Shown piece by piece: positions 1 through 64,000 of a stretch of DNA of 64,000 nt. The DNA is taken from the NCBI RefSeq assembly GCF_900129315.1, contig NZ_FQUS01000008.1, positions 62,001 to 126,000 of the forward strand, read 5' to 3'. The translations under genes and the position numbers were made by a program. Position 1 is the stretch's first letter; every line of letters starts with the position of its first letter. Under the pieces are notes generated by a model that saw only the letters and a program-made list of their open reading frames with translations, was not told the DNA's origin and did no database searches. This DNA is from Fodinibius roseus (GTDB lineage: Bacteria; Bacteroidota; Rhodothermia; Balneolales; Balneolaceae).

Positions 1-276
1 ATATGCGGCGCGGGCCAAAGCATGTGAACCTATTGGGTTTGACAGTGCAATAAATAACAGGATTAAAAGCAGTTTGAGACTATTGACATGGAATCCTTCA
101 TAGATAATAAGTCCCGCAATAATCAGCAAAAGTCCCAGCGTGTCGCTTTTACTGGTGGCATGAGTACGAGAGTAAAAATCGGGCAGGCGTATGGTGCCTA
201 TACTGCCCACCAACAGGAAAAAAATGCCCGCAATAACGAAGAGGACCGTAAAGATAATTTGAATATCAGTCATCAT
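1..276 (-). CDS. mrpG: Na+/H+ antiporter subunit MrpG (MnhG), 3' part cut by window edge
   Basis: This gene is too close to the edge to be complete: 92 codons are visible and the family is usually about 110-125 residues. The translation begins MMTDIQIIFTVLFVIAGIFF, then has the typical MrpG stretch GSIGTIRLPDFYSRTHA and two further hydrophobic segments. MrpG is a small three-helix subunit of the multisubunit Mrp cation/proton antiporter in the inner membrane. The start codon overlaps the end of mrpF by 11 bases, which suggests translational coupling. The rest of the operon should continue to the left of the window. Confidence 0.9.
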   Translation of the reverse strand, partial: MMTDIQIIFTVLFVIAGIFFLLVGSIGTIRLPDFYSRTHATSKSDTLGLLLIIAGLIIYEGFHVNSLKLLLILLFIALSNPIGSHALARAAY

Positions 277-541
277 ATCGCACCTCCACTGCAGTAAAGT
301 ATTTGGCAATGGTCAGTGAGCCTATAAATCCCAGAATGGCGTAAGCAAGTGTTATATCAATAAACATGTCGATCCGGCCGAAGAGGTATCCGATCAGGCA
401 AATCAGAGCGATGGTTTTGGTAGCTATGGCATTCGTACCGATCAGGCGATCGAATACCGTAGGCCCTTTGATGACACGGTAGGCCGGTATGGCAATAATT
501 GCCGTAAGTATGACGGCACTGTATAAAAAGAAAGTGTGCAT
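266..541 (-). CDS. mrpF: Na+/H+ antiporter subunit MrpF (MnhF)
   Basis: This 91-residue protein has three predicted membrane helices and the family hallmark RVIKGPTVFDRLIGTNAIAT in the loop after helix 1. MrpF is an accessory membrane subunit of the Mrp antiporter, which exchanges cytoplasmic Na+ (or K+) for external H+ and supports pH and salt homeostasis. Its ATG overlaps the mrpE stop codon (TAATG), and its own end overlaps mrpG, so the three genes form one tightly coupled operon. Length and composition are normal for the family. Confidence 0.92.
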   Translation of the reverse strand: MHTFFLYSAVILTAIIAIPAYRVIKGPTVFDRLIGTNAIATKTIALICLIGYLFGRIDMFIDITLAYAILGFIGSLTIAKYFTAVEVRYDD

Positions 542-1098
542 TACAGATTTTCGTTATCTGATATAATTTCGACATCCGAGACGACCGGGTGCATCTCGCT
601 CGTAAAAAGCTTCAGCACTTCCCTGGGCATTTTGTCATTGACGATGCCCTCATAGGCCTTGGGATCAATGGAATGGACGAGAAATTCGTCTTCATGTATG
701 TCCACCGTAAGCGTGCCGGGCGTAAGAGTAATGGAATTTCCCAAAATCATTTTGGCATGGGCGCTGGGCAGATCCACCTTGAAGCGCACCATCCTTTGTC
801 TGACCGGCAGAGAAGGCGTAATAATTAAAATGGCCACCTGAATACCCGATAGAACAATTTGCATTACCATCCACAGCAAATAAAACATCAGTCGGCCGTA
901 CCGCAACTCATCCAGTACATCCACCTCGTCTTCAAAATATTTATGCTTGCGCAGCTGGTAGTTGAGAGCCATGACTCCGGCAACGCTGGCAACGCCCATA
1001 AGGCTGTGTATGGGATCAAAAAAACCGCTCATAATGTACCAGAAGGTCATCAGCGTGATGAATGACACAACAAAATTTCGCAGGGACAGAGTCTTCAC
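541..1098 (-). CDS. mrpE: Na+/H+ antiporter subunit MrpE (MnhE)
   Basis: This 185-residue protein has two or three N-terminal hydrophobic segments and a soluble C-terminal half. The conserved MrpE stretch NSITLTPGTLTVDI is present near residues 120-133. MrpE is an assembly or accessory subunit of the Mrp antiporter. It appears to be the first gene of the operon, because 506 bases without a gene lie upstream and the next gene (nuoL) is divergent. An E-F-G-first order differs from the A-to-G order of the Bacillus operon, so the large MrpA-D subunits probably follow beyond the left edge. Confidence 0.92.
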   Translation of the reverse strand: MKTLSLRNFVVSFITLMTFWYIMSGFFDPIHSLMGVASVAGVMALNYQLRKHKYFEDEVDVLDELRYGRLMFYLLWMVMQIVLSGIQVAILIITPSLPVRQRMVRFKVDLPSAHAKMILGNSITLTPGTLTVDIHEDEFLVHSIDPKAYEGIVNDKMPREVLKLFTSEMHPVVSDVEIISDNENL

Positions 1099-1604
1099 AA
1101 TTCCGTGGTCAATATGTTATCAATGATCAAAATAGTCGCTAAACATACAAAATCTAACTTAGACCTGAAATAGAAATAACAGCTTAGGAATGAATTTAAC
1201 AAAACTTAAATAATTAATTGATCCGCAGACTCAATCTGCGAGGGAAAGTAAGAAAAGTCGGTTAAAATTTGAAAATGAGACTGCATTTTCTTTTTAGGGA
1301 AGACACTGACAGGCGTCAATTCCAATGGTCTTTTCGTCAATACCGACAAAGGCACAACGGGATAGTGCGTAATACGTGTATCGTATGGGGTCATCAAAAA
1401 GGTTCGATAGTTAAATACATGAAACTGCTAATTTAGAAAGCAACTAAATACGTGCAATTATCAAATAATTGCACATCCTGTCCTTTACCTTCACTTACTT
1501 TTTTGTATCTTTGCCCTCTGATAATTTCCCTTGGGAAAATGAGGGGTATTGGCTACTTTTGGGCCTGAAATTTTGTAAGGATACAATACTGAAATATCGT
1601 TTAA
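1099..1604. other. Divergent intergenic region between mrpE and nuoL
   Basis: These 506 bases are AT-rich and hold no convincing gene. A 63-codon minus-strand frame at 1206-1397 shows no recognisable features. The region should carry the promoters for the divergent mrp and nuoLMN transcripts; one candidate for nuoL is listed separately. Confidence 0.5.
1484..1513 (+). promoter_or_regulatory. Candidate promoter of the nuoL cluster
   Basis: TATCTTTG at 1506-1513 matches the Bacteroidota -7 box TAnnTTTG perfectly. The -33 position about 20 bases upstream reads TTTA instead of TTTG. The box lies 91 bases before the nuoL ATG. The call rests on motif match only. Confidence 0.4.
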
Positions 1605-3626
1605 ATGGATTCTGCTACTACGCTTACAAGTCTGATAATTATCCTTCCGCTGGTGGGCTTTCTGATCAATGGGTTAATAGGGTTGAGTTCCGATTCGTTC
1701 CGCCGGCGAAAAAGCCTGATCGGAGCGATTGCCAACCTTTCGGTATTTATTCCATTTGCTATAGCTGTCTATTTCTTTTTGAATATGGGGCAGGAATCAG
1801 CACCCATCTTCGCCGAACTTTTCACCTGGATTGAAGTCGGTTCGCTCAGCGTGGATATTGCCTACCAGATCGACCAGCTTTCCCTGGTCATGATCCTGGT
1901 GGTAACCGGGGTCGGATTTCTGATCCACCTCTATTCCATTGGGTATATGTGGGAGGATGAGGGCTACTGGAAGTTTTTTGCCTACCTGAACCTTTTTATT
2001 TTTGCCATGATCAATCTCGTGATGGCTGATAATTTGCTGTTGCTGTTCCTGGGATGGGAGGGCGTGGGACTTTGTTCCTACCTGCTGATCGGGTTTTGGT
2101 ATTCCGATATGGCGAAGTCCGATGCGGCCAAGAAGGCTTTTCTCTATAATCGCGTGGGCGACTTTGCTTTTCTCATTGCAATATTCATGATTTTCCAGTT
2201 TGTCGGGAGCCTGCGCTTTGAGACTATATTGGCCAACCTGGGGGCTATTCCGGCGGATGCTACCTTCTGGATCGCCCTGCTGATGTTTATCGGGGCCACC
2301 GGGAAAAGCGCTCAAATCCCGCTTTTTGTCTGGCTGCCGGATGCAATGGCCGGACCTACATCGGTTTCGGCCCTTATCCATGCGGCCACCATGGTTACCT
2401 CCGGAATTTACCTGATTTCCAGGCTCTCCCCGATGTTCGTGGCGTCCCCGGAAATCATGATGATTATCGCCGCCATCGGGGCTCTCACCGCAATTGTTGC
2501 AGCCACTATCGCGCTCACGCAAAATGATATCAAGGGCGTGCTGGCCTATTCCACCGTATCGCAGCTGGGATACATGTTTCTGGCCCTCGGTTCGGGAGCC
2601 TTTACCGCCGCTATCTTTCATGTGGTGACGCACGCCTTTTTTAAAGCTTGCCTCTTTCTCGGATCCGGTTCGGTCATCCACGCCATGGAACATGTCGAGC
2701 ACGGTCTCCACGAAGAGGGCAGGGATGTTCATTTTGATCCCCAGGATATGCGGTTTATGGGGGGACTAAAGGAATACATGCCCTCGACATACAAGACTTT
2801 TCTGATTGCAACGGTGGCGATTGCCGGAATTCCCCCGCTGGCCGGCTTTTTCTCAAAGGATGAGATTTTGGCATTTACCTTTAACGCCGGCTTCGGTGAG
2901 TTTGCCGGTTCTCTTTACTTTTTGCTTTGGGGCGTGGGTATCATTACCGCTTTCCTGACGGCTTTCTATATGTTTAGGCTCACCTTCGGTACGTTTAACG
3001 GATCGTTTAAGCTGCCCGATAAGATAAAAGAGGCAGCCGGAGCAGAAAAGCACCTGCATGAAAGCCCCCAAACGATGACGATTCCTCTGTGGACCCTCGG
3101 CGGATTGTCGATTGCGGGGGGATTTATTGGCGTGCCCAACTTTTTAGTATCGACGTTTACTCATGAAGAGGCGCATATTAACCTGCTTCATAACTGGCTG
3201 CATACGGTTACCGCAGACTACGGACTCGGACTTTCGCACTCCGTTGAATGGATCCTGCTTATTGTCTCAGTCCTGGTAGCCGTGGGTGGATTGTATGTCG
3301 CCTGGCGCTTGTACGGCGGTGGTGCTACCGAGGAATCCGACGCTCTGCTTTCCGACCGGTTCGGTGCACTGTACCAGACCTGGAATGAGAAATACAGCCT
3401 CGATGAGTTTTACGAGGGACTGGTGGTCCACCCGCTGGTTCGCTTTTCTGACAAGGGGCTTGCCAAATTCGATATGAAGGTTGTTGACGGAACAGTAAAT
3501 GCGGTGGGAGGGATCGTTCGCCTATTTGGTAGTGTATTCCGGTACCTCCAAACGGGGGTGGCCAGCAGTTATGCCCTTGCGCTTGTTATCGGTGTTCTTC
3601 TCGTGTTAAGCTTGTTGATCCTGTAA
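1605..3626 (+). CDS. nuoL: NADH-quinone oxidoreductase subunit L
   Basis: This is the distal proton-pumping antiporter-like subunit of respiratory complex I in the inner membrane. The 673 residues hold about 16 hydrophobic segments. Family motifs are visible: [17 protein letters not shown] near residue 149, [20 protein letters not shown]-like (here ending GPTS) near 234, and [20 protein letters not shown] near 303. The C-terminal extension contains the amphipathic stretch and last membrane anchor expected of NuoL. nuoM follows after 7 bases. No nuoK or other complex I gene lies upstream, where the neighbour is the divergent mrp operon, so this cluster is separate from the rest of the nuo genes. 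Confidence 0.97.
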   Translation: [673 protein letters not shown]

Positions 3627-3633
3627 ATAAATT

Positions 3634-5247
3634 GTGAACATGCAGTTACTTTTAAACATTTGTATTTATCTGCCGCTTGCCGGCATTGCCGCCATCCTGG
3701 TATCCCGTAACGACAAGGCGACGAAATGGATTAGTCTGCTCACTACAGGAGTTACGTTCCTGCTGTCGCTGCTGCTGATATTTAACTTCGATATCGCAAA
3801 TTCAGGGACTGCCCAGTTTTTGACGGAGGGTTCGCCCGTGCTGGCCGGTATGGATATTAAGTATCTGATCGGATTGGACGGACTAAGCCTCCTTCTTTTC
3901 ATGCTTACAACTCTTATGGGTCCCCTCGTTATTCTTTCTTCCTGGGATTCGGTCAATAAGCATCTGGCCGGCTATTATTCCATGCTGTTGCTCTTGCAGA
4001 CAGCCTCGATGGGCGTGTTTGCCTCTCTTGACCTGATTGTATTTTATGTCTTCTTTGAACTTTCGCTTATTCCCATGTATTTCCTCATCGGGATCTGGGG
4101 CGGCAAGGGGCGTATTCATGCCACCGTAAAGTTTTTTGTATACACCCTCGTCGGCTCGCTCATCATGCTGGTCGGACTTATTTATCTTGGCTACGACGCC
4201 GGCTCGTCCCTGCAGGGGTATGTTTTCAGTACCGACTGGCGGTTTCTCTCGAGTGGAGCCTATCAAATAGGACTGGTCGAGCAGACCTACCTGTTTGCCG
4301 CTTTTGCGCTGGCATTTTGTATCAAAGTACCGTTGTTTCCTTTCCATACCTGGCTGCCCTATGCCCATACGGAAGCCCCGACGGCCGGATCGGTGGTACT
4401 GGCAGCCATTATGCTGAAGATGGGGACCTACGGGCTTCTCCGGGTGTGCCTGCCGATTTTTCCGAATGCATTTGTTGAATTCGCTCCATACATGGCTGCT
4501 CTTGCGGTTATCGGTATAATCTACGGGGCCCTGGTGGCGATGGTTCAGAAAGATGTGAAGAAGCTGGTCGCCTACTCCTCTGTAAGCCACCTGGGGTTTG
4601 TCGTGCTGGGGTTGTTCGCCGTCAATGTGATCAGCGTGCAGGGTGCGTTGCTGCAGATGATCAACCACGGAATTTCTACCGGCGCCCTCTTCCTGATTGT
4701 AGGCATGATTTATGATCGAAGACACACCCGCATGATTGAAGATTTCGGAGGCATTGCCAAGGTTCTGCCCGTTTTTGCGGTCATGTTCATGGTTGCCACC
4801 CTCGCCTCCATCGGCTTACCGGGGTTGAACGGCTTTATAGGAGAATTCCTGATTTTGAACGGTGCTTTTCATTCGGAGGTGATCCCGCAAAATGCGTTTG
4901 TCGTATTTGCGGCCCTTGGCGTTATCCTGGCAGCTGTCTATATGCTGTGGATGTATCAGCGGGTGATGTTCGGTCCGTTGAAACACAAGGTTAATGAGAA
5001 ATTGCAAGACTTGAATGCACGGGAAATCGGCATACTGGTCCCCCTCGTCATTTTAATGTTCTGGATTGGAATTCGTCCCGTTGACTTCACCCAATATTCC
5101 GAAGCACAGGTGAACAATCTGTTGCAGGCATCCGAGGAAAAAAGAATGGCCATTAAGCAGTCAGCAACAATCGGGGAACTTCCGGAGTGGACTTCCGCAT
5201 TTTATGATGTAACGGATGAATTAGCATTACAACCCAAAAACAGATAG
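3634..5247 (+). CDS. nuoM: NADH-quinone oxidoreductase subunit M
   Basis: This 537-residue antiporter-like subunit of complex I has 14 or so predicted helices. The key glutamate helix reads VFFELSLIPMYFLIGIWGG, and the loop-helix segment KKLVAYSSVSHLGFV carries the conserved lysine and histidine region. The stretch KVPLFPFHTWLPYAHTEAPT is the canonical NuoM motif. It pumps protons as part of the membrane arm, together with NuoL and NuoN. It starts 7 bases after nuoL and ends 4 bases before the pterin dehydratase gene, so the four genes are very probably co-transcribed. Confidence 0.97.
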   Translation: MNMQLLLNICIYLPLAGIAAILVSRNDKATKWISLLTTGVTFLLSLLLIFNFDIANSGTAQFLTEGSPVLAGMDIKYLIGLDGLSLLLFMLTTLMGPLVILSSWDSVNKHLAGYYSMLLLLQTASMGVFASLDLIVFYVFFELSLIPMYFLIGIWGGKGRIHATVKFFVYTLVGSLIMLVGLIYLGYDAGSSLQGYVFSTDWRFLSSGAYQIGLVEQTYLFAAFALAFCIKVPLFPFHTWLPYAHTEAPTAGSVVLAAIMLKMGTYGLLRVCLPIFPNAFVEFAPYMAALAVIGIIYGALVAMVQKDVKKLVAYSSVSHLGFVVLGLFAVNVISVQGALLQMINHGISTGALFLIVGMIYDRRHTRMIEDFGGIAKVLPVFAVMFMVATLASIGLPGLNGFIGEFLILNGAFHSEVIPQNAFVVFAALGVILAAVYMLWMYQRVMFGPLKHKVNEKLQDLNAREIGILVPLVILMFWIGIRPVDFTQYSEAQVNNLLQASEEKRMAIKQSATIGELPEWTSAFYDVTDELALQPKNR

Positions 5248-5251
5248 TACC

Positions 5252-5542
5252 ATGGCTGATCCACTTTCACTTGATGAAATCACTCGGCAATTAGAAGACC
5301 TGCCCGGATGGGAGCACAAAAACGACAAGGTGAGCAAGGAATTCACCTTTGAAAATTTTCGGGATGCGATGGGCTTTATTACCCGTATTTCATACGAAGC
5401 TGAAGAGCAGGTTCATCACCCGGAAATTTTTAATGTCTATAATACCGTTGATATTTCGTTGAGCACCCATGATGCCGGCGGAAAAGTTACCGAAAAAGAT
5501 ATTACGCTAGCAAAAACTATTGAGTCACTGTATAACAACTAA
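5252..5542 (+). CDS. phhB: 4a-hydroxytetrahydrobiopterin dehydratase (PCD/DCoH family)
   Basis: This 96-residue protein is a full-length pterin-4a-carbinolamine dehydratase. The family dehydrates 4a-hydroxytetrahydropterin during cofactor recycling after aromatic amino-acid hydroxylation. The active-site signature is complete: EEQVHHPEIFNVY, followed by THDAGG and the KD pair, in the spacing E-x3-HH-x6-Y-x9-H-x9-D. The gene sits inside the complex I cluster, 4 bases after nuoM and 5 bases before nuoN. From memory, a PCD gene in the nuo cluster has also been described for Rhodothermus marinus. Whether it serves complex I or simply rides with the operon cannot be told from sequence. Confidence 0.93.
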   Translation: MADPLSLDEITRQLEDLPGWEHKNDKVSKEFTFENFRDAMGFITRISYEAEEQVHHPEIFNVYNTVDISLSTHDAGGKVTEKDITLAKTIESLYNN

Positions 5543-5547
5543 GTTGC

Positions 5548-6996
5548 ATGGATTATTTACACGATCTTAACGCTTTTTTGCCCGGCATTATCGTAGCTGT
5601 TGCCGGGCTTATTGCCCTTTTGATTGACGCCTACAAAGATGATCACGACGGCATTTACGGCTTGGCCGTAGCCGCTCTGGGGGCCGGCCTGATACTGGCC
5701 GTAATGGATATGTTCGGCCCGGTGGGCGAGGCATTTTCCGGTATGATTACCTATGGTGGGGTTTCTGCTTTTGGAAGTACGGTAGTACTGTTCGGTTCGC
5801 TTTTTTGTGTTCTGATATCCCGGGAATATTTAAAAGCGGTTGAGCACGACTTCGGCGAGGTCTATGCGATGATTCTTTTCGCCACCACGGGTATGCTGGC
5901 TTTGGCCAGTGCCAATAACCTGGTTATGATTTTCGTAGGTCTTGAAACCATGTCCATTTGTCTCTACGTGCTGGCGGGCCTGATCAAAGATCGAAAAACC
6001 GGAGCCGAGGCGGCGCTTAAATACTTCCTGCTTGGGGCTTTCTCAACCGGTTTTCTGCTCTATGGAATGGCCCTGCTCTACGGGGCAACGGGTTCGCTGA
6101 GTATTCCGGAAATTGCCCGGCAGGCCAGTTCCGATCTTCTTTTTGTCGGGGGAGGCGGCCTGCTGCTTGTCGGTTTTTTCTTTAAAATATCCGCGGTTCC
6201 TTTCCATATGTGGACTCCCGATGTCTATGAAGGCACTCCTACAACGATTACCGCATATATGGCCACGGCCTCAAAATCTGCGGCATTTGTGGCGCTGATT
6301 GTCATTGTATCGAAGATGATACCCGCTGAAACGGCCGACTGGTCGAATGTCATAGAAGTGATTGCTATTATTACGATGATATTGGGAAATATCATCGCAC
6401 TGGTTCAGGACAATATGAAGCGCATGCTGGCATACTCCAGCATTGCCCATGCCGGTTATCTGCTGGTAGGATTGGCCGCAGGGACCCCCGAAGGGTACAG
6501 CGCGGTACTTTTTTACCTGTTGGCGTATTCCATCATGAATATCGGAGCATTCGGCATTGTCGCCTACTACGAACGCCAACAGGGACTGGACTTTACGGAT
6601 GTCAATAATTACGCGGGGCTTGGATTCAAGCGTCCTATTATGGGCGTGATGCTTTCGCTCTTCCTGTTTTCACTGGCGGGTATCCCCCCGCTGGTCGGAT
6701 TTTTCGGGAAATACCTGGTCTTTGCCGCCGCGATTAATGCCGGGATGATCGGTCTTGCTGTCGTAGGCGTACTGGCAAGTGCGGCAAGCGTCTATTATTA
6801 TTTGCGTCCGATGGTTTATATGTATTTCCGTGAACCCCATAAGGATGTCCCTTTCGTACAGGCCGGGATGGTTTATAAAACGACCCTCATAGTGTTAGCT
6901 GTCATGACAATCTATTTCGGCGTGGCCTTCGGCGGGTTACACGATCTCCTTTCCTCTTATTACACGGGCAACTGGGTAGCATTTTTGGGCAACTGA
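5548..6996 (+). CDS. nuoN: NADH-quinone oxidoreductase subunit N
   Basis: This 482-residue antiporter-like complex I subunit has about 14 predicted helices. Recognisable motifs are GLETMSICLYVLAG (essential Glu helix), FKISAVPFHMWTPDVYEGTP, and DNMKRMLAYSSIAHAGYLLVG. It forms a proton channel in the membrane arm next to NuoM. It is the last gene of the cluster and is followed by a candidate terminator at 7113-7146. Confidence 0.97.
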   Translation: MDYLHDLNAFLPGIIVAVAGLIALLIDAYKDDHDGIYGLAVAALGAGLILAVMDMFGPVGEAFSGMITYGGVSAFGSTVVLFGSLFCVLISREYLKAVEHDFGEVYAMILFATTGMLALASANNLVMIFVGLETMSICLYVLAGLIKDRKTGAEAALKYFLLGAFSTGFLLYGMALLYGATGSLSIPEIARQASSDLLFVGGGGLLLVGFFFKISAVPFHMWTPDVYEGTPTTITAYMATASKSAAFVALIVIVSKMIPAETADWSNVIEVIAIITMILGNIIALVQDNMKRMLAYSSIAHAGYLLVGLAAGTPEGYSAVLFYLLAYSIMNIGAFGIVAYYERQQGLDFTDVNNYAGLGFKRPIMGVMLSLFLFSLAGIPPLVGFFGKYLVFAAAINAGMIGLAVVGVLASAASVYYYLRPMVYMYFREPHKDVPFVQAGMVYKTTLIVLAVMTIYFGVAFGGLHDLLSSYYTGNWVAFLGN

Positions 6997-7223
6997 CCTG
7001 AATAACTTAATACGGGTTAGGTTCTTTTGTCGCTCATCTCCTTGGGGGACTTTCTGCAAGAGTGGTTACTCGGATTATTCTTATTCGCTTGTGAATAAGC
7101 CGGGGTAAATGTGCCTGGGGTCAAAACATAACCTTCAGGCTTTTTTCTTCGCCGCAAAATAGTACTTGGTTAAGCAAGGGAGCGCGGTTCACCGGCCGAA
7201 GCATTTTATTTGCCGGGAGAAGA
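6997..7223. other. Intergenic region after nuoN
   Basis: No gene is seen. A short perfect inverted repeat (TTATTC ... GAATAA, 7081-7098) and the terminator-like hairpin at 7113-7146 are the only structures recognised. A small RNA cannot be excluded but nothing matches a family I know. Confidence 0.4.
7113..7146 (+). terminator. Candidate rho-independent terminator of nuoLM-PCD-nuoN
   Basis: GCCTG (7113-7117) pairs with CAGGC (7136-7140), extended across a bulge by GGT/ACC, and is followed by six T residues. It lies 117 bases after the nuoN stop. Confidence 0.55.
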
Positions 7224-7254
7224 TTGTAATTAATGGCAAAAAGCGCTATTTTTG
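7224..7254 (+). promoter_or_regulatory. Promoter of rpsF-rpsR-rplI (Bacteroidota type)
   Basis: TTG at 7224-7226, a 20-base spacer and TATTTTTG at 7247-7254 match the Bacteroidota housekeeping consensus (TTG / TAnnTTTG). Transcription should start a few bases downstream and give a leader of about 65 nt that contains the hairpin at 7262-7289. Confidence 0.6.
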
Positions 7255-7261
7255 CGTGCCT

Positions 7262-7289
7262 GCTGGCGAGTGAAAGTCACTACGCCGGC
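7262..7289 (+). promoter_or_regulatory. Structured 5' leader hairpin of rpsF, candidate S6:S18 autoregulatory site
   Basis: GCTGGCG (7262-7268) pairs with CGCCGGC (7283-7289) with one G-U pair. Inside it AGTGA pairs with TCACT around an AAG loop, leaving one bulged A. The mRNA element described for rpsF leaders binds the S6:S18 complex and carries an essential CCG; a CCG is present here at 7285-7287 but appears paired. Position and structure support a regulatory leader, while identity with the published motif is uncertain. Confidence 0.4.
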
Positions 7290-7327
7290 TGTTTCAAACC
7301 GAAGCAACCAAAGGAAACATATCACAC

Positions 7328-7714
7328 ATGAGTAAAAACTATTACGAGCTAACCTATATTATTAATCCCGTTCTCGAGGATGAACAGTACGAAGAGATCG
7401 TGAAAAAGTTTACCGACTATATCCGCAACAACGGGGGAGAGATCGATGAAGTGGATGAGTGGGGAAACCGCAAGTTCGAGTATGAGATGGATAAAAAATC
7501 AAGCGGTTATTACGTAAATGCTTATTTTAGTGCCCCCGGCGAGCTAATAGAAAAGCTGGAACGTGCCCTTCGCATTGATGATCACGTAATGCGCTATCTT
7601 ACGCTTAAGTATGATGCAAAAATGCTGCGACATCGTGAACTTCAGCGCAAAAATGCCGTACCTACGGTCTTTGTTGATGAAGAGGAAGAGGAAGGTGAAG
7701 AAGACGAAGATTAA
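7328..7714 (+). CDS. rpsF: 30S ribosomal protein S6
   Basis: This 128-residue protein starts MSKNYYELTYIINPVL, which is typical of S6, and contains DEWGNRKFEYEMDKKSSGYY and the RALRIDDHVMRYLTLK strand. It binds S18 and 16S rRNA in the platform of the small subunit. The last 20 residues are almost all acidic (DEEEEEGEEDED), an extension seen in a number of S6 proteins. It is the first gene of the classical rpsF-rpsR-rplI operon. No Shine-Dalgarno sequence is evident, consistent with the group. Confidence 0.98.
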   Translation: MSKNYYELTYIINPVLEDEQYEEIVKKFTDYIRNNGGEIDEVDEWGNRKFEYEMDKKSSGYYVNAYFSAPGELIEKLERALRIDDHVMRYLTLKYDAKMLRHRELQRKNAVPTVFVDEEEEEGEEDED

Positions 7715-7751
7715 TTCGAATCTATTTTGATAACTACAACTATTTTTTGCT

Positions 7752-8003
7752 ATGATTAAGAATCCATCACATCCGAAGAAGGGACAGATAAAAACACGCT
7801 CATGCAAGTTTACCAAAGCGGGCATTGAGTATATCGATTACAAAGACACTGAACTGTTACAGCGTTTTATGAACGACCAGGGAAAAATTCTGCCCCGCCG
7901 TGTAACGGGTACGAGCGCAAAGTACCAGCGACAGCTTTCCCGTGCGATCAAACGAGCCCGTTTTTTAGGAATGCTTCCCTATGTAGCAGATAACCTTCGA
8001 TAA
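7752..8003 (+). CDS. rpsR: 30S ribosomal protein S18
   Basis: This 83-residue protein has the S18 core [19 protein letters not shown], the signature [20 protein letters not shown] and the end [15 protein letters not shown]. The N-terminus is lysine-rich ([14 protein letters not shown]) and contains only one cysteine, so this is a zinc-independent type. It is the S6 partner in the 30S platform and is encoded 37 bases after rpsF. Confidence 0.98.
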
Positions 8004-8020
8004 AAAATTTACTATTTCCA

Positions 8021-8479
8021 ATGGCTAATAAATATATGAAATTAATTTTACGAGAAGATGTGGAAAAGCTCGGTGACTCCGGTGATATTGTCGAGGTTAG
8101 AGCCGGCTATGGGCGGAACTACCTGATTCCCCAGGGGAAAGCTATGATGGCCACCGACGGGGCGCTGAAGCAGCTGGATCGTATCAAGGAGCAGGCGGAA
8201 CGTCGGGCTGAGCTTACCATCGAAGCGGCGCAGGAGATGGCTGAGCGTCTTGAAACCACTTCCGTCACTATTCCTGTTTCCGTGGGGGAAGACGAGCGTA
8301 TCCACGGCTCCGTAACCAATCAGGATGTCGCAGAAGCCCTCGAACAACGGGATGTTACCATAGACAAGCGAAAGATTTCGTTGGACCAGGACATCAAAAC
8401 GTTAGGTGAGTATACGGCTACCGTAAATCTTATCGGTGAGATTAAACCGCAGATTAAGGTTTGGGTCGTGAAAGAATAA
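8021..8479 (+). CDS. rplI: 50S ribosomal protein L9
   Basis: This 152-residue protein has both L9 domains. The N-terminal rRNA-binding domain reads MKLILREDVEKLGDSGDIVE followed by VRAGYGRNYLIPQGKA. A long helix (about residues 45-75) connects it to the C-terminal domain containing GSVTNQDVAEAL. Length is normal. It is the last gene of the operon and is followed at once by a terminator hairpin. Confidence 0.98.
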   Translation: MANKYMKLILREDVEKLGDSGDIVEVRAGYGRNYLIPQGKAMMATDGALKQLDRIKEQAERRAELTIEAAQEMAERLETTSVTIPVSVGEDERIHGSVTNQDVAEALEQRDVTIDKRKISLDQDIKTLGEYTATVNLIGEIKPQIKVWVVKE

Positions 8480-8500
8480 AACGTCGACTTCGGCGTTTTT
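8480..8500 (+). terminator. Rho-independent terminator after rplI
   Basis: AACGTCG and CGGCGTT form a 7-bp stem (one U-G pair) with loop ACTT, followed by a T-run. It starts immediately after the rplI stop codon and lies 18 bases before dsbD. Confidence 0.6.
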
Positions 8501-8517
8501 AACCTAAACTGCCAAGT

Positions 8518-10545
8518 ATGGATGCGTATTTAAAATATGTAGTGGGGATCATCATCTTGATGTTATCCCCATTTCTTATTCAGGCCCAACAGATGTTGGA
8601 TCCTGTCACGTATACCGTTGCGGAGGCTCCGCGCGAGGCAGAGGCCGGGGCCGTTATTGAAGTCACGGTGCACGCCTCCATTGAGGGACAGTGGCATTTG
8701 TATTCGATAGCGAACGACCCGGACGCGGGCCCGTATCCCACCCAGTTCAGTTCAGCCAATCCCCAGATGAGCGTGGCGGGAGAGGTCCGGGAGAGCGAAC
8801 CTTCCATAGAGATGGACCCCAATTTTAACGCCGAGCTCGGCTGGCATACCGGGGAAGCCACCTTTACTATTCCAGTGGCTTTTAAGCCCGATACGGAAGG
8901 ATCTTCCATGATTGACCTCGAAGTCCTGTACCAGGTGTGCGATGACCGTTCATGTCTCCCCCCCAAAACCAAGTCCATTACTCAGCCGATTACCATTAGC
9001 GGGGTTGCGGATGAACCCTATCGCGATTTTGAAGAACCATCGGAAAGTACGGCCGGCGAAACCGGTACCTCATCCAACACTCCCGATGACACGGGGGATC
9101 TTTCGGATTCTTCCGGAGAGGACGAAACGTCAACTGCCGGAACAATCACCGGTAGCAGTTTGAGCTTTGGCAGTGATGGCATCTTATCATTTTTATGGAT
9201 TGCACTTATGGCGGGTTTTGCCGCACTGCTCACGCCTTGTGTATTTCCGATGGTACCGTTGACAGTTTCTTTCTTTTCAAAACAGAAAGAAGGACAGGGC
9301 AGCAGGGCGGTGGGACAAGCACTTGTTTTTGGTGTGGCCATTGTGGTTACGTTTACCATCCTGGGGGCGCTTCTTGCCCTGTTGGTCGGGGCATCAGGAG
9401 CCAATCAGTTTGCTGCCAATCCATGGGTCAATCTTTTTATTGCTCTCATTCTTGTTGTTTTTGCGGTCAGTCTGCTGGGAGCTTTTGAGCTTCGTCTGCC
9501 GTATCAACTGACGAACTGGCTGAATAAAAAAAGTAATGAAAGTTCAGGTATAGCCGGTATTCTGTTCATGGCATTGACGATCAGCGCGGTCTCGTTTTCA
9601 TGCACAGCACCCTTTGTAGGTGGTGTTCTGGCCGCGACCACCGGTGGCGAATGGTTTTATCCCATCATCGGGATGGCCGCCTTTTCGGCAGCATTTGCAA
9701 GTCCCTTCGTAATCTTTGCCCTTTTCCCGCGCTGGCTGGAATCGCTGCCGAAAAGCGGTTCATGGATGAATATTGTTAAAGTTCTGTTAGGCTTTATTGA
9801 GCTTGCCGCCGCCATCAAGTTTTTCTCGAATGCCGATCTGGTCTGGCAATGGGGACTTATTTCCCGTCCTTTTGCCATTGCGGCCTGGATCGCCATCTTT
9901 ATGGTGGCCGGTCTTTATGTGCTGGGAGTTTTTACGCTTTCTCATGAGACTAAACCCCAAAAAATCGGAACGGGCCGTGTAATGTTGTCGCTTCCCTTAC
10001 TGCTGTTTAGCTTTTATCTCATCCCGGGATTGCTGGGAGCTTCGCTTGGAATATGGGATTCCTGGCTCCCCCCCAAACAGGCTACGGATGTAAGCGTAGT
10101 ACAGACGCTCGCACAGCAGGGCTCCACAAGTACCAGTAACGGGGCCCGTAAATCCTGGTCAAGCAATTACCAGGCTTCCGTGGAAAAAGCGAAAAAGGAA
10201 AATATTCCCGTATTTATTGACTTTACAGGCTATACGTGCACTAATTGCCGGGCGATGGAAGCAAATGTATTTCCTCAGCCATCTATTCAAAAACGATTTG
10301 CAAAAATGGAGCAAGTGCGTTTATATACAGACGATGGATCTGAGGGTCCAAAAAATCAGCAATTTCAATTTGAATTTACAGGTACCGTTGCACTCCCCAC
10401 ATATGTAATTGTGGAACCGGAAACCGAAAGAATCTTGGAACAACTGGTTGGTTATGCCAGTAAAGATAGGTTCCAGCGATTTTTGGATGCAGGCCTTCAA
10501 AAATTTGACAACATAAAAAAAAGGCAGCAAATTGGGATGAAATGA
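8518..10545 (+). CDS. dsbD: Thiol:disulfide interchange protein DsbD
   Basis: DsbD carries reducing power from cytoplasmic thioredoxin across the inner membrane to periplasmic thiol pathways. The 675 residues contain all three parts. A signal peptide (residues 1-23) precedes an N-terminal periplasmic domain with the cysteine pair VCDDRSCLPP. The central domain has about eight membrane helices with paired cysteines in LLTPCVFPMVPLT and SFSCTAPFVGG. The C-terminal thioredoxin-like domain has the active site GYTCTNCRAME (Cys574 and Cys577). An acidic Ser/Thr-rich linker lies near residues 170-210. The last 350 bases are visibly more AT-rich than the rest of the gene. A terminator separates it from rplI. 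Confidence 0.95.
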   Translation: MDAYLKYVVGIIILMLSPFLIQAQQMLDPVTYTVAEAPREAEAGAVIEVTVHASIEGQWHLYSIANDPDAGPYPTQFSSANPQMSVAGEVRESEPSIEMDPNFNAELGWHTGEATFTIPVAFKPDTEGSSMIDLEVLYQVCDDRSCLPPKTKSITQPITISGVADEPYRDFEEPSESTAGETGTSSNTPDDTGDLSDSSGEDETSTAGTITGSSLSFGSDGILSFLWIALMAGFAALLTPCVFPMVPLTVSFFSKQKEGQGSRAVGQALVFGVAIVVTFTILGALLALLVGASGANQFAANPWVNLFIALILVVFAVSLLGAFELRLPYQLTNWLNKKSNESSGIAGILFMALTISAVSFSCTAPFVGGVLAATTGGEWFYPIIGMAAFSAAFASPFVIFALFPRWLESLPKSGSWMNIVKVLLGFIELAAAIKFFSNADLVWQWGLISRPFAIAAWIAIFMVAGLYVLGVFTLSHETKPQKIGTGRVMLSLPLLLFSFYLIPGLLGASLGIWDSWLPPKQATDVSVVQTLAQQGSTSTSNGARKSWSSNYQASVEKAKKENIPVFIDFTGYTCTNCRAMEANVFPQPSIQKRFAKMEQVRLYTDDGSEGPKNQQFQFEFTGTVALPTYVIVEPETERILEQLVGYASKDRFQRFLDAGLQKFDNIKKRQQIGMK

Positions 10546-10605
10546 TAGACATTTGATATCAGAATGTGTGAAAAGAAGTGAAAATATTTTTTTTGCTTCC
10601 TTCCT

Positions 10606-10636
10606 TTGACATTTTAATTAAATTAATCTATCATTT
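10606..10636 (+). promoter_or_regulatory. Candidate promoter of the ExbB/ExbD cluster
   Basis: TTG at 10606-10608 with a 20-base spacer is followed by TATCATTT at 10629-10636, which agrees with TAnnTTTG at six of eight positions. It lies 58 bases before the exbB ATG in an AT-rich gap. Confidence 0.38.
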
Positions 10637-10694
10637 TCCATCTTTACGAGCCCTTATAAACTGATAACTAATTTAATTTAACTGGAGTAATCGT

Positions 10695-11405
10695 ATGACA
10701 TCGTCAATAACACTCTTTTTCCTTCAAGCAGGAGCGGATCAAGGTTTTTTTAATTTAATCGTCGAAAGATTTAATGAAGGTAACGAGGGTGGGTTTATGT
10801 GGCCGGTCCTTGTCGCTCTCATCTTAGGTTTGGCTATTTTTCTTGAACGTATCATAACATTAAACCTGGCAGATATCGATACTCGCAAATTTGTCGTTGA
10901 TGTACAGGAAGCCCTCGATGAGGGAGGCGTGCCTGCTGCCCGTCAACTTTGCGCTGAAACCCGTGGACCGGTTGCCTCTGTTTTTCAGGCTGGCCTGATG
11001 CGGGTCGACGAAGGCATCGATGCGGCAGAAAAGGCCATTTCAGCATACGGATCGATAGAAATGAGCTTTTTGGAACGGGGGCTCGTATGGCTCTCCCTAT
11101 TTATTGCTATCGCCCCGCTGTTAGGTTTTCTCGGGACGGTTGTGGGTATGATCCAGGCATTTGATGCCATTGAACAGGCCGGTGATATTTCTCCCTCACT
11201 GGTGGCCGGCGGTATTAAGGTAGCACTGCTTACAACAGCTGCAGGTCTTCTCGCGGGTATTATTTTGCAGGTTGGGTACAACTACTGCGTCTCCAAGATT
11301 GACCGCATTATTTCTGAAATGGAGGAGAGCTCCATTACCTTAATTGACTCTATTGTGATGCTCAAAGAAGGAAAGCAAGTGGCTCCTGATGAGTCCGGTG
11401 AGTAA
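10695..11405 (+). CDS. exbB: MotA/TolQ/ExbB proton channel family protein
   Basis: This 236-residue protein has the ExbB/TolQ arrangement: one N-terminal helix (about residues 34-52), a cytoplasmic loop, and two helices near 125-150 and 172-195. The channel region reads APLLGFLGTVVGMIQAFDAI, the family hallmark. With ExbD it forms the inner-membrane motor that uses proton flow to energise TonB (or Tol) and so outer-membrane receptors. The cluster is exbB, a small membrane protein gene and two exbD genes, ending in a strong terminator. The TonB receptor at 16433 is a plausible client. Confidence 0.93.
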   Translation: MTSSITLFFLQAGADQGFFNLIVERFNEGNEGGFMWPVLVALILGLAIFLERIITLNLADIDTRKFVVDVQEALDEGGVPAARQLCAETRGPVASVFQAGLMRVDEGIDAAEKAISAYGSIEMSFLERGLVWLSLFIAIAPLLGFLGTVVGMIQAFDAIEQAGDISPSLVAGGIKVALLTTAAGLLAGIILQVGYNYCVSKIDRIISEMEESSITLIDSIVMLKEGKQVAPDESGE

Positions 11406-11443
11406 AATAACCTTGAAATTAATGCTAATTCTTATTTAATATT

Positions 11444-11713
11444 ATGATTGTAACCATAGCAATAGGATTAGGCTTGGGGTTAATCGGACTCGGTATCTTA
11501 GGAATGCTGATTTCCGGTATCCAAAGCCTTATTAAAGGAAAACAGGACTTTAAGAAAATTCTGACAATGCTGGTACCATTTGCCTTTTTTGGAATAGCCT
11601 ATGGTATCTTTGGCGATATCACACAGGCCGGGGTTGCTACCATGTTGTTTATGATGGCACTCATGATTCTGACAATCCTTCTTACCGGTTTGCGCGGTAC
11701 ATTTAATGTATAA
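11444..11713 (+). CDS. Small hypothetical membrane protein in the exbB-exbD cluster
   Basis: This 89-residue protein is not recognised. It has three hydrophobic segments (about 3-25, 43-60 and 65-83), a short charged stretch KGKQDFKK between the first two, and no cysteines or catalytic motifs. It is placed between exbB and exbD with gaps of 38 and 18 bases and is therefore likely co-transcribed. It may be an accessory subunit of the ExbBD motor, but this is inference from position only. Confidence 0.75.
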   Translation: MIVTIAIGLGLGLIGLGILGMLISGIQSLIKGKQDFKKILTMLVPFAFFGIAYGIFGDITQAGVATMLFMMALMILTILLTGLRGTFNV

Positions 11714-11731
11714 TTCTTAGGTTCTAACACT

Positions 11732-12277
11732 ATGTTTAATAAAAACAGGAAGCGAGAGGAACCGGAAGTAGGAGGCGCAGGAATGGCGGATATTGCCTTT
11801 CTGCTGCTTATTTTCTTCCTGCTCGTCACAACCATTGATATTGATACCGGTATCGGCCTTCAACTGCCTCCGGCCCCTGAAGAAGACCAGGAGCCGCCCC
11901 CCATTAAAGAGCGTAATTTGCTCAACATCCTTGTTAATGCAGAAGGCATGATATTGATTGATGATGAACCCACACAGGTTGGAGAGGTAAAACAGATCAT
12001 CAAAGATTTTGTAACCAACCGTGGAGAAGATCCCAATCTTTCCGATTCGCCCGATAAAGCGATCGTTTCGATTAAGACGGCCCGACAAACGCCTTACCGG
12101 ACATATATTAATATGCTCGATGAAGTGATGGGTGCCTATAACGAACTGCGCGATCAGGCTTCACAGTCCGAATTTGGCGTTCCATACAGCCAACTCGAGG
12201 ATGAGAGTGACCAGCAACAGGCCGTACGGGATATCTATCCCAAGAAAATTTCAATTGCAGAACCAGATGAAGGATAA
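11732..12277 (+). CDS. exbD: Biopolymer transport protein ExbD/TolR (first copy)
   Basis: This 181-residue protein has a short cytoplasmic N-terminus, one membrane helix and a periplasmic domain. The helix reads MADIAFLLLIFFLLVTT and carries the aspartate that conducts protons. The periplasmic part is longer than in E. coli ExbD (141 residues). It forms the motor with the upstream ExbB. It ends 8 bases before a second exbD, so the motor could contain two different ExbD chains, as reported in some other bacteria. Confidence 0.92.
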   Translation: MFNKNRKREEPEVGGAGMADIAFLLLIFFLLVTTIDIDTGIGLQLPPAPEEDQEPPPIKERNLLNILVNAEGMILIDDEPTQVGEVKQIIKDFVTNRGEDPNLSDSPDKAIVSIKTARQTPYRTYINMLDEVMGAYNELRDQASQSEFGVPYSQLEDESDQQQAVRDIYPKKISIAEPDEG

Positions 12278-12285
12278 GATCAACT

Positions 12286-12735
12286 ATGGCACATTTTGAA
12301 AAAAAATCGGCTGATACAAGCCAGGATATCCCGATGTCCGCAATGCCGGACATCATCTTTATGCTGCTTATCTTTTTCATGGTGACGACCGTACTCCGTG
12401 AAGTTGAGCTTCAGGTTCAAATTAATTATACGGAAGCAGAAAATATAGAGAAGATTGAGCAGAAGCGCCTGATCAGTTACATTTATATAGGGCCCGAAAA
12501 GCTTCAGGGTAATCAACTGGGAGAGACGCGTATACAGATAGACGACGCCCTCATTGATGATATTGGAGCCATTAGAAATATTATGTATGACAAGTATCAG
12601 GAACAGCCCAAACTGATCGTTTCCCTCCGTGTACATGATGAGACCGAAACGGGCATTGTTACGGATGTTCAGGAAGAACTCCGCGAGGCTGGGACTCTGA
12701 GAATAAACTACTCTACAAGGCAGGAGACGGAATAA
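12286..12735 (+). CDS. exbD: Biopolymer transport protein ExbD/TolR (second copy)
   Basis: This 149-residue ExbD paralogue has the helix MPDIIFMLLIFFMVTTVL with the conserved aspartate, followed by a periplasmic domain. It shares little sequence with the first copy outside the helix, so the two are old paralogues rather than a recent duplication. It is the last gene of the cluster and is followed 25 bases later by a strong terminator. Confidence 0.92.
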   Translation: MAHFEKKSADTSQDIPMSAMPDIIFMLLIFFMVTTVLREVELQVQINYTEAENIEKIEQKRLISYIYIGPEKLQGNQLGETRIQIDDALIDDIGAIRNIMYDKYQEQPKLIVSLRVHDETETGIVTDVQEELREAGTLRINYSTRQETE

Positions 12736-12760
12736 AAGCATAGCATAACATTATTTTTCA

Positions 12761-12796
12761 AAAGGCAAGTACACACCTGTGTACCTGCCTTTTTTA
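12761..12796 (+). terminator. Rho-independent terminator of the ExbB/ExbD cluster
   Basis: AAAGGCA/TGCCTTT and the inner TACAC/GTGTA form a long stem around a short loop, followed by a T-rich run. It separates the cluster from thiL. Confidence 0.8.
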
Positions 12797-12820
12797 TTTA
12801 TTTTATTATAGCAGAAGAAT

Positions 12821-13861
12821 ATGGATAAAGGATCTTTTAGGACGATAGATTCAGTAGGCCGCGGCGAACTTATCAAAGAATTGATGGAGCACAGTTCCTT
12901 CAGCCGGGATGAGGTCATACAGGGGTATGGCGATGATTGTGCGGTGCTGGAAAATAGGGGGGAGGGAATATATCAGCTGTTGAGTTCAGAAAGCTTTATG
13001 GAGGGAGTTGATTACGACCTGACCTATGTCCCTCTTCATCACCTGGGCTACAAGGTTGCTACGGCTGCTGTCAGCGATATTTATGCGATGAACGGTACTC
13101 CGCAGGTGGTCCTGGTAAATCTTGCCGTTCCTAATAAGATTTCCGTCGACATGTTGAAAGAGATCTACCGCGGGATCGGCGCAGCGGGGAAGGATTATGA
13201 ATTTCAGATAGCCGGTGGGGACCTGACAGCTTCTCACAAGACGCTGGGCATTAGTATCAGCTGCCGTGGCGAGGTCCCCGGAAACAACGTTATCTACCGG
13301 GAAGGAGCACAACCGGGAGATGCGATCTGCGTGACCGGCGACTTGGGCGCAGCTGCTGCCGGGTTGCGCATACTTATGCGTGAGAATAAATTTTGGCGGG
13401 AGCAGGAGCAACAGCAGGCTTTCCAGCCGGATTTGTCCGACTATGAGTATGTGGTACGGCGACAACTGGTACCGGTCGCCCGGAAGGATTTTATTGAACA
13501 GCTTACCGATTTGAACCTTTCGCCCTCATCCATGATCGATTTAACCCAGGGACTGGTCAGTGAGCTCAAGCATCTGACCGGAGCCTCAGAGGTGGGAGCT
13601 TATTTTTACCAGGCCGCCTTACCTATCAGCTTGGATACCCGTTCGGTGGCTGACGAAATGAAAGAAGATGTTGACAAATATGCTCTGTACGGGGGCGAGG
13701 ATTACGAACTGATGTTTACCCTTCCCGAACAAAAAGTGGAAAAATTAGCTGATGAATTCAGTGATTTTACAGTTATCGGAAAAATAACCGACTCCTCGGA
13801 AGGTATTCGCATGCAAAAAGCAGAGGGAGACGTTGCCGTTTTTGATGGTAGAGAAGAATAA
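12821..13861 (+). CDS. thiL: Thiamine-monophosphate kinase
   Basis: ThiL phosphorylates thiamine monophosphate to thiamine diphosphate with ATP, the last step of cofactor synthesis. The 346 residues have the PurM/ThiL fold motifs: GYGDDCAVL near residue 32 for Mg-ATP binding, KVATAAVSDIYAMNGTPQ, FQIAGGDLTASHKT, and ITVTGDLG-like (here CVTGDLGAAAAGL), plus YALYGGEDYELMFT near the C-terminus. Length is slightly above that of E. coli ThiL (325). The product cofactor is used by Kgd, encoded further along. Confidence 0.93.
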   Translation: MDKGSFRTIDSVGRGELIKELMEHSSFSRDEVIQGYGDDCAVLENRGEGIYQLLSSESFMEGVDYDLTYVPLHHLGYKVATAAVSDIYAMNGTPQVVLVNLAVPNKISVDMLKEIYRGIGAAGKDYEFQIAGGDLTASHKTLGISISCRGEVPGNNVIYREGAQPGDAICVTGDLGAAAAGLRILMRENKFWREQEQQQAFQPDLSDYEYVVRRQLVPVARKDFIEQLTDLNLSPSSMIDLTQGLVSELKHLTGASEVGAYFYQAALPISLDTRSVADEMKEDVDKYALYGGEDYELMFTLPEQKVEKLADEFSDFTVIGKITDSSEGIRMQKAEGDVAVFDGREE

Positions 13862-14032
13862 AAGAGAACGTAAATAAACAGGACTGACTGTTTGTGCACT
13901 CCGGAGCATACGTTTTGGTATTTTAAACCGTTAACAAGAAGGTCAGCGAAAGTAAATCCGGGGTATATTACGCACACTTAAAATATTTGCCGTATATTTA
14001 TACGATAAAATCAATTTGCTACCATTCAGTAC

Positions 14033-16096
14033 ATGTCTGAGAAAAAGAATTTTTCTAATAAAAATAATTTGAAAGGCCCCAAAAAGGGAGATGAAAAATC
14101 TCCTAAATTTCCTATTTGGATATATGTGGTCCTGCTTTTAGCCCTGTTCGGTATTCAGATCTACTTTATGAATACCGGCAATGGTGAACAAATAAAATAC
14201 AGCACCTTTTTATCGTACGTTGAAAAGGGCTACATCGAAGAGATTACGATAGAAAACGGATCCTATATCAAAGGTGTGTATAGCAATAAAGCCGTAAAAG
14301 AGGGCGTCGTGACCCCGGCAACTGAGCAGGAGGACGGGTGGCAGCTTGACAGCAGTTCAGCAAGCCAAAACAGCTTTACGACCACCATGCTTGAGGGCGA
14401 TGAGATTCGACCCCTATTAGATGACCATGACGTTGCATATGACGTACGCGTTGAAGGCGACTGGTTCAGCGGAATCTTAATTTGGCTGATACCCATCGGG
14501 CTGGCTATCATTTTCTGGATATTTATTTTTCGCCGGATGAATCCCGGTCAACAGGTACTGAATATCGGCAAGAACAAAGCTTCGCTTTACGACAAGCAGA
14601 AAGAAAATGAAGTCTCTTTTAAAGATGTGGCCGGACTTGAAGAGGCAAAGGCGGAAGTAGAAGAGATCGTCGAGTTTCTGCGGACCCCCAAGAAATTTAC
14701 CAAGCTGGGAGGAACCCTGCCCAAGGGAGTACTGCTGGTGGGACCTCCGGGCACGGGGAAAACGCTGCTGGCCAAGGCAACGGCCGGCGAAGCGGATGTA
14801 CCCTTTTTTAGCCTCAGCGGTTCTGATTTTGTGGAGATGTTTGTAGGCGTGGGGGCCGCCCGGGTGCGCGACCTGTTCAAACAGGCGAAAGAAAAGGCGC
14901 CCTGTATCATCTTTATTGACGAGATTGATGCTATCGGACGAAGTCGCGGCAAGGGAATGATGATGGGATCGAACGACGAACGGGAGAATACCCTGAATCA
15001 GCTGTTGAGTGAGATGGACGGCTTTAACACCGATAAAGGGGTTATCATCATGGCTGCTACCAACCGCCCGGATGTCCTGGATACGGCGCTGCTCAGGCCG
15101 GGACGTTTTGACCGGCAGATTTTGATTGACAAGCCTGATCTTCGGGGACGGATGGAAGTGTTGAAAGTGCACGCCCAGAAGCTGAAACTTTCCGAAGATA
15201 TCGACCTTAAACTGTTGGCCTCACAGACACCGGGCTTTGCCGGGGCTGAGCTGGCAAATCTCTGTAATGAAGCAGCTCTCATGGCTGCGCGTCGCGGTAA
15301 AGAACAGGTGGAAATGGAAGACTTCCAGGATTCCATTGAACGGGTTATAGCGGGACTCGAAAAGAAAAATAAGCTTATTAATCCCCGGGAACGGGAGATC
15401 GTAGCTTATCACGAATCGGGACATGCCATCGTGGGCTGGTACCTGGAACACACGGATCCGGTATTGAAAGTAAGTATCGTGCCCCGGGGATTGGCCGCCC
15501 TGGGCTATACTCTGCAAACACCGCTTGAGGACCGTTTTCTCATGACCACCGAAGAGCTTAATGATAAGATATGTGCGCTGCTGGGCGGCCGTGTAGCAGA
15601 AGAAATCATTTTCGGACGTATTTCTACGGGGGCCCAGAACGATCTCGAGCGTATCACCAATATGGCTTTTGCCATGGTAGCCGAATACGGGATGAGTGAA
15701 GAAATTGGCTATCTGTCACTTAAGGACTCTCAGAATCCTGAAAACAGCTACGGCTTCAATAAAAAATATTCCGAACACACCGCAGAGCGCATCGATGAGG
15801 CGGTAAGTGAAATCATCCGCAGCAACTATAAACGTACCAAAGCTCTGATCATCAAGCACAAGGATAAGCTTGAAAAAATGGCCGATACGCTCCTGGATAA
15901 AGAAGTTATCGACCACAATGATTTAAAAGAGCTGCTGGGCGACCATCCCGAGGGAAAGTACCCGGATGGGATTTTTGCCACCGACCAGGGATTGAAAACC
16001 TCCAACGGACATGGCGATAAGGGTACGGCCGGCGACCCCGCAGAGGAGGAACCTGCACAAGAAGAGGAGAGTAATATTTCGGAACAGGGAGAGTAG
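14033..16096 (+). CDS. ftsH: ATP-dependent zinc metalloprotease FtsH
   Basis: FtsH is a membrane-anchored AAA+ protease that degrades unassembled membrane proteins and short-lived regulators. The 687 residues show a lysine-rich N-terminus, a helix at about 27-44, a periplasmic domain, and a second helix at about 148-168. The AAA domain has Walker A GPPGTGKT (237-244), Walker [13 protein letters not shown] and the second region of homology ([20 protein letters not shown]). The zinc site HESGH is at 460-464. The C-terminal tail is acidic. A 140-bp repeat begins 17 bases after the stop codon. Confidence 0.97.
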
Positions 16097-16113
16097 GTAC
16101 AGAAATCTTTGTA

Positions 16114-16253
16114 GAGGCCTTTGCAAAAGCGTTGCTTTGGCCAATGGCTGTACGTTCCCGATTTCAACATCCTCATCTATCGTTTATACACTGCGGTTTT
16201 GAAATCGCTCAGGGATTGGTATTGAACAAAACCCTGGTTTTTTCAAAGCCCTC
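16114..16253 (+). repeat. Family-1 dispersed element, copy A
   Basis: This is a 140-bp element with imperfect terminal inverted repeats: GAGGCCTTTGCAAAAGC at the left and GGTTTTTTCAAAGCCCTC at the right. A central inverted repeat pairs CGATTTCAA with TTGAAATCG. It closely resembles copy B base for base over its whole length and has no ORF. It starts 17 bases after the ftsH stop codon. Five other copies are at 22365, 26403, 43358, 54021 and 59453. Confidence 0.85.
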
Positions 16254-16369
16254 TTATATTTATTTGAGACGGTAAAACTCCTTTCTTTGACGACAGTGCA
16301 GGCCTGTTAACATTAAGGTTATATGGGAATAACATTTTGGTAATGATTGCATAATATTCGAGCAATGTG

Positions 16370-16428
16370 AGTGTGCTATCCTTGACATGTCATGTTAAGG
16401 AATCAACTAAAAATAAACTCAGCACACT
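16370..16428 (+). promoter_or_regulatory. Palindromic leader/operator candidate before the TonB receptor
   Basis: AGTGTGCT (16370-16377) and AGCACACT (16421-16428) are perfect inverted repeats 43 bases apart. Between them CCTTGACATG and CATGTTAAGG form another hairpin. The region ends 4 bases before the likely ATG at 16433. It could be an operator or an mRNA structure that masks the start. No matching regulator is identified. Confidence 0.4.
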
Positions 16429-16432
16429 TATC

Positions 16433-19192
16433 ATGAATGTTATGACGCTTTGTAAAAAGATATTCATCATTCTCCTCATACCCGCTGCAGCGGTATTGGG
16501 CATCAGTGAGATGTCCGCGGCACAATCCCAATCGGCAGATCCCGGGCAGATCACCGGGAAGGTCGTAGATGCCCAAACGGGCGAAACGATCATCGGTGCC
16601 AATGTGGCGATAACCGGCACGACCAAAGGAGCCGCAACCGATCTGGACGGTAGATACTCGATCCGAAACCTGCAGCCAGGAACTTATTCCATAACAGTAA
16701 CCTATATTTCATATTCCAAGAAAACGGTCACGGGAGTTGAAGTCAACCCGGGAGAATCTCAAATACTTGATATATCGCTTCAGCCTAAAACTGTAGGTAT
16801 GGACGAAATTACCGTGACGGCCACCGCCGATCAGAGTAGTGCTGCTGGCTTGTTAGCCATGCAGCGGAAATCAGTGCCCATGCAGGATGGATTGTCTTCG
16901 CAGCAGATATCCAAACTGGGAGACAGCGATGTTGGCGCAGCCATAAAGAGAGTAACAGGCGTCACAGTACAGGATGGGAAAAATGTTTTTGTTCGTGGCC
17001 TGGGAAATCGTTATAGCAATGTTCAGCTAAATGGTTCGCAGCTGCCGTCCACCAATCCCAATAAAAAGGAAGTGCCTGTCGACCTGTTTGGAAGTGGATT
17101 GGTGAGTAACATTATTGTTCAAAAGACGTTTACAGCCGACCAGTCTGCTGAATTTTCGGGCGGATCAGTACAGATAACCACTCGGGAATTTCCCGATGAC
17201 CGGAATTTAACCCTAAGCTATTCAACCAGTTATAATACGGTTTCCACGCTTGAAAATACATTGACAAGCGGGGGCAGCAGTACTGATTTCTTAGGGTATG
17301 ATAATGGCAAACGTAAACTGCCCTCCATACTAAAGGGACAGCGTCTTAACGATGAAATTGCTCCCCGTGTTGTACAGGGCCTGCATGACAATTGGGGAAT
17401 TGATTCGAATAGAAACGCTATTCCATCACAAAGTGTGAGTGTTAACTATGCCAACCAGTTTAATGAAGACAGGATACCAATAGGAATCGTGGGTAACTTT
17501 TCTTACAAATTCGCGAGAGATCTGCAGCCCAATAAAATACAACGATTCATACAGTTTTTCGATAGTAACGGGCCTAATTATCTGACGGATTATGATCACA
17601 ATGAGGGTGTCATACAGGCTGATCTCAGCGGTATGCTTAACATTTTTATCAAACCTTCATCTGTCACCAAGATTGGACTCAAATCATTGTATTCCAATGC
17701 AACGACTGATAGTAAAAGCGTCATCGAAGGACCCTATCAAAATGGTATTAACCGATTGACCGTACTGAATTTTGATCGTCGAACGGTATTCTCGAATACG
17801 TTGGAGCTGGAAACCTACTTTAGGAACTTCATGTCATCAACGCTTTCCGGTAATATTAGCTACAACCGAGCGGTGCGTATGCGGCCGGACCGGCGCACTA
17901 CACGCTATAACCTCACGGGGGGAGAGTACAGGTTTGCTCCTTTTGGAGATAACAACGGGCACTTTTTCTCGGATCAGAACGATAATAACTATGCAGGAAA
18001 ACTTAAATACGAGTTTACGCCTGTAGACTTTGTTAGAATCTCTGCCGGCGGCAATATTACCATTAAAGATCGTAGCTTTACGGCCCGGCGGATTGCGTAT
18101 CGTGATCAGGTGGCTCCATTTATAAATGGTGATGTGGCTACTCAGCCACCCAGTGGTATTTTAGCTGATGAGCTGGTTGAAAATGGAGCGCTGGAAATGG
18201 TCGAGACTACACAGTTTGGGTTGAATCAATCCGACTGGTATGATGGTTTTCAGTCCATCTATGCGGGTTTTGTGAGTACACAATGGAATGTTATTGACAG
18301 ACTTTCTTTCGAGCTGGGAGGGCGTGTGGAAAACTCTGTTCAAACCATCGAAGTACCCCTGAACCTGGGTGGAGATTATGAAGAGGCTTCAAGAGTTGAC
18401 AATACCGATTTTTTGCCTGCAGTCAATGTGACCTATGAGATTAGTGACAGGAGTAACTTACGTGCTGCTTTCTCACGGACATTGGCAAGGCCTGAGTTCC
18501 GGGAGATTTCAAACTTTAATTTTGCAGATTTCTTCGGCGGGAAACGGATTTATGGTAATCCCGATTTGGAGCGAACCCGAATAACCAATTATGATCTGAG
18601 GGTTGAAACTTATCCGAGAGGCGGAGAATTATTTGCCGTTAGCGCTTTCTACAAACAATTCGAAAATCCTATTGAGCTTTTCTATCGCCTTACCGAAAAC
18701 GTTGAGGTGTTTTACGATAATGCCCCAGAAGCCGATCTGTACGGCATTGAAGTTGAGGGCCGAAAGAACATAACCGATCGCCTACAGATTGTTGCCAATG
18801 CGTCGTATATCCTTTCTGAAACAAAGATGGGCAGCGGCGCTTCTAACCGGGTAGCGAATATAGAACGCCCCATGGTTGGACAATCACCCTTTATTTTTAA
18901 TGTTTCTTCATTTTATACCATTCCCAAATGGAATATGAATCTGTCGCTAAGCTACAACACATTTGGAGAACGTGTTGTTACTGTTGGTCAAAGCGGGCAA
19001 CAGTACGATGAATATGAGCAGCCCTTCCATGATTTGGGAGCTAAGATCGAGTACCCGCTGGCGGGTGTGAATCTGAGCTTGGAAGCTAGCAATCTTTTAA
19101 ATGATGTACAAGAATACACACAGGGTCCTGCAACTACATTCCGATACAAACCCGGAGTCACTTTTCAGCTGGGAGCTACCCTTTCATTATAA
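16433..19192 (+). CDS. TonB-dependent receptor with carboxypeptidase-regulatory-like N-terminal domain
   Basis: This is an outer-membrane receptor for an unknown substrate. I chose the ATG at 16433 because it begins a good signal peptide (NVMTLCKKIFIILLIPAAAV), giving 919 residues; a longer frame opens at 16367 but has no signal sequence. A CarboxypepD_reg-like domain (ITGKVVDAQTGETIIGANV) follows the signal. The plug shows ISKLGDSDVGAAIKRVTGVT and VRGLGNRYSNVQLNG. The rest is a beta-barrel ending in a hydrophobic strand (QLGATLSL). The next gene encodes a lipoprotein that may work with it. ExbB/ExbD at 10695-12735 could energise it. Confidence 0.93.
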   Translation: MNVMTLCKKIFIILLIPAAAVLGISEMSAAQSQSADPGQITGKVVDAQTGETIIGANVAITGTTKGAATDLDGRYSIRNLQPGTYSITVTYISYSKKTVTGVEVNPGESQILDISLQPKTVGMDEITVTATADQSSAAGLLAMQRKSVPMQDGLSSQQISKLGDSDVGAAIKRVTGVTVQDGKNVFVRGLGNRYSNVQLNGSQLPSTNPNKKEVPVDLFGSGLVSNIIVQKTFTADQSAEFSGGSVQITTREFPDDRNLTLSYSTSYNTVSTLENTLTSGGSSTDFLGYDNGKRKLPSILKGQRLNDEIAPRVVQGLHDNWGIDSNRNAIPSQSVSVNYANQFNEDRIPIGIVGNFSYKFARDLQPNKIQRFIQFFDSNGPNYLTDYDHNEGVIQADLSGMLNIFIKPSSVTKIGLKSLYSNATTDSKSVIEGPYQNGINRLTVLNFDRRTVFSNTLELETYFRNFMSSTLSGNISYNRAVRMRPDRRTTRYNLTGGEYRFAPFGDNNGHFFSDQNDNNYAGKLKYEFTPVDFVRISAGGNITIKDRSFTARRIAYRDQVAPFINGDVATQPPSGILADELVENGALEMVETTQFGLNQSDWYDGFQSIYAGFVSTQWNVIDRLSFELGGRVENSVQTIEVPLNLGGDYEEASRVDNTDFLPAVNVTYEISDRSNLRAAFSRTLARPEFREISNFNFADFFGGKRIYGNPDLERTRITNYDLRVETYPRGGELFAVSAFYKQFENPIELFYRLTENVEVFYDNAPEADLYGIEVEGRKNITDRLQIVANASYILSETKMGSGASNRVANIERPMVGQSPFIFNVSSFYTIPKWNMNLSLSYNTFGERVVTVGQSGQQYDEYEQPFHDLGAKIEYPLAGVNLSLEASNLLNDVQEYTQGPATTFRYKPGVTFQLGATLSL

Positions 19193-19295
19193 CTTAATGG
19201 TTTAAAAATACTATCATAATGGTTTCGTAATGATCATCACTTAAATTTTTCCTCTAACAAAACAACCACCTAATCAATCTAAAACCTTACTTACT

Positions 19296-20645
19296 ATGAA
19301 GTCGATAGTCACAAAACTGATTGCAATTTTGATGCTGCCATCAATGCTATTGTTGGCAAGCTGCGATGATGACAATCCCGTTAATCCCGAGCCAAATCCG
19401 CCCGAAGAAATCCCCGCTGTTTATGAAGATCTGCCGGGAGAACTCATCAGTCAGGATGAGACCTGGTCGAACGATACCACTCTAACCGGACCCCGTTTTG
19501 TTCTCCCCGGTGTTACGCTGACGGTGGAAGAAGGGGTAGAGGTCAGTTTTACCTATCATAATCAGAATAATGATGAGGTAGGCACGATCATTACGTTACC
19601 CGGCGATGCTACTAATTTCGACGAGCCGCGCGCTTCTGGTCGTTTAGTTGCCGTTGGTACGGCAGACAATCCGATTATATTTACTGCCGAACAAAAAGAA
19701 GTAGCCAGCTGGGGCGGTATTATCCTCGCCGGTGAAGCCAGCAACAATGTTCCCGGGGGACTGGGAGAAATCGAAGGTCTCGATCAGGCCGTACAATATG
19801 GTGCTGATATTGGCGGAGGAGAGTCGTTTAACGACCAGGACGACAGTGGTCGGTTAAGCTACGTGCGCATTGAATACTCCGGCTACAGCATTGCGGACGG
19901 CAGCGAGCTTCAGGCATTGACGCTTTATTCTGTAGGCAGCGAAACGCAGTTAGACCACATCAGCATCTACCAATCGGTTGATGACGGCGTAGAGCTCTTC
20001 GGCGGTACGGTAGATATCAAATACCTGGTCATCAAAGGAGCACAGGATGATACCTTTGACTACGACCAGGGATGGACCGGCCGAGGTCAGTTCTGGGTTG
20101 GGGTACAAACCGAAGGAACTCGTTCTAACAGTGGTTTTGAGAATGACGGTTGTGATGACCAGGCTGACTGTGATGGAGGAAATGGTCCGACTGCACCTCA
20201 AATTTACAATGCAACGATCTATGGAAATGATGTAGCCAATGGCGAAGATATTCGAGGCTTGCGCTTACGTGAAGGCATCGAGGGGGAATATAAAAATATC
20301 ATCATTGCCAACTTTGGAAAAGAAATAATAGCTCCGATTGTGGTTGATGAAGATGGAACGGAAGCTAATATAGGTTCTTCACTCACATTCGGTGGCAACA
20401 TTTCATACAATAATGCCAACGATGGATCTTCGCTTTCGTACTATAGTGATCTGGGGCTACAGAATATGGATCCCCAATTTGTAGATGCGGCAGGATTTAA
20501 TTTCGCCTTGGAATCGGATTCTCCTGCACTGACCAGCGGCGTTGCACCTCCTGTGGATGACTTTTTTGACCAAGTTGAGTACAGCGGTGCTTTCGGTACC
20601 GAAGACTGGACGCAAGAAGGCAGCTGGGTACGCTGGTCTGATTAA
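19296..20645 (+). CDS. Lipoprotein with beta-helix-like repeats, partner of the TonB receptor
   Basis: This 449-residue protein has a lipoprotein signal with lipobox LLLASC (Cys23), followed by acidic and proline-rich residues DDDNPVNPEPNPPEE. Segments such as VLPGVTLTVEEGVEVSF, VGTADNPIIFTAE and WGGIILAGEA repeat the pattern of right-handed parallel beta-helix surface proteins. It contains a cysteine pair in GCDDQADCDGG. The position 103 bases behind a TonB receptor suggests a surface-exposed binding partner, but substrate and family are not recognised. The gene ends at a strong terminator. Confidence 0.8.
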   Translation: MKSIVTKLIAILMLPSMLLLASCDDDNPVNPEPNPPEEIPAVYEDLPGELISQDETWSNDTTLTGPRFVLPGVTLTVEEGVEVSFTYHNQNNDEVGTIITLPGDATNFDEPRASGRLVAVGTADNPIIFTAEQKEVASWGGIILAGEASNNVPGGLGEIEGLDQAVQYGADIGGGESFNDQDDSGRLSYVRIEYSGYSIADGSELQALTLYSVGSETQLDHISIYQSVDDGVELFGGTVDIKYLVIKGAQDDTFDYDQGWTGRGQFWVGVQTEGTRSNSGFENDGCDDQADCDGGNGPTAPQIYNATIYGNDVANGEDIRGLRLREGIEGEYKNIIIANFGKEIIAPIVVDEDGTEANIGSSLTFGGNISYNNANDGSSLSYYSDLGLQNMDPQFVDAAGFNFALESDSPALTSGVAPPVDDFFDQVEYSGAFGTEDWTQEGSWVRWSD

Positions 20646-20701
20646 AAATTTCTATCTACCCATAATCGTCTCACATACATCGTGTGAGGTGTGCTGATCA
20701 C

Positions 20702-20739
20702 AAGGAGGCTCTGTTGAAAGCGGAGCCTCCTTATTTTTT
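20702..20739 (+). terminator. Rho-independent terminator of the TonB receptor operon
   Basis: A perfect 10-bp stem AAGGAGGCTC/GAGCCTCCTT with an 11-base loop is followed by ATTTTTT. It lies 57 bases after the lipoprotein stop codon. Confidence 0.85.
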
Positions 20740-20956
20740 AGGTCACATCCCATATCCCAAATATCCGGGTTCTATGTTCTTTGGCTAACACCCTTATTCT
20801 ACCCGGATTATGCACCGGGTAAGCACAGAATAGTATCTTCCAGGTCACAATAAATTTGAAAAAAAACTTTAATGGTTATAGTTTAGGTTGATATTTCGGA
20901 ACCCTGGCTTTTGCATATTCGTTTTGGAGAGTCGATATTTCAAACAATAAAACAGT
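20740..20956. other. Intergenic region before the PTPS gene
   Basis: No gene or repeat is seen. It should hold the promoter of the PTPS-folE2 pair, but no convincing -33/-7 pair was found. A short inverted repeat (CTACCCGG ... CCGGGTAA) near 20798-20822 is the only structure. Confidence 0.35.
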
Positions 20957-21415
20957 ATGGATTTGGTTTTTGTTACACGTAAGGCACATTTTAACGCAGC
21001 TCACCGATTACACAACCCCGACAAGTCCGATGAATGGAATCGACAAACGTTCGGCAAGTGTAATCATGAGAACTGGCACGGACATAATTATATTGTAAAG
21101 GTGACGGTTGCAGGAAAAACGGATCGTGCTACCGGATACGTAATCGACTTGTCGACGCTTAAATCGATTATTGAAGAACGCATTGTTGAAGAGTGCGATC
21201 ATAAGAACCTGAACCTGGATGTCCCGTTTTTAGAGGGCATTATGCCTTCAACGGAAAACTTAGTCAAAGCCTTTTTTGAGCAAGTCGAGGAACCGATTGC
21301 AAATGAAGCATATGGCAGTGGTTTCCTGTATAGCCTTGAATTGGAGGAAACCGAACGAAATTCAGCTGAATATTGTCCTTATCGATTGGGAAAACCGTTG
21401 CCTGAAATTGATTAA
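20957..21415 (+). CDS. 6-pyruvoyl tetrahydropterin synthase family protein (PTPS/QueD)
   Basis: This 152-residue T-fold enzyme acts on 7,8-dihydroneopterin triphosphate. Zinc ligands are visible in FNAAHRL and HGHNY. The catalytic cysteine is in FGKCNHENWHGHNY, spacing Cys-x5-HGH, which is that of genuine PTPS (tetrahydrobiopterin branch); E. coli QueD has Cys-x3-HGH. A later Asp-His (CDHKNLN) and Glu (LEETERNSAEY) complete the site. It is encoded 34 bases before folE2, which makes the substrate. A role in a tetrahydropterin rather than queuosine is therefore favoured, but the queuosine enzyme cannot be excluded. Confidence 0.88.
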   Translation: MDLVFVTRKAHFNAAHRLHNPDKSDEWNRQTFGKCNHENWHGHNYIVKVTVAGKTDRATGYVIDLSTLKSIIEERIVEECDHKNLNLDVPFLEGIMPSTENLVKAFFEQVEEPIANEAYGSGFLYSLELEETERNSAEYCPYRLGKPLPEID

Positions 21416-21449
21416 TATTTATTGAACAAGCATTACCATTACTTAAAGA

Positions 21450-22349
21450 ATGATTTCTACCACATTGAAACGATATTACGACCCTACATTTACCGTCTCC
21501 GAGGATTACAAGGACAGTCTCCCCGACCTGCAAAATGGTCCGGCTTCACTGATCGAAGGAGCGAATGTCCCCATTCAGCAAGTGGGTATTTCGGATTTTA
21601 AGCTTCCGCTCAAGTACCCGCGTCCCGATGGTGAACTCATTACCCTTGAAACATCTGTCGAAGGCTATGTGGGACTTGAAGCGGGCAAGAAAGGGATTAA
21701 CATGAGCCGGATCATCCGCCGGTTTTACGATTTCAGGGATGAAGTCTTTCATCCGGATATGCTCAGGGACATTCTGGAAACGTATATCGAGCAGCTTGAT
21801 TCGAACGCTGCCTATCTCAAATTGTCATTCAACTATCCGATACTGCAGGAGAGCCTGCGGTCGGACCTGGAAGGGTACCAGTATTATGAAACGGCTATCG
21901 AGGGCGTATTGAGTGCGGATGGCGAGTTTCACAAATTCATGCATCTCGATTTTGAATATAGCAGCGCCTGTCCCTGTTCCTATGAGCTTTCCGAACATGC
22001 ACGGGACAAAAGAGGCGTCGCCAGCATCCCGCACAGCCAGCGCAGTGTGGCCAGCTTGACGGTTGAACTGGATGAATCAATCTTTGTAGAAGATTTGGTC
22101 GACCACTGCCGTCAGGCATTAATGACCGAGACCCAGGTCATGGTCAAGCGAGAGGATGAGCAGGCCTTTGCGGAGATGAACGGCGCCTTCCAGAAATTTG
22201 TGGAGGATGCGGCCCGGTTGCTTTATGAGGAGCTGAACCGGGATAAAAATATTCTGGATTTTGTCATCCGCTGTGCCCATATGGAGAGCCTCCACAGCCA
22301 TGATGCGGTCAGCCGCATTTGCAAAGGGGTCCCGAACGGTTTACGCTGA
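21450..22349 (+). CDS. folE2: GTP cyclohydrolase I type 2 (FolE2/MptA)
   Basis: FolE2 converts GTP to 7,8-dihydroneopterin triphosphate, the first step of folate, tetrahydropterin and queuosine synthesis, using a metal other than obligatory zinc. The 299 residues show [20 protein letters not shown] near the N-terminus, VSIVPRGx-type motifs replaced by the type-2 features [18 protein letters not shown] and [19 protein letters not shown] (the conserved Cys motif), and HSHDAVSRI at the end. It is co-directional with the PTPS gene 34 bases upstream. A family-1 repeat starts 15 bases after the stop. Confidence 0.95.
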
Positions 22350-22364
22350 GCCGCATTTCTTAAA

Positions 22365-22504
22365 GAGGTCTTTGCAAAACCGTCCTTTTGGCCAATCTCT
22401 GTATTTTTGCGGTTTCAACATCTTCACCTGTAGTCTATACACTACGGTTTTGAAATCGCCCAGAGGTTGCTGTTGAACAAAAACCCCGGTTTTTCAAACG
22501 CCTC
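22365..22504 (+). repeat. Family-1 dispersed element, copy B
   Basis: This 140-bp copy has the same length and orientation as copy A. Ends are GAGGTCTTTGCAAAACCG and CCGGTTTTTCAAACGCCTC. The central stem pairs GCGGTTTCAA with TTGAAATCGC, and an inner hairpin pairs GTAGT with ACTAC. It lies in the convergent gap between folE2 and kgd, 15 bases after the folE2 stop codon. Confidence 0.85.
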
Positions 22505-22579
22505 TCACAGTAAATTCCATGTAAAAGGGTTGCCGAACTTTAAAAATTGGCCACTCTTTTTTAATATATTTTGGTTTTT

Positions 22580-25500
22580 TTACGTCAGTGCCTGGTCAAT
22601 CAGTTTCTGCTGCTCTGCTTTGTGGATTTTCACCTGTCCCGCTGCCGGTGAAGCCGAAGCTTGACGTCCGGCATAACGGAGGGACTGGTTTTCCTGAAGC
22701 TGCTGCATGATGCGGGGTGCGACGAATGTCCATCCTCCCATATTCTTTGGCTCTTCCTGACACCAGACAATGTCATCCACGTGTTCGTATTCCGACAGCA
22801 TATCTTTTACGTCCCGGTCGGGGAAGGGATAGAATTGTTCCAGTCTTGCTACAGCAATGTTGTCAATCTCCTCGTCTTCACGCTGTTTATACAGGTCGTA
22901 ATACACCTTGCCCGAGCAGATGACCAGCCGGTCAATACGGCTTTTGTCTTCCACGTCCCCGTCCGCAATAAAAGGCTGATAGGCCCCCTCTGCGAGGTCC
23001 TCAGTCCGCGACGTCGCCAGCGGGTGACGCAGCAGGCTCTTGGGCGACATAATAATAAGCGGTTTTTTGTCCTCCTGCATGGCCTGTTTGCGAAGGATAT
23101 GGAAATACTGGGCCGGCGTAGTCAGATTTACGATCTGCATATTGTCTTGGGCACAGAGCTGCAGGAAGCGCTCGAGCCGGGCGGAAGAGTGCTCGGGGCC
23201 CTGTCCCTCATATCCGTGCGGGAGCGTCATCACAAGTGCTGATTTTTGTCCCCATTTCGCTTTGCTGGATGAAATATATTGATCAATAGGAATTTGAGCG
23301 CCGTTCACGAAATCACCGAACTGGGCTTCCCAGATGACCAGTGCATCGAGCTTGGCCGCGCTGTAGCCGAATTCAAATCCCACGCAGGCGAACTCGCTGA
23401 GCAGGCTGTTATAGGGGTAAAAAGGGGCCTGGTCCTCATTCAGGTTATTCAGGGGGGCAAATTTCTGGTCCGTCTCCGTACCGTGAAGGATCGCATGACG
23501 GTGAGAGAAGGTCCCCCGTTCGGCATCCTGCCCGGTAAGCCGCACCGTGGTCCCGTTTTTCAGCAGCGATCCGATAGAGAGGGCTTCGGCAAACCCCCAG
23601 TCGATCTTTTTTGTATTTTTTTCTACTATTTCCGCTCGTTTTGCCAGCTGTTTCAGCAGTTTGGGATTGGCATCGAACCCTTTGGGAACGGTATTAAGCT
23701 TAACGGCGATATCCTTGAGCTCCTCTCCGGGATAGGTCGTATCCGGGAATTCCGGCCAATTTTCCTGCCTGGTTTCGTGGCGCTCGATCATATCGTCGGT
23801 GACTTCGAGGGGAGAGGCGTTTTTGGCATCCTCAAAGGCCTCCCGGAGCAGCTCATCAAACTCGTCAAAGAGCTCCTGTGCTTCCTCCTCCGTCAGTTCT
23901 TCCTGGTTAAGCAGGTGTTGTGCATAGAGGTCGCGGACCGGCGGATGCGATTCGATCTCCTGATACATGCCAGGCTGGGTGAAGGCGGGTTCATCGCCTT
24001 CGTTATGACCATACTTCCGGTAGCAGATAAGGTCGATAACGACATCTTTATTGAATTTCTGGCGATATTCAAAAGCCATCTGCATGGCATGTACCGCTTG
24101 TTCGGGGTTGTCGCCGTTCACATGGAAGATCGGGGCCAGGATCATCTTCGCCAGGTCGGAGGCATATTCGGTAGAGCGGCCGTCTTTCGGGAGCGTGGTG
24201 AATCCGATCTGGTTGTTGATGATGATATGGACGGTGCCCCCGGTTTGATACGCTTCCAGCTGGGACATGTTAAGGGTTTCGCTCACCACACCCTGTCCCG
24301 AGAAGGCGGCATCGCCGTGGATGAGAACCGGCATGATATTTTTGTTGGCGTCATCCGCCTGATCGTGATCCTGGGTTGCCCTGGTAGCCCCTTCCACTAC
24401 GGGGTTCACGGATTCGAGGTGGCTGGGGTTCGGCATTAACTCAATATCAATATCCCGGCCGGCTTTCGTACGGTACTTGCCTTCAGCTCCCAGGTGGTAC
24501 TTGACATCCCCGGAGCCCTGTATGCTGTCGGGATCGAGATTACCTTCAAAATCGGCGAATACTTTGCGATAGGGTTTGTTCAGGATATTCACCAGGATGT
24601 TTAATCGTCCCCGGTGAGCCATACCCATGAATATTTTTTCCACCTCATCTTCCCCTGCTTTTTCGAGCATGTGATGCATCATGGGAATCAGGGTATCGGC
24701 GCCTTCGAGCGAGAACCGCTTATGGCCGATATATTTTTTATGAAGAAATTGTTCGAATGCTTTGGCCTGGTTAAGCTTGTGCAGTATTTCCTTTTTTTCA
24801 TCAATATTCAGCTCAGGCGTATTGGCCGTAGACTCCATTCGCCCGCGCAGCCACTGCCGCTCATCCAGATCCAGTAAGTGCATGTACTCAGCCCCGATTT
24901 TACCGCAGTAGGTGTCGCGAAGCAGACGCACAATTTCCCGCAGGGGCGCCTTCTCATTGCCCCCGAGTCCGCCGCAATAGAACTCGCGGTCCATATCCCA
25001 GAGGGTCAGCCCGTAATATTCCAGATCCAGTTCGGGACTGTGATCCGGCTCGTCGCTCAACGGGTCGAGGTCCGCCAGTACGTGTCCCCGCGTACGGTAC
25101 ATATTGATAAGACGCATGACGGCAATAGCCCGCTTGTTATCCTCGAGCGAGGCTCCCTGGCCGTCAAGCTGACCCACATACTTGTCACCCCCAAAAGGCA
25201 GGGGATCGTAGGAAATGTCGAGATCGTCAAAAATCTCCTCGTAAAAGGTTTCTTCGCCATTAAGCAGGGTATGGAGTTTTTTCAGGAACGAGCCTGATTC
25301 TGCTCCCTGGATCACCCGGTGGTCGTAGGTAGAGGTCACCGTCATCACTTTGCTTACCCCCAGCTTGCTGAGCACTTTTTGCGACATCGACTGGAATTCG
25401 GCCGGGTAGTCAATGGCCCCGGTGGCAATAATTGTCCCCTGAGTATTCATCAGGCGCGGTACGGACTGCACCGTGCCGATCATTCCGGGATTTGTCAGCG

Positions 25501-26230
25501 TAATGGTGGTCCCGTCAAAATCGGAAAGCTCCAGGTTACCGTTGCGAACCTTGTCAATAAGATTGTTATAGGCATGGAAAAACTCCCGGAAGTTCATTTT
25601 GTCCACCCCCTTGATATTCGGCACCAGGAGGTTGCGCGAGCCGTCCTTGTTTTGCACGTCTACCGCCAGTCCCAGGTTAACCTGGTCGGGAATTACTTTG
25701 TAAGGGTCGCCATCCTTGCGCACAAAAGAGTTGTTCATATTGGGAAACTCTTTCAGTGCTTTTACAATAGCCCAGGCAATATAGTGCGTAAAAGATGATT
25801 TGGGCTCATCGTGCTGGAGGAGATGACGATTGATGATCGCCCGGTCCTCAATGAGCATCTTCATGGGCAGCACGCGGACCGACGTAGCGGTCGGAATCTG
25901 AAGGCTGTCATCCATATTTTCGACAATCTTGCTCGATACCCCCTTGATTTTTTCGAGCGTCTTGCCCTTGGGCACGCCCTTGTCTTCTTTCTTCTCTTTT
26001 TTTCGAGCAGCCGTTTTATTGTTCTTTTCGCGTCGTTTGTTAGAGGCAGGGGTACCATTACCGGCCTTCTGGGCTTCTTCTTTCAGCTCTTCTATGGAAT
26101 CATCCTCATCAAGCTCGTCAAAATATTGTTTCCAGTGATTGGGTACCGATGAAGGATCCTCCTTATATTGGTTAAACAGTTCTTCAACAAGTGCAGAATT
26201 AGGTCCAAATACAGCTTCCAGCGACTTCAA
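22580..26230 (-). CDS. kgd: Multifunctional 2-oxoglutarate dehydrogenase E1 with fused E2 (Kgd type)
   Basis: This 1216-residue TCA-cycle enzyme oxidatively decarboxylates 2-oxoglutarate using thiamine diphosphate. Domains in order: an E1 N-terminal tether (1-40, LFNQYKEDPSSVPNHWKQYF), a charged Lys/Arg-rich linker (40-105), an E2 acyltransferase catalytic domain (about 112-335, ending with TYDHRVIQGAESG, His304), and the E1 part (about 350-1216). The E1 part has the ThDP site HGDAAFSGQGVVSETLN...NNQIGF. There is no lipoyl domain. This arrangement is the one known from mycobacterial Kgd/OdhA. Normal SucA is about 930 residues. The gene is convergent with folE2 and divergent from pepF. Confidence 0.95.
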   Translation of the reverse strand: MKSLEAVFGPNSALVEELFNQYKEDPSSVPNHWKQYFDELDEDDSIEELKEEAQKAGNGTPASNKRREKNNKTAARKKEKKEDKGVPKGKTLEKIKGVSSKIVENMDDSLQIPTATSVRVLPMKMLIEDRAIINRHLLQHDEPKSSFTHYIAWAIVKALKEFPNMNNSFVRKDGDPYKVIPDQVNLGLAVDVQNKDGSRNLLVPNIKGVDKMNFREFFHAYNNLIDKVRNGNLELSDFDGTTITLTNPGMIGTVQSVPRLMNTQGTIIATGAIDYPAEFQSMSQKVLSKLGVSKVMTVTSTYDHRVIQGAESGSFLKKLHTLLNGEETFYEEIFDDLDISYDPLPFGGDKYVGQLDGQGASLEDNKRAIAVMRLINMYRTRGHVLADLDPLSDEPDHSPELDLEYYGLTLWDMDREFYCGGLGGNEKAPLREIVRLLRDTYCGKIGAEYMHLLDLDERQWLRGRMESTANTPELNIDEKKEILHKLNQAKAFEQFLHKKYIGHKRFSLEGADTLIPMMHHMLEKAGEDEVEKIFMGMAHRGRLNILVNILNKPYRKVFADFEGNLDPDSIQGSGDVKYHLGAEGKYRTKAGRDIDIELMPNPSHLESVNPVVEGATRATQDHDQADDANKNIMPVLIHGDAAFSGQGVVSETLNMSQLEAYQTGGTVHIIINNQIGFTTLPKDGRSTEYASDLAKMILAPIFHVNGDNPEQAVHAMQMAFEYRQKFNKDVVIDLICYRKYGHNEGDEPAFTQPGMYQEIESHPPVRDLYAQHLLNQEELTEEEAQELFDEFDELLREAFEDAKNASPLEVTDDMIERHETRQENWPEFPDTTYPGEELKDIAVKLNTVPKGFDANPKLLKQLAKRAEIVEKNTKKIDWGFAEALSIGSLLKNGTTVRLTGQDAERGTFSHRHAILHGTETDQKFAPLNNLNEDQAPFYPYNSLLSEFACVGFEFGYSAAKLDALVIWEAQFGDFVNGAQIPIDQYISSSKAKWGQKSALVMTLPHGYEGQGPEHSSARLERFLQLCAQDNMQIVNLTTPAQYFHILRKQAMQEDKKPLIIMSPKSLLRHPLATSRTEDLAEGAYQPFIADGDVEDKSRIDRLVICSGKVYYDLYKQREDEEIDNIAVARLEQFYPFPDRDVKDMLSEYEHVDDIVWCQEEPKNMGGWTFVAPRIMQQLQENQSLRYAGRQASASPAAGQVKIHKAEQQKLIDQALT

Positions 26231-26254
26231 AATGTGATCTTATTGAGTAAGGTT

Positions 26255-26286
26255 AAAAATTAGCAACAGTTTAAAAAACTGATCAA
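26255..26286 (-). promoter_or_regulatory. Candidate promoter of kgd
   Basis: On the minus strand TTG (26286-26284), a 21-base spacer and TAATTTTT (26262-26255) match the Bacteroidota pattern at all but the last base. The -7 box is 25 bases before the kgd start. Confidence 0.4.
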
Positions 26287-26402
26287 TTCAATGTTAAATT
26301 TGATTGATTTTTTTGGTTTCTTTAAGAGACCAGGAAACAAGTCTAAAGTTAATCATTGTAATGTTAAAATACGATTCCTCAGGGCAGTTAATTTTTATGG
26401 TA

Positions 26403-26542
26403 GATAGCCTTGCAAAAACCGTGATTATGGCCAATCTCTGTATTTTCGCGTATTCAACATCCTTCCATATGCTTTATTTGGAAAGGTATTGAATACACCC
26501 GGGGGTGATGTTGATCAAAATTCCTGGTTTTTCAAAGCCATC
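26403..26542 (+). repeat. Family-1 dispersed element, copy C
   Basis: This 140-bp copy has ends GATAGCCTTGCAAAAACC and GGTTTTTCAAAGCCATC. Its central stem is GTATTCAA/TTGAATAC, which differs from copies A and B by paired (compensatory) changes, and an inner stem pairs CCTTCC with GGAAAGG. It lies between the divergent kgd and pepF genes, 62 bases before pepF, and so is the only copy in a promoter region rather than behind a gene. Confidence 0.82.
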
Positions 26543-26604
26543 TTGTGCTGAGCCTGTGTGAACGTATATTACTATGAATCATTAATATTAATTACAAACA
26601 ATTT

Positions 26605-28401
26605 ATGACTAATAACGTGAGCGACCAAACCGGTGCTGAGAAAATAACATGGGACCTTTCCGATCTGTATGCATCCATAGACGATCCCGACCTGCAGGAT
26701 GATAAAAAACGCGTGCGTAAACTCGCCGAAGAGTTTGCCTCTTCATATAAAGGGAACGTAACGGAGTTTGATGAAAAAAATATGAAGCGCGCCCTGCAGG
26801 ATTATGAGAAAATTTTAGAACTGCTGGGCAAAATAGGATCGTATGCCCAGCTTATCTGGTCGACCGATACCTCAAACGCCGAATATGGCAAATTAGTTCA
26901 GGAGTCGAATGAACTTTCCTCGGAAATCCACCAGCAACTGGTCTTTTTCGACGTGGAATGGCTGGCAATGGATGATGAAAAAGCGACCCGCCTGATTGAG
27001 AGCGAAGAACTGCATGACTATCAACATCACCTGGAGACGTCGCGCCGGTATAAATCCCACATTCTGGATGAAAAGGCAGAACAGGTTCTGTCGGCCAAAA
27101 AAGTAACCGGTCGCAGTGCCTGGAATCGCTTTTTCGATGAGACAATGGGAGCGGCTCGGTTTAGGCTGGATGGAGAAGAGCTTACCCAGCAGGAAGTGCT
27201 GAGCAAGCTGCACGAACCGGATCGTGGGTTGCGGAAAAGGGCTCACGCCGCGCTTACGGAGACGTTCTCCGAATTAAGCCGGTCGCTGACCTTTATTTTT
27301 AATACGCTGCTGGCCGACAAACACACTGACGACAAGCTGCGCAGCTATTCCAGCTGGATTTCCTCACGTAACCTGGCAAATGAAATCGAAGACGATACGG
27401 TCGATATTCTGGTCAACACCGTAACGGATAACTACCGCCTGGTTCACCGCTTTTATAACCTCAAGCAGTCGCTGCTGGATTATGATGAATTCTACGATTA
27501 CGACCGCTACGCACCGCTGCTGCAAAATGAAAAGGAGGTCCGGTGGGCCAGCGCCCGCAGTACCGTACTGGATTCGTATGCCGACTTCCATCCCGAGATG
27601 GGTCGCATTGCCGGCAAGTTTTTTGATAAAGACTGGATCGATGCCGCGATAAAGCCGGGCAAACGGGGTGGGGCTTACTCCGCCAGCACCGTCCCCTCCG
27701 TCCACCCCTATGTGTTTATGAATTATAACGGGAAGATTCGTGATGTCCAGACGCTGGCTCATGAACTGGGACATGGGGTACACCAGTACCTCTCGCGTGA
27801 GCAGGGCGTACTGCAGGCCAATACGCCACTTACTACCGCAGAAACGGCTTCCGTATTTGGTGAGATGCTGGTCTTCCAGACCCTGATGCGCGAACTCGAC
27901 GACCCCAGAGAAAGGCTGGCCCTGTTGATCGGCAAAATTGATGATACCATTGCCACCGTATTCCGCCAGGTCTCGATGAATCGTTTTGAGCACGCCATCC
28001 ACACCAAACGCAGGGAGGAGGGAGAGCTGACAACCGAGGAGTTTTCTTCGCTGTGGCGTCGGACGCAGCAGGATATTTACGGGGAATCCGTAACGCTGAC
28101 GGAGGGTTATAACCTGTGGTGGAGCTATATTCCCCATTTTCTTCACACGCCGGGATATGTATATGCCTATGCGTTCGGTGAGCTGCTGGTGCTCGCCCTT
28201 TACGAGCAGTATACCCGGTCGGAAAACGGCTTTGCTGACCGCTATATCGAGATGCTCCGGGCGGGAGGAGCCGACTGGCCGGAACATATTGTCGGAAAGC
28301 TGGGTCTGGATATTACCCGGCCGGATTTCTGGGGTAAGGGAGTGTCAGCCATCGAACAGATGATTGAACAGGCAGAAGAATTGGCACAAAAGATTAGCTA
28401 A
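26605..28401 (+). CDS. pepF: M3 family oligoendopeptidase F
   Basis: This cytoplasmic zinc peptidase cleaves short peptides. The 598 residues match the usual length (about 600). The N-terminal helical region starts ITWDLSDLYASIDDP, which is characteristic of the M3B (PepF) family. The zinc site is HELGH at residues 386-390 (LAHELGHGVHQYL), and the distal Glu ligand region is TAETASVFGEML. The tyrosine/histidine-rich substrate region HFLHTPGYVYAYAFG is present near residue 512. The gene begins a likely operon with the next two genes. Confidence 0.95.
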   Translation: MTNNVSDQTGAEKITWDLSDLYASIDDPDLQDDKKRVRKLAEEFASSYKGNVTEFDEKNMKRALQDYEKILELLGKIGSYAQLIWSTDTSNAEYGKLVQESNELSSEIHQQLVFFDVEWLAMDDEKATRLIESEELHDYQHHLETSRRYKSHILDEKAEQVLSAKKVTGRSAWNRFFDETMGAARFRLDGEELTQQEVLSKLHEPDRGLRKRAHAALTETFSELSRSLTFIFNTLLADKHTDDKLRSYSSWISSRNLANEIEDDTVDILVNTVTDNYRLVHRFYNLKQSLLDYDEFYDYDRYAPLLQNEKEVRWASARSTVLDSYADFHPEMGRIAGKFFDKDWIDAAIKPGKRGGAYSASTVPSVHPYVFMNYNGKIRDVQTLAHELGHGVHQYLSREQGVLQANTPLTTAETASVFGEMLVFQTLMRELDDPRERLALLIGKIDDTIATVFRQVSMNRFEHAIHTKRREEGELTTEEFSSLWRRTQQDIYGESVTLTEGYNLWWSYIPHFLHTPGYVYAYAFGELLVLALYEQYTRSENGFADRYIEMLRAGGADWPEHIVGKLGLDITRPDFWGKGVSAIEQMIEQAEELAQKIS

Positions 28402-28408
28402 GACCTCT

Positions 28409-29923
28409 ATGAACAACTATGCAGCCGCACCTGAAGAAAATCGATCAAAAGCGGAAATAATGGGACGAAAACGCCAGGAAAAGGCATTGAGAGAGTTCAA
28501 GCATGTGCTGAAAGATCTCATTTTCCTGCTCCGGAGTGCTTCCGGCATGCAAACCGTGTACATGTACTGGATTAACCGGTCGCGTAAGCAGTTTGTCCTT
28601 GAGACCAAATCTACCGAGCTCGATAATGTTATCTTTAAAGACCGCCTCGCCTTTGAGAACCATTTTTTAAATGACTATAAGGATATCTCGGAAGCCGCTA
28701 CCCTGGAAATAGGACGGGAGCTGGATCCCTCCCTGCTGAAGCACTATTACGACAGGGTACCGGTGCGGTATGTAACCATGCTGCCCTTTGTGAATAACGG
28801 CGAAACCGTCGCCATCACCGTACTTGAAGCGCGCGATCAACATTCTGCTGACGAACAAGGCGATGTTATATATTCCTATATCGAGGCGCTGCGCAATGTC
28901 CTGAATACGTATCTGGAGATCAGTGATCTCTATGAACAGCAAAATGAATGGGTCGATTACGAGAAATGCCTTGACAGACTGAACGTACGCTGCCATCGCG
29001 CAGAACTGGTTAAGCGGCTGCTCAATATCCTGCAACAATTTCTGCCGGATGGCGGAGTGTCATTTGTCACGCAGGGGATGGGAAGCTGGTGTAATGTGAT
29101 GAACTCTGATGAGGCCCGGCATCCTTTACCGGTCGGTATGACCATGGAAAAACGCTCGCTTGCCAGCGAGGCCGCCGAAAACGGGAGTACCGAATTTGCT
29201 ATTCATTTTAATAACAGTCCCAAGCGATTATCGCCGCGGGAACAGCAAACCGAAGGCGCAACCATGGCCATACCTCTGCTGATGAACGATCGCCGGCAGG
29301 GAGTCGTGCTGGCCCACGATAAAAATCCGCTTACGTTTAAGGAATCCACAAAGCACAAACTGATGAACCTGGTGCGTGTGGCGGGACTTCAGATCATGGG
29401 GAACGATCCCGGTATTGATATTGATGAGCCTGTTTTTGCGAATAAGTTCGGAGCGTTTTTACCCGACTTTTGGAAGAAGACCGTTGATTCCGAACTTGTG
29501 AACATTCGGGAGCAGCAATCTAAATTCCATTCCTGGTTCGGACTTATTACCCTGTCGAATTTACCGAAATTACGCACAAAAATGCGCATTGACCAGCTGG
29601 ACCAGATGCAGCGCGATTTGGTAAGAACGTTCAATCCTTCTCAGTACGGATATACCGGCATTCTAGGCTTTCATTCGGATTATATATACTCCTTCTTTAT
29701 CCAGAATAAAGATCCCGGAGCCGTTGACAAGTGGATCGCAGCACTGCGGAAGAATTTTCTGAATTCGTTTGAGCTCGACAACGGCATGCATATTGAGACG
29801 GATATCACGGTCGGTTCGGTAAAGTTGCAGGACGAATTACAGGATTCTTACCAGGTGCTGACCAAAGCTAAATCTGCGCTTTCGGGAGCCATGAAGTCCG
29901 GAAACAATGAGGTTATACAATAA
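28409..29923 (+). CDS. Hypothetical sensor-like protein (GAF-like domains and degenerate C-terminal domain)
   Basis: I chose the ATG at 28409 (MNNYAAAPEEN), 7 bases after the pepF stop; a longer frame from 28364 overlaps pepF. The 504-residue product has no signal peptide or membrane helix. Two segments (about 20-165 and 185-325) have the alternating alpha/beta pattern of GAF domains, e.g. TMAIPLLMNDRRQGVVLAHD. The last 150 residues resemble a GGDEF fold without the GGDEF motif. I do not recognise a named family. Its stop codon overlaps the deoB start (TAATG), so the two are translationally coupled. Function unknown. Confidence 0.75.
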   Translation: MNNYAAAPEENRSKAEIMGRKRQEKALREFKHVLKDLIFLLRSASGMQTVYMYWINRSRKQFVLETKSTELDNVIFKDRLAFENHFLNDYKDISEAATLEIGRELDPSLLKHYYDRVPVRYVTMLPFVNNGETVAITVLEARDQHSADEQGDVIYSYIEALRNVLNTYLEISDLYEQQNEWVDYEKCLDRLNVRCHRAELVKRLLNILQQFLPDGGVSFVTQGMGSWCNVMNSDEARHPLPVGMTMEKRSLASEAAENGSTEFAIHFNNSPKRLSPREQQTEGATMAIPLLMNDRRQGVVLAHDKNPLTFKESTKHKLMNLVRVAGLQIMGNDPGIDIDEPVFANKFGAFLPDFWKKTVDSELVNIREQQSKFHSWFGLITLSNLPKLRTKMRIDQLDQMQRDLVRTFNPSQYGYTGILGFHSDYIYSFFIQNKDPGAVDKWIAALRKNFLNSFELDNGMHIETDITVGSVKLQDELQDSYQVLTKAKSALSGAMKSGNNEVIQ

Positions 29924-31092
29924 TGGGAAATTGCTATGTAATTGTTATTGACGGGCTGGGAGTCGGCGCACAGGAAGATGCGGCGGAATATGGGGATGCA
30001 GAGGACAATACCCTTGCCCATGTCTGCGGGGAGACCGCCTGCAAGCTGCCGAATATGCAGCGGATGGGACTGGGAAACATCATCCCCCTTGCTTCCGTGC
30101 CCGTTACTGCAGAACCGCTTTGCGGACATGGAAAGATGCGCGAGCGATCCGCCGGCAAGGATTCGACCACCGGTCACTGGGAAATAGCCGGTATCCAGCT
30201 GAACCGGCCCTTCCCGACCTATCCCGGTGGATTTCCGGACCCGGTTATCCAGCAATTCTGCGGCGGTGCGGGCGTAGAGCGGGTTCTGGTCAACAAACCG
30301 TATTCGGGAACCGACGTCATTGAGGATTACGGGCAGGAACATCTTGAAACCGGCTATCCCATCGTTTATACCTCGGCAGACAGCGTATTCCAGGTGGCCG
30401 CTCATGTCGACGTCACGCCCGTGGAGCGTCTCTACGAGTGGTGCGAGTATGCCCGGAGTAACGTTTTGACCGGCCGGCACGGGGTGGGACGGGTGATCGC
30501 ACGTCCCTTCGAAGGGCGACCCGGCAGTTTTGTGCGCATTTCCGACCGGCGACACGATTTTTCCATAGAACCACCCGGACACAACCTGCTGAACCGCCTG
30601 CTGGAAGCCGGCATTAAGACGTATTCCATCGGAAAAGTGGTGGATCTGTTTACGGAACAGCACTTTTCCCAGTTTCGACGCACGAAGCATAATGCCGAGG
30701 GTATTTCGCAGCTGCTCAGCCTGATGTCGGCCGTATCGGACAGTTTTGTCTTTGTCAATCTCATTGACACCGACCAAAAATACGGGCACCGCCTGGACGC
30801 CGGAGGCTTTGCCCGGTGTCTGCAGGAGTTTGACCGGGCCATACCGGCCATTATGGATAAGGTCCGGGAAGATGACCTGTTGATGATCACCGGAGATCAC
30901 GGGAATGATCCTACCTCAACCAGCACCGATCACAGCCGTGAATTCGTGCCGGTGCTGCTGTTTCCCGCTTCTTCTGCTGAACAGCTGAACCTGGGCACGA
31001 GGCAGACTTTCAGCGATATTGCCTGCACGGCAGCTCATTTCTTTGGGCTGGAAACAAATTTTTCCGGGAAAAGTATGTTAAAAAGGGAATGA
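29923..31092 (+). CDS. deoB: Phosphopentomutase
   Basis: DeoB interconverts ribose 1-phosphate and ribose 5-phosphate (and the deoxy forms) in nucleoside salvage. The 389 residues have the alkaline-phosphatase-superfamily metal sites: VIDGLGVGAQEDA with the first Asp at the N-terminus, the phosphorylated residue region KDSTTGHWEIAG, VNLIDTDQKYGHR, and ITGDHGNDPTSTSTDHSRE at the C-terminal end. Length is normal. It is the last gene of the pepF operon, followed by a terminator at 31198-31229. Confidence 0.94.
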   Translation: MGNCYVIVIDGLGVGAQEDAAEYGDAEDNTLAHVCGETACKLPNMQRMGLGNIIPLASVPVTAEPLCGHGKMRERSAGKDSTTGHWEIAGIQLNRPFPTYPGGFPDPVIQQFCGGAGVERVLVNKPYSGTDVIEDYGQEHLETGYPIVYTSADSVFQVAAHVDVTPVERLYEWCEYARSNVLTGRHGVGRVIARPFEGRPGSFVRISDRRHDFSIEPPGHNLLNRLLEAGIKTYSIGKVVDLFTEQHFSQFRRTKHNAEGISQLLSLMSAVSDSFVFVNLIDTDQKYGHRLDAGGFARCLQEFDRAIPAIMDKVREDDLLMITGDHGNDPTSTSTDHSREFVPVLLFPASSAEQLNLGTRQTFSDIACTAAHFFGLETNFSGKSMLKRE

Positions 31093-31197
31093 TAGCTGCC
31101 CGGATCTTTGTTCGTAATTATCTAATGGAACCGTTATATTATAGAGATTGAAAAGGCAACATTCTGTTATCTTAGGCGTTACCTTACCCTAAACCGG

Positions 31198-31229
31198 ATT
31201 GATCGCTGTTCGTCCCGATCAATTTTTTT
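31198..31229 (+). terminator. Rho-independent terminator of the pepF-deoB operon
   Basis: A perfect 8-bp stem ATTGATCG/CGATCAAT with a 10-base loop is followed by seven T residues (the last stem base included). It lies 105 bases after the deoB stop and only 41 bases before the rpoD start. Confidence 0.75.
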
Positions 31230-31270
31230 GTGGAAATGCACTAAAATTATCAATAAACCCATAATATCCC

Positions 31271-32125
31271 GTGGCAAGAAGCTCAGGAATTTCTACTCGA
31301 GAATCAGAATCACTCGATCGCTATCTACAGGAGATCGGCAAAGAAAAACTCATTACCCCGGAAGATGAGGTGCGTCTTGCCAAGGAGATCCAGAAAGGTA
31401 GCCAAAAAGCGCTTGAAGACCTAACGAAAGCCAACCTCCGGTTTGTAGTCTCGGTGGCCAAACAGTACCAGAACCAGGGATTATCGCTCGGGGATCTTAT
31501 CAATGAAGGAAACCTGGGGCTCATCAAGGCTGCCAAGCGTTTTGACGAGACCCGGGGGTTCAAGTTTATCTCCTATGCGGTATGGTGGATTCGTCAGTCA
31601 ATCCTGCAGGCACTGGCTGAACAAAGCCGTATCGTGCGATTGCCCCTGAACCGGGTCGGCGCACTGAATAAGATAGGCAAAGAGCTTTCAAAGCTGGAAC
31701 AGGAATACGAGCGCGTGCCTTCGGCTGCCGAGCTGGCCGAAAGCCTGGATATGACGGTTTCGGAAGTAGCGGATACGCTCAAGATTTCCGGCCGGCATCT
31801 TTCCGTGGACGCTCCTTTTGCCCAGGGCGAAGATAACCGCCTGCTGGATGTGTTGGAAAATGAGGAAACCCCCGATCCGGATAACGACCTGATGGGAGAA
31901 TCGCTGAAGGTGGAGATCGAGCGGGCGCTTTCCAAGCTGACCGATCGCGAGGCGGAAGTTATCCGGCTTTATTTCGGAATTGGCCGGGAGCATTCACTGA
32001 CGCTCGAAGAGATCGGCGAGCGATTTGATCTGACCCGCGAGCGCGTGCGCCAGATTAAGGAAAAAGCACTTCGCAAGTTGCGTCACCATAACCGGAGTGC
32101 TGCGCTGAGAGCTTATCTGGGTTAG
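31271..32125 (+). CDS. rpoD: Primary RNA polymerase sigma factor RpoD/SigA
   Basis: This 284-residue group-1 sigma factor has the compact form seen in Bacteroidota-like lineages, without region 1.1. Region 1.2 begins [20 protein letters not shown]. Region 2 has [20 protein letters not shown] and the -10 reader [17 protein letters not shown]. Region 3 begins with [17 protein letters not shown]. Region 4 has the helix-turn-helix [20 protein letters not shown]. The start is a GTG at 31271; an in-frame stop (TAA at 31262) excludes an upstream start. A family-2 element abuts the TAG stop codon, and the true terminator lies beyond it. Confidence 0.97.
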
Positions 32126-32352
32126 TCCGGATTTCTCACAAATATATCACTGAATATATTGCAACCTTTTGCAAAGTAATAAGTTGGGTTCATATTTAAT
32201 CCTTTTAAAAAATAACAGGGTGTTTTTCCGGCGAAATTTATTCTTCAGCTGTGTTAAAGATAATATGGAGCGCTCATTGTACCCGGGTACATTTCCGCGA
32301 CCATTTTACTTTTGCCTTGCTGGCGAAAAAATTTCTTGGTGAGACAACCGGA
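32126..32352 (+). mobile_element. Family-2 MITE-like element, copy 1, abutting the rpoD stop codon
   Basis: This 227-bp element has ends TCCGGATTTCTCACAA and TTGGTGAGACAACCGGA (imperfect inverted repeats). TTAG is directly repeated on both sides (32122-32125 and 32353-32356), and the left one contains the rpoD TAG stop. Inside, CAGC/GCTGG, ATGG/CCAT and the apex TGTACCCGGGTACA form a nested stem. The reverse complement of 48596-48818 aligns with it along the whole length. No ORF. Confidence 0.8.
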
Positions 32353-32381
32353 TTAGTGGTGTTACAAAATATCCGTTGATA

Positions 32382-32416
32382 AAAAGCCCCGAGCGATCAT
32401 CGGGGCTTTTTTATTT
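32382..32416 (+). terminator. Rho-independent terminator of rpoD
   Basis: A perfect 11-bp stem AAAAGCCCCGA/TCGGGGCTTTT with a 7-base loop is followed by TTTATTTT. It lies 257 bases after the rpoD stop, so the family-2 element would be transcribed as part of the rpoD 3' untranslated region. The remaining gap to 32577 holds only a twice-repeated CTGATAAGCATA (near 32480 and 32519). Confidence 0.88.
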
Positions 32417-32577
32417 TGTCAAACTTTTAATAGACTGAAGGCAGGAGACAAAACCTTCTGGGTCACCTAACGTTATACAGACTGATAAGCATAATAACAG
32501 TGATAAAATTAATGCAGGCTGATAAGCATAAAAAATGACCTTGTTGGTGTCCCCCTGTTAGCAAATGGAACCCGGCT

Positions 32578-35448
32578 ATGAAACAGTCTTCGGTTATACT
32601 TCTTTTATTCGCATTGCTGTGCAGCTTTGCGCAGGCCCAGGTATTGCCGTTTCGAACCTACTCTATAGAGCATGGGCTAAGTGAATCGGTTGTAAACGAT
32701 CTCATTCAGGACAGCGAGGGCTACCTTTGGGTCGCTACCAGCTATGGATTAAATCGCTTTGACGGTATTCAATTCAAAAACTATTACACCGAGGAAGGCC
32801 TGCTTGACAACAGGGTGACCGCTCTATATGAGGATCATAACAACCAGCTGTGGATCGGTACGGAAAGCGGCGTAAATGTCCTCCGGTCCGACAGCATCCA
32901 TACTCCGCAGGCATTGCGTCCCCTGCAATCAAGCACGGTGTTGGCTATTTACCAGGACCAGCTGAATGATTACTGGTTTGCGACCGACGGAGAGGGGGTC
33001 TGGCACTGGGACCAAAGCCGGAATTTAACGCAGTACCGGGAGGTCAACGGACTGGGGGGAGATCGGGTTCGCGATATCGTGGAAGATGACCGGGGAGTCC
33101 TTTGGTTTGCCACGCGAGAGGGACTTACGAAATTGGAAGGGGGAAATTTCAGGACCTTCACTACCGAGGATGGGCTGGCCGATAATCGCCTTCGCGACCT
33201 GGCCCTGACGTCTGACGGCCTGTTATGGGTGGCTACGCGGGGCGGGCTGTGCCGGGTAAAAGAAGACGATATCCACTGCTACAGCGAAGACGACGGGCTC
33301 GTCAACAACCGCATACAGTCTATTTCGGTGACCGAATCGGACGGACTGTGGCTTGGCACGGAGGAGGGAGGCAGCTTTTTTGAGGATGAGCACTTCACTA
33401 ATTATGCCATTGAAGAGGGACTGGCCAACAATATCATCCAGGCTACGCAGTACGATCGTGAGGGCAATATATGGTTTGGGACGTTCGGAGGGGGCATAAG
33501 CCTGTTTTTAGGCAGCGGTTTTAAAAACTATACGGTAGAGGAAGGGTTGCCCAATAACGTGGTGACGGCGATCACGGAAGATCCCTCGGGCAGCCACTGG
33601 ATTTCAACCTACGGGGGAGGAATAACCCGTATTGACTCCTCGGGCTCTGCTACTACCTATAACAGTGAGAATGGACTGGTTGACAATAAAGTTTATACGC
33701 TCGACTCCGACGGTGAAGGTCGCCTTTTTATCGGCACGAGATGGGGATTGAGTATTTTTGACGGACATCAGTTTGTTAATTTTGACGAGGAGGAGCTGCC
33801 TTATCGTAAAATACGTGCCCTCCACCAATCACGACAGGAACCCGGCAACTGGTGGCTGGGGACCTACGGGGAGGGGGTTCTCAAGTATGACGGAAACCGG
33901 TTTGAACAGTTGACGGAGGAAGACAGCCTCGCGAATAATACCGTAATGGCGGTGGAAGAAATGGAGGACGGGTCGGTCTGGCTTGCTACCTACGGCGGCG
34001 TCAGCCGGCTGCGGGATGGCAAATTTACCAATTATACCATACAGGACGGGTTACCGAACAACGGGGTGCTGGATATACTCAAAGATAAAGCCGGGAATTT
34101 GTGGTTCGCTACCTTCGGAGGGCTGGCTCAATTTAATAATAACGGTACCTTTGAAACGATAACGGCGGCCGACGGGCTCCCCGATGAAGTATGTTACTTT
34201 ATCGAACAGGATGACCGGGGCATCTTTTGGATCGGCACTAACAGGGGCATTGTCCGGTTCGACTATGGAGCCTACAGTTCCGGACAAAATTCAAAAGAAG
34301 TCCCGGCATTTAAGCTTATTACGCAGGACCAGGGGCTTGTGGCCAACGAGATGAATGCCGGGGCCTCGTACGAGGACAGCAACGGAACGCTTTGGTTCGG
34401 TTCGGTAGGCGGGGTAACGCAGTTTGATCCCACCAAAGAGAAAGTGAACAGAGCGGCCCCGAAAGTCCATATCGAAAATATCACCGTATCGGGAGAAAGT
34501 ATCGGTGTTAAACCGGATCTGGAGGTGGGGAGCGACAACCATAATATCACGTTCACCTTTATCGGTATTAACTTTACCGCTCCCCACCAGGTTGAATACC
34601 GGTATCGCCTTAAGAATTCCGGGGAAGGCTGGCAAAGGACCACAGAGCGAAGCGTGCGATACCCGGCATTGATGGCGGGCGATTACACCTTTGAGGTCAT
34701 GGCCCAAAATAATGACGGACAGTTAAGTGCACAGAAAGCCGAAATAAGTTTTACCGTATTGGCTCCTTTTTGGCTAAGGTGGTGGTTTTTTATATTGTTA
34801 TTAGTTGTTATTTCAGGAGTTATAGCATTTATATATAATTATTATAGAGTTAGAAAAATGGTTGATATCGAGCGTATGCGGGTACGTATTGCCAGCGATC
34901 TGCACGACGATGTGGGCTCCGCTCTTACGGAAATAGCTCTGCAGTCCGATTTTTTACAGACGATGGATGTGGACGATCCGCTGCAGGAATCCATTCGTCA
35001 GATAGGGAACCAGAGCCGGAAGATTGTTTCCAGCCTCGATGATATTGTCTGGTCGATCGATGCCCGCAATGATACGCTGGGTGATTTAACCGATCGCATG
35101 CAGGACCACGTGAACAGCGTGTTGCCCGAGAAAGAGGTTACCTATCAATTCGAAGGTAATATGGAGGAAAAGCTTCAGGTTTCACTGAAAGAAAATTTGT
35201 ATCTTATCTTCAAGGAAGCAATCAACAATATCGCCAAGCATTCCAATGCCGATAAGGTTGAAGTTGCGCTTTCAACCAATGGCAGGGGCTTTTCGTTGCG
35301 TGTCCGCGACAACGGGAGCAGTGCTAAAAATGAGCGTAAGAGCGGACAGGGATTGCGTAACATGAAAATGCGATCGAACCGTATTGGCGCAGATATTACT
35401 TTTAACAACAGCGAGGGATTTGAAGTGCGCGTTGAACATGCAGGGTAG
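32578..35448 (+). CDS. Two-component sensor histidine kinase with beta-propeller sensor (HisKA_3 type)
   Basis: This 956-residue membrane kinase has a signal peptide (1-20). About 600 residues of two-component-regulator-propeller repeats follow, each with a pattern such as GLWFATREGLTKL or DNRVTALYEDHNNQLWIGT. A Y_Y_Y domain (about 640-730, VEYRYRLKNSGEGWQ) precedes one helix at about 733-757. The phospho-acceptor is His776 in ASDLHDDVGS, followed by a HATPase domain with KEAINNIAKHS and GQGLRNMKMR. The ligand is unknown; such propellers often sense extracellular compounds. The base composition dips to very AT-rich in the membrane helix. The cognate response regulator follows after 47 bases. 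Confidence 0.93.
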   Translation: MKQSSVILLLFALLCSFAQAQVLPFRTYSIEHGLSESVVNDLIQDSEGYLWVATSYGLNRFDGIQFKNYYTEEGLLDNRVTALYEDHNNQLWIGTESGVNVLRSDSIHTPQALRPLQSSTVLAIYQDQLNDYWFATDGEGVWHWDQSRNLTQYREVNGLGGDRVRDIVEDDRGVLWFATREGLTKLEGGNFRTFTTEDGLADNRLRDLALTSDGLLWVATRGGLCRVKEDDIHCYSEDDGLVNNRIQSISVTESDGLWLGTEEGGSFFEDEHFTNYAIEEGLANNIIQATQYDREGNIWFGTFGGGISLFLGSGFKNYTVEEGLPNNVVTAITEDPSGSHWISTYGGGITRIDSSGSATTYNSENGLVDNKVYTLDSDGEGRLFIGTRWGLSIFDGHQFVNFDEEELPYRKIRALHQSRQEPGNWWLGTYGEGVLKYDGNRFEQLTEEDSLANNTVMAVEEMEDGSVWLATYGGVSRLRDGKFTNYTIQDGLPNNGVLDILKDKAGNLWFATFGGLAQFNNNGTFETITAADGLPDEVCYFIEQDDRGIFWIGTNRGIVRFDYGAYSSGQNSKEVPAFKLITQDQGLVANEMNAGASYEDSNGTLWFGSVGGVTQFDPTKEKVNRAAPKVHIENITVSGESIGVKPDLEVGSDNHNITFTFIGINFTAPHQVEYRYRLKNSGEGWQRTTERSVRYPALMAGDYTFEVMAQNNDGQLSAQKAEISFTVLAPFWLRWWFFILLLVVISGVIAFIYNYYRVRKMVDIERMRVRIASDLHDDVGSALTEIALQSDFLQTMDVDDPLQESIRQIGNQSRKIVSSLDDIVWSIDARNDTLGDLTDRMQDHVNSVLPEKEVTYQFEGNMEEKLQVSLKENLYLIFKEAINNIAKHSNADKVEVALSTNGRGFSLRVRDNGSSAKNERKSGQGLRNMKMRSNRIGADITFNNSEGFEVRVEHAG

Positions 35449-35495
35449 TGACAGCAAGCTGCATGAATCCGAATATTCACCTAAATCACCGTCTT

Positions 35496-36131
35496 ATGGC
35501 TTCAGTAGCCGGCATCGTCGAAGACAATAAAAAAATTCGTGACCTGATACAGCGGTATCTGGATATGCAGGACGATCTGTCCTGTCCCGTAGCCGTGGAT
35601 TCCGTCGAAGAAATGCTTGAATACCTCGAGGAGCATCCCGGTCCGGATGTCATCCTGATGGATATACAGCTGCCCGGCATGTCGGGCATCAAGGGGATCG
35701 GCATTATTAAAGAAAAGTACCCCGATATCGAGATTATCATGCTTACGGTCTACCACGATTCACACAAGATATTCAAAGCACTGCGGGCCGGGGCGTCGGG
35801 TTACCTGCTCAAGCATACTTCGCTGCCTGAAATTAAAGAGTCTATCCTCAAGCTGCTGGACGGCGGGGCCCCGATGTCTCCTCAAATTGCGCGCAAAGTG
35901 ATTACGCATTTTCAGGAGGAAACGCCTAAAAAAGATCCCGATTCTAATTTGACCCCCCGTGAGCACGATATTGTCAATGGTCTTGTCGATGGCTTGAGCT
36001 ACAAAATGATTGCAGACCGGTATGATATATCCATTGATACCGTACGCGCGCATATACGAAACATTTATAAGAAGTTACACGTTAACTCTAAAGCAGAGGT
36101 GATTGCGAAGTCACTGAAAGGGGAAATTTAG
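35496..36131 (+). CDS. LuxR/NarL-type response regulator
   Basis: I chose the ATG at 35496 (MASVAGIVEDNKKIRDLI), which starts a normal receiver domain; a longer frame opens inside the kinase gene. The 211 residues have a receiver with the phospho-acceptor Asp56 in VILMDIQLPGMSG and Lys in LLKHTSL, and a C-terminal helix-turn-helix LTPREHDIVNGLVDGLSYKM with DRYDISIDTVRAHIRNIYKK. It pairs with the upstream kinase. Targets are unknown; the neighbouring secreted or surface protein genes are candidates. Confidence 0.94.
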   Translation: MASVAGIVEDNKKIRDLIQRYLDMQDDLSCPVAVDSVEEMLEYLEEHPGPDVILMDIQLPGMSGIKGIGIIKEKYPDIEIIMLTVYHDSHKIFKALRAGASGYLLKHTSLPEIKESILKLLDGGAPMSPQIARKVITHFQEETPKKDPDSNLTPREHDIVNGLVDGLSYKMIADRYDISIDTVRAHIRNIYKKLHVNSKAEVIAKSLKGEI

Positions 36132-36256
36132 GCTCCCTAACATGATCATGTGATTGCCGGCAACCAGTATATTGATTAACTTCATTATTAGAAGTTGGGC
36201 TGAACACATTCACCGGCCTCATAAGCTGGCAATATAAGCATTATACGGAGGTTCCC

Positions 36257-37513
36257 ATGAGACTTGTCAAATTCATCATATTAACACTGACGGCCATCCT
36301 ATTAACCGGTTGTTATACCCAGTTACAGCATACGACCAGGAGCCAAACGGATAATGCTCCCCGTTACGAGGGAGAGGAAGAGGAGTATATCCCCGTCGAC
36401 TATAAAGATTATGAGTATGCCGAACGCTATGAGGCCTGTGATTGTAACCCGTACCGGAGCTATAGCTCCTTTTATTATGCTCCGAGCAGGCACTATCATT
36501 CATTTTATGATTCTTACTGGGGACGTACGCACTTTCAGCCCTATTTTTCTTCTCACTACTGGGCATTAAGTCCCTATACGCGCTGGCGAATGAGTGTGGG
36601 ATTTGGCTATCATCACTCCTTTTACAACAGTTTTGGCTTTTCGCTTTCCTGGGGAAGCCCGTTCTATCACAGCTTTTACGGCAACAGCTTTTATTACGAT
36701 CCTTACTGGTACGGCTATCACCGTCCCTTCTCCTACAACTACTATAATTTTTACGGGAGCGGGTACTATAGAAATGTTTACCGTGACGACCGTGACCGTA
36801 CCTATCGCCGCCGGAGCATAGGCACGAGCCGTGTCAGCAGCGATCGCAGCCGTTCCCGGTCGAGATCGACCGGTGACCGAAGCAGGGTACGGAGCCGAAG
36901 TTCCGATACATCAAACTCTTCCTCCACCGTACGGCGACGATCTACCGGCAGTTCGCGTACGAGCGATGGGTCGGTGGGACGAAGTCGCAGCCGATCCGGC
37001 AACGGGTCCGTCGGCCGGAGCCGAAGCAGGGGCAGCAGCGGAAGCTCCTCCTCGGGGGGACGAAGCCGGAGCCGCAGCGACAACAATCTCCAGTCGAGTG
37101 TTGACCGCAACAGTGAAACTCCCAACCGGCTAAGCCGGGTCGGATTTCAGCCCGAATCGGATGCTAATGTTGTTCGTCGCAGGTCCGGACCCGACATCAG
37201 CGATCGGCTACGACGGCAGCTCCGCTCTTCCGACAGGAACCGGTCCGCGAACCGAGAGCGCAGCCGGAATGGTTTTCTTAATCGGTTGAAGAAAGCCTTT
37301 GATACCGGAAATGTTAGCATATCTGACAGAAACCGGTCGGCTACGACGCGGACAAAGGTGCGCTCGCGCTCCGGCAACCGAACGAAATCCACTGTAAACC
37401 GCAGTAACAACCGGAGCAGGAGCCGGTCGACAGTCAGGCAGAGCCGTTCTTCCTCTTCCAGCAAATCCCGCTCGCGGGGGAATTCATCCCGCTCCCGCAG
37501 CCGCGGAAAGTAA
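36257..37513 (+). CDS. Lipoprotein with Tyr/His-rich middle and long arginine-serine repeat tail
   Basis: This 418-residue protein has a lipoprotein signal with lipobox LLTGC (Cys19). Residues about 30-180 are extremely rich in Tyr, Phe, His and Ser (SFYYAPSRHYHSFYDSYWG). From about residue 185 to the end it is dominated by RS/SR dipeptides (SDRSRSRSRSTGDRSR, ending SSRSRSRGK). No catalytic motif or family is recognised. A GGAGG-like ribosome-binding site lies 6 bases before the ATG, unusual for this window. The protein is very basic and should lie at the membrane or surface, where it could bind polyanions or the wall; this is inference. It follows the two-component genes. Confidence 0.8.
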   Translation: MRLVKFIILTLTAILLTGCYTQLQHTTRSQTDNAPRYEGEEEEYIPVDYKDYEYAERYEACDCNPYRSYSSFYYAPSRHYHSFYDSYWGRTHFQPYFSSHYWALSPYTRWRMSVGFGYHHSFYNSFGFSLSWGSPFYHSFYGNSFYYDPYWYGYHRPFSYNYYNFYGSGYYRNVYRDDRDRTYRRRSIGTSRVSSDRSRSRSRSTGDRSRVRSRSSDTSNSSSTVRRRSTGSSRTSDGSVGRSRSRSGNGSVGRSRSRGSSGSSSSGGRSRSRSDNNLQSSVDRNSETPNRLSRVGFQPESDANVVRRRSGPDISDRLRRQLRSSDRNRSANRERSRNGFLNRLKKAFDTGNVSISDRNRSATTRTKVRSRSGNRTKSTVNRSNNRSRSRSTVRQSRSSSSSKSRSRGNSSRSRSRGK

Positions 37514-37615
37514 CCGGATCGTTGAGATAGATTTAGCTATACAGCTATACAATAATCGAGGCCGGGAAACGCCTGAGACCAGTCTGAGTTATCTTACACC
37601 CTAAATTATCTCGTC

Positions 37616-39091
37616 ATGGATATCAAACGTATATCAAGTAGTAACCGGATCATCATATTTCTTTTTGCTGCTTTGGGAATGTCCTTTTTTTCCTCCTTGT
37701 CAGTGCAGGCACAGTCCTCGGATGATGTACTCCGGTACAGCCTCGAATATCCATCCTATGATGCCGTCAGCATGGTCCTGCCGGGCGTGGCCGATCACAC
37801 TGGTTTCGGGTCTTACCAGGATAATCCGGCTGCCATGGCCCTGGCTGAGAAAGGATACCTGTCGTTCGACCTGAGCACCCGCTATGTGGATGAGACGGGC
37901 AGCTACCTGGGAAATACCACGAACTTCTCCGACAGCCAAACCGGCGTCGGAAATTTAGGCTTTGTGTACAAGTTTCCCACTACCCGCGGCAGCCTGGTCG
38001 TGGGCGGCGGGTACAGCCAGAGCAGCAATTTTAACCGGGCCCTCTCGGTGAGTGCGCAAAACAATGAATCGACGCTGACCGACTTTTACAACAGTTCTTT
38101 TGTACATGACGACCTTTACAACGCTGCTTATAAAGCTTTTGCTCTTTACGAGGGTGGTGACTATACCACCTCCGTTTTCCGGGCGAACGGCTACCGGGGA
38201 ATACACCAGCACATGGAACTGGTTGAAAAGGGACATCTGGGCGAGTATTCTGCCTTTATTGCAAGCGAAGTGATGAAAGACCTGTTTTTCGGGGCTACCA
38301 TAGGATTTACCGGAGGCAAATATACCTATGAGCGTGATTTTTTAGAATCCGACCGGGATAACGAGTATAACAACAGGGCCAATAACACGGATATCGATGA
38401 TATCCTGAGCCTGGATACGATTGATGCCACCATCGAGGGTTTTAATGCGCAAGTGGGACTGATATACCAAATGTCTGACCAGCTTAGCCTGGGGGCAGGT
38501 TATGAATTCCCGAGCAGGCTCCGGGTTGAGGAGGAATTCAATACGGTTATTTCAACCACCTTTGACAACGGGGATGTCGAGGAATTTGATGCGCCGGGCA
38601 CTTTTACCTATGAGGTGGTCCGTCCCCAGCGGCTGAAAGGGGGGCTTACCTACCGTCATCCGGCGGGGTTCACCCTCTCAGCGGCGGCCGAAGGCGTTTT
38701 TTATACGGATGCCGAATATGATGTAGAAGGCGTTACCGATGCGGAAATTGATATTAACAATAATATTCGCTCAAATTTCAGCAATGTGGTCAACTTTCGC
38801 GGGGGACTGGAATACCAGATGAGCGATCAGGTTACCCCGCGTATCGGCTACGCCTATTTTGCCAGTCCCACGGAGAATTTCGACCGCAGCCGGCAGATGA
38901 TAAGCGGCGGGTTCAGTGCCCGGTTCAACCGGAGCATGAGCTTTAACCTGGGAATCCAATACAGTTTCTGGGAGGATGAAAATCTATTATACGATTATGA
39001 AGATCCCGGCACGGGTGATATTTTCGGGGAATGGGCCGGCGAAGATGTCAGTCGCCTGCACGTGATGGCGGGTTTTCAGGTAGCGCTGTAG
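37616..39091 (+). CDS. Predicted outer-membrane beta-barrel protein (FadL/OmpP1-like)
   Basis: This 491-residue protein has a signal peptide (MDIKRISSSNRIIIFLFAAL..., cleaved after about residue 33, VQAQ). The start of the mature part, with FGSYQDNPAAMALAEKGYLS, resembles the N-terminal region of FadL/OmpP1/PorV-like barrels. The rest has alternating strands with many aromatic and glycine residues (LGAGYEFPSRLRVEEEF, VTPRIGYAYFASP) and the last strand ends MAGFQVAL. Substrate unknown. It follows the RS-rich lipoprotein in the same direction with a 102-base gap. Confidence 0.75.
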   Translation: MDIKRISSSNRIIIFLFAALGMSFFSSLSVQAQSSDDVLRYSLEYPSYDAVSMVLPGVADHTGFGSYQDNPAAMALAEKGYLSFDLSTRYVDETGSYLGNTTNFSDSQTGVGNLGFVYKFPTTRGSLVVGGGYSQSSNFNRALSVSAQNNESTLTDFYNSSFVHDDLYNAAYKAFALYEGGDYTTSVFRANGYRGIHQHMELVEKGHLGEYSAFIASEVMKDLFFGATIGFTGGKYTYERDFLESDRDNEYNNRANNTDIDDILSLDTIDATIEGFNAQVGLIYQMSDQLSLGAGYEFPSRLRVEEEFNTVISTTFDNGDVEEFDAPGTFTYEVVRPQRLKGGLTYRHPAGFTLSAAAEGVFYTDAEYDVEGVTDAEIDINNNIRSNFSNVVNFRGGLEYQMSDQVTPRIGYAYFASPTENFDRSRQMISGGFSARFNRSMSFNLGIQYSFWEDENLLYDYEDPGTGDIFGEWAGEDVSRLHVMAGFQVAL

Positions 39092-39329
39092 TGTAGGGTA
39101 GTCCTGTCGGACTTATCAAAATCTACTTCGTGTCCGTCGAATGCGGCCGGATTCCGAGCTCTTTTTCGTCAAACAGGTCCACCATTCGTCCCGAAAGGCT
39201 GCGGAATATGACTCAATTCGTCTGGCTCTCCGTGTCCTCTGATTCCGACCGGCTGCCAGGCAGGGGGAGTACCAGTAGTTTCTATGTGGTATATGGATAT
39301 AGCAGGTAGAAACGTAAAAGGCGAATGCG

Positions 39330-40394
39330 TCATAGCGTATCACGCGAAAAAGTAATGAAGGGAAAGCATTCGGGGATGTGGGAGTCCCAAACCCCATGCG
39401 GGCTCCAGGTCCAGCCCCCGGAGTCATCGGCCGGAGGAGCCTCTTTGTAGGGATTGAACCGTGAAAAATCAATGCGCCAGGTGTCTTTGTCATCGGGGGG
39501 AAGTGCCCGCTGATCTGCTTTGGCAAGCCATTTCATACCATCCCACGGGAAAGCCAGCTCCACCGTCCATCCCCGGTCACGATCACTATTGTCATTTAAC
39601 GTTCCGTCTACATAAACGCCGCTTTGCAAGCCGGGGAAGTAAAAGTCCCAGGAGCCCAGCCGCAGTCCTCTGGGATGCGTATCAAAGCCCACACCGTTAA
39701 ATTCCTTAACCAGCGGATTTGAACGCTGAAAAGCCGGGTTGGCATTAAATCCACCGGTTTCATAGGCTTCTTCCCAGATAAAAAAGGCTTCGTAGCGGGT
39801 CCCCAGGGTATTGATCTCGAATTCATAATAGGCATCTTTGCCGGCAATAAACACTTCGGCATTATTCTCCTGGTAAAGAGGGGCGTTCCGTTCCGTCATC
39901 GAACCCTGCACAAACGGTTCCTCATGCCAGAATGCAACGTACAGGTTCTGGTCGTCCCACAGCACGGCTGCACGGGTCTTGTGGATAGTTTCAGCGCCGG
40001 AGACAAGGTCAACAAATCGGGGAGAGCGGGGGACCTTGTCCCATGCTTTTTCGTCAAGTTGTCCATCAATGGTTGGAGCAGCGGGTGTATAGTAGGCGGT
40101 ATATCGTTTGATAGAATCCCGGTTGCAGGGAAAAGGCCATTGCTCCGTAACCGTTTCTCCGGAGTGGGTTAAGGCAGAAGTGTTTGCCGAATCGCTGCTG
40201 TCCGACCGATTTTGTAATGGGAGTGGAAATACGAGGTGCTTTTTTGTTTCCGGCCTCTGCTGATTCAATACAGGCGCCTCCTGTGTGAGCTTATCAGCTG
40301 GTCCGGTACAGGTATTTACAGGTTCAGTACGCCCGTTTAAAAAGGAGCCGGTTGATAGGATGATAAGCAAGCCTGTCAAATAAAAAGTTCTCAT
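39330..40394 (-). CDS. Secreted CBM9-like (DOMON-related) domain protein
   Basis: This 354-residue protein has an N-terminal signal sequence (MRTFYLTGLLIILSTGSFLN). Residues about 115-350 match the carbohydrate-binding family-9-like domain common in this group: APTIDGQLDEKAWDKVP, then NLYVAFWHEEP, DAYYEFEINTLGTRYEAFF, and WTVELAFPWDGMKWLA. It is probably an exported ligand-binding protein; no catalytic residues are evident. It faces the preceding barrel gene convergently and the following gene divergently, so it is a single-gene unit. Confidence 0.82.
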   Translation of the reverse strand: MRTFYLTGLLIILSTGSFLNGRTEPVNTCTGPADKLTQEAPVLNQQRPETKKHLVFPLPLQNRSDSSDSANTSALTHSGETVTEQWPFPCNRDSIKRYTAYYTPAAPTIDGQLDEKAWDKVPRSPRFVDLVSGAETIHKTRAAVLWDDQNLYVAFWHEEPFVQGSMTERNAPLYQENNAEVFIAGKDAYYEFEINTLGTRYEAFFIWEEAYETGGFNANPAFQRSNPLVKEFNGVGFDTHPRGLRLGSWDFYFPGLQSGVYVDGTLNDNSDRDRGWTVELAFPWDGMKWLAKADQRALPPDDKDTWRIDFSRFNPYKEAPPADDSGGWTWSPHGVWDSHIPECFPFITFSRDTL

Positions 40395-40778
40395 TTCAAG
40401 TACTGGTTTATAATATTGGCGGGGAATGATATGATACAGATGGTTGCCTGTTTAATAAACGTTGTAATGCAGGTTGGTACATGGCAAGATTTAGACCTGA
40501 TCTGTTATAGCATCGAAAAAATACAGCTGTCCGGGTATACGGAGTCGAACGTAACCGTTACCACTTTGAGCGGTTTACTGCGGGACCGGCTTCATCTTTT
40601 TGTTCTGTTCTGCAATGCATCCGTACGTTCAAATAATTAATAAAGAAAATAAGATATATACCAACAAGAAAGGAAGATTAAATAGGTAAGAAACTGGGAC
40701 TAAAACCGTTCTTTATCTTTTGTTAGTGCACGGCAATCCCTTATCTTGGCACAGAAATAGTAACCCAAGGATATTACT
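40395..40778. other. Divergent intergenic region
   Basis: These 384 bases hold no convincing gene. They separate the divergent CBM9-like and AtuA-family genes and should carry both promoters; one candidate is at 40720-40749. Confidence 0.4.
40720..40749 (+). promoter_or_regulatory. Candidate promoter of the AtuA-family gene
   Basis: TTG at 40720-40722, a 19-base spacer and TATCTTGG at 40742-40749 match TTG / TAnnTTTG with one mismatch. It lies 29 bases before the GTG start. Confidence 0.42.
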
Positions 40779-42140
40779 GTGGATAAATCTATTCGTATTG
40801 CATCGGGACAGGGATTTTGGGGTGATCTGCCTAAAGCGCCCATTGACCAGGTTCGGCGGGGACCTATAGACTACCTGGTGATGGATTACCTGGCAGAGGT
40901 GACCATGTCGATCCTGCAGAAGCAGAAAATGCGGGATCCGAGCCATGGGTATGCCCGTGATTTTACAGGGGTGATTCGCGAGGTGCTGCCGGATATCGCA
41001 GAAAAGGATATCAAAGTGATCTCCAATGCGGGCGGGGTCAACCCGGATGCCTGCAAGGACCGGGTCCTGGAAGCGATGGAACAGCAGAATATTGAGGGGC
41101 TTAAGGTGGCGGTGGTGGATGGAGATGATATCCTGGATGATATCGATGATCTCATTGCCGCCGGCCACGCGTTGAACAATATAGATACGGGCCGGCCTAT
41201 TTCCGATGTCAAAGAACGGCTGCTCAGCGCCAACGTCTATCTCGGATGCCGGCCCGTGGTTGAAGCACTCCGCAGGGGAGCGGATATTGTTATTACAGGC
41301 CGGGTAATCGATGCGGGATTAGCCCTGGCAGCGATGGTTCATGAGTTCGGGTGGTCCCTGGAGGATCCCGATAAGATGTCGGCGGGTATTGTGGCGGGAC
41401 ACCTTATCGAGTGCGGAGCCCAGGTTTCAGGGGGGAATTTTACGGACTGGGAGCAGGTGGAAAACTTTGCGGAAATCGGCTTTCCCATTGTGGAAGCAAA
41501 GGCGGACGGCAGTTTTTATGTGACCAAGCATGAAGGGACCGGCGGGTTGATTAGCGAGCAGACGGTAAAAGAGCAGCTCATTTACGAGATCGGGGATCCT
41601 TCGGCCTATCTTACTCCGGACTGCATGGCCGATTTTACGTCGGTGAAGCTTGAAGCCGCCGGTCCCGACCGGGTGCATGTCTCCGGCATAGAGGGCCGGC
41701 CTCCCACCGCTACCTATAAAGTTTCTGCAAGCTATAGTGATGGGTACAAGCTCTCGTCCACACTGGTGTACTCGTGGCCGAAAGCATTGAAGAAGGCGCA
41801 AAAAGCAGGAGAAATACTGCGGTCCCGCGCAGAGGCGTTAGGGTTACAATTCGAAGAGTTTCGCGTGGAATATATCGGGGTGAACGGCTGCAGTGAACAG
41901 CCTCTGACCGGGGAGCTTCTTGACGCTTCTCATGATGAAGTTCAGATGCGGGTGTCACTGTCGGGACCAGACAAGGAGGACCTAAACCGGTTCGGGAAAG
42001 AGGTGGCCCCGCTCATTTTAACCGGTCCCGGCGGGGTGACGGGCTATGCGGGAGGCCGGCCGCGAGCCAGTGCCGTGGTTGCCTATTGGCCGGCGTTGCT
42101 CCATAAAGAGGCTGTAACGCCTCGTGTGCGGGTATTTTAG
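40779..42140 (+). CDS. DUF1446 / acyclic terpene utilization AtuA family protein
   Basis: This 453-residue protein starts with GTG and matches the AtuA-like family: RIASGQGFWGDLPKAP, VRRGPIDYLVMDYLAEVTMS, VISNAGGVNPDACKDRVLEA, and ITGRVIDAGLALAAMVHEFG. In Pseudomonas the AtuA-containing cluster degrades geranyl-type acyclic terpenes, but many relatives occur outside that pathway and their reaction is not defined. Here no AtuC/AtuF carboxylase genes are next to it, so the function is open. The family's usual AtuA-B tail domain seems absent, as the protein ends soon after the GGRPRASAVVAYWP segment. Confidence 0.85.
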   Translation: MDKSIRIASGQGFWGDLPKAPIDQVRRGPIDYLVMDYLAEVTMSILQKQKMRDPSHGYARDFTGVIREVLPDIAEKDIKVISNAGGVNPDACKDRVLEAMEQQNIEGLKVAVVDGDDILDDIDDLIAAGHALNNIDTGRPISDVKERLLSANVYLGCRPVVEALRRGADIVITGRVIDAGLALAAMVHEFGWSLEDPDKMSAGIVAGHLIECGAQVSGGNFTDWEQVENFAEIGFPIVEAKADGSFYVTKHEGTGGLISEQTVKEQLIYEIGDPSAYLTPDCMADFTSVKLEAAGPDRVHVSGIEGRPPTATYKVSASYSDGYKLSSTLVYSWPKALKKAQKAGEILRSRAEALGLQFEEFRVEYIGVNGCSEQPLTGELLDASHDEVQMRVSLSGPDKEDLNRFGKEVAPLILTGPGGVTGYAGGRPRASAVVAYWPALLHKEAVTPRVRVF

Positions 42141-42269
42141 CATAAAAATAGGATAGATGTGCGTTTAGAATCATCATTAGACAGCGCGTAAATTGGTCTT
42201 AGAAATTTGCCGGAAAATTTCGGATTTTCAGTCATCGAATAGTAAAGATTAAATTTTATCACTTCAGAA

Positions 42270-43307
42270 ATGGTTATTGGAATAATTGGGGCAAGTTTTT
42301 CAGGACTTATTGCCGGTACGCGGTTGGCAAAGGCCGGCCATGATGTAACAATTATCGAGCGAAACCGATCGCTGGGCGGAACGCTGGCCTCGGTCGAACT
42401 GGATGAAATGGTTCTCGACTATGGAATGTCTCATTTTTCTGCGGAGACCCGCACGTTCCGGGAGTTTATTGAAGAGTTGAGCCGGAAAGAGCAGCTTCGC
42501 GAGTGGACCCGGGAGTTCAGCATGTACGACGGCGACCAGTTCCATGAGGAGGATCCCAACGCATCGCCACTGGCGCAGTACGTTATGACGAACGGGATGC
42601 ACTCCATTGCCAACTATTTGAGCCGCTGGGTTGATATAAAAACCCAGGAAAAAGCCGGGGGACTGACGTATATTGGTCCCGACCGGGAAAAAAAACGGTC
42701 GTGGATGATCAACCTGACCGATATTAATGTATTTGAGTGCGATGCGGTGATAATTGCCACCCCGGCCCCCGAAGCATATGGCGTGCTCCAAACAGCGCAG
42801 GATGAAACCGCTGCGCGCAAAATTATTCGGGAGATCGATGAAATATATTATGACGATTGTATCACATTGTCGGCTACCTATAATCAAGCTTCGCCCGAAT
42901 GGAAGGGGATCGAATGCGAACGTAGTGCTGTCCGGTGGATCGGCAATGAATCCTCCAAGCGTGGGATAAGAGATCGAACAGGGCTGGTGCTGCACTCTTC
43001 ACACAACTTTTTCAAAAAGAACGAAAAGATCGGTGACGGGGAGACGGCCACAAAACTACTGGAAGAAGCTTCCGAAATCATCGGTTCCTGGGCGCTTCAG
43101 CCGGAGTCGACGTATCTCCACCGGTGGAAGTTTTTCAAAGCCCGCAATGTTATTGACGAATATTTTATGGAATTGGAAATGATTGATGCTCCTCTTGCGT
43201 TAATAGGAAACTACTTCGGCAACAGGTCATTAGAAAATGCCTATCTGTCAGGATATAACCTGGCTGAATATTGGATCAATAAGTATAGCGACGTTACGGT
43301 TGCGTGA
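42270..43307 (+). CDS. FAD/NAD(P)-binding amine-oxidase-like protein
   Basis: This 345-residue flavoprotein starts with a dinucleotide-binding fold, IGIIGASFSGLIAGTRLAK (Gly-x-x-Gly variant with Ser-Phe-Ser), followed by the acidic end of strand 2 (VTIIERNRSLGGTLAS). The C-terminal stretch ALIGNYFGNRSLENAYLSGY is the typical second FAD motif of the renalase/protoporphyrinogen-oxidase-like superfamily. No substrate can be named. It is 129 bases after the AtuA-family gene in the same direction and precedes a family-1 repeat. Confidence 0.85.
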   Translation: MVIGIIGASFSGLIAGTRLAKAGHDVTIIERNRSLGGTLASVELDEMVLDYGMSHFSAETRTFREFIEELSRKEQLREWTREFSMYDGDQFHEEDPNASPLAQYVMTNGMHSIANYLSRWVDIKTQEKAGGLTYIGPDREKKRSWMINLTDINVFECDAVIIATPAPEAYGVLQTAQDETAARKIIREIDEIYYDDCITLSATYNQASPEWKGIECERSAVRWIGNESSKRGIRDRTGLVLHSSHNFFKKNEKIGDGETATKLLEEASEIIGSWALQPESTYLHRWKFFKARNVIDEYFMELEMIDAPLALIGNYFGNRSLENAYLSGYNLAEYWINKYSDVTVA

Positions 43308-43357
43308 GGTATTTATTGTTGTAGCAAAGGCCGAACAAAGTGTTAAAATAGTTCAAA

Positions 43358-43497
43358 GAAGACTTTTAAAAACCAGTTATTATGTTCAGGGACAAGGCCA
43401 GAGGGACAGTGGAATCGCAGCATATGACTCATATGTGGGCATTTCAACCGAGCGATAACGCCGACTTTGGATAAAAGACAGGTTTTGCAAAGTCCTC
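43358..43497 (-). repeat. Family-1 dispersed element, copy D
   Basis: This 140-bp copy is in the opposite orientation to A-C. On the plus strand its ends are GAAGACTTTTAAAAACCAG and CAGGTTTTGCAAAGTCCTC. Its centre contains CATATGACTCATATG, a hairpin. It belongs with E and F in a second subfamily (central CATATG and GATAACG segments). It starts 50 bases after the flavoprotein stop and ends 25 bases before the ABC gene. Confidence 0.78.
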
Positions 43498-43522
43498 TGA
43501 AAACAGCTAAAAAAAGAGACCA

Positions 43523-45325
43523 TTGGATTCGCTGCGTAAATTAAACAGTTATTTTAAAAAATATAAGGGCACAATACTACTGGGTTCTTTGTTTTTGACG
43601 GCATCCAATTTTTTCCTGGTATGGATTCCCGTATACCTGCGGCGTACCGTCGACCAGGTGGCGGCGATTGAAGTAGATCGTTCCCCGGATAGTTTCGATA
43701 CCATCCTGGAAGTGCTTTTCGGCAGTGATGCCAGCTGGCTTTTGGCCAAGAATGCGTTGCTTTTGGTGGGGGCCGTCGTCTTATCCGGGGTACTGCTGTT
43801 TGCCACCCGCCAGACGCTTATTGTGGCCTCCCGTAAGATAGAGTTCGACTTGCGTAACGATATTTTCGATAAACTGTTGAAACTTCCACAGCGCTTTTAC
43901 AGTACATATAAATCAGGGGAAATTTATGTGCGGGCTACCGAAGATGTCTCCAAGGTGCGCGAGTATTTTGGTCCCGCTTACATGTACACGATTAATACGA
44001 TCACGCGGGCCGGCTTTATTATTACGATGATGATTATTGTGAGTCCTGAATTAACGTTCTGGGCGCTGCTTCCGCTGCCGTTTTTATCGGCTTTTGCTTA
44101 TTGGGTGAGCGGCTATATCAATGACTATTCGCGGATTATACAGGAGCAGTATTCGACGATAGCGGGACGCGCCCAGGAATCGTTTACGAGCATCAGGCTT
44201 ATCAAGGCGTTTAACCGGGAGGCATATGAACGCCGGCGATTTGAAAATGAAAGTGAGCGGTATAGAAAAAAGAAACTACGGCTCGACCTGGTCGAGTCGC
44301 TTTTTCACCCGACACTGAACTTGTTAATAGGGTTATCGGTGGTTATAGTCGTTTGGAAAGCGGGACAGTTGGTGATTGAAGGCACACTGACGGTTGGTAA
44401 TATTATGGAATACATAATATACGTTGCATACCTGACATGGCCGGTTGCGTCGCTGGGGTATACCGTTAACCGGTTTCAACAGGCGATGGCCTCATGGAAA
44501 CGGATCGACGAAATGTTAACGGAAGAGGTGAATATTTCGGATAAACCGGCTACCGATCACAATATTGATGAAATCGAAGGGACGATCGAGTTTAACAATG
44601 TGTCCTTCAAATATCCGGGCGCTGAAGAGTATGCCCTGCAAAATATCACCATGCGTATTGAAGCCGGACAGAATGCGGCGATTGTCGGGCGGACCGGCAG
44701 TGGAAAAACAACGCTTGTCGAACTTATACCCCGTTTATTTGAAGTGACAGAGGGAGAAATCTTAGTGGATGGAACGAATATAAAGTCAATTCCCTTAGAG
44801 CTCTTAAGACAGAGCATTGGTCTTGTTCCGCAGGATACGTTCCTGTTTTCGGACACCATTGGCGAGAATATTGCTTTCGGTACCCGGGACGCCTCGCAGC
44901 AGGAGATTGAAGAAGCTGCTGAAAAAGCACAAGTTCGAAATAATATTTTGGATTTTGAAAATAAATTTGAGACTATATTAGGTGAAAGAGGCATCACACT
45001 TTCGGGTGGACAAAAGCAACGCACCGCGATTGCAAGAGCACTGATTCGGGATCCGAAAATTATTATATTAGATGACTCATTAAGTGCAGTAGATACCAAG
45101 ACAGAAGAGTCTATTCTACGACATCTCCGTCAGGAACTCATGGGCCGAACGACATTGATGATTAGCCACAGGATATCTACCATTAAAGATGCAGATATTA
45201 TATACTATATTGAAGACGGAACAGTTGTAGAAAAAGGAACTCACGAAGAATTATTAGATAAAGAAGGTCGTTACTCAGTAATGTATAATAAACAACTCAT
45301 AGAAGAAGAGTTGGCCGAAATTTAA
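43523..45325 (+). CDS. ABC exporter half-transporter with degenerate Walker B (subunit 1)
   Basis: This 600-residue type-IV ABC exporter half has six membrane helices (about 1-310) and an ATPase domain. Walker A is GRTGSGKTT, the signature LSGGQKQR, and Walker B IIILDDSLSAVD, where the catalytic Glu after the Walker B Asp is replaced by Asp. The H-loop is ISHRIST. It starts at a TTG codon (43523). Together with the second half at 46648, which has complementary defects, it should form a heterodimer. The last 550 bases are markedly AT-rich compared with the first part, which may reflect recombination. Substrate unknown (lipid or multidrug type). Confidence 0.93.
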   Translation: MDSLRKLNSYFKKYKGTILLGSLFLTASNFFLVWIPVYLRRTVDQVAAIEVDRSPDSFDTILEVLFGSDASWLLAKNALLLVGAVVLSGVLLFATRQTLIVASRKIEFDLRNDIFDKLLKLPQRFYSTYKSGEIYVRATEDVSKVREYFGPAYMYTINTITRAGFIITMMIIVSPELTFWALLPLPFLSAFAYWVSGYINDYSRIIQEQYSTIAGRAQESFTSIRLIKAFNREAYERRRFENESERYRKKKLRLDLVESLFHPTLNLLIGLSVVIVVWKAGQLVIEGTLTVGNIMEYIIYVAYLTWPVASLGYTVNRFQQAMASWKRIDEMLTEEVNISDKPATDHNIDEIEGTIEFNNVSFKYPGAEEYALQNITMRIEAGQNAAIVGRTGSGKTTLVELIPRLFEVTEGEILVDGTNIKSIPLELLRQSIGLVPQDTFLFSDTIGENIAFGTRDASQQEIEEAAEKAQVRNNILDFENKFETILGERGITLSGGQKQRTAIARALIRDPKIIILDDSLSAVDTKTEESILRHLRQELMGRTTLMISHRISTIKDADIIYYIEDGTVVEKGTHEELLDKEGRYSVMYNKQLIEEELAEI

Positions 45326-45402
45326 AATCAAATAGTAATATTCAACCAATAAAATCAAGTTGCTTGACCGCAGCATGATTTAAAAAAACAGGAGTAGAAA
45401 TC

Positions 45403-46635
45403 ATGATTATTGTACCTTTGGGTGTTGCATCAGCAACCCCGACAGCAACCCGACATTTATCATCCATCGCCGTCTGGAGAGAAGGCAGCGTTTTCTTGTT
45501 CGATTGTGGGGAAAATGCCCAAATGCGAATGTTACAAGGAGGACTAAAACGTTCTCAGATTGACTATATCTTTATATCTCACTTTGATACGGATCATTAT
45601 TCCGGCCTGATTGGGCTGCTGTCGACCCTGCAGCTACAACGGCGCGACCGCCCCATAACACTGGTGGGTCCCACCGGAATAAAAGATTTTGTAGAATGGA
45701 ATTTTGAGTTTTCCAATATCAACCTGAACTACGAAATCGAATATGTTGAAGTTGAGGAGGACTTTGAGGAAGAGCGGGTCGTCGATACCGATGATTACTA
45801 TGTAGAAGCGCGTCCTCTTAATCATACCAAGTTTTGCATCGGCTACCGCCTGCAGGAGAAAGATCTCCCGGGCAAAGTTGATGCCGAGAAAGCTCAGAAG
45901 CAGGGAATAAGCGAAGATTGGCAGTATAAAGATCTTAAAGCCGGTATAGATGTTGAACTGGAAGACGGCACCGTGGTTAAGTCCGCGGATATTGTGGGTC
46001 ATCCCCGTCCCGGTGATAGTTTTGCTTATATTACCGATACCAAATACTGTCCCAATTCGGTGAGGCTGGCTAAAAATACCAATGTGCTCATCCATGAGGC
46101 TACCTTTAGCGACAGCCTTTCCGATAAAGCCGAAGAGACCGGACATTCCACGGCCAAGGATGCCGCACGGGTTGCCAATGAGGCCAAAACAAAGCTTCTG
46201 GTCATTACCCATTTCTCTGCTCGCTATACCAACGAGTATGTGCTGTTGCGTGAAGCCCGGGATGATTTCTTTCCTACCTGGGTGGCGACTGAATTGCGGC
46301 CGATCTTTACCGATCCAGCCCACGAAAAAGGGATCATCAAGCCTAAAGTCTATATTAAGGAGATCAACCGGGACAATAATAACAGCAATAAGAATAAGGG
46401 TTCTAAACGGAAAAAACGCAGCAGCGGCAAGAAAAAGCGTCGCATGCGTAAACGGAAAAACTCGCCGGGAAAGAAACGCCGGAGCCGAAAAAGCAGTAAG
46501 AAACGAAGCGGGAAATCGCGAAGCTCTAACAATAAAAACAATGGAGGAAACGGAGGGAACAAAAACAATAATAATGAACGAAAACCCAAGCAAATTACCC
46601 CCCGTACTCCCTTTGACGATTTCGACCGATTCTAA
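45403..46635 (+). CDS. rnz: Ribonuclease Z-like metallo-beta-lactamase protein with basic C-terminal tail
   Basis: RNase Z trims the 3' trailer of tRNA precursors. The first about 325 residues match it: the metal motif is SHFDTDHYSGL, PLNHTKFCIGYRLQE, ITDTKYC, LIHEATF, GHSTAKDAARVA and ITHFSARY. The usual HxHxDH motif reads HFDTDH, so the second His is Asp. The last 85 residues are a low-complexity tail of Lys, Arg, Ser and Asn (KRKKRSSGKKKRRMRKRK), ending TPRTPFDDFDRF. Such a tail is not part of standard RNase Z and could bind RNA. The gene is inserted between the two halves of an ABC exporter, 12 bases before the second. Confidence 0.9.
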   Translation: MIIVPLGVASATPTATRHLSSIAVWREGSVFLFDCGENAQMRMLQGGLKRSQIDYIFISHFDTDHYSGLIGLLSTLQLQRRDRPITLVGPTGIKDFVEWNFEFSNINLNYEIEYVEVEEDFEEERVVDTDDYYVEARPLNHTKFCIGYRLQEKDLPGKVDAEKAQKQGISEDWQYKDLKAGIDVELEDGTVVKSADIVGHPRPGDSFAYITDTKYCPNSVRLAKNTNVLIHEATFSDSLSDKAEETGHSTAKDAARVANEAKTKLLVITHFSARYTNEYVLLREARDDFFPTWVATELRPIFTDPAHEKGIIKPKVYIKEINRDNNNSNKNKGSKRKKRSSGKKKRRMRKRKNSPGKKRRSRKSSKKRSGKSRSSNNKNNGGNGGNKNNNNERKPKQITPRTPFDDFDRF

Positions 46636-46647
46636 ATCCATAGGAGT

Positions 46648-48432
46648 GTGAGCAACAAGCAGACCGATAATGCCGTCGATTCACACCTGCTTCGGCGGCT
46701 TTATCAATTTATCAAACCCTACCGCTGGTATGTCGTTCTGGGCATAATGCTGACCCTCGGGGCTTCCTTCCTGGGGACCATACGCCCGAAACTGACACAG
46801 GTTGCGGTTGATGATTATATCGCGAACAATGACTTCGAGGGGCTGCTGTGGATAATTGTGCTGCTGTTCGGAGCTCTGGTCGGTGAATTTATTTTACTGG
46901 TTATTAATACTTACCTGACTCGCTGGTTCGGACAGGGTACGCTTTATAACCTGCGCAATGCGGTCTTTAAAAAAATTCAGTCGATGCACGTCCAGTTTTT
47001 TGACAGGAATCCCATCGGCCGTTTGATTACGCGTACCACCAGTGATATTGAGGCCCTCAGCGATCTGCTGAGTGACGGGGTCGTTAATATTATGGGCGAT
47101 ATGTTCCGTATTTTCTTCATCCTGTACTTTATGTTCAGCATGAGCTGGGAGCTCTCGCTTGTGGCGATCTCGGTACTTCCCCTGTTGTTTTATGCCACTT
47201 TTTTGTTCAAGGCCAAAGTGCGCGTTTCCTTTTTGGATGTTCGCGATCAGATCGCACGGCTTAACTCATTTGTTCAGGAACATATCAACGGGATGGCCGT
47301 GGTACAGCTCTTCAACAAAGAGGAGCGACAGCGCAGCAAGTTCAGGGATATCAACAGCAGCTACAAAGGCGCCTACCTGGATACTATTTTTTATTTTGCC
47401 ATCTTTTGGCCCGCTGTAGAAATAATCGCAAGCCTGGCCATGGCCCTGGTCATTTGGTACGGCGGGGGACGTGCGGTCATGGACCAGGTAACCTTTGGTG
47501 TCCTGCTGGCGTTCGTGCAATACGTACGCGACTTTTTCCGGCCCATCCGGGGACTCTCGGAAAAGTTTAATACCCTGCAGTCGGCACTGGCTTCATCAGA
47601 GCGTATTTTTGATGTGATGGACACCTCCAATGAAGTGACCGATCCGGAGCAACCGCGACATATTGATGAGCCGGAGGGACATATTCGCTTTGAGGAGGTC
47701 TGGTTCGGATACAACGAAGAGGAAACCGTGCTTAAGGATGTTTCTTTCGAAGCAGATCCGGGCGAAACCATAGCGATTGTGGGAGCAACCGGGGCCGGCA
47801 AGTCAACGATTATCAACCTCCTGATGCGTTTCTATGATATTAACAGGGGAACTATTTTTCTGGATGGGGTGAATATTCAGGATCTCACCCTGGAGGAACT
47901 GCGCTCCAACTTTGCTTTGGTGCTACAGGATAACGCCCTCTTCTCGGGTACCATCATGGAAAATATTACGCTGGGCAACCCGGACATCCCTGAAGAAAAA
48001 GTCATTGAAACGGCCCGGAGCGTGGAGGCCGATCAGTTCATCAACAAGCTGCCCGGCGGCTTTAATTTCAAGCTGAGTGAACGCGGGGCTTCGCTTTCCA
48101 TGGGACAACGCCAGCTGATCTGCTTTATCCGGGCGATGGTATACGATCCGACGATCCTGGTGCTGGATGAGGCCACCTCAAGTGTGGATTCTGAGACCGA
48201 GGATATTGTCAACCGGGTCTGTGACCGGCTGATGGAGGGACGTACGTCCATCGTCATTGCACATCGGCTGTCGACCATTCACGAGGCCGACCAGATTCTG
48301 GTGATGCACAAGGGAGAGATCAGGGAAAAAGGAACGCATGGAGAGCTGCTTCAAAAAGAGGGAGGTATCTACCGCAAGCTGTACGAACTGCAGTATAAGG
48401 ATGAGTTTGTACCCTCGACCAAATCCGCCTGA
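46648..48432 (+). CDS. ABC exporter half-transporter with degenerate signature (subunit 2)
   Basis: This 594-residue half-transporter has six membrane helices (about 20-320) and an ATPase domain. Walker A is GATGAGKST, Walker B ILVLDEATSSVD with the catalytic Glu intact, H-loop IAHRLST, but the signature reads LSMGQRQ instead of LSGGQ. In a dimer with the protein encoded at 43523, the intact Walker sites of this half face the intact signature of the other, giving one consensus and one degenerate ATP site as in known heterodimeric exporters. It starts with GTG 12 bases after rnz, with GGAG upstream. Confidence 0.94.
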   Translation: MSNKQTDNAVDSHLLRRLYQFIKPYRWYVVLGIMLTLGASFLGTIRPKLTQVAVDDYIANNDFEGLLWIIVLLFGALVGEFILLVINTYLTRWFGQGTLYNLRNAVFKKIQSMHVQFFDRNPIGRLITRTTSDIEALSDLLSDGVVNIMGDMFRIFFILYFMFSMSWELSLVAISVLPLLFYATFLFKAKVRVSFLDVRDQIARLNSFVQEHINGMAVVQLFNKEERQRSKFRDINSSYKGAYLDTIFYFAIFWPAVEIIASLAMALVIWYGGGRAVMDQVTFGVLLAFVQYVRDFFRPIRGLSEKFNTLQSALASSERIFDVMDTSNEVTDPEQPRHIDEPEGHIRFEEVWFGYNEEETVLKDVSFEADPGETIAIVGATGAGKSTIINLLMRFYDINRGTIFLDGVNIQDLTLEELRSNFALVLQDNALFSGTIMENITLGNPDIPEEKVIETARSVEADQFINKLPGGFNFKLSERGASLSMGQRQLICFIRAMVYDPTILVLDEATSSVDSETEDIVNRVCDRLMEGRTSIVIAHRLSTIHEADQILVMHKGEIREKGTHGELLQKEGGIYRKLYELQYKDEFVPSTKSA

Positions 48433-48595
48433 TGCCGACGCATCTCCCGGATTTCCGGTAAAAAGTAAGGGCTAAGGATCAAATACCAATTAGCCATTAA
48501 CCAAATTAATCCCTGCCACGAAGATGGGGGCGTCCGAAGCCTTTATCCGTCAGCTGCCAACTTGCTCACAGCCTCCCTCAACAAAGCGAGTCTAA
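48433..48595. other. Intergenic region after the ABC exporter
   Basis: No gene or clear terminator is seen in these 163 bases. They end at the family-2 element. Confidence 0.35.
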
Positions 48596-48818
48596 CCTGG
48601 ATTTCTCACCAAGAAATATTTTCCTCAGCAAGGCGAAGGACGAATGGTGGCGGAAACGTATCTGGATACGTTGAGCAAACCATTTAAGCTTCAACGCAGC
48701 TGAGGGAGAAGTTTCGTAGAAAAAAACCTGTTATTTTTCAAGGACTTAATATTGCTTTAACTCATTATCCAAGAACGGGGTACGATATATTTAACAAAAT
48801 ACTTGTGAGAAATCCAGG
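48596..48818 (-). mobile_element. Family-2 MITE-like element, copy 2, abutting the SLC13 stop codon
   Basis: This 223-bp copy lies in the opposite orientation to the one at 32126. It has a perfect 14-bp terminal inverted repeat (CCTGGATTTCTCAC / GTGAGAAATCCAGG). CTA is present directly on both sides (48592-48594 and 48819-48821, i.e. TAG on the minus strand), the latter being the stop codon of the SLC13 gene. Inside are nested stems (CTCAGC/GCTGAG, AATGGT/ACCATT) capped by ACGTATCCAGATACGT. No ORF. Confidence 0.82.
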
Positions 48819-50633
48819 CTATAGCGGCCATATAAAGGGGATCAGGATGATTACGATCGACCACAGAACCAATTGCAGCGGAAAACCCACCTTGAAAAAG
48901 TCGGTAAAACGGTAGTTACCGGGACCGTATACCATCAGGTTTGTCTGGTAACCGATGGGCGTCAACAGGGACATCGATGCTACCAGGGTAATGGCTATGA
49001 GCAGGCCGCGGGCTTCCACACCTTGTGTTTCCGCAACCGATAAAGCGATCGGAAACATCAGTGCGACCGCACCGTTATTCGTAATGACCTCCGTCATAAT
49101 CGCAGTCACTATAACCACGCCGGCCAGCACGGCCCGGGGACCATAGGCGCTGGTCAGCTCCACCATCCAGCGGCCGATGATTTCGGCTGCGCCACTGACT
49201 TCCATGGCCCTGCCCAAACCTATAGCGGCTCCGATCACAATCAGTACCGTCCAGTCTACTGATTTACGGGCTTCCCCCGCTTCAACAACATTGAACGCCA
49301 GCAACACCGCAACGCCTAAAATGCCCGCCAGCGCTATGTGAAGGGTACCGAGCGTCACCAGCGTTATAATGCCGATTAACACGGCAACGGAAACATAGAG
49401 ATCTTTTCCGCCGGGACGGTGTTCTTTGGCTTCCTTTGTGGCCCCGGGGGCTTCCCCGCCGGCTTCACTGGTCAGGAAAAAGTCCTCGGTATCCTCATAC
49501 GCGCCCCTGAAGGCACGACCGGTGTCAAGGAGTAAAAGATCACCGGCATGGAGTACGAATTCGCCCAGAGGCTGGTCAATACGCTTACCTTTTCTGCGGA
49601 CACCGGTAACCGCTGCTCCGAACCGTTCGAGGAGCTTTGCCTCTTCCAGGGTGGATCCTACCAGCCGGGATCCCTCTTTGATGACCACCTGGTGAAGTTC
49701 CCGGTCCATTTTTTCTTCCCGTTTAATGTTTCTCGGGGGCTGAAGGGCAAGCCGGAGGCCGGGAAAATCGTCAAGGTCGGGAGCTTTTGCCGCTATGCCT
49801 CCTTCCGCAGCATAGAAAAGATGATCGCCGGCGCGGAGTTGCTCATCTTCCGGGACCGGAGCTATCTCACGGTCGTTGCGGTTAATCCGTGAAAGGTAAA
49901 AGCCGGGGAAACTCCCCAGGCCGGCTTCCTCTATGGTTTTCCCGATGACGGCTGCGCCATCCGTAATTTCGAGCTCCACCAGCAGCTCCCGTATTCGTTC
50001 CTCTTCATACCGTATATCACGGCGGGCGGGCGTCAGGAGGGGAGAGACAAAAATGAGATAAATAAGTCCCGCAACAGCACAGGGAACCCCCACCCAGGCG
50101 AGCTCAAAGAAAGAAAGTCCCTCAAACCCATGGCTCAGCAGGAGCCCGTGCGTAATCAGGTTGGTACTGGTCCCGATCAGGGTACAGAGTCCCCCGAGGA
50201 TAGCCGCATAGGAAAGCGGTATCAGCAGTTTCGATACCAGAATATTATTTTTCTGACCCCAGCTTCGGATAGCAGGAATGCCCATAGCGACCACAGGCGT
50301 GTTATTCAGAAAAGCCGAATAGGCAGATACACTGGGACACAATCGCAAAAGAATCTGTTGTATGCTCCGGGTTTCCTTGCCCAGGATAAAATCGCTCGCC
50401 CGGTCCAGCGCCCCGCTTTCCCTCAGTGCCGCTGCCACAACATATAAACTCCCCAGGGCTACCAGGGTGGTATTGCCAAACCCTTCAACCGCCTGGTCCA
50501 GGCTAATGACGCCGCTCACCGTCACGAGAGCCAGAGCGGTCAGCAGTACGGCATCGGGACTCCACAGGTCAATGGCCAGCCCTACAAAAGCAAGAAACAG
50601 TACTCCTAAAATCAGTAATTGATCAAATCCCAT
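48819..50633 (-). CDS. SLC13-family permease with TrkA-C domains
   Basis: This 604-residue inner-membrane transporter has hydrophobic segments at both ends and two soluble RCK/TrkA-C-type domains in the middle (about 205-395), seen as VELEITDGAAVIGKTIEEAG and HQVVIKEGSRLVGSTLEEA. The membrane part includes LNNTPVVAMGIPAI and TNNGAVALMFPIALS, the paired Asn-Asn-Thr/Gly motifs of the DASS/CitT superfamily that bind Na+ and substrate. The family carries dicarboxylates or sulfate; the substrate here is unknown. A family-2 element begins at its stop codon. Confidence 0.92.
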   Translation of the reverse strand: MGFDQLLILGVLFLAFVGLAIDLWSPDAVLLTALALVTVSGVISLDQAVEGFGNTTLVALGSLYVVAAALRESGALDRASDFILGKETRSIQQILLRLCPSVSAYSAFLNNTPVVAMGIPAIRSWGQKNNILVSKLLIPLSYAAILGGLCTLIGTSTNLITHGLLLSHGFEGLSFFELAWVGVPCAVAGLIYLIFVSPLLTPARRDIRYEEERIRELLVELEITDGAAVIGKTIEEAGLGSFPGFYLSRINRNDREIAPVPEDEQLRAGDHLFYAAEGGIAAKAPDLDDFPGLRLALQPPRNIKREEKMDRELHQVVIKEGSRLVGSTLEEAKLLERFGAAVTGVRRKGKRIDQPLGEFVLHAGDLLLLDTGRAFRGAYEDTEDFFLTSEAGGEAPGATKEAKEHRPGGKDLYVSVAVLIGIITLVTLGTLHIALAGILGVAVLLAFNVVEAGEARKSVDWTVLIVIGAAIGLGRAMEVSGAAEIIGRWMVELTSAYGPRAVLAGVVIVTAIMTEVITNNGAVALMFPIALSVAETQGVEARGLLIAITLVASMSLLTPIGYQTNLMVYGPGNYRFTDFFKVGFPLQLVLWSIVIILIPFIWPL

Positions 50634-50845
50634 TGAAAACAGCGTAAGTTTATCCTGGTTGGTTTGGTACGATTAAGTTCATATGACGAACATAGGCTTG
50701 CGCAAGTTTTTTTGTGTTATGGTTTTAAAACGAACATAGAAGCCGGCTAAAACATAGTAAAAAATCCTGTGGTCCGTACAGTTTTTTTTAAACCGATCGA
50801 TCATCTCTTAATGGTACCGGAGTAATTCCCAAAACGTCAGCCGGA

Positions 50846-51832
50846 TTATCGCACTATATCAAACTTTGCCCAGACGGGCAGGTGGTCAGAGGTGGTAGAT
50901 TCAAATTCTGAAATATAATCAAGCGGGGCATCATAGACCGCAACACTTTCGTCCATATAAAAAGGGAAGAGCTCGTCACTAACGGTAATATGATCGATGA
51001 GGTTGCCTTCCTCCATATAGTTAAGGGATGAGGATTCTTTATCGGTGGAAAGAACACGAGTGATCACCTCAAAGTGTTGGGCGTGTTCTATAAATTCGTC
51101 ATAGGGCGTTTCAGCAAAATTACCGGGCTCATGGTAGTAAAGCGATTCATCCACATCATCGTTGTAGTCGCCGAGCAGGATAATGCCGGCACGGGGTTTC
51201 TCATCCATCAGGTAATAAAAGAGTCCCTCTGCCGCCCGCTGCCGTCGCTTATAGGATTCCCCGTAATCGGCTGTATTCGCTTTGCCGTGAACGACAACAG
51301 CATAACATTCAACAGTCGTTTCCTCAAAGGTGTAGTCAAACCGGAAATACAGGGGCGTCCGCCCGTTAGCCCAGAAATAGTTCCAGTCTTGCCGGTATTC
51401 CTCCCGCACATCCGTAATTGCCCCGGCCTCCACAGAATCAATGGTATGGATGTTATAGACAAACGCCATTTTTTGTCCCTTACTGACATGCCCGGCTGTA
51501 AACCCGTGGTAGCCGGTAAGTGGTTCCAGCAGGGTAGCGAGGGCTTCGCGGCTGTGGATTTCCTGGAGAGCAAAAAGATCGGCATCCAGCGAATCCATCA
51601 CCCGGACAGCATTTTTAGTCTGCCGGAAGTCATCGTTTGCTCCGTACCACTCAATATTCCATGTTACCGTTTCAAGGATACCGTCAGGAGCTACAGGCTC
51701 TGTTTGAGGAATCTCTTCCTCCGGCCGATCTTCCTCCCCGTCTTCATAACCCGGGGTACCGCAGCTGTATAAAAACAGGACGGCCGTAAGAAAAAGGAGG
51801 GGGCTTATACTCGAAATAGTCCGGTTCTTCAA
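50846..51832 (-). CDS. Lipoprotein of the endonuclease/exonuclease/phosphatase superfamily
   Basis: This 328-residue protein has a lipoprotein signal (lipobox LYSC, Cys24) and an acidic spacer (GYEDGEEDRPEEEIPQTEP). The catalytic domain has EEP features: VTWNIEWYG, FALQEIHSREAL, VHGKANTADYGESYKRRQRA, LLGDYNDDVDES and the terminal TTSDHLPVWAKF (Ser-Asp-His). It is probably an extracytoplasmic phosphodiesterase or nuclease with metal-dependent chemistry; substrate unknown. It ends up 2 bases from the UspA gene, which lies upstream in the same operon. Confidence 0.88.
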   Translation of the reverse strand: MKNRTISSISPLLFLTAVLFLYSCGTPGYEDGEEDRPEEEIPQTEPVAPDGILETVTWNIEWYGANDDFRQTKNAVRVMDSLDADLFALQEIHSREALATLLEPLTGYHGFTAGHVSKGQKMAFVYNIHTIDSVEAGAITDVREEYRQDWNYFWANGRTPLYFRFDYTFEETTVECYAVVVHGKANTADYGESYKRRQRAAEGLFYYLMDEKPRAGIILLGDYNDDVDESLYYHEPGNFAETPYDEFIEHAQHFEVITRVLSTDKESSSLNYMEEGNLIDHITVSDELFPFYMDESVAVYDAPLDYISEFESTTSDHLPVWAKFDIVR

Positions 51833-51834
51833 CG

Positions 51835-52728
51835 TTATTCAGTTTCAGCCTCTTGCTTGGGATTAATACTCAGTACCGGACTTTTTACATGGCGTACGAC
51901 ATTCGCCGTGGTGCTGCCCATCATCAGGTAGTCGATGCCCGTTCGTCCCACTGTCGACATAACAACGAGATCATACGGGTCGGCTGAGTTGTAGTTGAGA
52001 ATCGCCTCGTGAGGGGTATCCGTAGAGACAATCACATTGGTCGATATCAGGTCGTCGAGTTCGTGAAGCTCCTCTTTGGCCAGGATCTTAAGCCGCTGGT
52101 TGCGAAGCTCAATTTTTGATTTGTCGGGATTACTGTCGTGTTCGGGATCATAGGCAAAAATATTGATAAGCTCCAGCTTTGCATTTGCCTTTAGCGCTAT
52201 CTCTTTGGCATAAGGGAATGCTGCCTTGGAATGATCTGAAAAATCAGTCGTAAGCAGAATTCGGTTCAGGTTTGTAACTTCCCGGTCCTCATTGACGATC
52301 AGCACCGGCAGGTGTGACATGCGCAACACTTTCTCCGCAACGGATCCCAGAAAAAAGCGCGAAAAGCCGGTACGCCCGTGCGTGGACATTACAATCATGT
52401 CAAAGTCTTTGGCTTCCTCAACAATAGCCTGGGCCGGGTTGCCAATGGATATGAGGGGTTTGGTAAGGAGCGAGGGATCAACATTTTCTTCCCCCAGCTC
52501 AGACAGCCGGCTGTGCAGGGCCGTTTCAATTTCTTCGTAATCGTCAATCGCGGTCGATCCCATACCCCCGAACATATAGGGTCCGCCGTCTACCTCGCTA
52601 AGAGGCAGGTATGAGTGAAAAGGGGTGATGGTCCCCTCAAACAGCCGGGCCATCTGCCGGGCCGAATGAAGGGCGCTGGTGCTCAGTTCGGAAAAGTCGA
52701 GCGGCACGAGAATCCTGATATTTTCCAT
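51835..52728 (-). CDS. Tandem universal stress protein (UspA family)
   Basis: This 297-residue cytoplasmic protein has two UspA domains. Each has the ATP-binding motif: STHGRTGFSRFFLGSVAEKV in the first and STVGRTGIDYLMMGSTTANV in the second, both followed by the PVL strand. The first domain starts IRILVPLDFSELSTSALHSA. Members respond to stress or bind nucleotides; no specific partner is evident. It is transcribed with the EEP lipoprotein gene downstream (2-base gap) and is preceded by corA (50-base gap). Confidence 0.94.
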   Translation of the reverse strand: MENIRILVPLDFSELSTSALHSARQMARLFEGTITPFHSYLPLSEVDGGPYMFGGMGSTAIDDYEEIETALHSRLSELGEENVDPSLLTKPLISIGNPAQAIVEEAKDFDMIVMSTHGRTGFSRFFLGSVAEKVLRMSHLPVLIVNEDREVTNLNRILLTTDFSDHSKAAFPYAKEIALKANAKLELINIFAYDPEHDSNPDKSKIELRNQRLKILAKEELHELDDLISTNVIVSTDTPHEAILNYNSADPYDLVVMSTVGRTGIDYLMMGSTTANVVRHVKSPVLSINPKQEAETE

Positions 52729-52778
52729 AATGTAATAATAAAAAATTGAGGTTAACGGAAGTTAAGAATCAATAATGG

Positions 52779-53894
52779 CTAAAGCCATCCTTTTTGTTTA
52801 AAATAAAACACCATGCCGACAGCAATAACAGTCATCAATACCAGAGAGGCCGGGTATCCCCAAAACAGATTGAGTTCCGGCATATTATAGGGACTGGCCT
52901 CGGGATTAAAGTTCATTCCATAGATACCCGCAATGAAGGTAAGAGGGATGAAGATGGTAGCGATAATCGTCAGCACCTTCATCACTTCATTCATCCTGTT
53001 GCTGATATTTGACATATACAGGTCGTGGAGGCTGAGGACCATATCCCGGTAACTTTCCATGGTATCGATTACCTGTATAATGTGGTCATAGACATCCCGC
53101 AGGAACAGTTTGGTGTGATCGGATATCAGGGGAGATTCATCTCGTATAGCCGTATTTAGAGCCTCGCGCAGGGGTCTGATTGCTTTGCGAAAGAGAGCCG
53201 TTTCCTGCCTGACTTTGTGAATCTGGTGCAGCAGATCTTCTTCGTCGTTTTCAAACAATCCTTCCTCGATGTGTAAAATAGTATCCCCGATTTGATCGAG
53301 GGCAGTGAAATAGTGATCAACCACCGTATCGATCAGCGCATAGGCAAGGTAATCGACCGGCTGGGTACGCATACGTCCCCCTTGAACAGTGAGCCGATCC
53401 AGGATCGGCTGAAAATGATTGGTGTCCGTCTCCAGAAACGACAGCACATAGTTGGGGCCCAGCACAATACTTACCTGTTCGGAATGGAGCGCTTTATGCT
53501 CCTTCGAATACATGAACATCCGCAACACGAAAAAGATGCAGTTGTCATAGACCTCCATTTTAGGATGCTGCCCGGTATTTACAATATCTTCCTGGATGAG
53601 CGGATGCAGCTCAAAAAAAGACCAGATGGATTTTAACTTCTCCGTATCATGCAGGCCGTTGACGTTGATCCAGGTTTTCGACGGGTTTTCCAGGTAAGGC
53701 TGGCACTCTTCGATATCGGTAACAGAAAGCCGGTCTACATGCGATTCGTCGTAATCATAGAGCGCAATTTGTACTTCCTCTACTCTCTGTTGACCCATAT
53801 ATTCCACGGTACCCGGAGCAGTGCCGGGTTTTTGGGAACCATTTTTTTTGCGCCGGGACAGGGGATGTATAAATTGCTTTGCCATGCTTGCCAT
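52779..53894 (-). CDS. corA: Magnesium/cobalt transporter CorA
   Basis: CorA is a pentameric Mg2+ channel in the inner membrane. I chose the ATG at 53894 (MASMAKQFIHPL; 371 residues) because the longer frame up to 54098 reads through a terminator and a family-1 repeat. The soluble N-terminal domain contains INVNGLHD and HPLIQEDIVNTGQHPKMEVY. Two C-terminal helices follow, with the signature YGMNF (after IPLTFIAGI) in between. The C-terminus FYFKQKGWL is typical. Next in direction is the UspA gene. Confidence 0.94.
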   Translation of the reverse strand: MASMAKQFIHPLSRRKKNGSQKPGTAPGTVEYMGQQRVEEVQIALYDYDESHVDRLSVTDIEECQPYLENPSKTWINVNGLHDTEKLKSIWSFFELHPLIQEDIVNTGQHPKMEVYDNCIFFVLRMFMYSKEHKALHSEQVSIVLGPNYVLSFLETDTNHFQPILDRLTVQGGRMRTQPVDYLAYALIDTVVDHYFTALDQIGDTILHIEEGLFENDEEDLLHQIHKVRQETALFRKAIRPLREALNTAIRDESPLISDHTKLFLRDVYDHIIQVIDTMESYRDMVLSLHDLYMSNISNRMNEVMKVLTIIATIFIPLTFIAGIYGMNFNPEASPYNMPELNLFWGYPASLVLMTVIAVGMVFYFKQKGWL

Positions 53895-53961
53895 ACTCTT
53901 TGAATTCCGAGGGATGCTATAATATGTACAAGACAAAAGGTATTTCCAAGCATCACAGAAA

Positions 53962-53991
53962 AAAGCCCGTACCTTTGACGATACGGGCCCT
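53962..53991 (-). terminator. Rho-independent terminator of the OmpA lipoprotein gene (minus strand)
   Basis: On the minus strand GCCCGTA and TACGGGC form a perfect 7-bp stem with a 10-base loop, followed by six or more T residues. It lies downstream of the ompA-like gene, with family-1 copy E between the stop codon and this terminator. Confidence 0.8.
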
Positions 53992-54020
53992 GCGAAACCA
54001 AAGGCCGGGAGAATATTCTC

Positions 54021-54162
54021 GAAAGCTTTTGAAAACCCGGGAATTTTGCTCAAGGTCAAGGCCCCCGAGAGGTTGCCCTCGAAGCATATCCTCCCCATAT
54101 GTGAGGCTTCAACCGGCCGATAATGTCGTCATCGGGCAAAAGAACGGATTTACAAAGGCTTC
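54021..54162 (-). repeat. Family-1 dispersed element, copy E
   Basis: This 142-bp copy lies in the 3' untranslated region of the OmpA lipoprotein gene, 10 bases after its stop codon and before its terminator. On the plus strand its ends are GAAAGCTTTTGAAAACCCGG and CGGATTTACAAAGGCTTC. The central part pairs GGTTG with CAACC and GAAGC with GCTTC and shares CATATG-containing and CGATAA segments with copies D and F. Confidence 0.8.
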
Positions 54163-54172
54163 TATCGAATCA

Positions 54173-54856
54173 TCAGCCTCCCAATTCTCCATCTTTGGCT
54201 TTTTCCTTCAGCTCTTCATTGGCATAGACGGCTATTTCAACGCGCCTGTTTTGCTGCCGTCCCGCTTCGGTGCTGTTATCTGCTACCGGGTCTTCCTCGC
54301 CAAAACCGGTGATAATCATTCGATCACTTGCCACCCCCTGCTGCGCTGCATAGCTGGCTACGGCTTTGGCCCGGTCTTCGGAGAGCTGCTGGTTGTATTC
54401 TTCGGATCCCCGGCTGTCGGTGTGGCCGGCAAACAAGATCTCGGTATTCTCATAGTCTTGAAGAATATCGGACAGCTCCTCTATATTTTCCCTGGAGGCG
54501 GAACGGAGTTCATACGAGTCGAAATCAAAGAGGATACCGGAATCAAACGTAATTTTAATTCCTTCACCCACACGTTCAACCTCGGCATTTTCCAGTTCAC
54601 TTTCCATCTCTTCCGCCTGGCGATCCATATAATTACCAATGGCCGCGCCGGCCGCTCCGCCCACAGCAGCGCCAATAATGGCACCGGTTACGGTATTGCC
54701 GGCGGCTTTACCGATAACGGCCCCTGCCAGTCCCCCTGCACCAGCACCGGCAGCGCCACCTTTAGCAGTTTTGCTCCAGTTTTTACATCCCTGAAACATT
54801 AAACCCATTAAACCAATACAAACGATAATTGCTGTACCTTTTTTAAATATTGTCAT
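54173..54856 (-). CDS. OmpA-family lipoprotein with glycine-zipper segment
   Basis: This 227-residue protein has a lipoprotein signal (MFQGC, Cys24) and a glycine/alanine-rich zipper (about 33-72, AGAGGLAGAVIGKAAGN). The C-terminal OmpA domain has GILFDFDSYELRSAS, FAGHTDSRGSEEYNQQLSE-DRA, and the peptidoglycan-binding ends TGFGEEDPVADN and QQNRRVEI. It should anchor the outer membrane to peptidoglycan, as YiaD-like proteins do. The gene is monocistronic, with its own terminator after copy E of the repeat. Confidence 0.93.
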   Translation of the reverse strand: MTIFKKGTAIIVCIGLMGLMFQGCKNWSKTAKGGAAGAGAGGLAGAVIGKAAGNTVTGAIIGAAVGGAAGAAIGNYMDRQAEEMESELENAEVERVGEGIKITFDSGILFDFDSYELRSASRENIEELSDILQDYENTEILFAGHTDSRGSEEYNQQLSEDRAKAVASYAAQQGVASDRMIITGFGEEDPVADNSTEAGRQQNRRVEIAVYANEELKEKAKDGELGG

Positions 54857-55171
54857 AACTCTTGGAACTTATTTGAATTAAAAACGGAACAGTGCATTAT
54901 AGATCAAAAGTGACCAGATGTTCCATGCCTGTTGTTTAATACAAAGATTATGTGTGAGGGATTCCAAAAAGATTCGGTACAGGAGCCACCACTCCTGTCT
55001 ATTCTTATTGTAGTTTTAATCTAAACCAACAATCAATAATAACAGTCAGTCCAATGCAGGCATAGGCAATATCCCTGTTGTGTTTTTAATTTGAATTAGT
55101 AATAACGGTCAAGCTATTTCAGGGACGGACATCCGGCTGCGAATAACTGGTAACCCGTAGGCAACAATCAG
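54857..55171. other. Intergenic region between the ABC permease and OmpA genes
   Basis: These 315 bases show no gene or repeat. They should hold the minus-strand promoter of the ompA-like gene, but no clear motif was found. Confidence 0.35.
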
Positions 55172-57721
55172 TCAGGTTGTTTCTGTGCGTAATACTTCGA
55201 GGGGAGTTCGTCTGTAGATACTCCGGCTGTTGAGCATGCCGATAAGGATGGTCAGTCCGGTGATCAGCATCGTACCAATGACGATCACCCAGAAGTTGGG
55301 CACAAAGACAATGTCAAAATAGAAGTATCCCAGCAGCCAGCTGGCACTCAGCGATAGAATGAGTCCGGTCAAGGCGGAAAGGAGCCCGAGGAACAGGTAC
55401 TCCACCGAAAGAATACCGATAATCTGTTTTTTGCTGGCTCCCATGGTACGAAGCAGCACGCTTTCCCTGACCCGCTGAAAATGACTGGTGGCAACCGAAC
55501 TGGCCAGCACGATGAGCCCGGTCAGAATGCTGAAAAGCGCCATAAACTGGATGGCAAAAGAGATGTCGTCAATAAACCGGTTGATGGTTTCCAGGATACG
55601 GCTTACATCAATGGCGGAAACATTGGGGTAGTCCTGTACCATAGCCTGCTGGGTCCCGGCCGCAACCTCCCGGTTGGGTGTGCGGGTGACCGTCACAAAT
55701 ATCTGCGGAGCCTGTTCCAGCACGCCTGCGGGGAAGAGCATGAAGAAGTTGGGCTGTACCCGCCGGAAGTCCACTTCGCGGATACTTCCCACATACGCCT
55801 GCACGGGCACGCCCTGCACATCAAACGTCAGTGAGTCCCCGATTTCAAGCTCCAGATCCTCGGCAATCTCCTGGGCGGCCGAAACGGGTACGGCGCCCCG
55901 GGAAGGGTCGGCCGTCCCGATCCACTCTCCTTTGAGCAGCGTTTCGGAATCGACCAGTGAATCACGGTAGGTAGAGCGATATTCCCGCTGCAGGGCCCAG
56001 CCGCGGACCTCACTGGTGGTGTCTTCCGCGATCGCCCTTGTGCTGCGTCCCCTCAGTGAGTCCAGCCGCATCGTTACCATGGGGACATTCTGAAGGATAG
56101 GCAACCCCTCTTCTTCGAGCAGCTGATTGAGTCCCTCATTCTGGTCGGGCTGAATATCAAAAAAGATCAGGTTGGGGGCGTCATCGCGGGTGGCGAAGTC
56201 CAGCTCCTCCATCAGCATATCCTGGCTGAAGTACAGCGTACTGACCAGCAGCATGCCGAGTCCCAGTGAAAGCATCAGCGTAGCTGTCTGGTTGTTGGGA
56301 CGGTAGAGGTTCGCCAGTCCCTGGCGCCATACGTACGGCCAGTGAGAAGGGAAATAGCGCCTCACGAGCTTCATCAGGAGCCGGGCCACCAGCAAAAGCA
56401 GCCCAAAAGCCGCAATCATACCCAGGGTAAAGAGTCCCCCGACCCTCCAGCTTTCGGTCAGCAGCGTTGCGTAGCCGAAGACGGTGAGTACGATAACGCC
56501 ATAAATCAGGAATTTCACCTTGTGAGAGAGGAGGGAGGTGATGGATTCCTCGAGGGTGCGCAGGGCGTACAGGGGAGAGGCCTTGCGGAGCGCCAGCAGC
56601 GGCATGAGCGCAAACGCAAGGGCCACGCCGGTACCGGTAAAGAGTCCGAGTCCGATAGAAAACCACGAAACGGTTAGCTCGACATCCACCGGCAGAAAAT
56701 CGCTGACCAGGGCCGGGAGCAGGTACTGCAGGCCAACCCCCAGGAGGGTACCCGATAGGGCGCCCAGAAAGCCGAGGATGACCGACTGGATCAAAAAGAT
56801 ACTCATCGTTTGGTCGGACGACGCCCCGAAACAGCGGAGCACCGAGGCGGTACTGATCTTCTGGTTGATGTAGACGTGTATGGAGCTGGCAACCCCGATG
56901 CCGCCCAGCAGAAGGGCAATGAAGCCGACCAAATTCAGGAATTTACCGAGGTTGCCGACCGCCTCCCCGATCTCTTCCCGGCGTTCTTCGACGGTCTCAT
57001 AGTCGATATCAATACGGAGATGGTCTTCCAGGGAATCAAGCTTTGCCTCGATCGGCTCCAAATCGCGGTTGTCGTCGAATTTGAAGTAACGCTTGTATTC
57101 GATCCGGCTGCCGCGCTGGACCAGCCTGGTGGAGTCCAGCAGGGTCTGCGGGATAAAGACGCGTGGGCCAACCATAGAAGCTGCGGCCGCCTCGCCCGGC
57201 ACTTTGGTAATCGCCCCGCCGATGGGAAAAGTGACTTCCCCGACCTTGACGGAGTCCCCGACGGAAAGACCGAACTGCGTTAAAAGGGTCTGGTCTACCA
57301 GTGCCGAGGAATCGGTCTTGAACTGCTGAGCCGCTTCGGACGGCCGGGTTTCCAGGATCCCGTAAAAAGGAAAGTTGCCTTCGAGAGCGCGGATATTAGA
57401 GAGCCGGGTAGCCCCGTTCCCTGGGAAAAAGACCATAGAGGGAAATTCCGTTATGGTGGCCTGCTCCCCGCCCAGGGACTCAGCATATAATCGCAGGGTG
57501 TCGGGGAAAGGCTGTTCGGTCTCAATCTCGAGATCGGCCCCAAGCAGTTCTTTGGACTGGTTGTTGATGGTAGTGTTGAGACTGTCCCTGAAGGAGGTGA
57601 TGGCTACCTGGGCGGCTACCCCGATGATGATAGCTGAAATATATACGAATAATCGCTTTTTATTAGAGCGCGCATCGCGCCAGGCCATCTTCCACGACCA
57701 GCTTGAAAAAAATGTGAACAT
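55172..57721 (-). CDS. ABC transporter permease, FtsX/YbbP-like
   Basis: This 849-residue membrane protein has two FtsX permease domains. A first helix (about 25-40) is followed by a periplasmic domain, then a block of helices at about 260-380, a second block at about 405-485, another periplasmic domain, and a last block from about 715. The membrane arrangement (YYLFLGLLSALTGL, GMLISTLYFSQDML-like segments) matches YbbP, a partner of YbbA in the lipoprotein-release-like (LolCE/MacB-type) ABC family. It lies 30 bases after the ATPase gene. In E. coli the ybbA-ybbP pair is divergent from tesA, as here. The substrate is unknown. Confidence 0.93.
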   Translation of the reverse strand: MFTFFSSWSWKMAWRDARSNKKRLFVYISAIIIGVAAQVAITSFRDSLNTTINNQSKELLGADLEIETEQPFPDTLRLYAESLGGEQATITEFPSMVFFPGNGATRLSNIRALEGNFPFYGILETRPSEAAQQFKTDSSALVDQTLLTQFGLSVGDSVKVGEVTFPIGGAITKVPGEAAAASMVGPRVFIPQTLLDSTRLVQRGSRIEYKRYFKFDDNRDLEPIEAKLDSLEDHLRIDIDYETVEERREEIGEAVGNLGKFLNLVGFIALLLGGIGVASSIHVYINQKISTASVLRCFGASSDQTMSIFLIQSVILGFLGALSGTLLGVGLQYLLPALVSDFLPVDVELTVSWFSIGLGLFTGTGVALAFALMPLLALRKASPLYALRTLEESITSLLSHKVKFLIYGVIVLTVFGYATLLTESWRVGGLFTLGMIAAFGLLLLVARLLMKLVRRYFPSHWPYVWRQGLANLYRPNNQTATLMLSLGLGMLLVSTLYFSQDMLMEELDFATRDDAPNLIFFDIQPDQNEGLNQLLEEEGLPILQNVPMVTMRLDSLRGRSTRAIAEDTTSEVRGWALQREYRSTYRDSLVDSETLLKGEWIGTADPSRGAVPVSAAQEIAEDLELEIGDSLTFDVQGVPVQAYVGSIREVDFRRVQPNFFMLFPAGVLEQAPQIFVTVTRTPNREVAAGTQQAMVQDYPNVSAIDVSRILETINRFIDDISFAIQFMALFSILTGLIVLASSVATSHFQRVRESVLLRTMGASKKQIIGILSVEYLFLGLLSALTGLILSLSASWLLGYFYFDIVFVPNFWVIVIGTMLITGLTILIGMLNSRSIYRRTPLEVLRTETT

Positions 57722-57751
57722 AAGTTTGTATGGTTGTAAGGGCTCGGCGCG

Positions 57752-58474
57752 TTATCGGTTAACTTGGTCCATTTTGGGCTGACCGGTCCGTTCGTCCCGT
57801 TCGATCGCCCCGTTTTTCAGATGGATTGTCCGCCGGCACTGCTCGGCAAGCGACAGGTCGTGGGTTACCAGTATCAGCGTAGTCCCGTTGATGGTGTTCA
57901 GGTCAAAGAGTAGCTTTTCGATGGTGCCCCCCGTTTCGGTATCGAGGTTACCGGTGGGCTCGTCGGCAAAAAGGATTTTCGGCTTGTTGATGAACGCCCG
58001 GGCAATAGCCACGCGTTGCTGCTCGCCTCCCGAAAGCTGGGTAGCATAATGATGCAGGCGTTCTTCCAGTCCGACTTCCGCAAGCAGCTGCCGGGCATCC
58101 TCTTTAACTTCGGCCGTTTTGACGCCCCGCAATTCCAGCGGCACCATTACGTTTTCCAAGGCGGTAAGGGTGGGGACCAGCTGAAAGGTCTGAAAGACAA
58201 ATCCCACATACTTATTTCGTACTTCCGCACGTTCATCCTCACTAAGCGGGCCCAGCGGGATGTCGTTTAAAGTGACCTCCCCTGCAGTGGGCCGGTCCAG
58301 ACCGGCACACAGTCCCAATAGCGTAGTCTTTCCGCTGCCGGAGGGACCTACGATCGAGCAGGTCGTACCTTCTTCCACCGAAAAAGAAATATGGTCAAGA
58401 ACGGTAAGCTGCCGGTCGCCGCTTCTGAATTGCTGGGTAAGATCGGAAACTTCTAAAATGGGATTTGAATCCAT
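57752..58474 (-). CDS. ABC transporter ATP-binding protein, YbbA/LolD-like
   Basis: This 240-residue ATPase has Walker A GPSGSGKTT, signature LSGGEQQR, Walker B LFADEPTGNLD and H-loop VTHD, all intact. The pattern LSGGEQQRVAIARAF and EPTGNLDTETG is that of the MacB/LolD/YbbA group. It energises the permease downstream. It starts 262 bases from the divergent tesA gene, so the operon ybbA-ybbP and tesA share a regulatory region. Confidence 0.95.
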   Translation of the reverse strand: MDSNPILEVSDLTQQFRSGDRQLTVLDHISFSVEEGTTCSIVGPSGSGKTTLLGLCAGLDRPTAGEVTLNDIPLGPLSEDERAEVRNKYVGFVFQTFQLVPTLTALENVMVPLELRGVKTAEVKEDARQLLAEVGLEERLHHYATQLSGGEQQRVAIARAFINKPKILFADEPTGNLDTETGGTIEKLLFDLNTINGTTLILVTHDLSLAEQCRRTIHLKNGAIERDERTGQPKMDQVNR

Positions 58475-58736
58475 AAAAATAATACTGGAAATTAGTTAGT
58501 GAACAGTGATACTGCGGAATAATGGTTGAATATATACGTTTGTTAATTGTGCTACTTGTTAAACCGTGCTGAGTCCAATCCCGGCGACTGAATACAGCTG
58601 TTATGGGCGAAGCACCTATGTGCCCCGGTTGCCTTTTTGTAAGCGCTGGAATAGCTACAGGTCAATGAATCATTCTGCGGTGAAAATCGTTTCCTGATTA
58701 TTCAAAGATAACTTTTAAAAACGTATTAACAGATTA

Positions 58737-59375
58737 ATGAAACGATTTTTAACATTTTTTGTTACGCTTCTTCTGTTCTCTTTGCCCGCTTCCGCCCAGG
58801 AGGATCCCTCCCGGATCCTTTTCTTCGGCGACAGCATTACGGCGGGACACGGGATTGACAAGCAGGAGGCTTTTCCCGCCCTTATTCAGCAAAAAATTGA
58901 TTCATTAGGATGGAACTTCCAGGCAATCAACGGGGGACTCAGCGGGGAGACCTCCTCCGGGGGACTTCGGCGTATCGACTGGATGCTGCGTCAGCCGGTA
59001 TCCGTATTTGTCCTTGAGCTGGGGGGCAATGACGGACTGAGGGGTATTGATCCGGAGGTTACCAAACGTAATTTGCAAATGATTATGAACAAGGTTCGGG
59101 CAAAATACCCGGATGCTGCCATTGTACTGGCCGGCATGCAGGTGCCGCCCAACCTGGGCTCGGATTATACCGGTGCGTTCAGGGAGATCTATCCGGCACT
59201 GGCAGAGCAGAACAAGGCGGAGCTCATTCCTTTTCTGCTGGAGGGCGTGGGAGGCAACGACGAGTTAAATCAATCGGATGGGATTCATCCCACTGCAGAG
59301 GGACATAAAGTGGTGGCGAAAAATGTCTGGGAGGTCCTGAAACCGATTCTCCGGCAGAAACGGTCGGAGGGATGA
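58737..59375 (+). CDS. tesA: SGNH-family esterase/acyl-CoA thioesterase I (TesA-like)
   Basis: This 212-residue secreted esterase has a signal peptide (MKRFLTFFVTLLLFSLPASA) and all four SGNH blocks: GDSITAGHG (catalytic Ser), GGLSGETSSGG, LGGNDGLRGI (Asn) and DGIHPTAEGHK (Asp and His). It hydrolyses lysophospholipids or esters in the periplasm. It is divergent from the ybbA-ybbP operon, as in E. coli, where tesA neighbours the same pair. A family-1 repeat begins 77 bases after the stop codon. Confidence 0.95.
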   Translation: MKRFLTFFVTLLLFSLPASAQEDPSRILFFGDSITAGHGIDKQEAFPALIQQKIDSLGWNFQAINGGLSGETSSGGLRRIDWMLRQPVSVFVLELGGNDGLRGIDPEVTKRNLQMIMNKVRAKYPDAAIVLAGMQVPPNLGSDYTGAFREIYPALAEQNKAELIPFLLEGVGGNDELNQSDGIHPTAEGHKVVAKNVWEVLKPILRQKRSEG

Positions 59376-59452
59376 AGAAGGAGCCCCCCCAACCCCTTTC
59401 GGTGTGCACCCGCCGGCCTTTCCCTGACTTTGCGAGGCCGGATGGTTTTATG

Positions 59453-59585
59453 GAAGCCTTTAAAAACCAGGAATTTTGTTCAAGGCCTCAGGGAGGTTGC
59501 CCCGGAGCATTTTTCCCCATATATGAGCATTTCAACCGACCGATAACGCCGATATCGGTCAAAGGAACGGTTATGCAAAGGCTTC
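59453..59585 (-). repeat. Family-1 dispersed element, copy F
   Basis: This shortened copy (133 bp) has plus-strand ends GAAGCCTTTAAAAACCAG and GGTTATGCAAAGGCTTC. The central part contains CATATATGAGCATTTCAACC, with GGTTG/CAACC pairing. It lies in the convergent gap between tesA and the SIMPL gene. TTATG occurs on both sides and may be a target duplication, which is not seen in the other copies. Confidence 0.75.
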
Positions 59586-59661
59586 TTATGATAGTAAAAA
59601 TGCTAAAATAGGTGACAAGCTCCCCGGGGTGCAAGTCGGCCGGAGTGGTTCAGAAGTTTTT

Positions 59662-60351
59662 TCAGTTTTCGAGGGGACGGAAGTTGTATTTGACCGATAC
59701 GCTGGCAGAGACGCTTACCGACTGCCCGTATTCCGAGATGAGGCTGCTCTGCGACCGGTCCTGCTGAAAAGCGGCCATCTCCATCATCGGGCGGGGCGGC
59801 GACTGGTTATAGGAAAAGTCAATCGATTGAATGCCGTCCAGTTGCAGGTCGCTTTCTTTGGCAATCAGCTCCGCTTTTTCACGGGCGGTCTTCAAAGCCT
59901 GCCTGAGGGCTTCGTCTTTTCCCGATTCAGCCTTAGACGATACAAAATTACCGTTGAATTCATCATATCCACTTTCGATTAAAGCGACCTGTATCTCTTC
60001 ATACCGGTCAAAATCCGAAAGCGTGAGCGTGACGCTCTGGCGCGTGCGGATGCGGGACTCCTGGTCCTGGCGGTGGACATTGGTGCGGGAGATGGCAATC
60101 GGTTCAAAATCGATGTTCTCTTCTTCAATCTGATGTTTTTTCAGAAGTTCAAGCAGTACTTCCTCCCGCTCCTTGTGCAGGTCAAAGGCTTCCTGGGGAT
60201 TCGTTGCCTCGGCATTCAGATTAATATTAAAAGCAATGCGATCGGCCGGGAGTTCAACGGATGCCGAGGAATGAATGGAGATAGCGTTATCTTGAGCCTG
60301 AATTGCGCCGGTAACAAGAAAAAGGGCCAGCAGTAAGGAAAGAGTTCTCAT
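59662..60351 (-). CDS. SIMPL (DUF541) domain protein, periplasmic
   Basis: This 229-residue protein has a signal peptide (MRTLSLLLALFLVTGAIQA). The SIMPL pattern is present: ISIHSSASVELPADRIAFNI near the N-terminus, ALKTAREKAELIAKESDLQL near the C-terminus, and the closing strand VSASVSVKYNF. The E. coli relative is YggE, a periplasmic protein of uncertain role in stress. It lies 69 bases downstream of cdaA in the same direction, so it may be co-transcribed. Confidence 0.9.
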   Translation of the reverse strand: MRTLSLLLALFLVTGAIQAQDNAISIHSSASVELPADRIAFNINLNAEATNPQEAFDLHKEREEVLLELLKKHQIEEENIDFEPIAISRTNVHRQDQESRIRTRQSVTLTLSDFDRYEEIQVALIESGYDEFNGNFVSSKAESGKDEALRQALKTAREKAELIAKESDLQLDGIQSIDFSYNQSPPRPMMEMAAFQQDRSQSSLISEYGQSVSVSASVSVKYNFRPLEN

Positions 60352-60420
60352 AACAAATAGGTTTTATGAATATTTTAATGGAAGCCGTTATAACTATCAA
60401 ACGCTGGGAACCTTAAAGAA

Positions 60421-61902
60421 TTATGATGGAATTTTACGCACGTTGATAGTTACCCTGATATTGGGGGAGGTTTGTTCCGGCAGGCGAAATGAGTCGCCTT
60501 CCAGCTGGAGAGCTTTTTGTTGTACGGTCTGTCCCTCAATTTGGCTTAGATCCACGGGTTCGGTCAGAACCGAATCGATTGATGCGGAAGCGGTATCTAC
60601 CAACACGGTTACGGTTTCTGGAGAGGGGACGGCAGACTGAAATTGCAGGTGCTCTGCTATGGTGCCGCTCACAGGCACTTTTACCGGGACTTCTGCAGGG
60701 ACAAAGTATTGTTTCTTAAGCTGGAGGGCAGGGGGAGTAGCTTCGAAAAACTGCAAGCCTGCCGGCAGGTTGATATTGTCGCTGTCGATATCGAGTTCAA
60801 GGTCTTCGACCTCCTCGGAGGACAGGTCAAACGATATCACCAGGTCCGAGGGTTCGAAGGTACGAAAGGCCTGCTCGGATCCAGAGAGGGTAAGCCGCGC
60901 TTCCAGCGGCACCGTATCCTGGAGAGCATAAGGGGTGGATTCCAGGTTGCTGTATTCAATGGGCACGGCATACGTTCGATATACGGTCTCCGAGGGATAG
61001 GCAAAGGAAAGCCACAGGATAAAAGCCAGGCTGCCGGCGGCCAGTGCGGTCTTCAGGCTGCGGCGTTCGCCCCATTGTTTGTAGGATGTTGCGCTTGACT
61101 GATAATATTCGGCCCAAAAATCATCGAGATGTTTCTTGAGATCGCTGTGGGATTCCAGCTGTCTGATCTGGCCGTTGCGGGCAATGCTGATGGTCCCCCG
61201 TTCTTCCGAAACCACGATCACCAGAGCGTCACATTTTTCCGAAAGTCCCAGCGCAGCCGTGTGCCGCGTGCCGCCGCGCGAGAGTTTGTATAAATTGGTC
61301 GAAAGGGGCAGGTGGACCCCAAACTTTAAAATTCGCTGTCCGTCACTGAGCACCGCTCCATCGTGACCGGGAGCGCTGGTATTAAAGATGCTGTGCAGCA
61401 GCGGGATCGTGATCTTGCCGTCGAGCTCGATGCCGCCGTGAACATGCCGGTCCCAGTCTTCCCTGCCTTTGAGAACAATGAGGGCCCCTGTTCGCTGATC
61501 CGCCATCTTGGCGACCGCTTCGGTAATGATGCTGCTTGAAATATCCGTGGAATCGGGCTGAGAGATGTCAAAAAACCGCCAGTTGCTGATGCGGTCGATG
61601 ATCCGTCGCATATCAGATTGGAATACCACGATAATACCGATCAGAATGATAACGAAAAGTCCCTCTATAAGCAGTTCCGTGAGATACATCCCGGTTAAGC
61701 GGGCGATGACATACACAATCAATATCACTAAAAAACTAAATAAATTGCGGCGCGAGGCACTTTGGCGCAGCCAGTTCAGTACGATGTAGAGAAAAGAGGA
61801 GATGATAATAATATCCAGCAGATCGACAATACGGATATTTTGAAGGAAGGTATAAAAGGTATCCTGGATATTTTGCAATACTATAAAAGCAGGCTCGATC
61901 AA
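60421..61902 (-). CDS. cdaA: Diadenylate cyclase CdaA fused to a YbbR/CdaR-like domain
   Basis: CdaA makes cyclic di-AMP from two ATP. Residues 1-95 have three membrane helices, and 95-250 hold the DAC domain with DGAVL (181-185) intact. The usual RHR motif reads RHT (GTRHTAALGLSE, 213-215), so the last Arg is Thr. A further helix at about 284-300 (LAAGSLAFILWLSF) leads into a periplasmic YbbR-like repeat region (about 300-493, VYRTYAVPIEYSNL...). In Firmicutes the YbbR protein (CdaR) is a separate gene that modulates CdaA, so this single chain joins enzyme and regulator. I am sure of both domains; activity is uncertain. Confidence 0.92.
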   Translation of the reverse strand: MIEPAFIVLQNIQDTFYTFLQNIRIVDLLDIIIISSFLYIVLNWLRQSASRRNLFSFLVILIVYVIARLTGMYLTELLIEGLFVIILIGIIVVFQSDMRRIIDRISNWRFFDISQPDSTDISSSIITEAVAKMADQRTGALIVLKGREDWDRHVHGGIELDGKITIPLLHSIFNTSAPGHDGAVLSDGQRILKFGVHLPLSTNLYKLSRGGTRHTAALGLSEKCDALVIVVSEERGTISIARNGQIRQLESHSDLKKHLDDFWAEYYQSSATSYKQWGERRSLKTALAAGSLAFILWLSFAYPSETVYRTYAVPIEYSNLESTPYALQDTVPLEARLTLSGSEQAFRTFEPSDLVISFDLSSEEVEDLELDIDSDNINLPAGLQFFEATPPALQLKKQYFVPAEVPVKVPVSGTIAEHLQFQSAVPSPETVTVLVDTASASIDSVLTEPVDLSQIEGQTVQQKALQLEGDSFRLPEQTSPNIRVTINVRKIPS

Positions 61903-62399
61903 GGTGGTTTCCCCGTTAATAGTTATGAAATGCTTAACATGTTTTCTGCAAGCAAGCCGAATCCGGTGTCACACGAAACTTTGAAAGGGCTGAAAGCAAT
62001 CCCTTTATGCGGATATCACCAAAGCTTGTCAATCTTAGTTGTTCTAATATATTATATAAACCCGGCCAGACAAGATACGCTAAAAATTATTTATTTCCGG
62101 GATATAGCACTAATGCCCTATTTCATTATATATCGCATTGTGTGTTTGGTTCCCAATGGTTTTTAGGATCCCCCAAGGCCTGAAAATATGGTTTTGCAGT
62201 GCCTTTTAAAGATGCTGAGGGAATGAATGCCCCGCTGGCACGCTGGAGATCAGTTAATCATATAACGGACTATTGAATAATAAAAAGATTTATGGAATAA
62301 AATACTATCCGTGCTTAACGGATTAATGCTTTTTTATGCGTTTATATATTTGGAATCAGAGAAATGAGGCAGCAGCAAACAGTACTTTCGGGCGGTCGC
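61903..62399. other. Intergenic region upstream of cdaA
   Basis: These 497 bases have no convincing gene; frames present are short or antisense to the cdaA 5' end. A weak likeness to the family-1 end (TGGTTTTGCAGTGCC near 62189) is present but lacks the other end. Confidence 0.4.
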
Positions 62400-63212
62400 T
62401 TAGCGGGACATTTCCTGTTCACGCCTTTTCAACTCTTCCTCCGAAACATCCTCTATATGGGTCGCCATCCACCACTGGTTGTCCCATTGATCCCTGATAC
62501 CGGCGGAGCGATCCCCGTAAAATTCATCGGTGGGCTCGCGGAGGGATGCTCCCCCGGCCCCGATGGCCTGTTCGTAGGTTGCGTCCACATCCCTGACATA
62601 CAGATGAAGCATAAAGGTGGTGGGGGGATAGTCCTTGGTACTGCTGGATACCATGAGGTGCGAATCCCCGATTCGTAGCGCAGAGTGCCGTATTAGTCCG
62701 TCATCGGACTTCATCATGGATTCCACCTGCGCGTTGAACGCTTCCTGCAAAAAATCGATAAACGCCTGGGCACCATCGACAATCAGATAAGGGGTGATCG
62801 TGTGATAGCCCTCGGGAATGGGACGTACCGCTTTTTCCCGGGCCGGTTCAAACAGCTCTATCGGGTTCCCTGAAGGGTCCAGCAGAAGTACCTGTTTCCC
62901 CCCTTCGCCTTCCACGATGTCATTTCGAAAAGAGCCCCCTTTTTCCTGTAAGTCGGCATAAAACGATGCCAGATCATCGACCTCAAGCTGCATGCGGTTC
63001 CATCCGCCCGGTTCCGGCGACTGTCCGTCGGGCATATCCTGTCCCGCACCGCCCGCTCCCGGCTGATTCAGCAAAAGCCGGAGTCCCTCTTTTTCAAGGG
63101 CTGCGAAACCCGGGGCGGGATGCATCCGGAGCTCAAACCCCAGCAGGTTGGTATAAAAGTCAATTGCCGATTCCACATCATCTACGATATAACGGATAGT
63201 TGTTTTCTTCAT
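62400..63212 (-). CDS. Two-domain VOC (glyoxalase/bleomycin-resistance-like) protein
   Basis: This 270-residue protein has two VOC modules. The first (about 1-122) reads TIRYIVDDVESAIDFYTNLL and ends DPSGNPIELFEPA. The second (about 133-258), with TPYLIVDGAQAFIDFLQEAF and DQWDNQWWMATHIEDVS, resembles the PhnB-type subfamily. VOC proteins include isomerases, dioxygenases and resistance proteins; the substrate cannot be named. It shares a strand and a 103-base gap with the AraC-type gene at 63316, which may regulate it. Confidence 0.88.
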   Translation of the reverse strand: MKKTTIRYIVDDVESAIDFYTNLLGFELRMHPAPGFAALEKEGLRLLLNQPGAGGAGQDMPDGQSPEPGGWNRMQLEVDDLASFYADLQEKGGSFRNDIVEGEGGKQVLLLDPSGNPIELFEPAREKAVRPIPEGYHTITPYLIVDGAQAFIDFLQEAFNAQVESMMKSDDGLIRHSALRIGDSHLMVSSSTKDYPPTTFMLHLYVRDVDATYEQAIGAGGASLREPTDEFYGDRSAGIRDQWDNQWWMATHIEDVSEEELKRREQEMSR

Positions 63213-63315
63213 AACAGTGTTCCCCTGTTTGTTGTTTTTGCTTACCTGTGAATGTTCATTTCCAATATAGCGGGGCCGGGGGGATCCCTATTGTATAAAT
63301 GGGAGATAAAACGGC

Positions 63316-64000
63316 TTATGCCGGCACGTGGTTCTTAGCGTCTCCCTGGTTCCGGTAATATTCCGTGGGCGAAATGCCGGAAAGACGCTTGAAATCCCGG
63401 TTAAAATGCGGCTGGTCGTAGTAACCGCCGGCAAGCGCAACTTCCGCCCAATCCCGGATGTTGCGCTGGTGCATGAGCGTGAGAGTGTGCTGGAAACGGC
63501 GTATTTTGGCATACTGCTTGGGCGTAATGCCCACTATTTGCTTAAAAAGCCCGGAAAAATGGCGCCGGCTGTAGCCGATCTTATCCCGGATTTCGGCAAT
63601 GCGGGGCGTCCCGTTTTTGTTATTCAGCTGCGCAACGGAATAGATAACGGCCGGATTAGGTTGAAAGGATGTGTCAAGGCGCCGGGATAAAAAGGTCTCG
63701 AGCAGCTTGCATTGTGCTTCTGCAGATGCTGTTTCGATGAGCCGCTCTCGCAGTGCGGGTACCTGCGAGCCCACCAGGTCCTGGAGTGAGATAACATCGT
63801 TTGTGAATGCATGGGCCGGTGTATTAAACAGGGCCGAAAGAGCACCCGGACGAAAGACCGCACCTATGGTTGAAATGCGGGAGTGGGAGTCCAGGAAGAT
63901 ATTGTGAGTATGAATGCCCGTGATTACAGCAGGGTCATACTCTTTCTCTGTAGGAGAATCAGCCGTATCAAAGTGACGAAATTTTTGGTGTCCCATATTG
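63316..64000 (-). CDS. AraC-family transcriptional regulator, 5' end probably cut by window edge
   Basis: The visible 228 or so codons show an N-terminal sensor region (GAVFRPGALSALFNTPAHAF) like the DUF6597 type. The AraC helix-turn-helix pair follows, with IAEIRDKIGYSRRHFSGLFK and LAGGYYDQPHFNRDFKRLSG (last helix ISPTEYYRN). Relatives are about 260-280 residues, and no stop codon precedes the ATG at 63996, so the true start probably lies beyond 64000. It may regulate the adjacent VOC gene; this is inference from position. Confidence 0.82.
   Translation of the reverse strand, partial: NMGHQKFRHFDTADSPTEKEYDPAVITGIHTHNIFLDSHSRISTIGAVFRPGALSALFNTPAHAFTNDVISLQDLVGSQVPALRERLIETASAEAQCKLLETFLSRRLDTSFQPNPAVIYSVAQLNNKNGTPRIAEIRDKIGYSRRHFSGLFKQIVGITPKQYAKIRRFQHTLTLMHQRNIRDWAEVALAGGYYDQPHFNRDFKRLSGISPTEYYRNQGDAKNHVPA

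Follow-up and report, generated by a model that had tools for sequence, protein, structure and literature searches.

Small mobile repeats with structured transcripts are a known kind of bacterial element, as the excerpts of two reports on them make clear (PMC2229807, PMC10969869). In those excerpts, the Nemis/Correia, ERIC, and RUP repeats are small and non-coding, have terminal repeats, duplicate their target, and give rise to stable stem-loop transcripts; their termini carry 5′-TA-3′, and RUP is linked to IS630-Spn1 (PMC2229807, PMC10969869). MITEPye1 of Paracoccus yeei, according to the excerpted part of its report, has IS-like ends, lies between genes, and forms a long stem-loop at the RNA level; it is attributed to IS1182 and is present in one to three chromosomal copies (PMC11578231). 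Descriptions of bacterial MITEs usually deal with one genome at a time and predict the fold from a single sequence. Among insertion sequences, the IS1380 family is probably akin to the eukaryotic piggyBac elements, the ends of which begin with CCC. The target of piggyBac is TTAA, with a 4-bp duplication (PMC7351741, excerpt).

A short repeat found in Fodinibius, a genus within the Balneolales (phylum Balneolota), shares the general features of the Nemis/Correia, ERIC, and RUP repeats, with a stem-loop transcript that is predicted. Relative to those repeats as they appear in the excerpts cited, its ends are IS1380-like, its target is a different one, its fold is confined to the left half, and it carries compensatory changes across a whole order together with invariant internal-loop bases. 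It resembles MITEPye1 in its IS-like ends, intergenic location, and long RNA-level stem-loop, but differs from it in affiliation and copy number. With piggyBac it shares TTAA and the 4-bp duplication; TTAA is strict there, whereas the element described here uses YTAR and further variants. A search of open-licence PMC papers found no description of this element family, of a Balneolaceae or Fodinibius MITE, or of a Balneolales intergenic repeat or RNA motif, and no match for MITEs with compensatory RNA structure; in the accessible portions of the same literature, no paper linking a MITE to IS1380 was found.

The window, a stretch of 64,000 nucleotides of Fodinibius roseus, holds two copies of the element, copy A and copy B. 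The original prediction placed copy B at 48596–48818 and described perfect 14-bp inverted ends, CTA on both sides, and a position directly against the stop codon of a permease gene, and direct reading of the sequence bears out each of these points. The left terminal inverted repeat, CCTGGATTTCTCAC, occupies 48596–48609 and the right one, GTGAGAAATCCAGG, occupies 48805–48818 (both plus strand). The left target copy is CTAA (48592–48595, plus strand; its site class follows from the target tallies given below) and the right target copy is CTAT (48819–48822, plus strand); three of the four bases agree, with one mismatch in the 4-bp duplication and CTA common to both sides. The conserved stem-loop core lies at 48613–48715 on the plus strand, as delimited by a covariance model match, covariation, and the fold of the single copy; the model match itself spans 48596–48714 at 119 bits (G000:C13:110596-110714). 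The core is followed by an A+T-rich right half (48716–48804, plus strand), which is weakly conserved in alignment A4 (see below). The adjoining gene (48819–50633, minus strand) is an intact SLC13/CitMHS-type permease gene (Pfam CitMHS, 276 bits) whose closest named relative is in Fodinibius sediminis (best segment: 604 residues, 83% identical), and its own TAG stop (48821–48819, minus strand) immediately adjoins copy B.

Copy A (32126–32352; locus L109) has its stem-loop on the minus strand (model match 32234–32352, 104 bits; G000:C13:94234-94352) and is flanked by a perfect duplication, with TTAG on the plus strand at both 32122–32125 and 32353–32356. The last three bases of the left target copy (32123–32125) are the TAG stop of a sigma-70 family gene (31271–32125, plus strand; Pfam Sigma70 regions 1.2, 2, 3, and 4), and this stop is the insertion site of the copy. 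A terminator-like hairpin with a T-run, which belongs to the sigma gene, follows at 32385–32416 (plus strand), and copy A now stands between it and the stop. A similar hairpin lies shortly 3′ of the sigma stop in 11 congeners, the sequences of which were compared by eye.

The genome to which the window belongs (G000; 5.08 Mb in 64 contigs) contains 26 BLAST matches to a window copy (E ≤ 0.001), many of them partial, and 37 matches (E ≤ 0.1) to R1, a covariance model of the left 119 positions that was built from 25 sequences. BLAST matches are also present in 14 of 58 genomes of relatives, and the R1 core is present in 39 of 244 genomes of the class (E ≤ 0.001), namely 38 of the same order and one outside it with a weak match (G222). 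The genome richest in the element is that of a one-contig relative, G043, which contains 89 R1 matches (83 once six antisense overlaps are left out) and 223 end-like sites at one mismatch or fewer, compared with a single site for the reversed pattern. For the analysis of ends and targets in this genome, the 83 copies were reduced to 80 by the removal of three outside the sequence cover, and to 74 by the removal of six with no recognised end. The element is about 226 bp long, with terminal inverted repeats of 14–15 bp of the type CCCGGATTATTCAC, and its copies share their start and finish throughout the order. In the combined set, 106 of 122 rows passed the criteria for both ends and flanks and represent 105 distinct copies (L130 was entered twice); the other 16 rows were dropped for a right-end score below 12 or a flank that was cut off. 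Plasmid and phage collections gave no match when one copy was used as the query for each collection (E ≤ 0.01).

Derivative forms also occur. In the window's own genome, 489 sites lie within three mismatches of CCSGGATTTCTCACC, compared with 135 for the reversed pattern, a surplus that indicates numerous ends which stand alone or have decayed, in addition to those of the recognised copies. In G043, short deletion derivatives of 74, 99, and 146 bp retain both ends (e.g., L236, L238, and L240); some of these have no stem-loop core, which suggests either that movement does not strictly require the core or that the deletions took place in copies already inserted. Positions 1501–1526 of L025 form a minimal derivative in which the two ends are nearly joined, with TTAA on either side. 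Copies also differ in whether they carry a 28-bp hairpin module (with GGGAATCGCTTCGCTCGG), always at the same position of the element, just after the stem AAATTTC; its presence accounts for the 254-bp forms. The module occurs within elements in 20 distinct contexts in the analysed loci (read by eye), including L060, L062, L065, L072, L076, L223, and L227, and in none in the window. A composite element was considered for G043, where several copies lie about 2.6 kb apart, and was rejected on finding that the intervening stretches are unrelated ordinary genes.

The target of the element is a 4-bp YTAR-like site, the commonest form of which is TTAA, not TAG. The original prediction of a target choice for (T)TAG therefore holds as regards the existence of a real choice but not as regards the sequence chosen. 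A perfect 4-bp target duplication flanks 64 of the 105 distinct copies, whereas 10,000 re-pairings of the flanks (106 rows) average 16.2 and never exceed 28. The 64 duplications are TTAA (27), CTAA (12), TTAG (8), CTAG (2), and other sequences (15), and YTAR is present on at least one side in 79 of the 105 copies. The duplication is perfect for 51 of the 74 copies in G043 (TTAA, 20; CTAA, 15; TTAG, 6; CTAG, 1; other, 9), and 42 of these 51 are YTAR. Empty sites were found for both window copies: the sigma gene is free of the element in 11 of 11 congeners, with a best end-like match of 12 of 14 anywhere in those loci, and four permease orthologues are free of it in the 120 bases past the stop.

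The ends of the element connect it with the IS1380 family. Locus L243, in the relative G024, is a full-length IS of 1702 bp, the ends of which (CCTGCATTTCTCACAA) are identical to each other at 16 of 16 positions; it is flanked by CTAG on both sides and contains an intact gene for a 485-aa protein that matches NCBIfam NF033539 (IS1380) at 349 bits (cut-off 180). The 14-bp end of this IS, CCTGCATTTCTCAC, is also the end of element copies such as L148, differs from the left repeat of copy B at one position, and agrees with element ends in 13 to 14 of its 14 positions; in addition, the YTAR-like 4-bp duplication is common to both. A similar IS at L242 (G090) has ends matching at 13 of 16 positions, flanks of ctag and ttag, and a gene that is interrupted by stops, and L244, L245, L246, L249, L251, and L252 contain one or two like ends beside whole or partial IS1380 genes. 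The element and the L243 IS are alike only in their ends: the element has no transposase gene, is 226 bp rather than about 1700 bp in length, and has an interior with no visible likeness to the IS of L243 or of L242.

The IS1380 transposase domain (PF13701) is present in 21 of 128 genomes of the order, and it occurs in 13 of 38 element-positive genomes compared with 8 of 90 element-negative genomes (Fisher p = 0.001), a difference for which mobile-element load is a confounder. Among element-positive genomes with PF13701, matching ends were seen in G079, G085, G089, and G090. A matching transposase, for which the original prediction had proposed a search, was thus found in relatives, but PF13701 was not found in the window's own genome. 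In G043, the full-length IS1380 copies examined carry other ends (CCTMAATCCGTGA), as does a second IS group, which encodes a 394-aa protein and whose ends have TGTCCAAAACG; both were rejected as partners, and no partner with matching ends was found in that genome. In G024, the host of the best-matching IS, there is no R1 match to the element. Judged by its sequence, the repeat is very probably a non-autonomous element (MITE) with IS1380-type ends that is moved in trans.

Two other accounts of how copies reach their sites have to be set beside this one. A palindrome of the REP/REPIN type, mobilised by a RAYT (Y1 transposase), would share the high copy number, the intergenic location, and the strongly palindromic core of the element, but a search for Y1_Tnp (PF01797) that was positive in 5 of 14 control genomes gave no match in the window's own genome, and target duplication combined with long terminal inverted repeats fits a DDE transposase; with no Y1 transposase found in the genome, a REP/RAYT origin was rejected as extremely improbable. 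The second account, which follows the original prediction, is that the element seeks stop codons, through either a targeting protein or an end that itself supplies a stop. Both window copies do touch stop codons (the permease TAG for copy B and the sigma-70 TAG for copy A). In the combined set, a stop lies inside the target in 14 of 105 copies, somewhat above the 59 of 780 (7.6%) intergenic YTAR sites in the flanks that served as the control (p = 0.027), and in G043 in 12 of 74 copies, compared with 44 of 519 (p = 0.021); G043 copies occur in both sets, and the two tests are therefore not independent. The excess is less than two-fold, with a null derived from simple ORF calls (at least 80 codons), and it loses significance when only the window's own genome is considered (3 of the 28 copies whose two ends are recognised, p = 0.36), so that the pattern does not extend to a general rule. 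Tabulation of flanks and stops across copies leaves 91 of 105 with no stop in the target, largely the outcome that the original prediction had named as contradicting it; in G043, the figure is 62 of 74. A mild excess remains.

Provision of the stop by the element is contradicted by the orthologues. The sigma gene ends in RAYLG plus the stop, at the same codon, in all 11 element-free congeners, and three of the four permease orthologues end at the same codon as the permease gene, with that of L083 ending one codon later; the four stops are TAG, TGA, TAA, and TAA. By this comparison, the stops are the genes' own and predate the element. The last three bases of YTAR are TAA or TAG, so that a gene's stop can serve as the target and is kept through the duplication, which provides a simple rule for elements lying exactly at stops. 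Survival of harmless insertions would account for the mild excess. We regard the stop-codon association with good confidence, as part of the whole explanation favoured below, as a by-product of the target sequence and of this survival; a stop-seeking element is very improbable, with TTAA rather than TAG as the commonest target and the stop at copy A predating the insertion.

The left half of the element, about 105 nt, has retained a single long stem-loop, with many compensatory changes in its pairs. Alignment A1, made with MAFFT from 25 sequences without use of structure, has 152 pair cells in which both sides have changed, compared with 46.7 in shuffled alignments. In alignment A4 (33 sequences that are less than about 88% alike, with the ends included), there are 227 such two-sided changes (176 in the core and 51 in the ends), compared with 72.5 after shuffling, and none of 500 shuffles is as high; 92.6% of cells are paired, compared with 31.6 to 45.5% when the partners are slid. 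RNAalifold recovers the same rod from A4 unaided. The structure was initially derived from L061 alone, and relatedness among the sequences is lost in the shuffle control; the case for the fold therefore rests on the size of the effect and on the RNAalifold result. Two internal loops of the fold, GCAAGGC with AACGCAGC and GCGGA with TGAGC, hardly vary. Folded singly, copy B has a predicted energy of −45 kcal/mol (z −5.1), a value matched by none of 200 shuffles; the fold of copy A is weaker, at −35.3 kcal/mol (z −2.6), and is matched by 2 of 200 shuffles; and three copies from relatives have z values of −6.4 to −10.6. Rfam gave no match at the gathering score in eight sources and, at E ≤ 5 in four sources, two weak matches far below gathering. 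One of these two, to mir-31_2 over an element copy (23 bits, compared with a gathering score of 97), was taken as chance.

In a DNA cruciform, G-T and A-C would be equally tolerable, which makes the wobble pairs informative as to the strand under selection. In the core of A4, G-U cells outnumber A-C cells by 46 to 10 (p about 1e-6), whereas in the element's own ends, which provide an internal control, the counts are 16 and 11 (p = 0.44); both p values assume independent cells, which those of related copies are not. The pairs chosen by RNAalifold give 95 G-U and 9 A-C, a count in which the choice of pairs itself favours G-U, and other counts show a weaker asymmetry (30 vs 14; 66 vs 16 in relatives; 70 vs 39 in the decayed own-genome copies). 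These counts suggest that selection acts on the plus strand, which runs from the CC(C/T)GG end into the stem, and RNA is the simplest form in which it would do so. Because this preference of wobble pairs for one strand is limited to the core, the stem-loop would act as RNA, and we infer an RNA function for it; selection of the fold as RNA rather than as DNA is likely.

The fold might instead be a property of DNA, such as a cruciform or a single-stranded hairpin at the replication fork that is needed by a transposase or a host factor. The near-palindromic core is able to fold on either strand, selection appears to bear mainly on spreading lineages (see below), and the stem-loop strand in G043 prefers one replication orientation (27 vs 47, p = 0.027, an uncorrected value from one of several tests, with the origin and terminus guessed from the GC skew of the analysed stretches). 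However, a cruciform treats the two strands alike, yet the excess of G-U over A-C is confined to the core and absent from the ends, and the direction of the replication bias is opposite to that reasoned for a fold in the exposed lagging-strand template. Because single-stranded DNA also tolerates G-T better than A-C, a strand-specific fold of single-stranded DNA stays compatible with the counts; overall, a DNA-level fold is improbable. If the selected molecule is RNA, it could be one that serves the host through mRNA 3′-end protection, attenuation, or processing and is mobile by chance. Nemis/Correia with RNase III and ERIC with RNase E act in this way (PMC2229807, excerpt), the copies of the present element lie between genes, and copy A lies between the sigma gene and its terminator. 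The copies in the window's own genome are nevertheless decayed, with 910 of 1088 pair cells (84%) standard, compared with 2331 of 2481 (94%) in relatives, and single copies look dispensable. Neighbouring genes show no preference for the sense direction of the stem-loop: co-directional gene pairs are sense in 22 cases and antisense in 42, and those in G043 are sense in 17 and antisense in 20, so that the antisense bias is not repeated. A host-serving RNA is accordingly regarded as unlikely.

Substitutions within G043 bear on the level at which the fold is kept. Among 33 copies of 226 bp (one of 34 was skipped as too divergent), there are 395 substitutions over 91 sites in the right half, 84 over 82 in the stems, 41 over 23 in the loops, and 16 over 30 in the ends. 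Private changes per site and copy amount to 0.018 in the right half and 0.009 in the stems, a difference of about two-fold (the rates were divided by 34, with 33 copies used). The changed pair cells (n = 72) consist of 21 Watson-Crick, 19 G-U, and 32 broken pairs. We infer that selection acts mainly along the lineages that spread. On balance, the fold seems to be needed for spread or for tolerable insertion rather than by the host at each site.

As a whole, the repeat is best explained, with good confidence, as an IS1380-type MITE that carries a structured RNA. An IS1380-family transposase would recognise the ends in trans, cut out or copy the element, and insert it at YTAR sites. Surviving copies would lie mostly between genes, and occasionally the site would be a gene's own stop, restored by the duplication. 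The stem-loop would act as RNA in whichever transcript crosses the element, and it would most likely be selected along element lineages, by easing either host tolerance or the protein recognition required for spread; service to the host at each site is held to be less likely. A doubtful extension of this explanation is that the element is selfish and order-wide, with a propagation that depends on its own RNA and internal loops that are recognised by the transposase or a host protein. If true, this would make it a cut-and-paste transposon with an RNA partner; RNA would then have a new function in DDE transposition, and the stem-loop would represent a new class of structured RNA. With one family spread across an order, it is possible to count covariation and to use wobble pairs to tell which strand is selected, and whether MITE hairpins are selected as RNA or are by-products of palindromic DNA becomes a testable question.

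The window also contains a second interspersed repeat family, with three copies at 16113–16265, 22364–22516, and 26415–26506, and a similar repeat lies beside L005.
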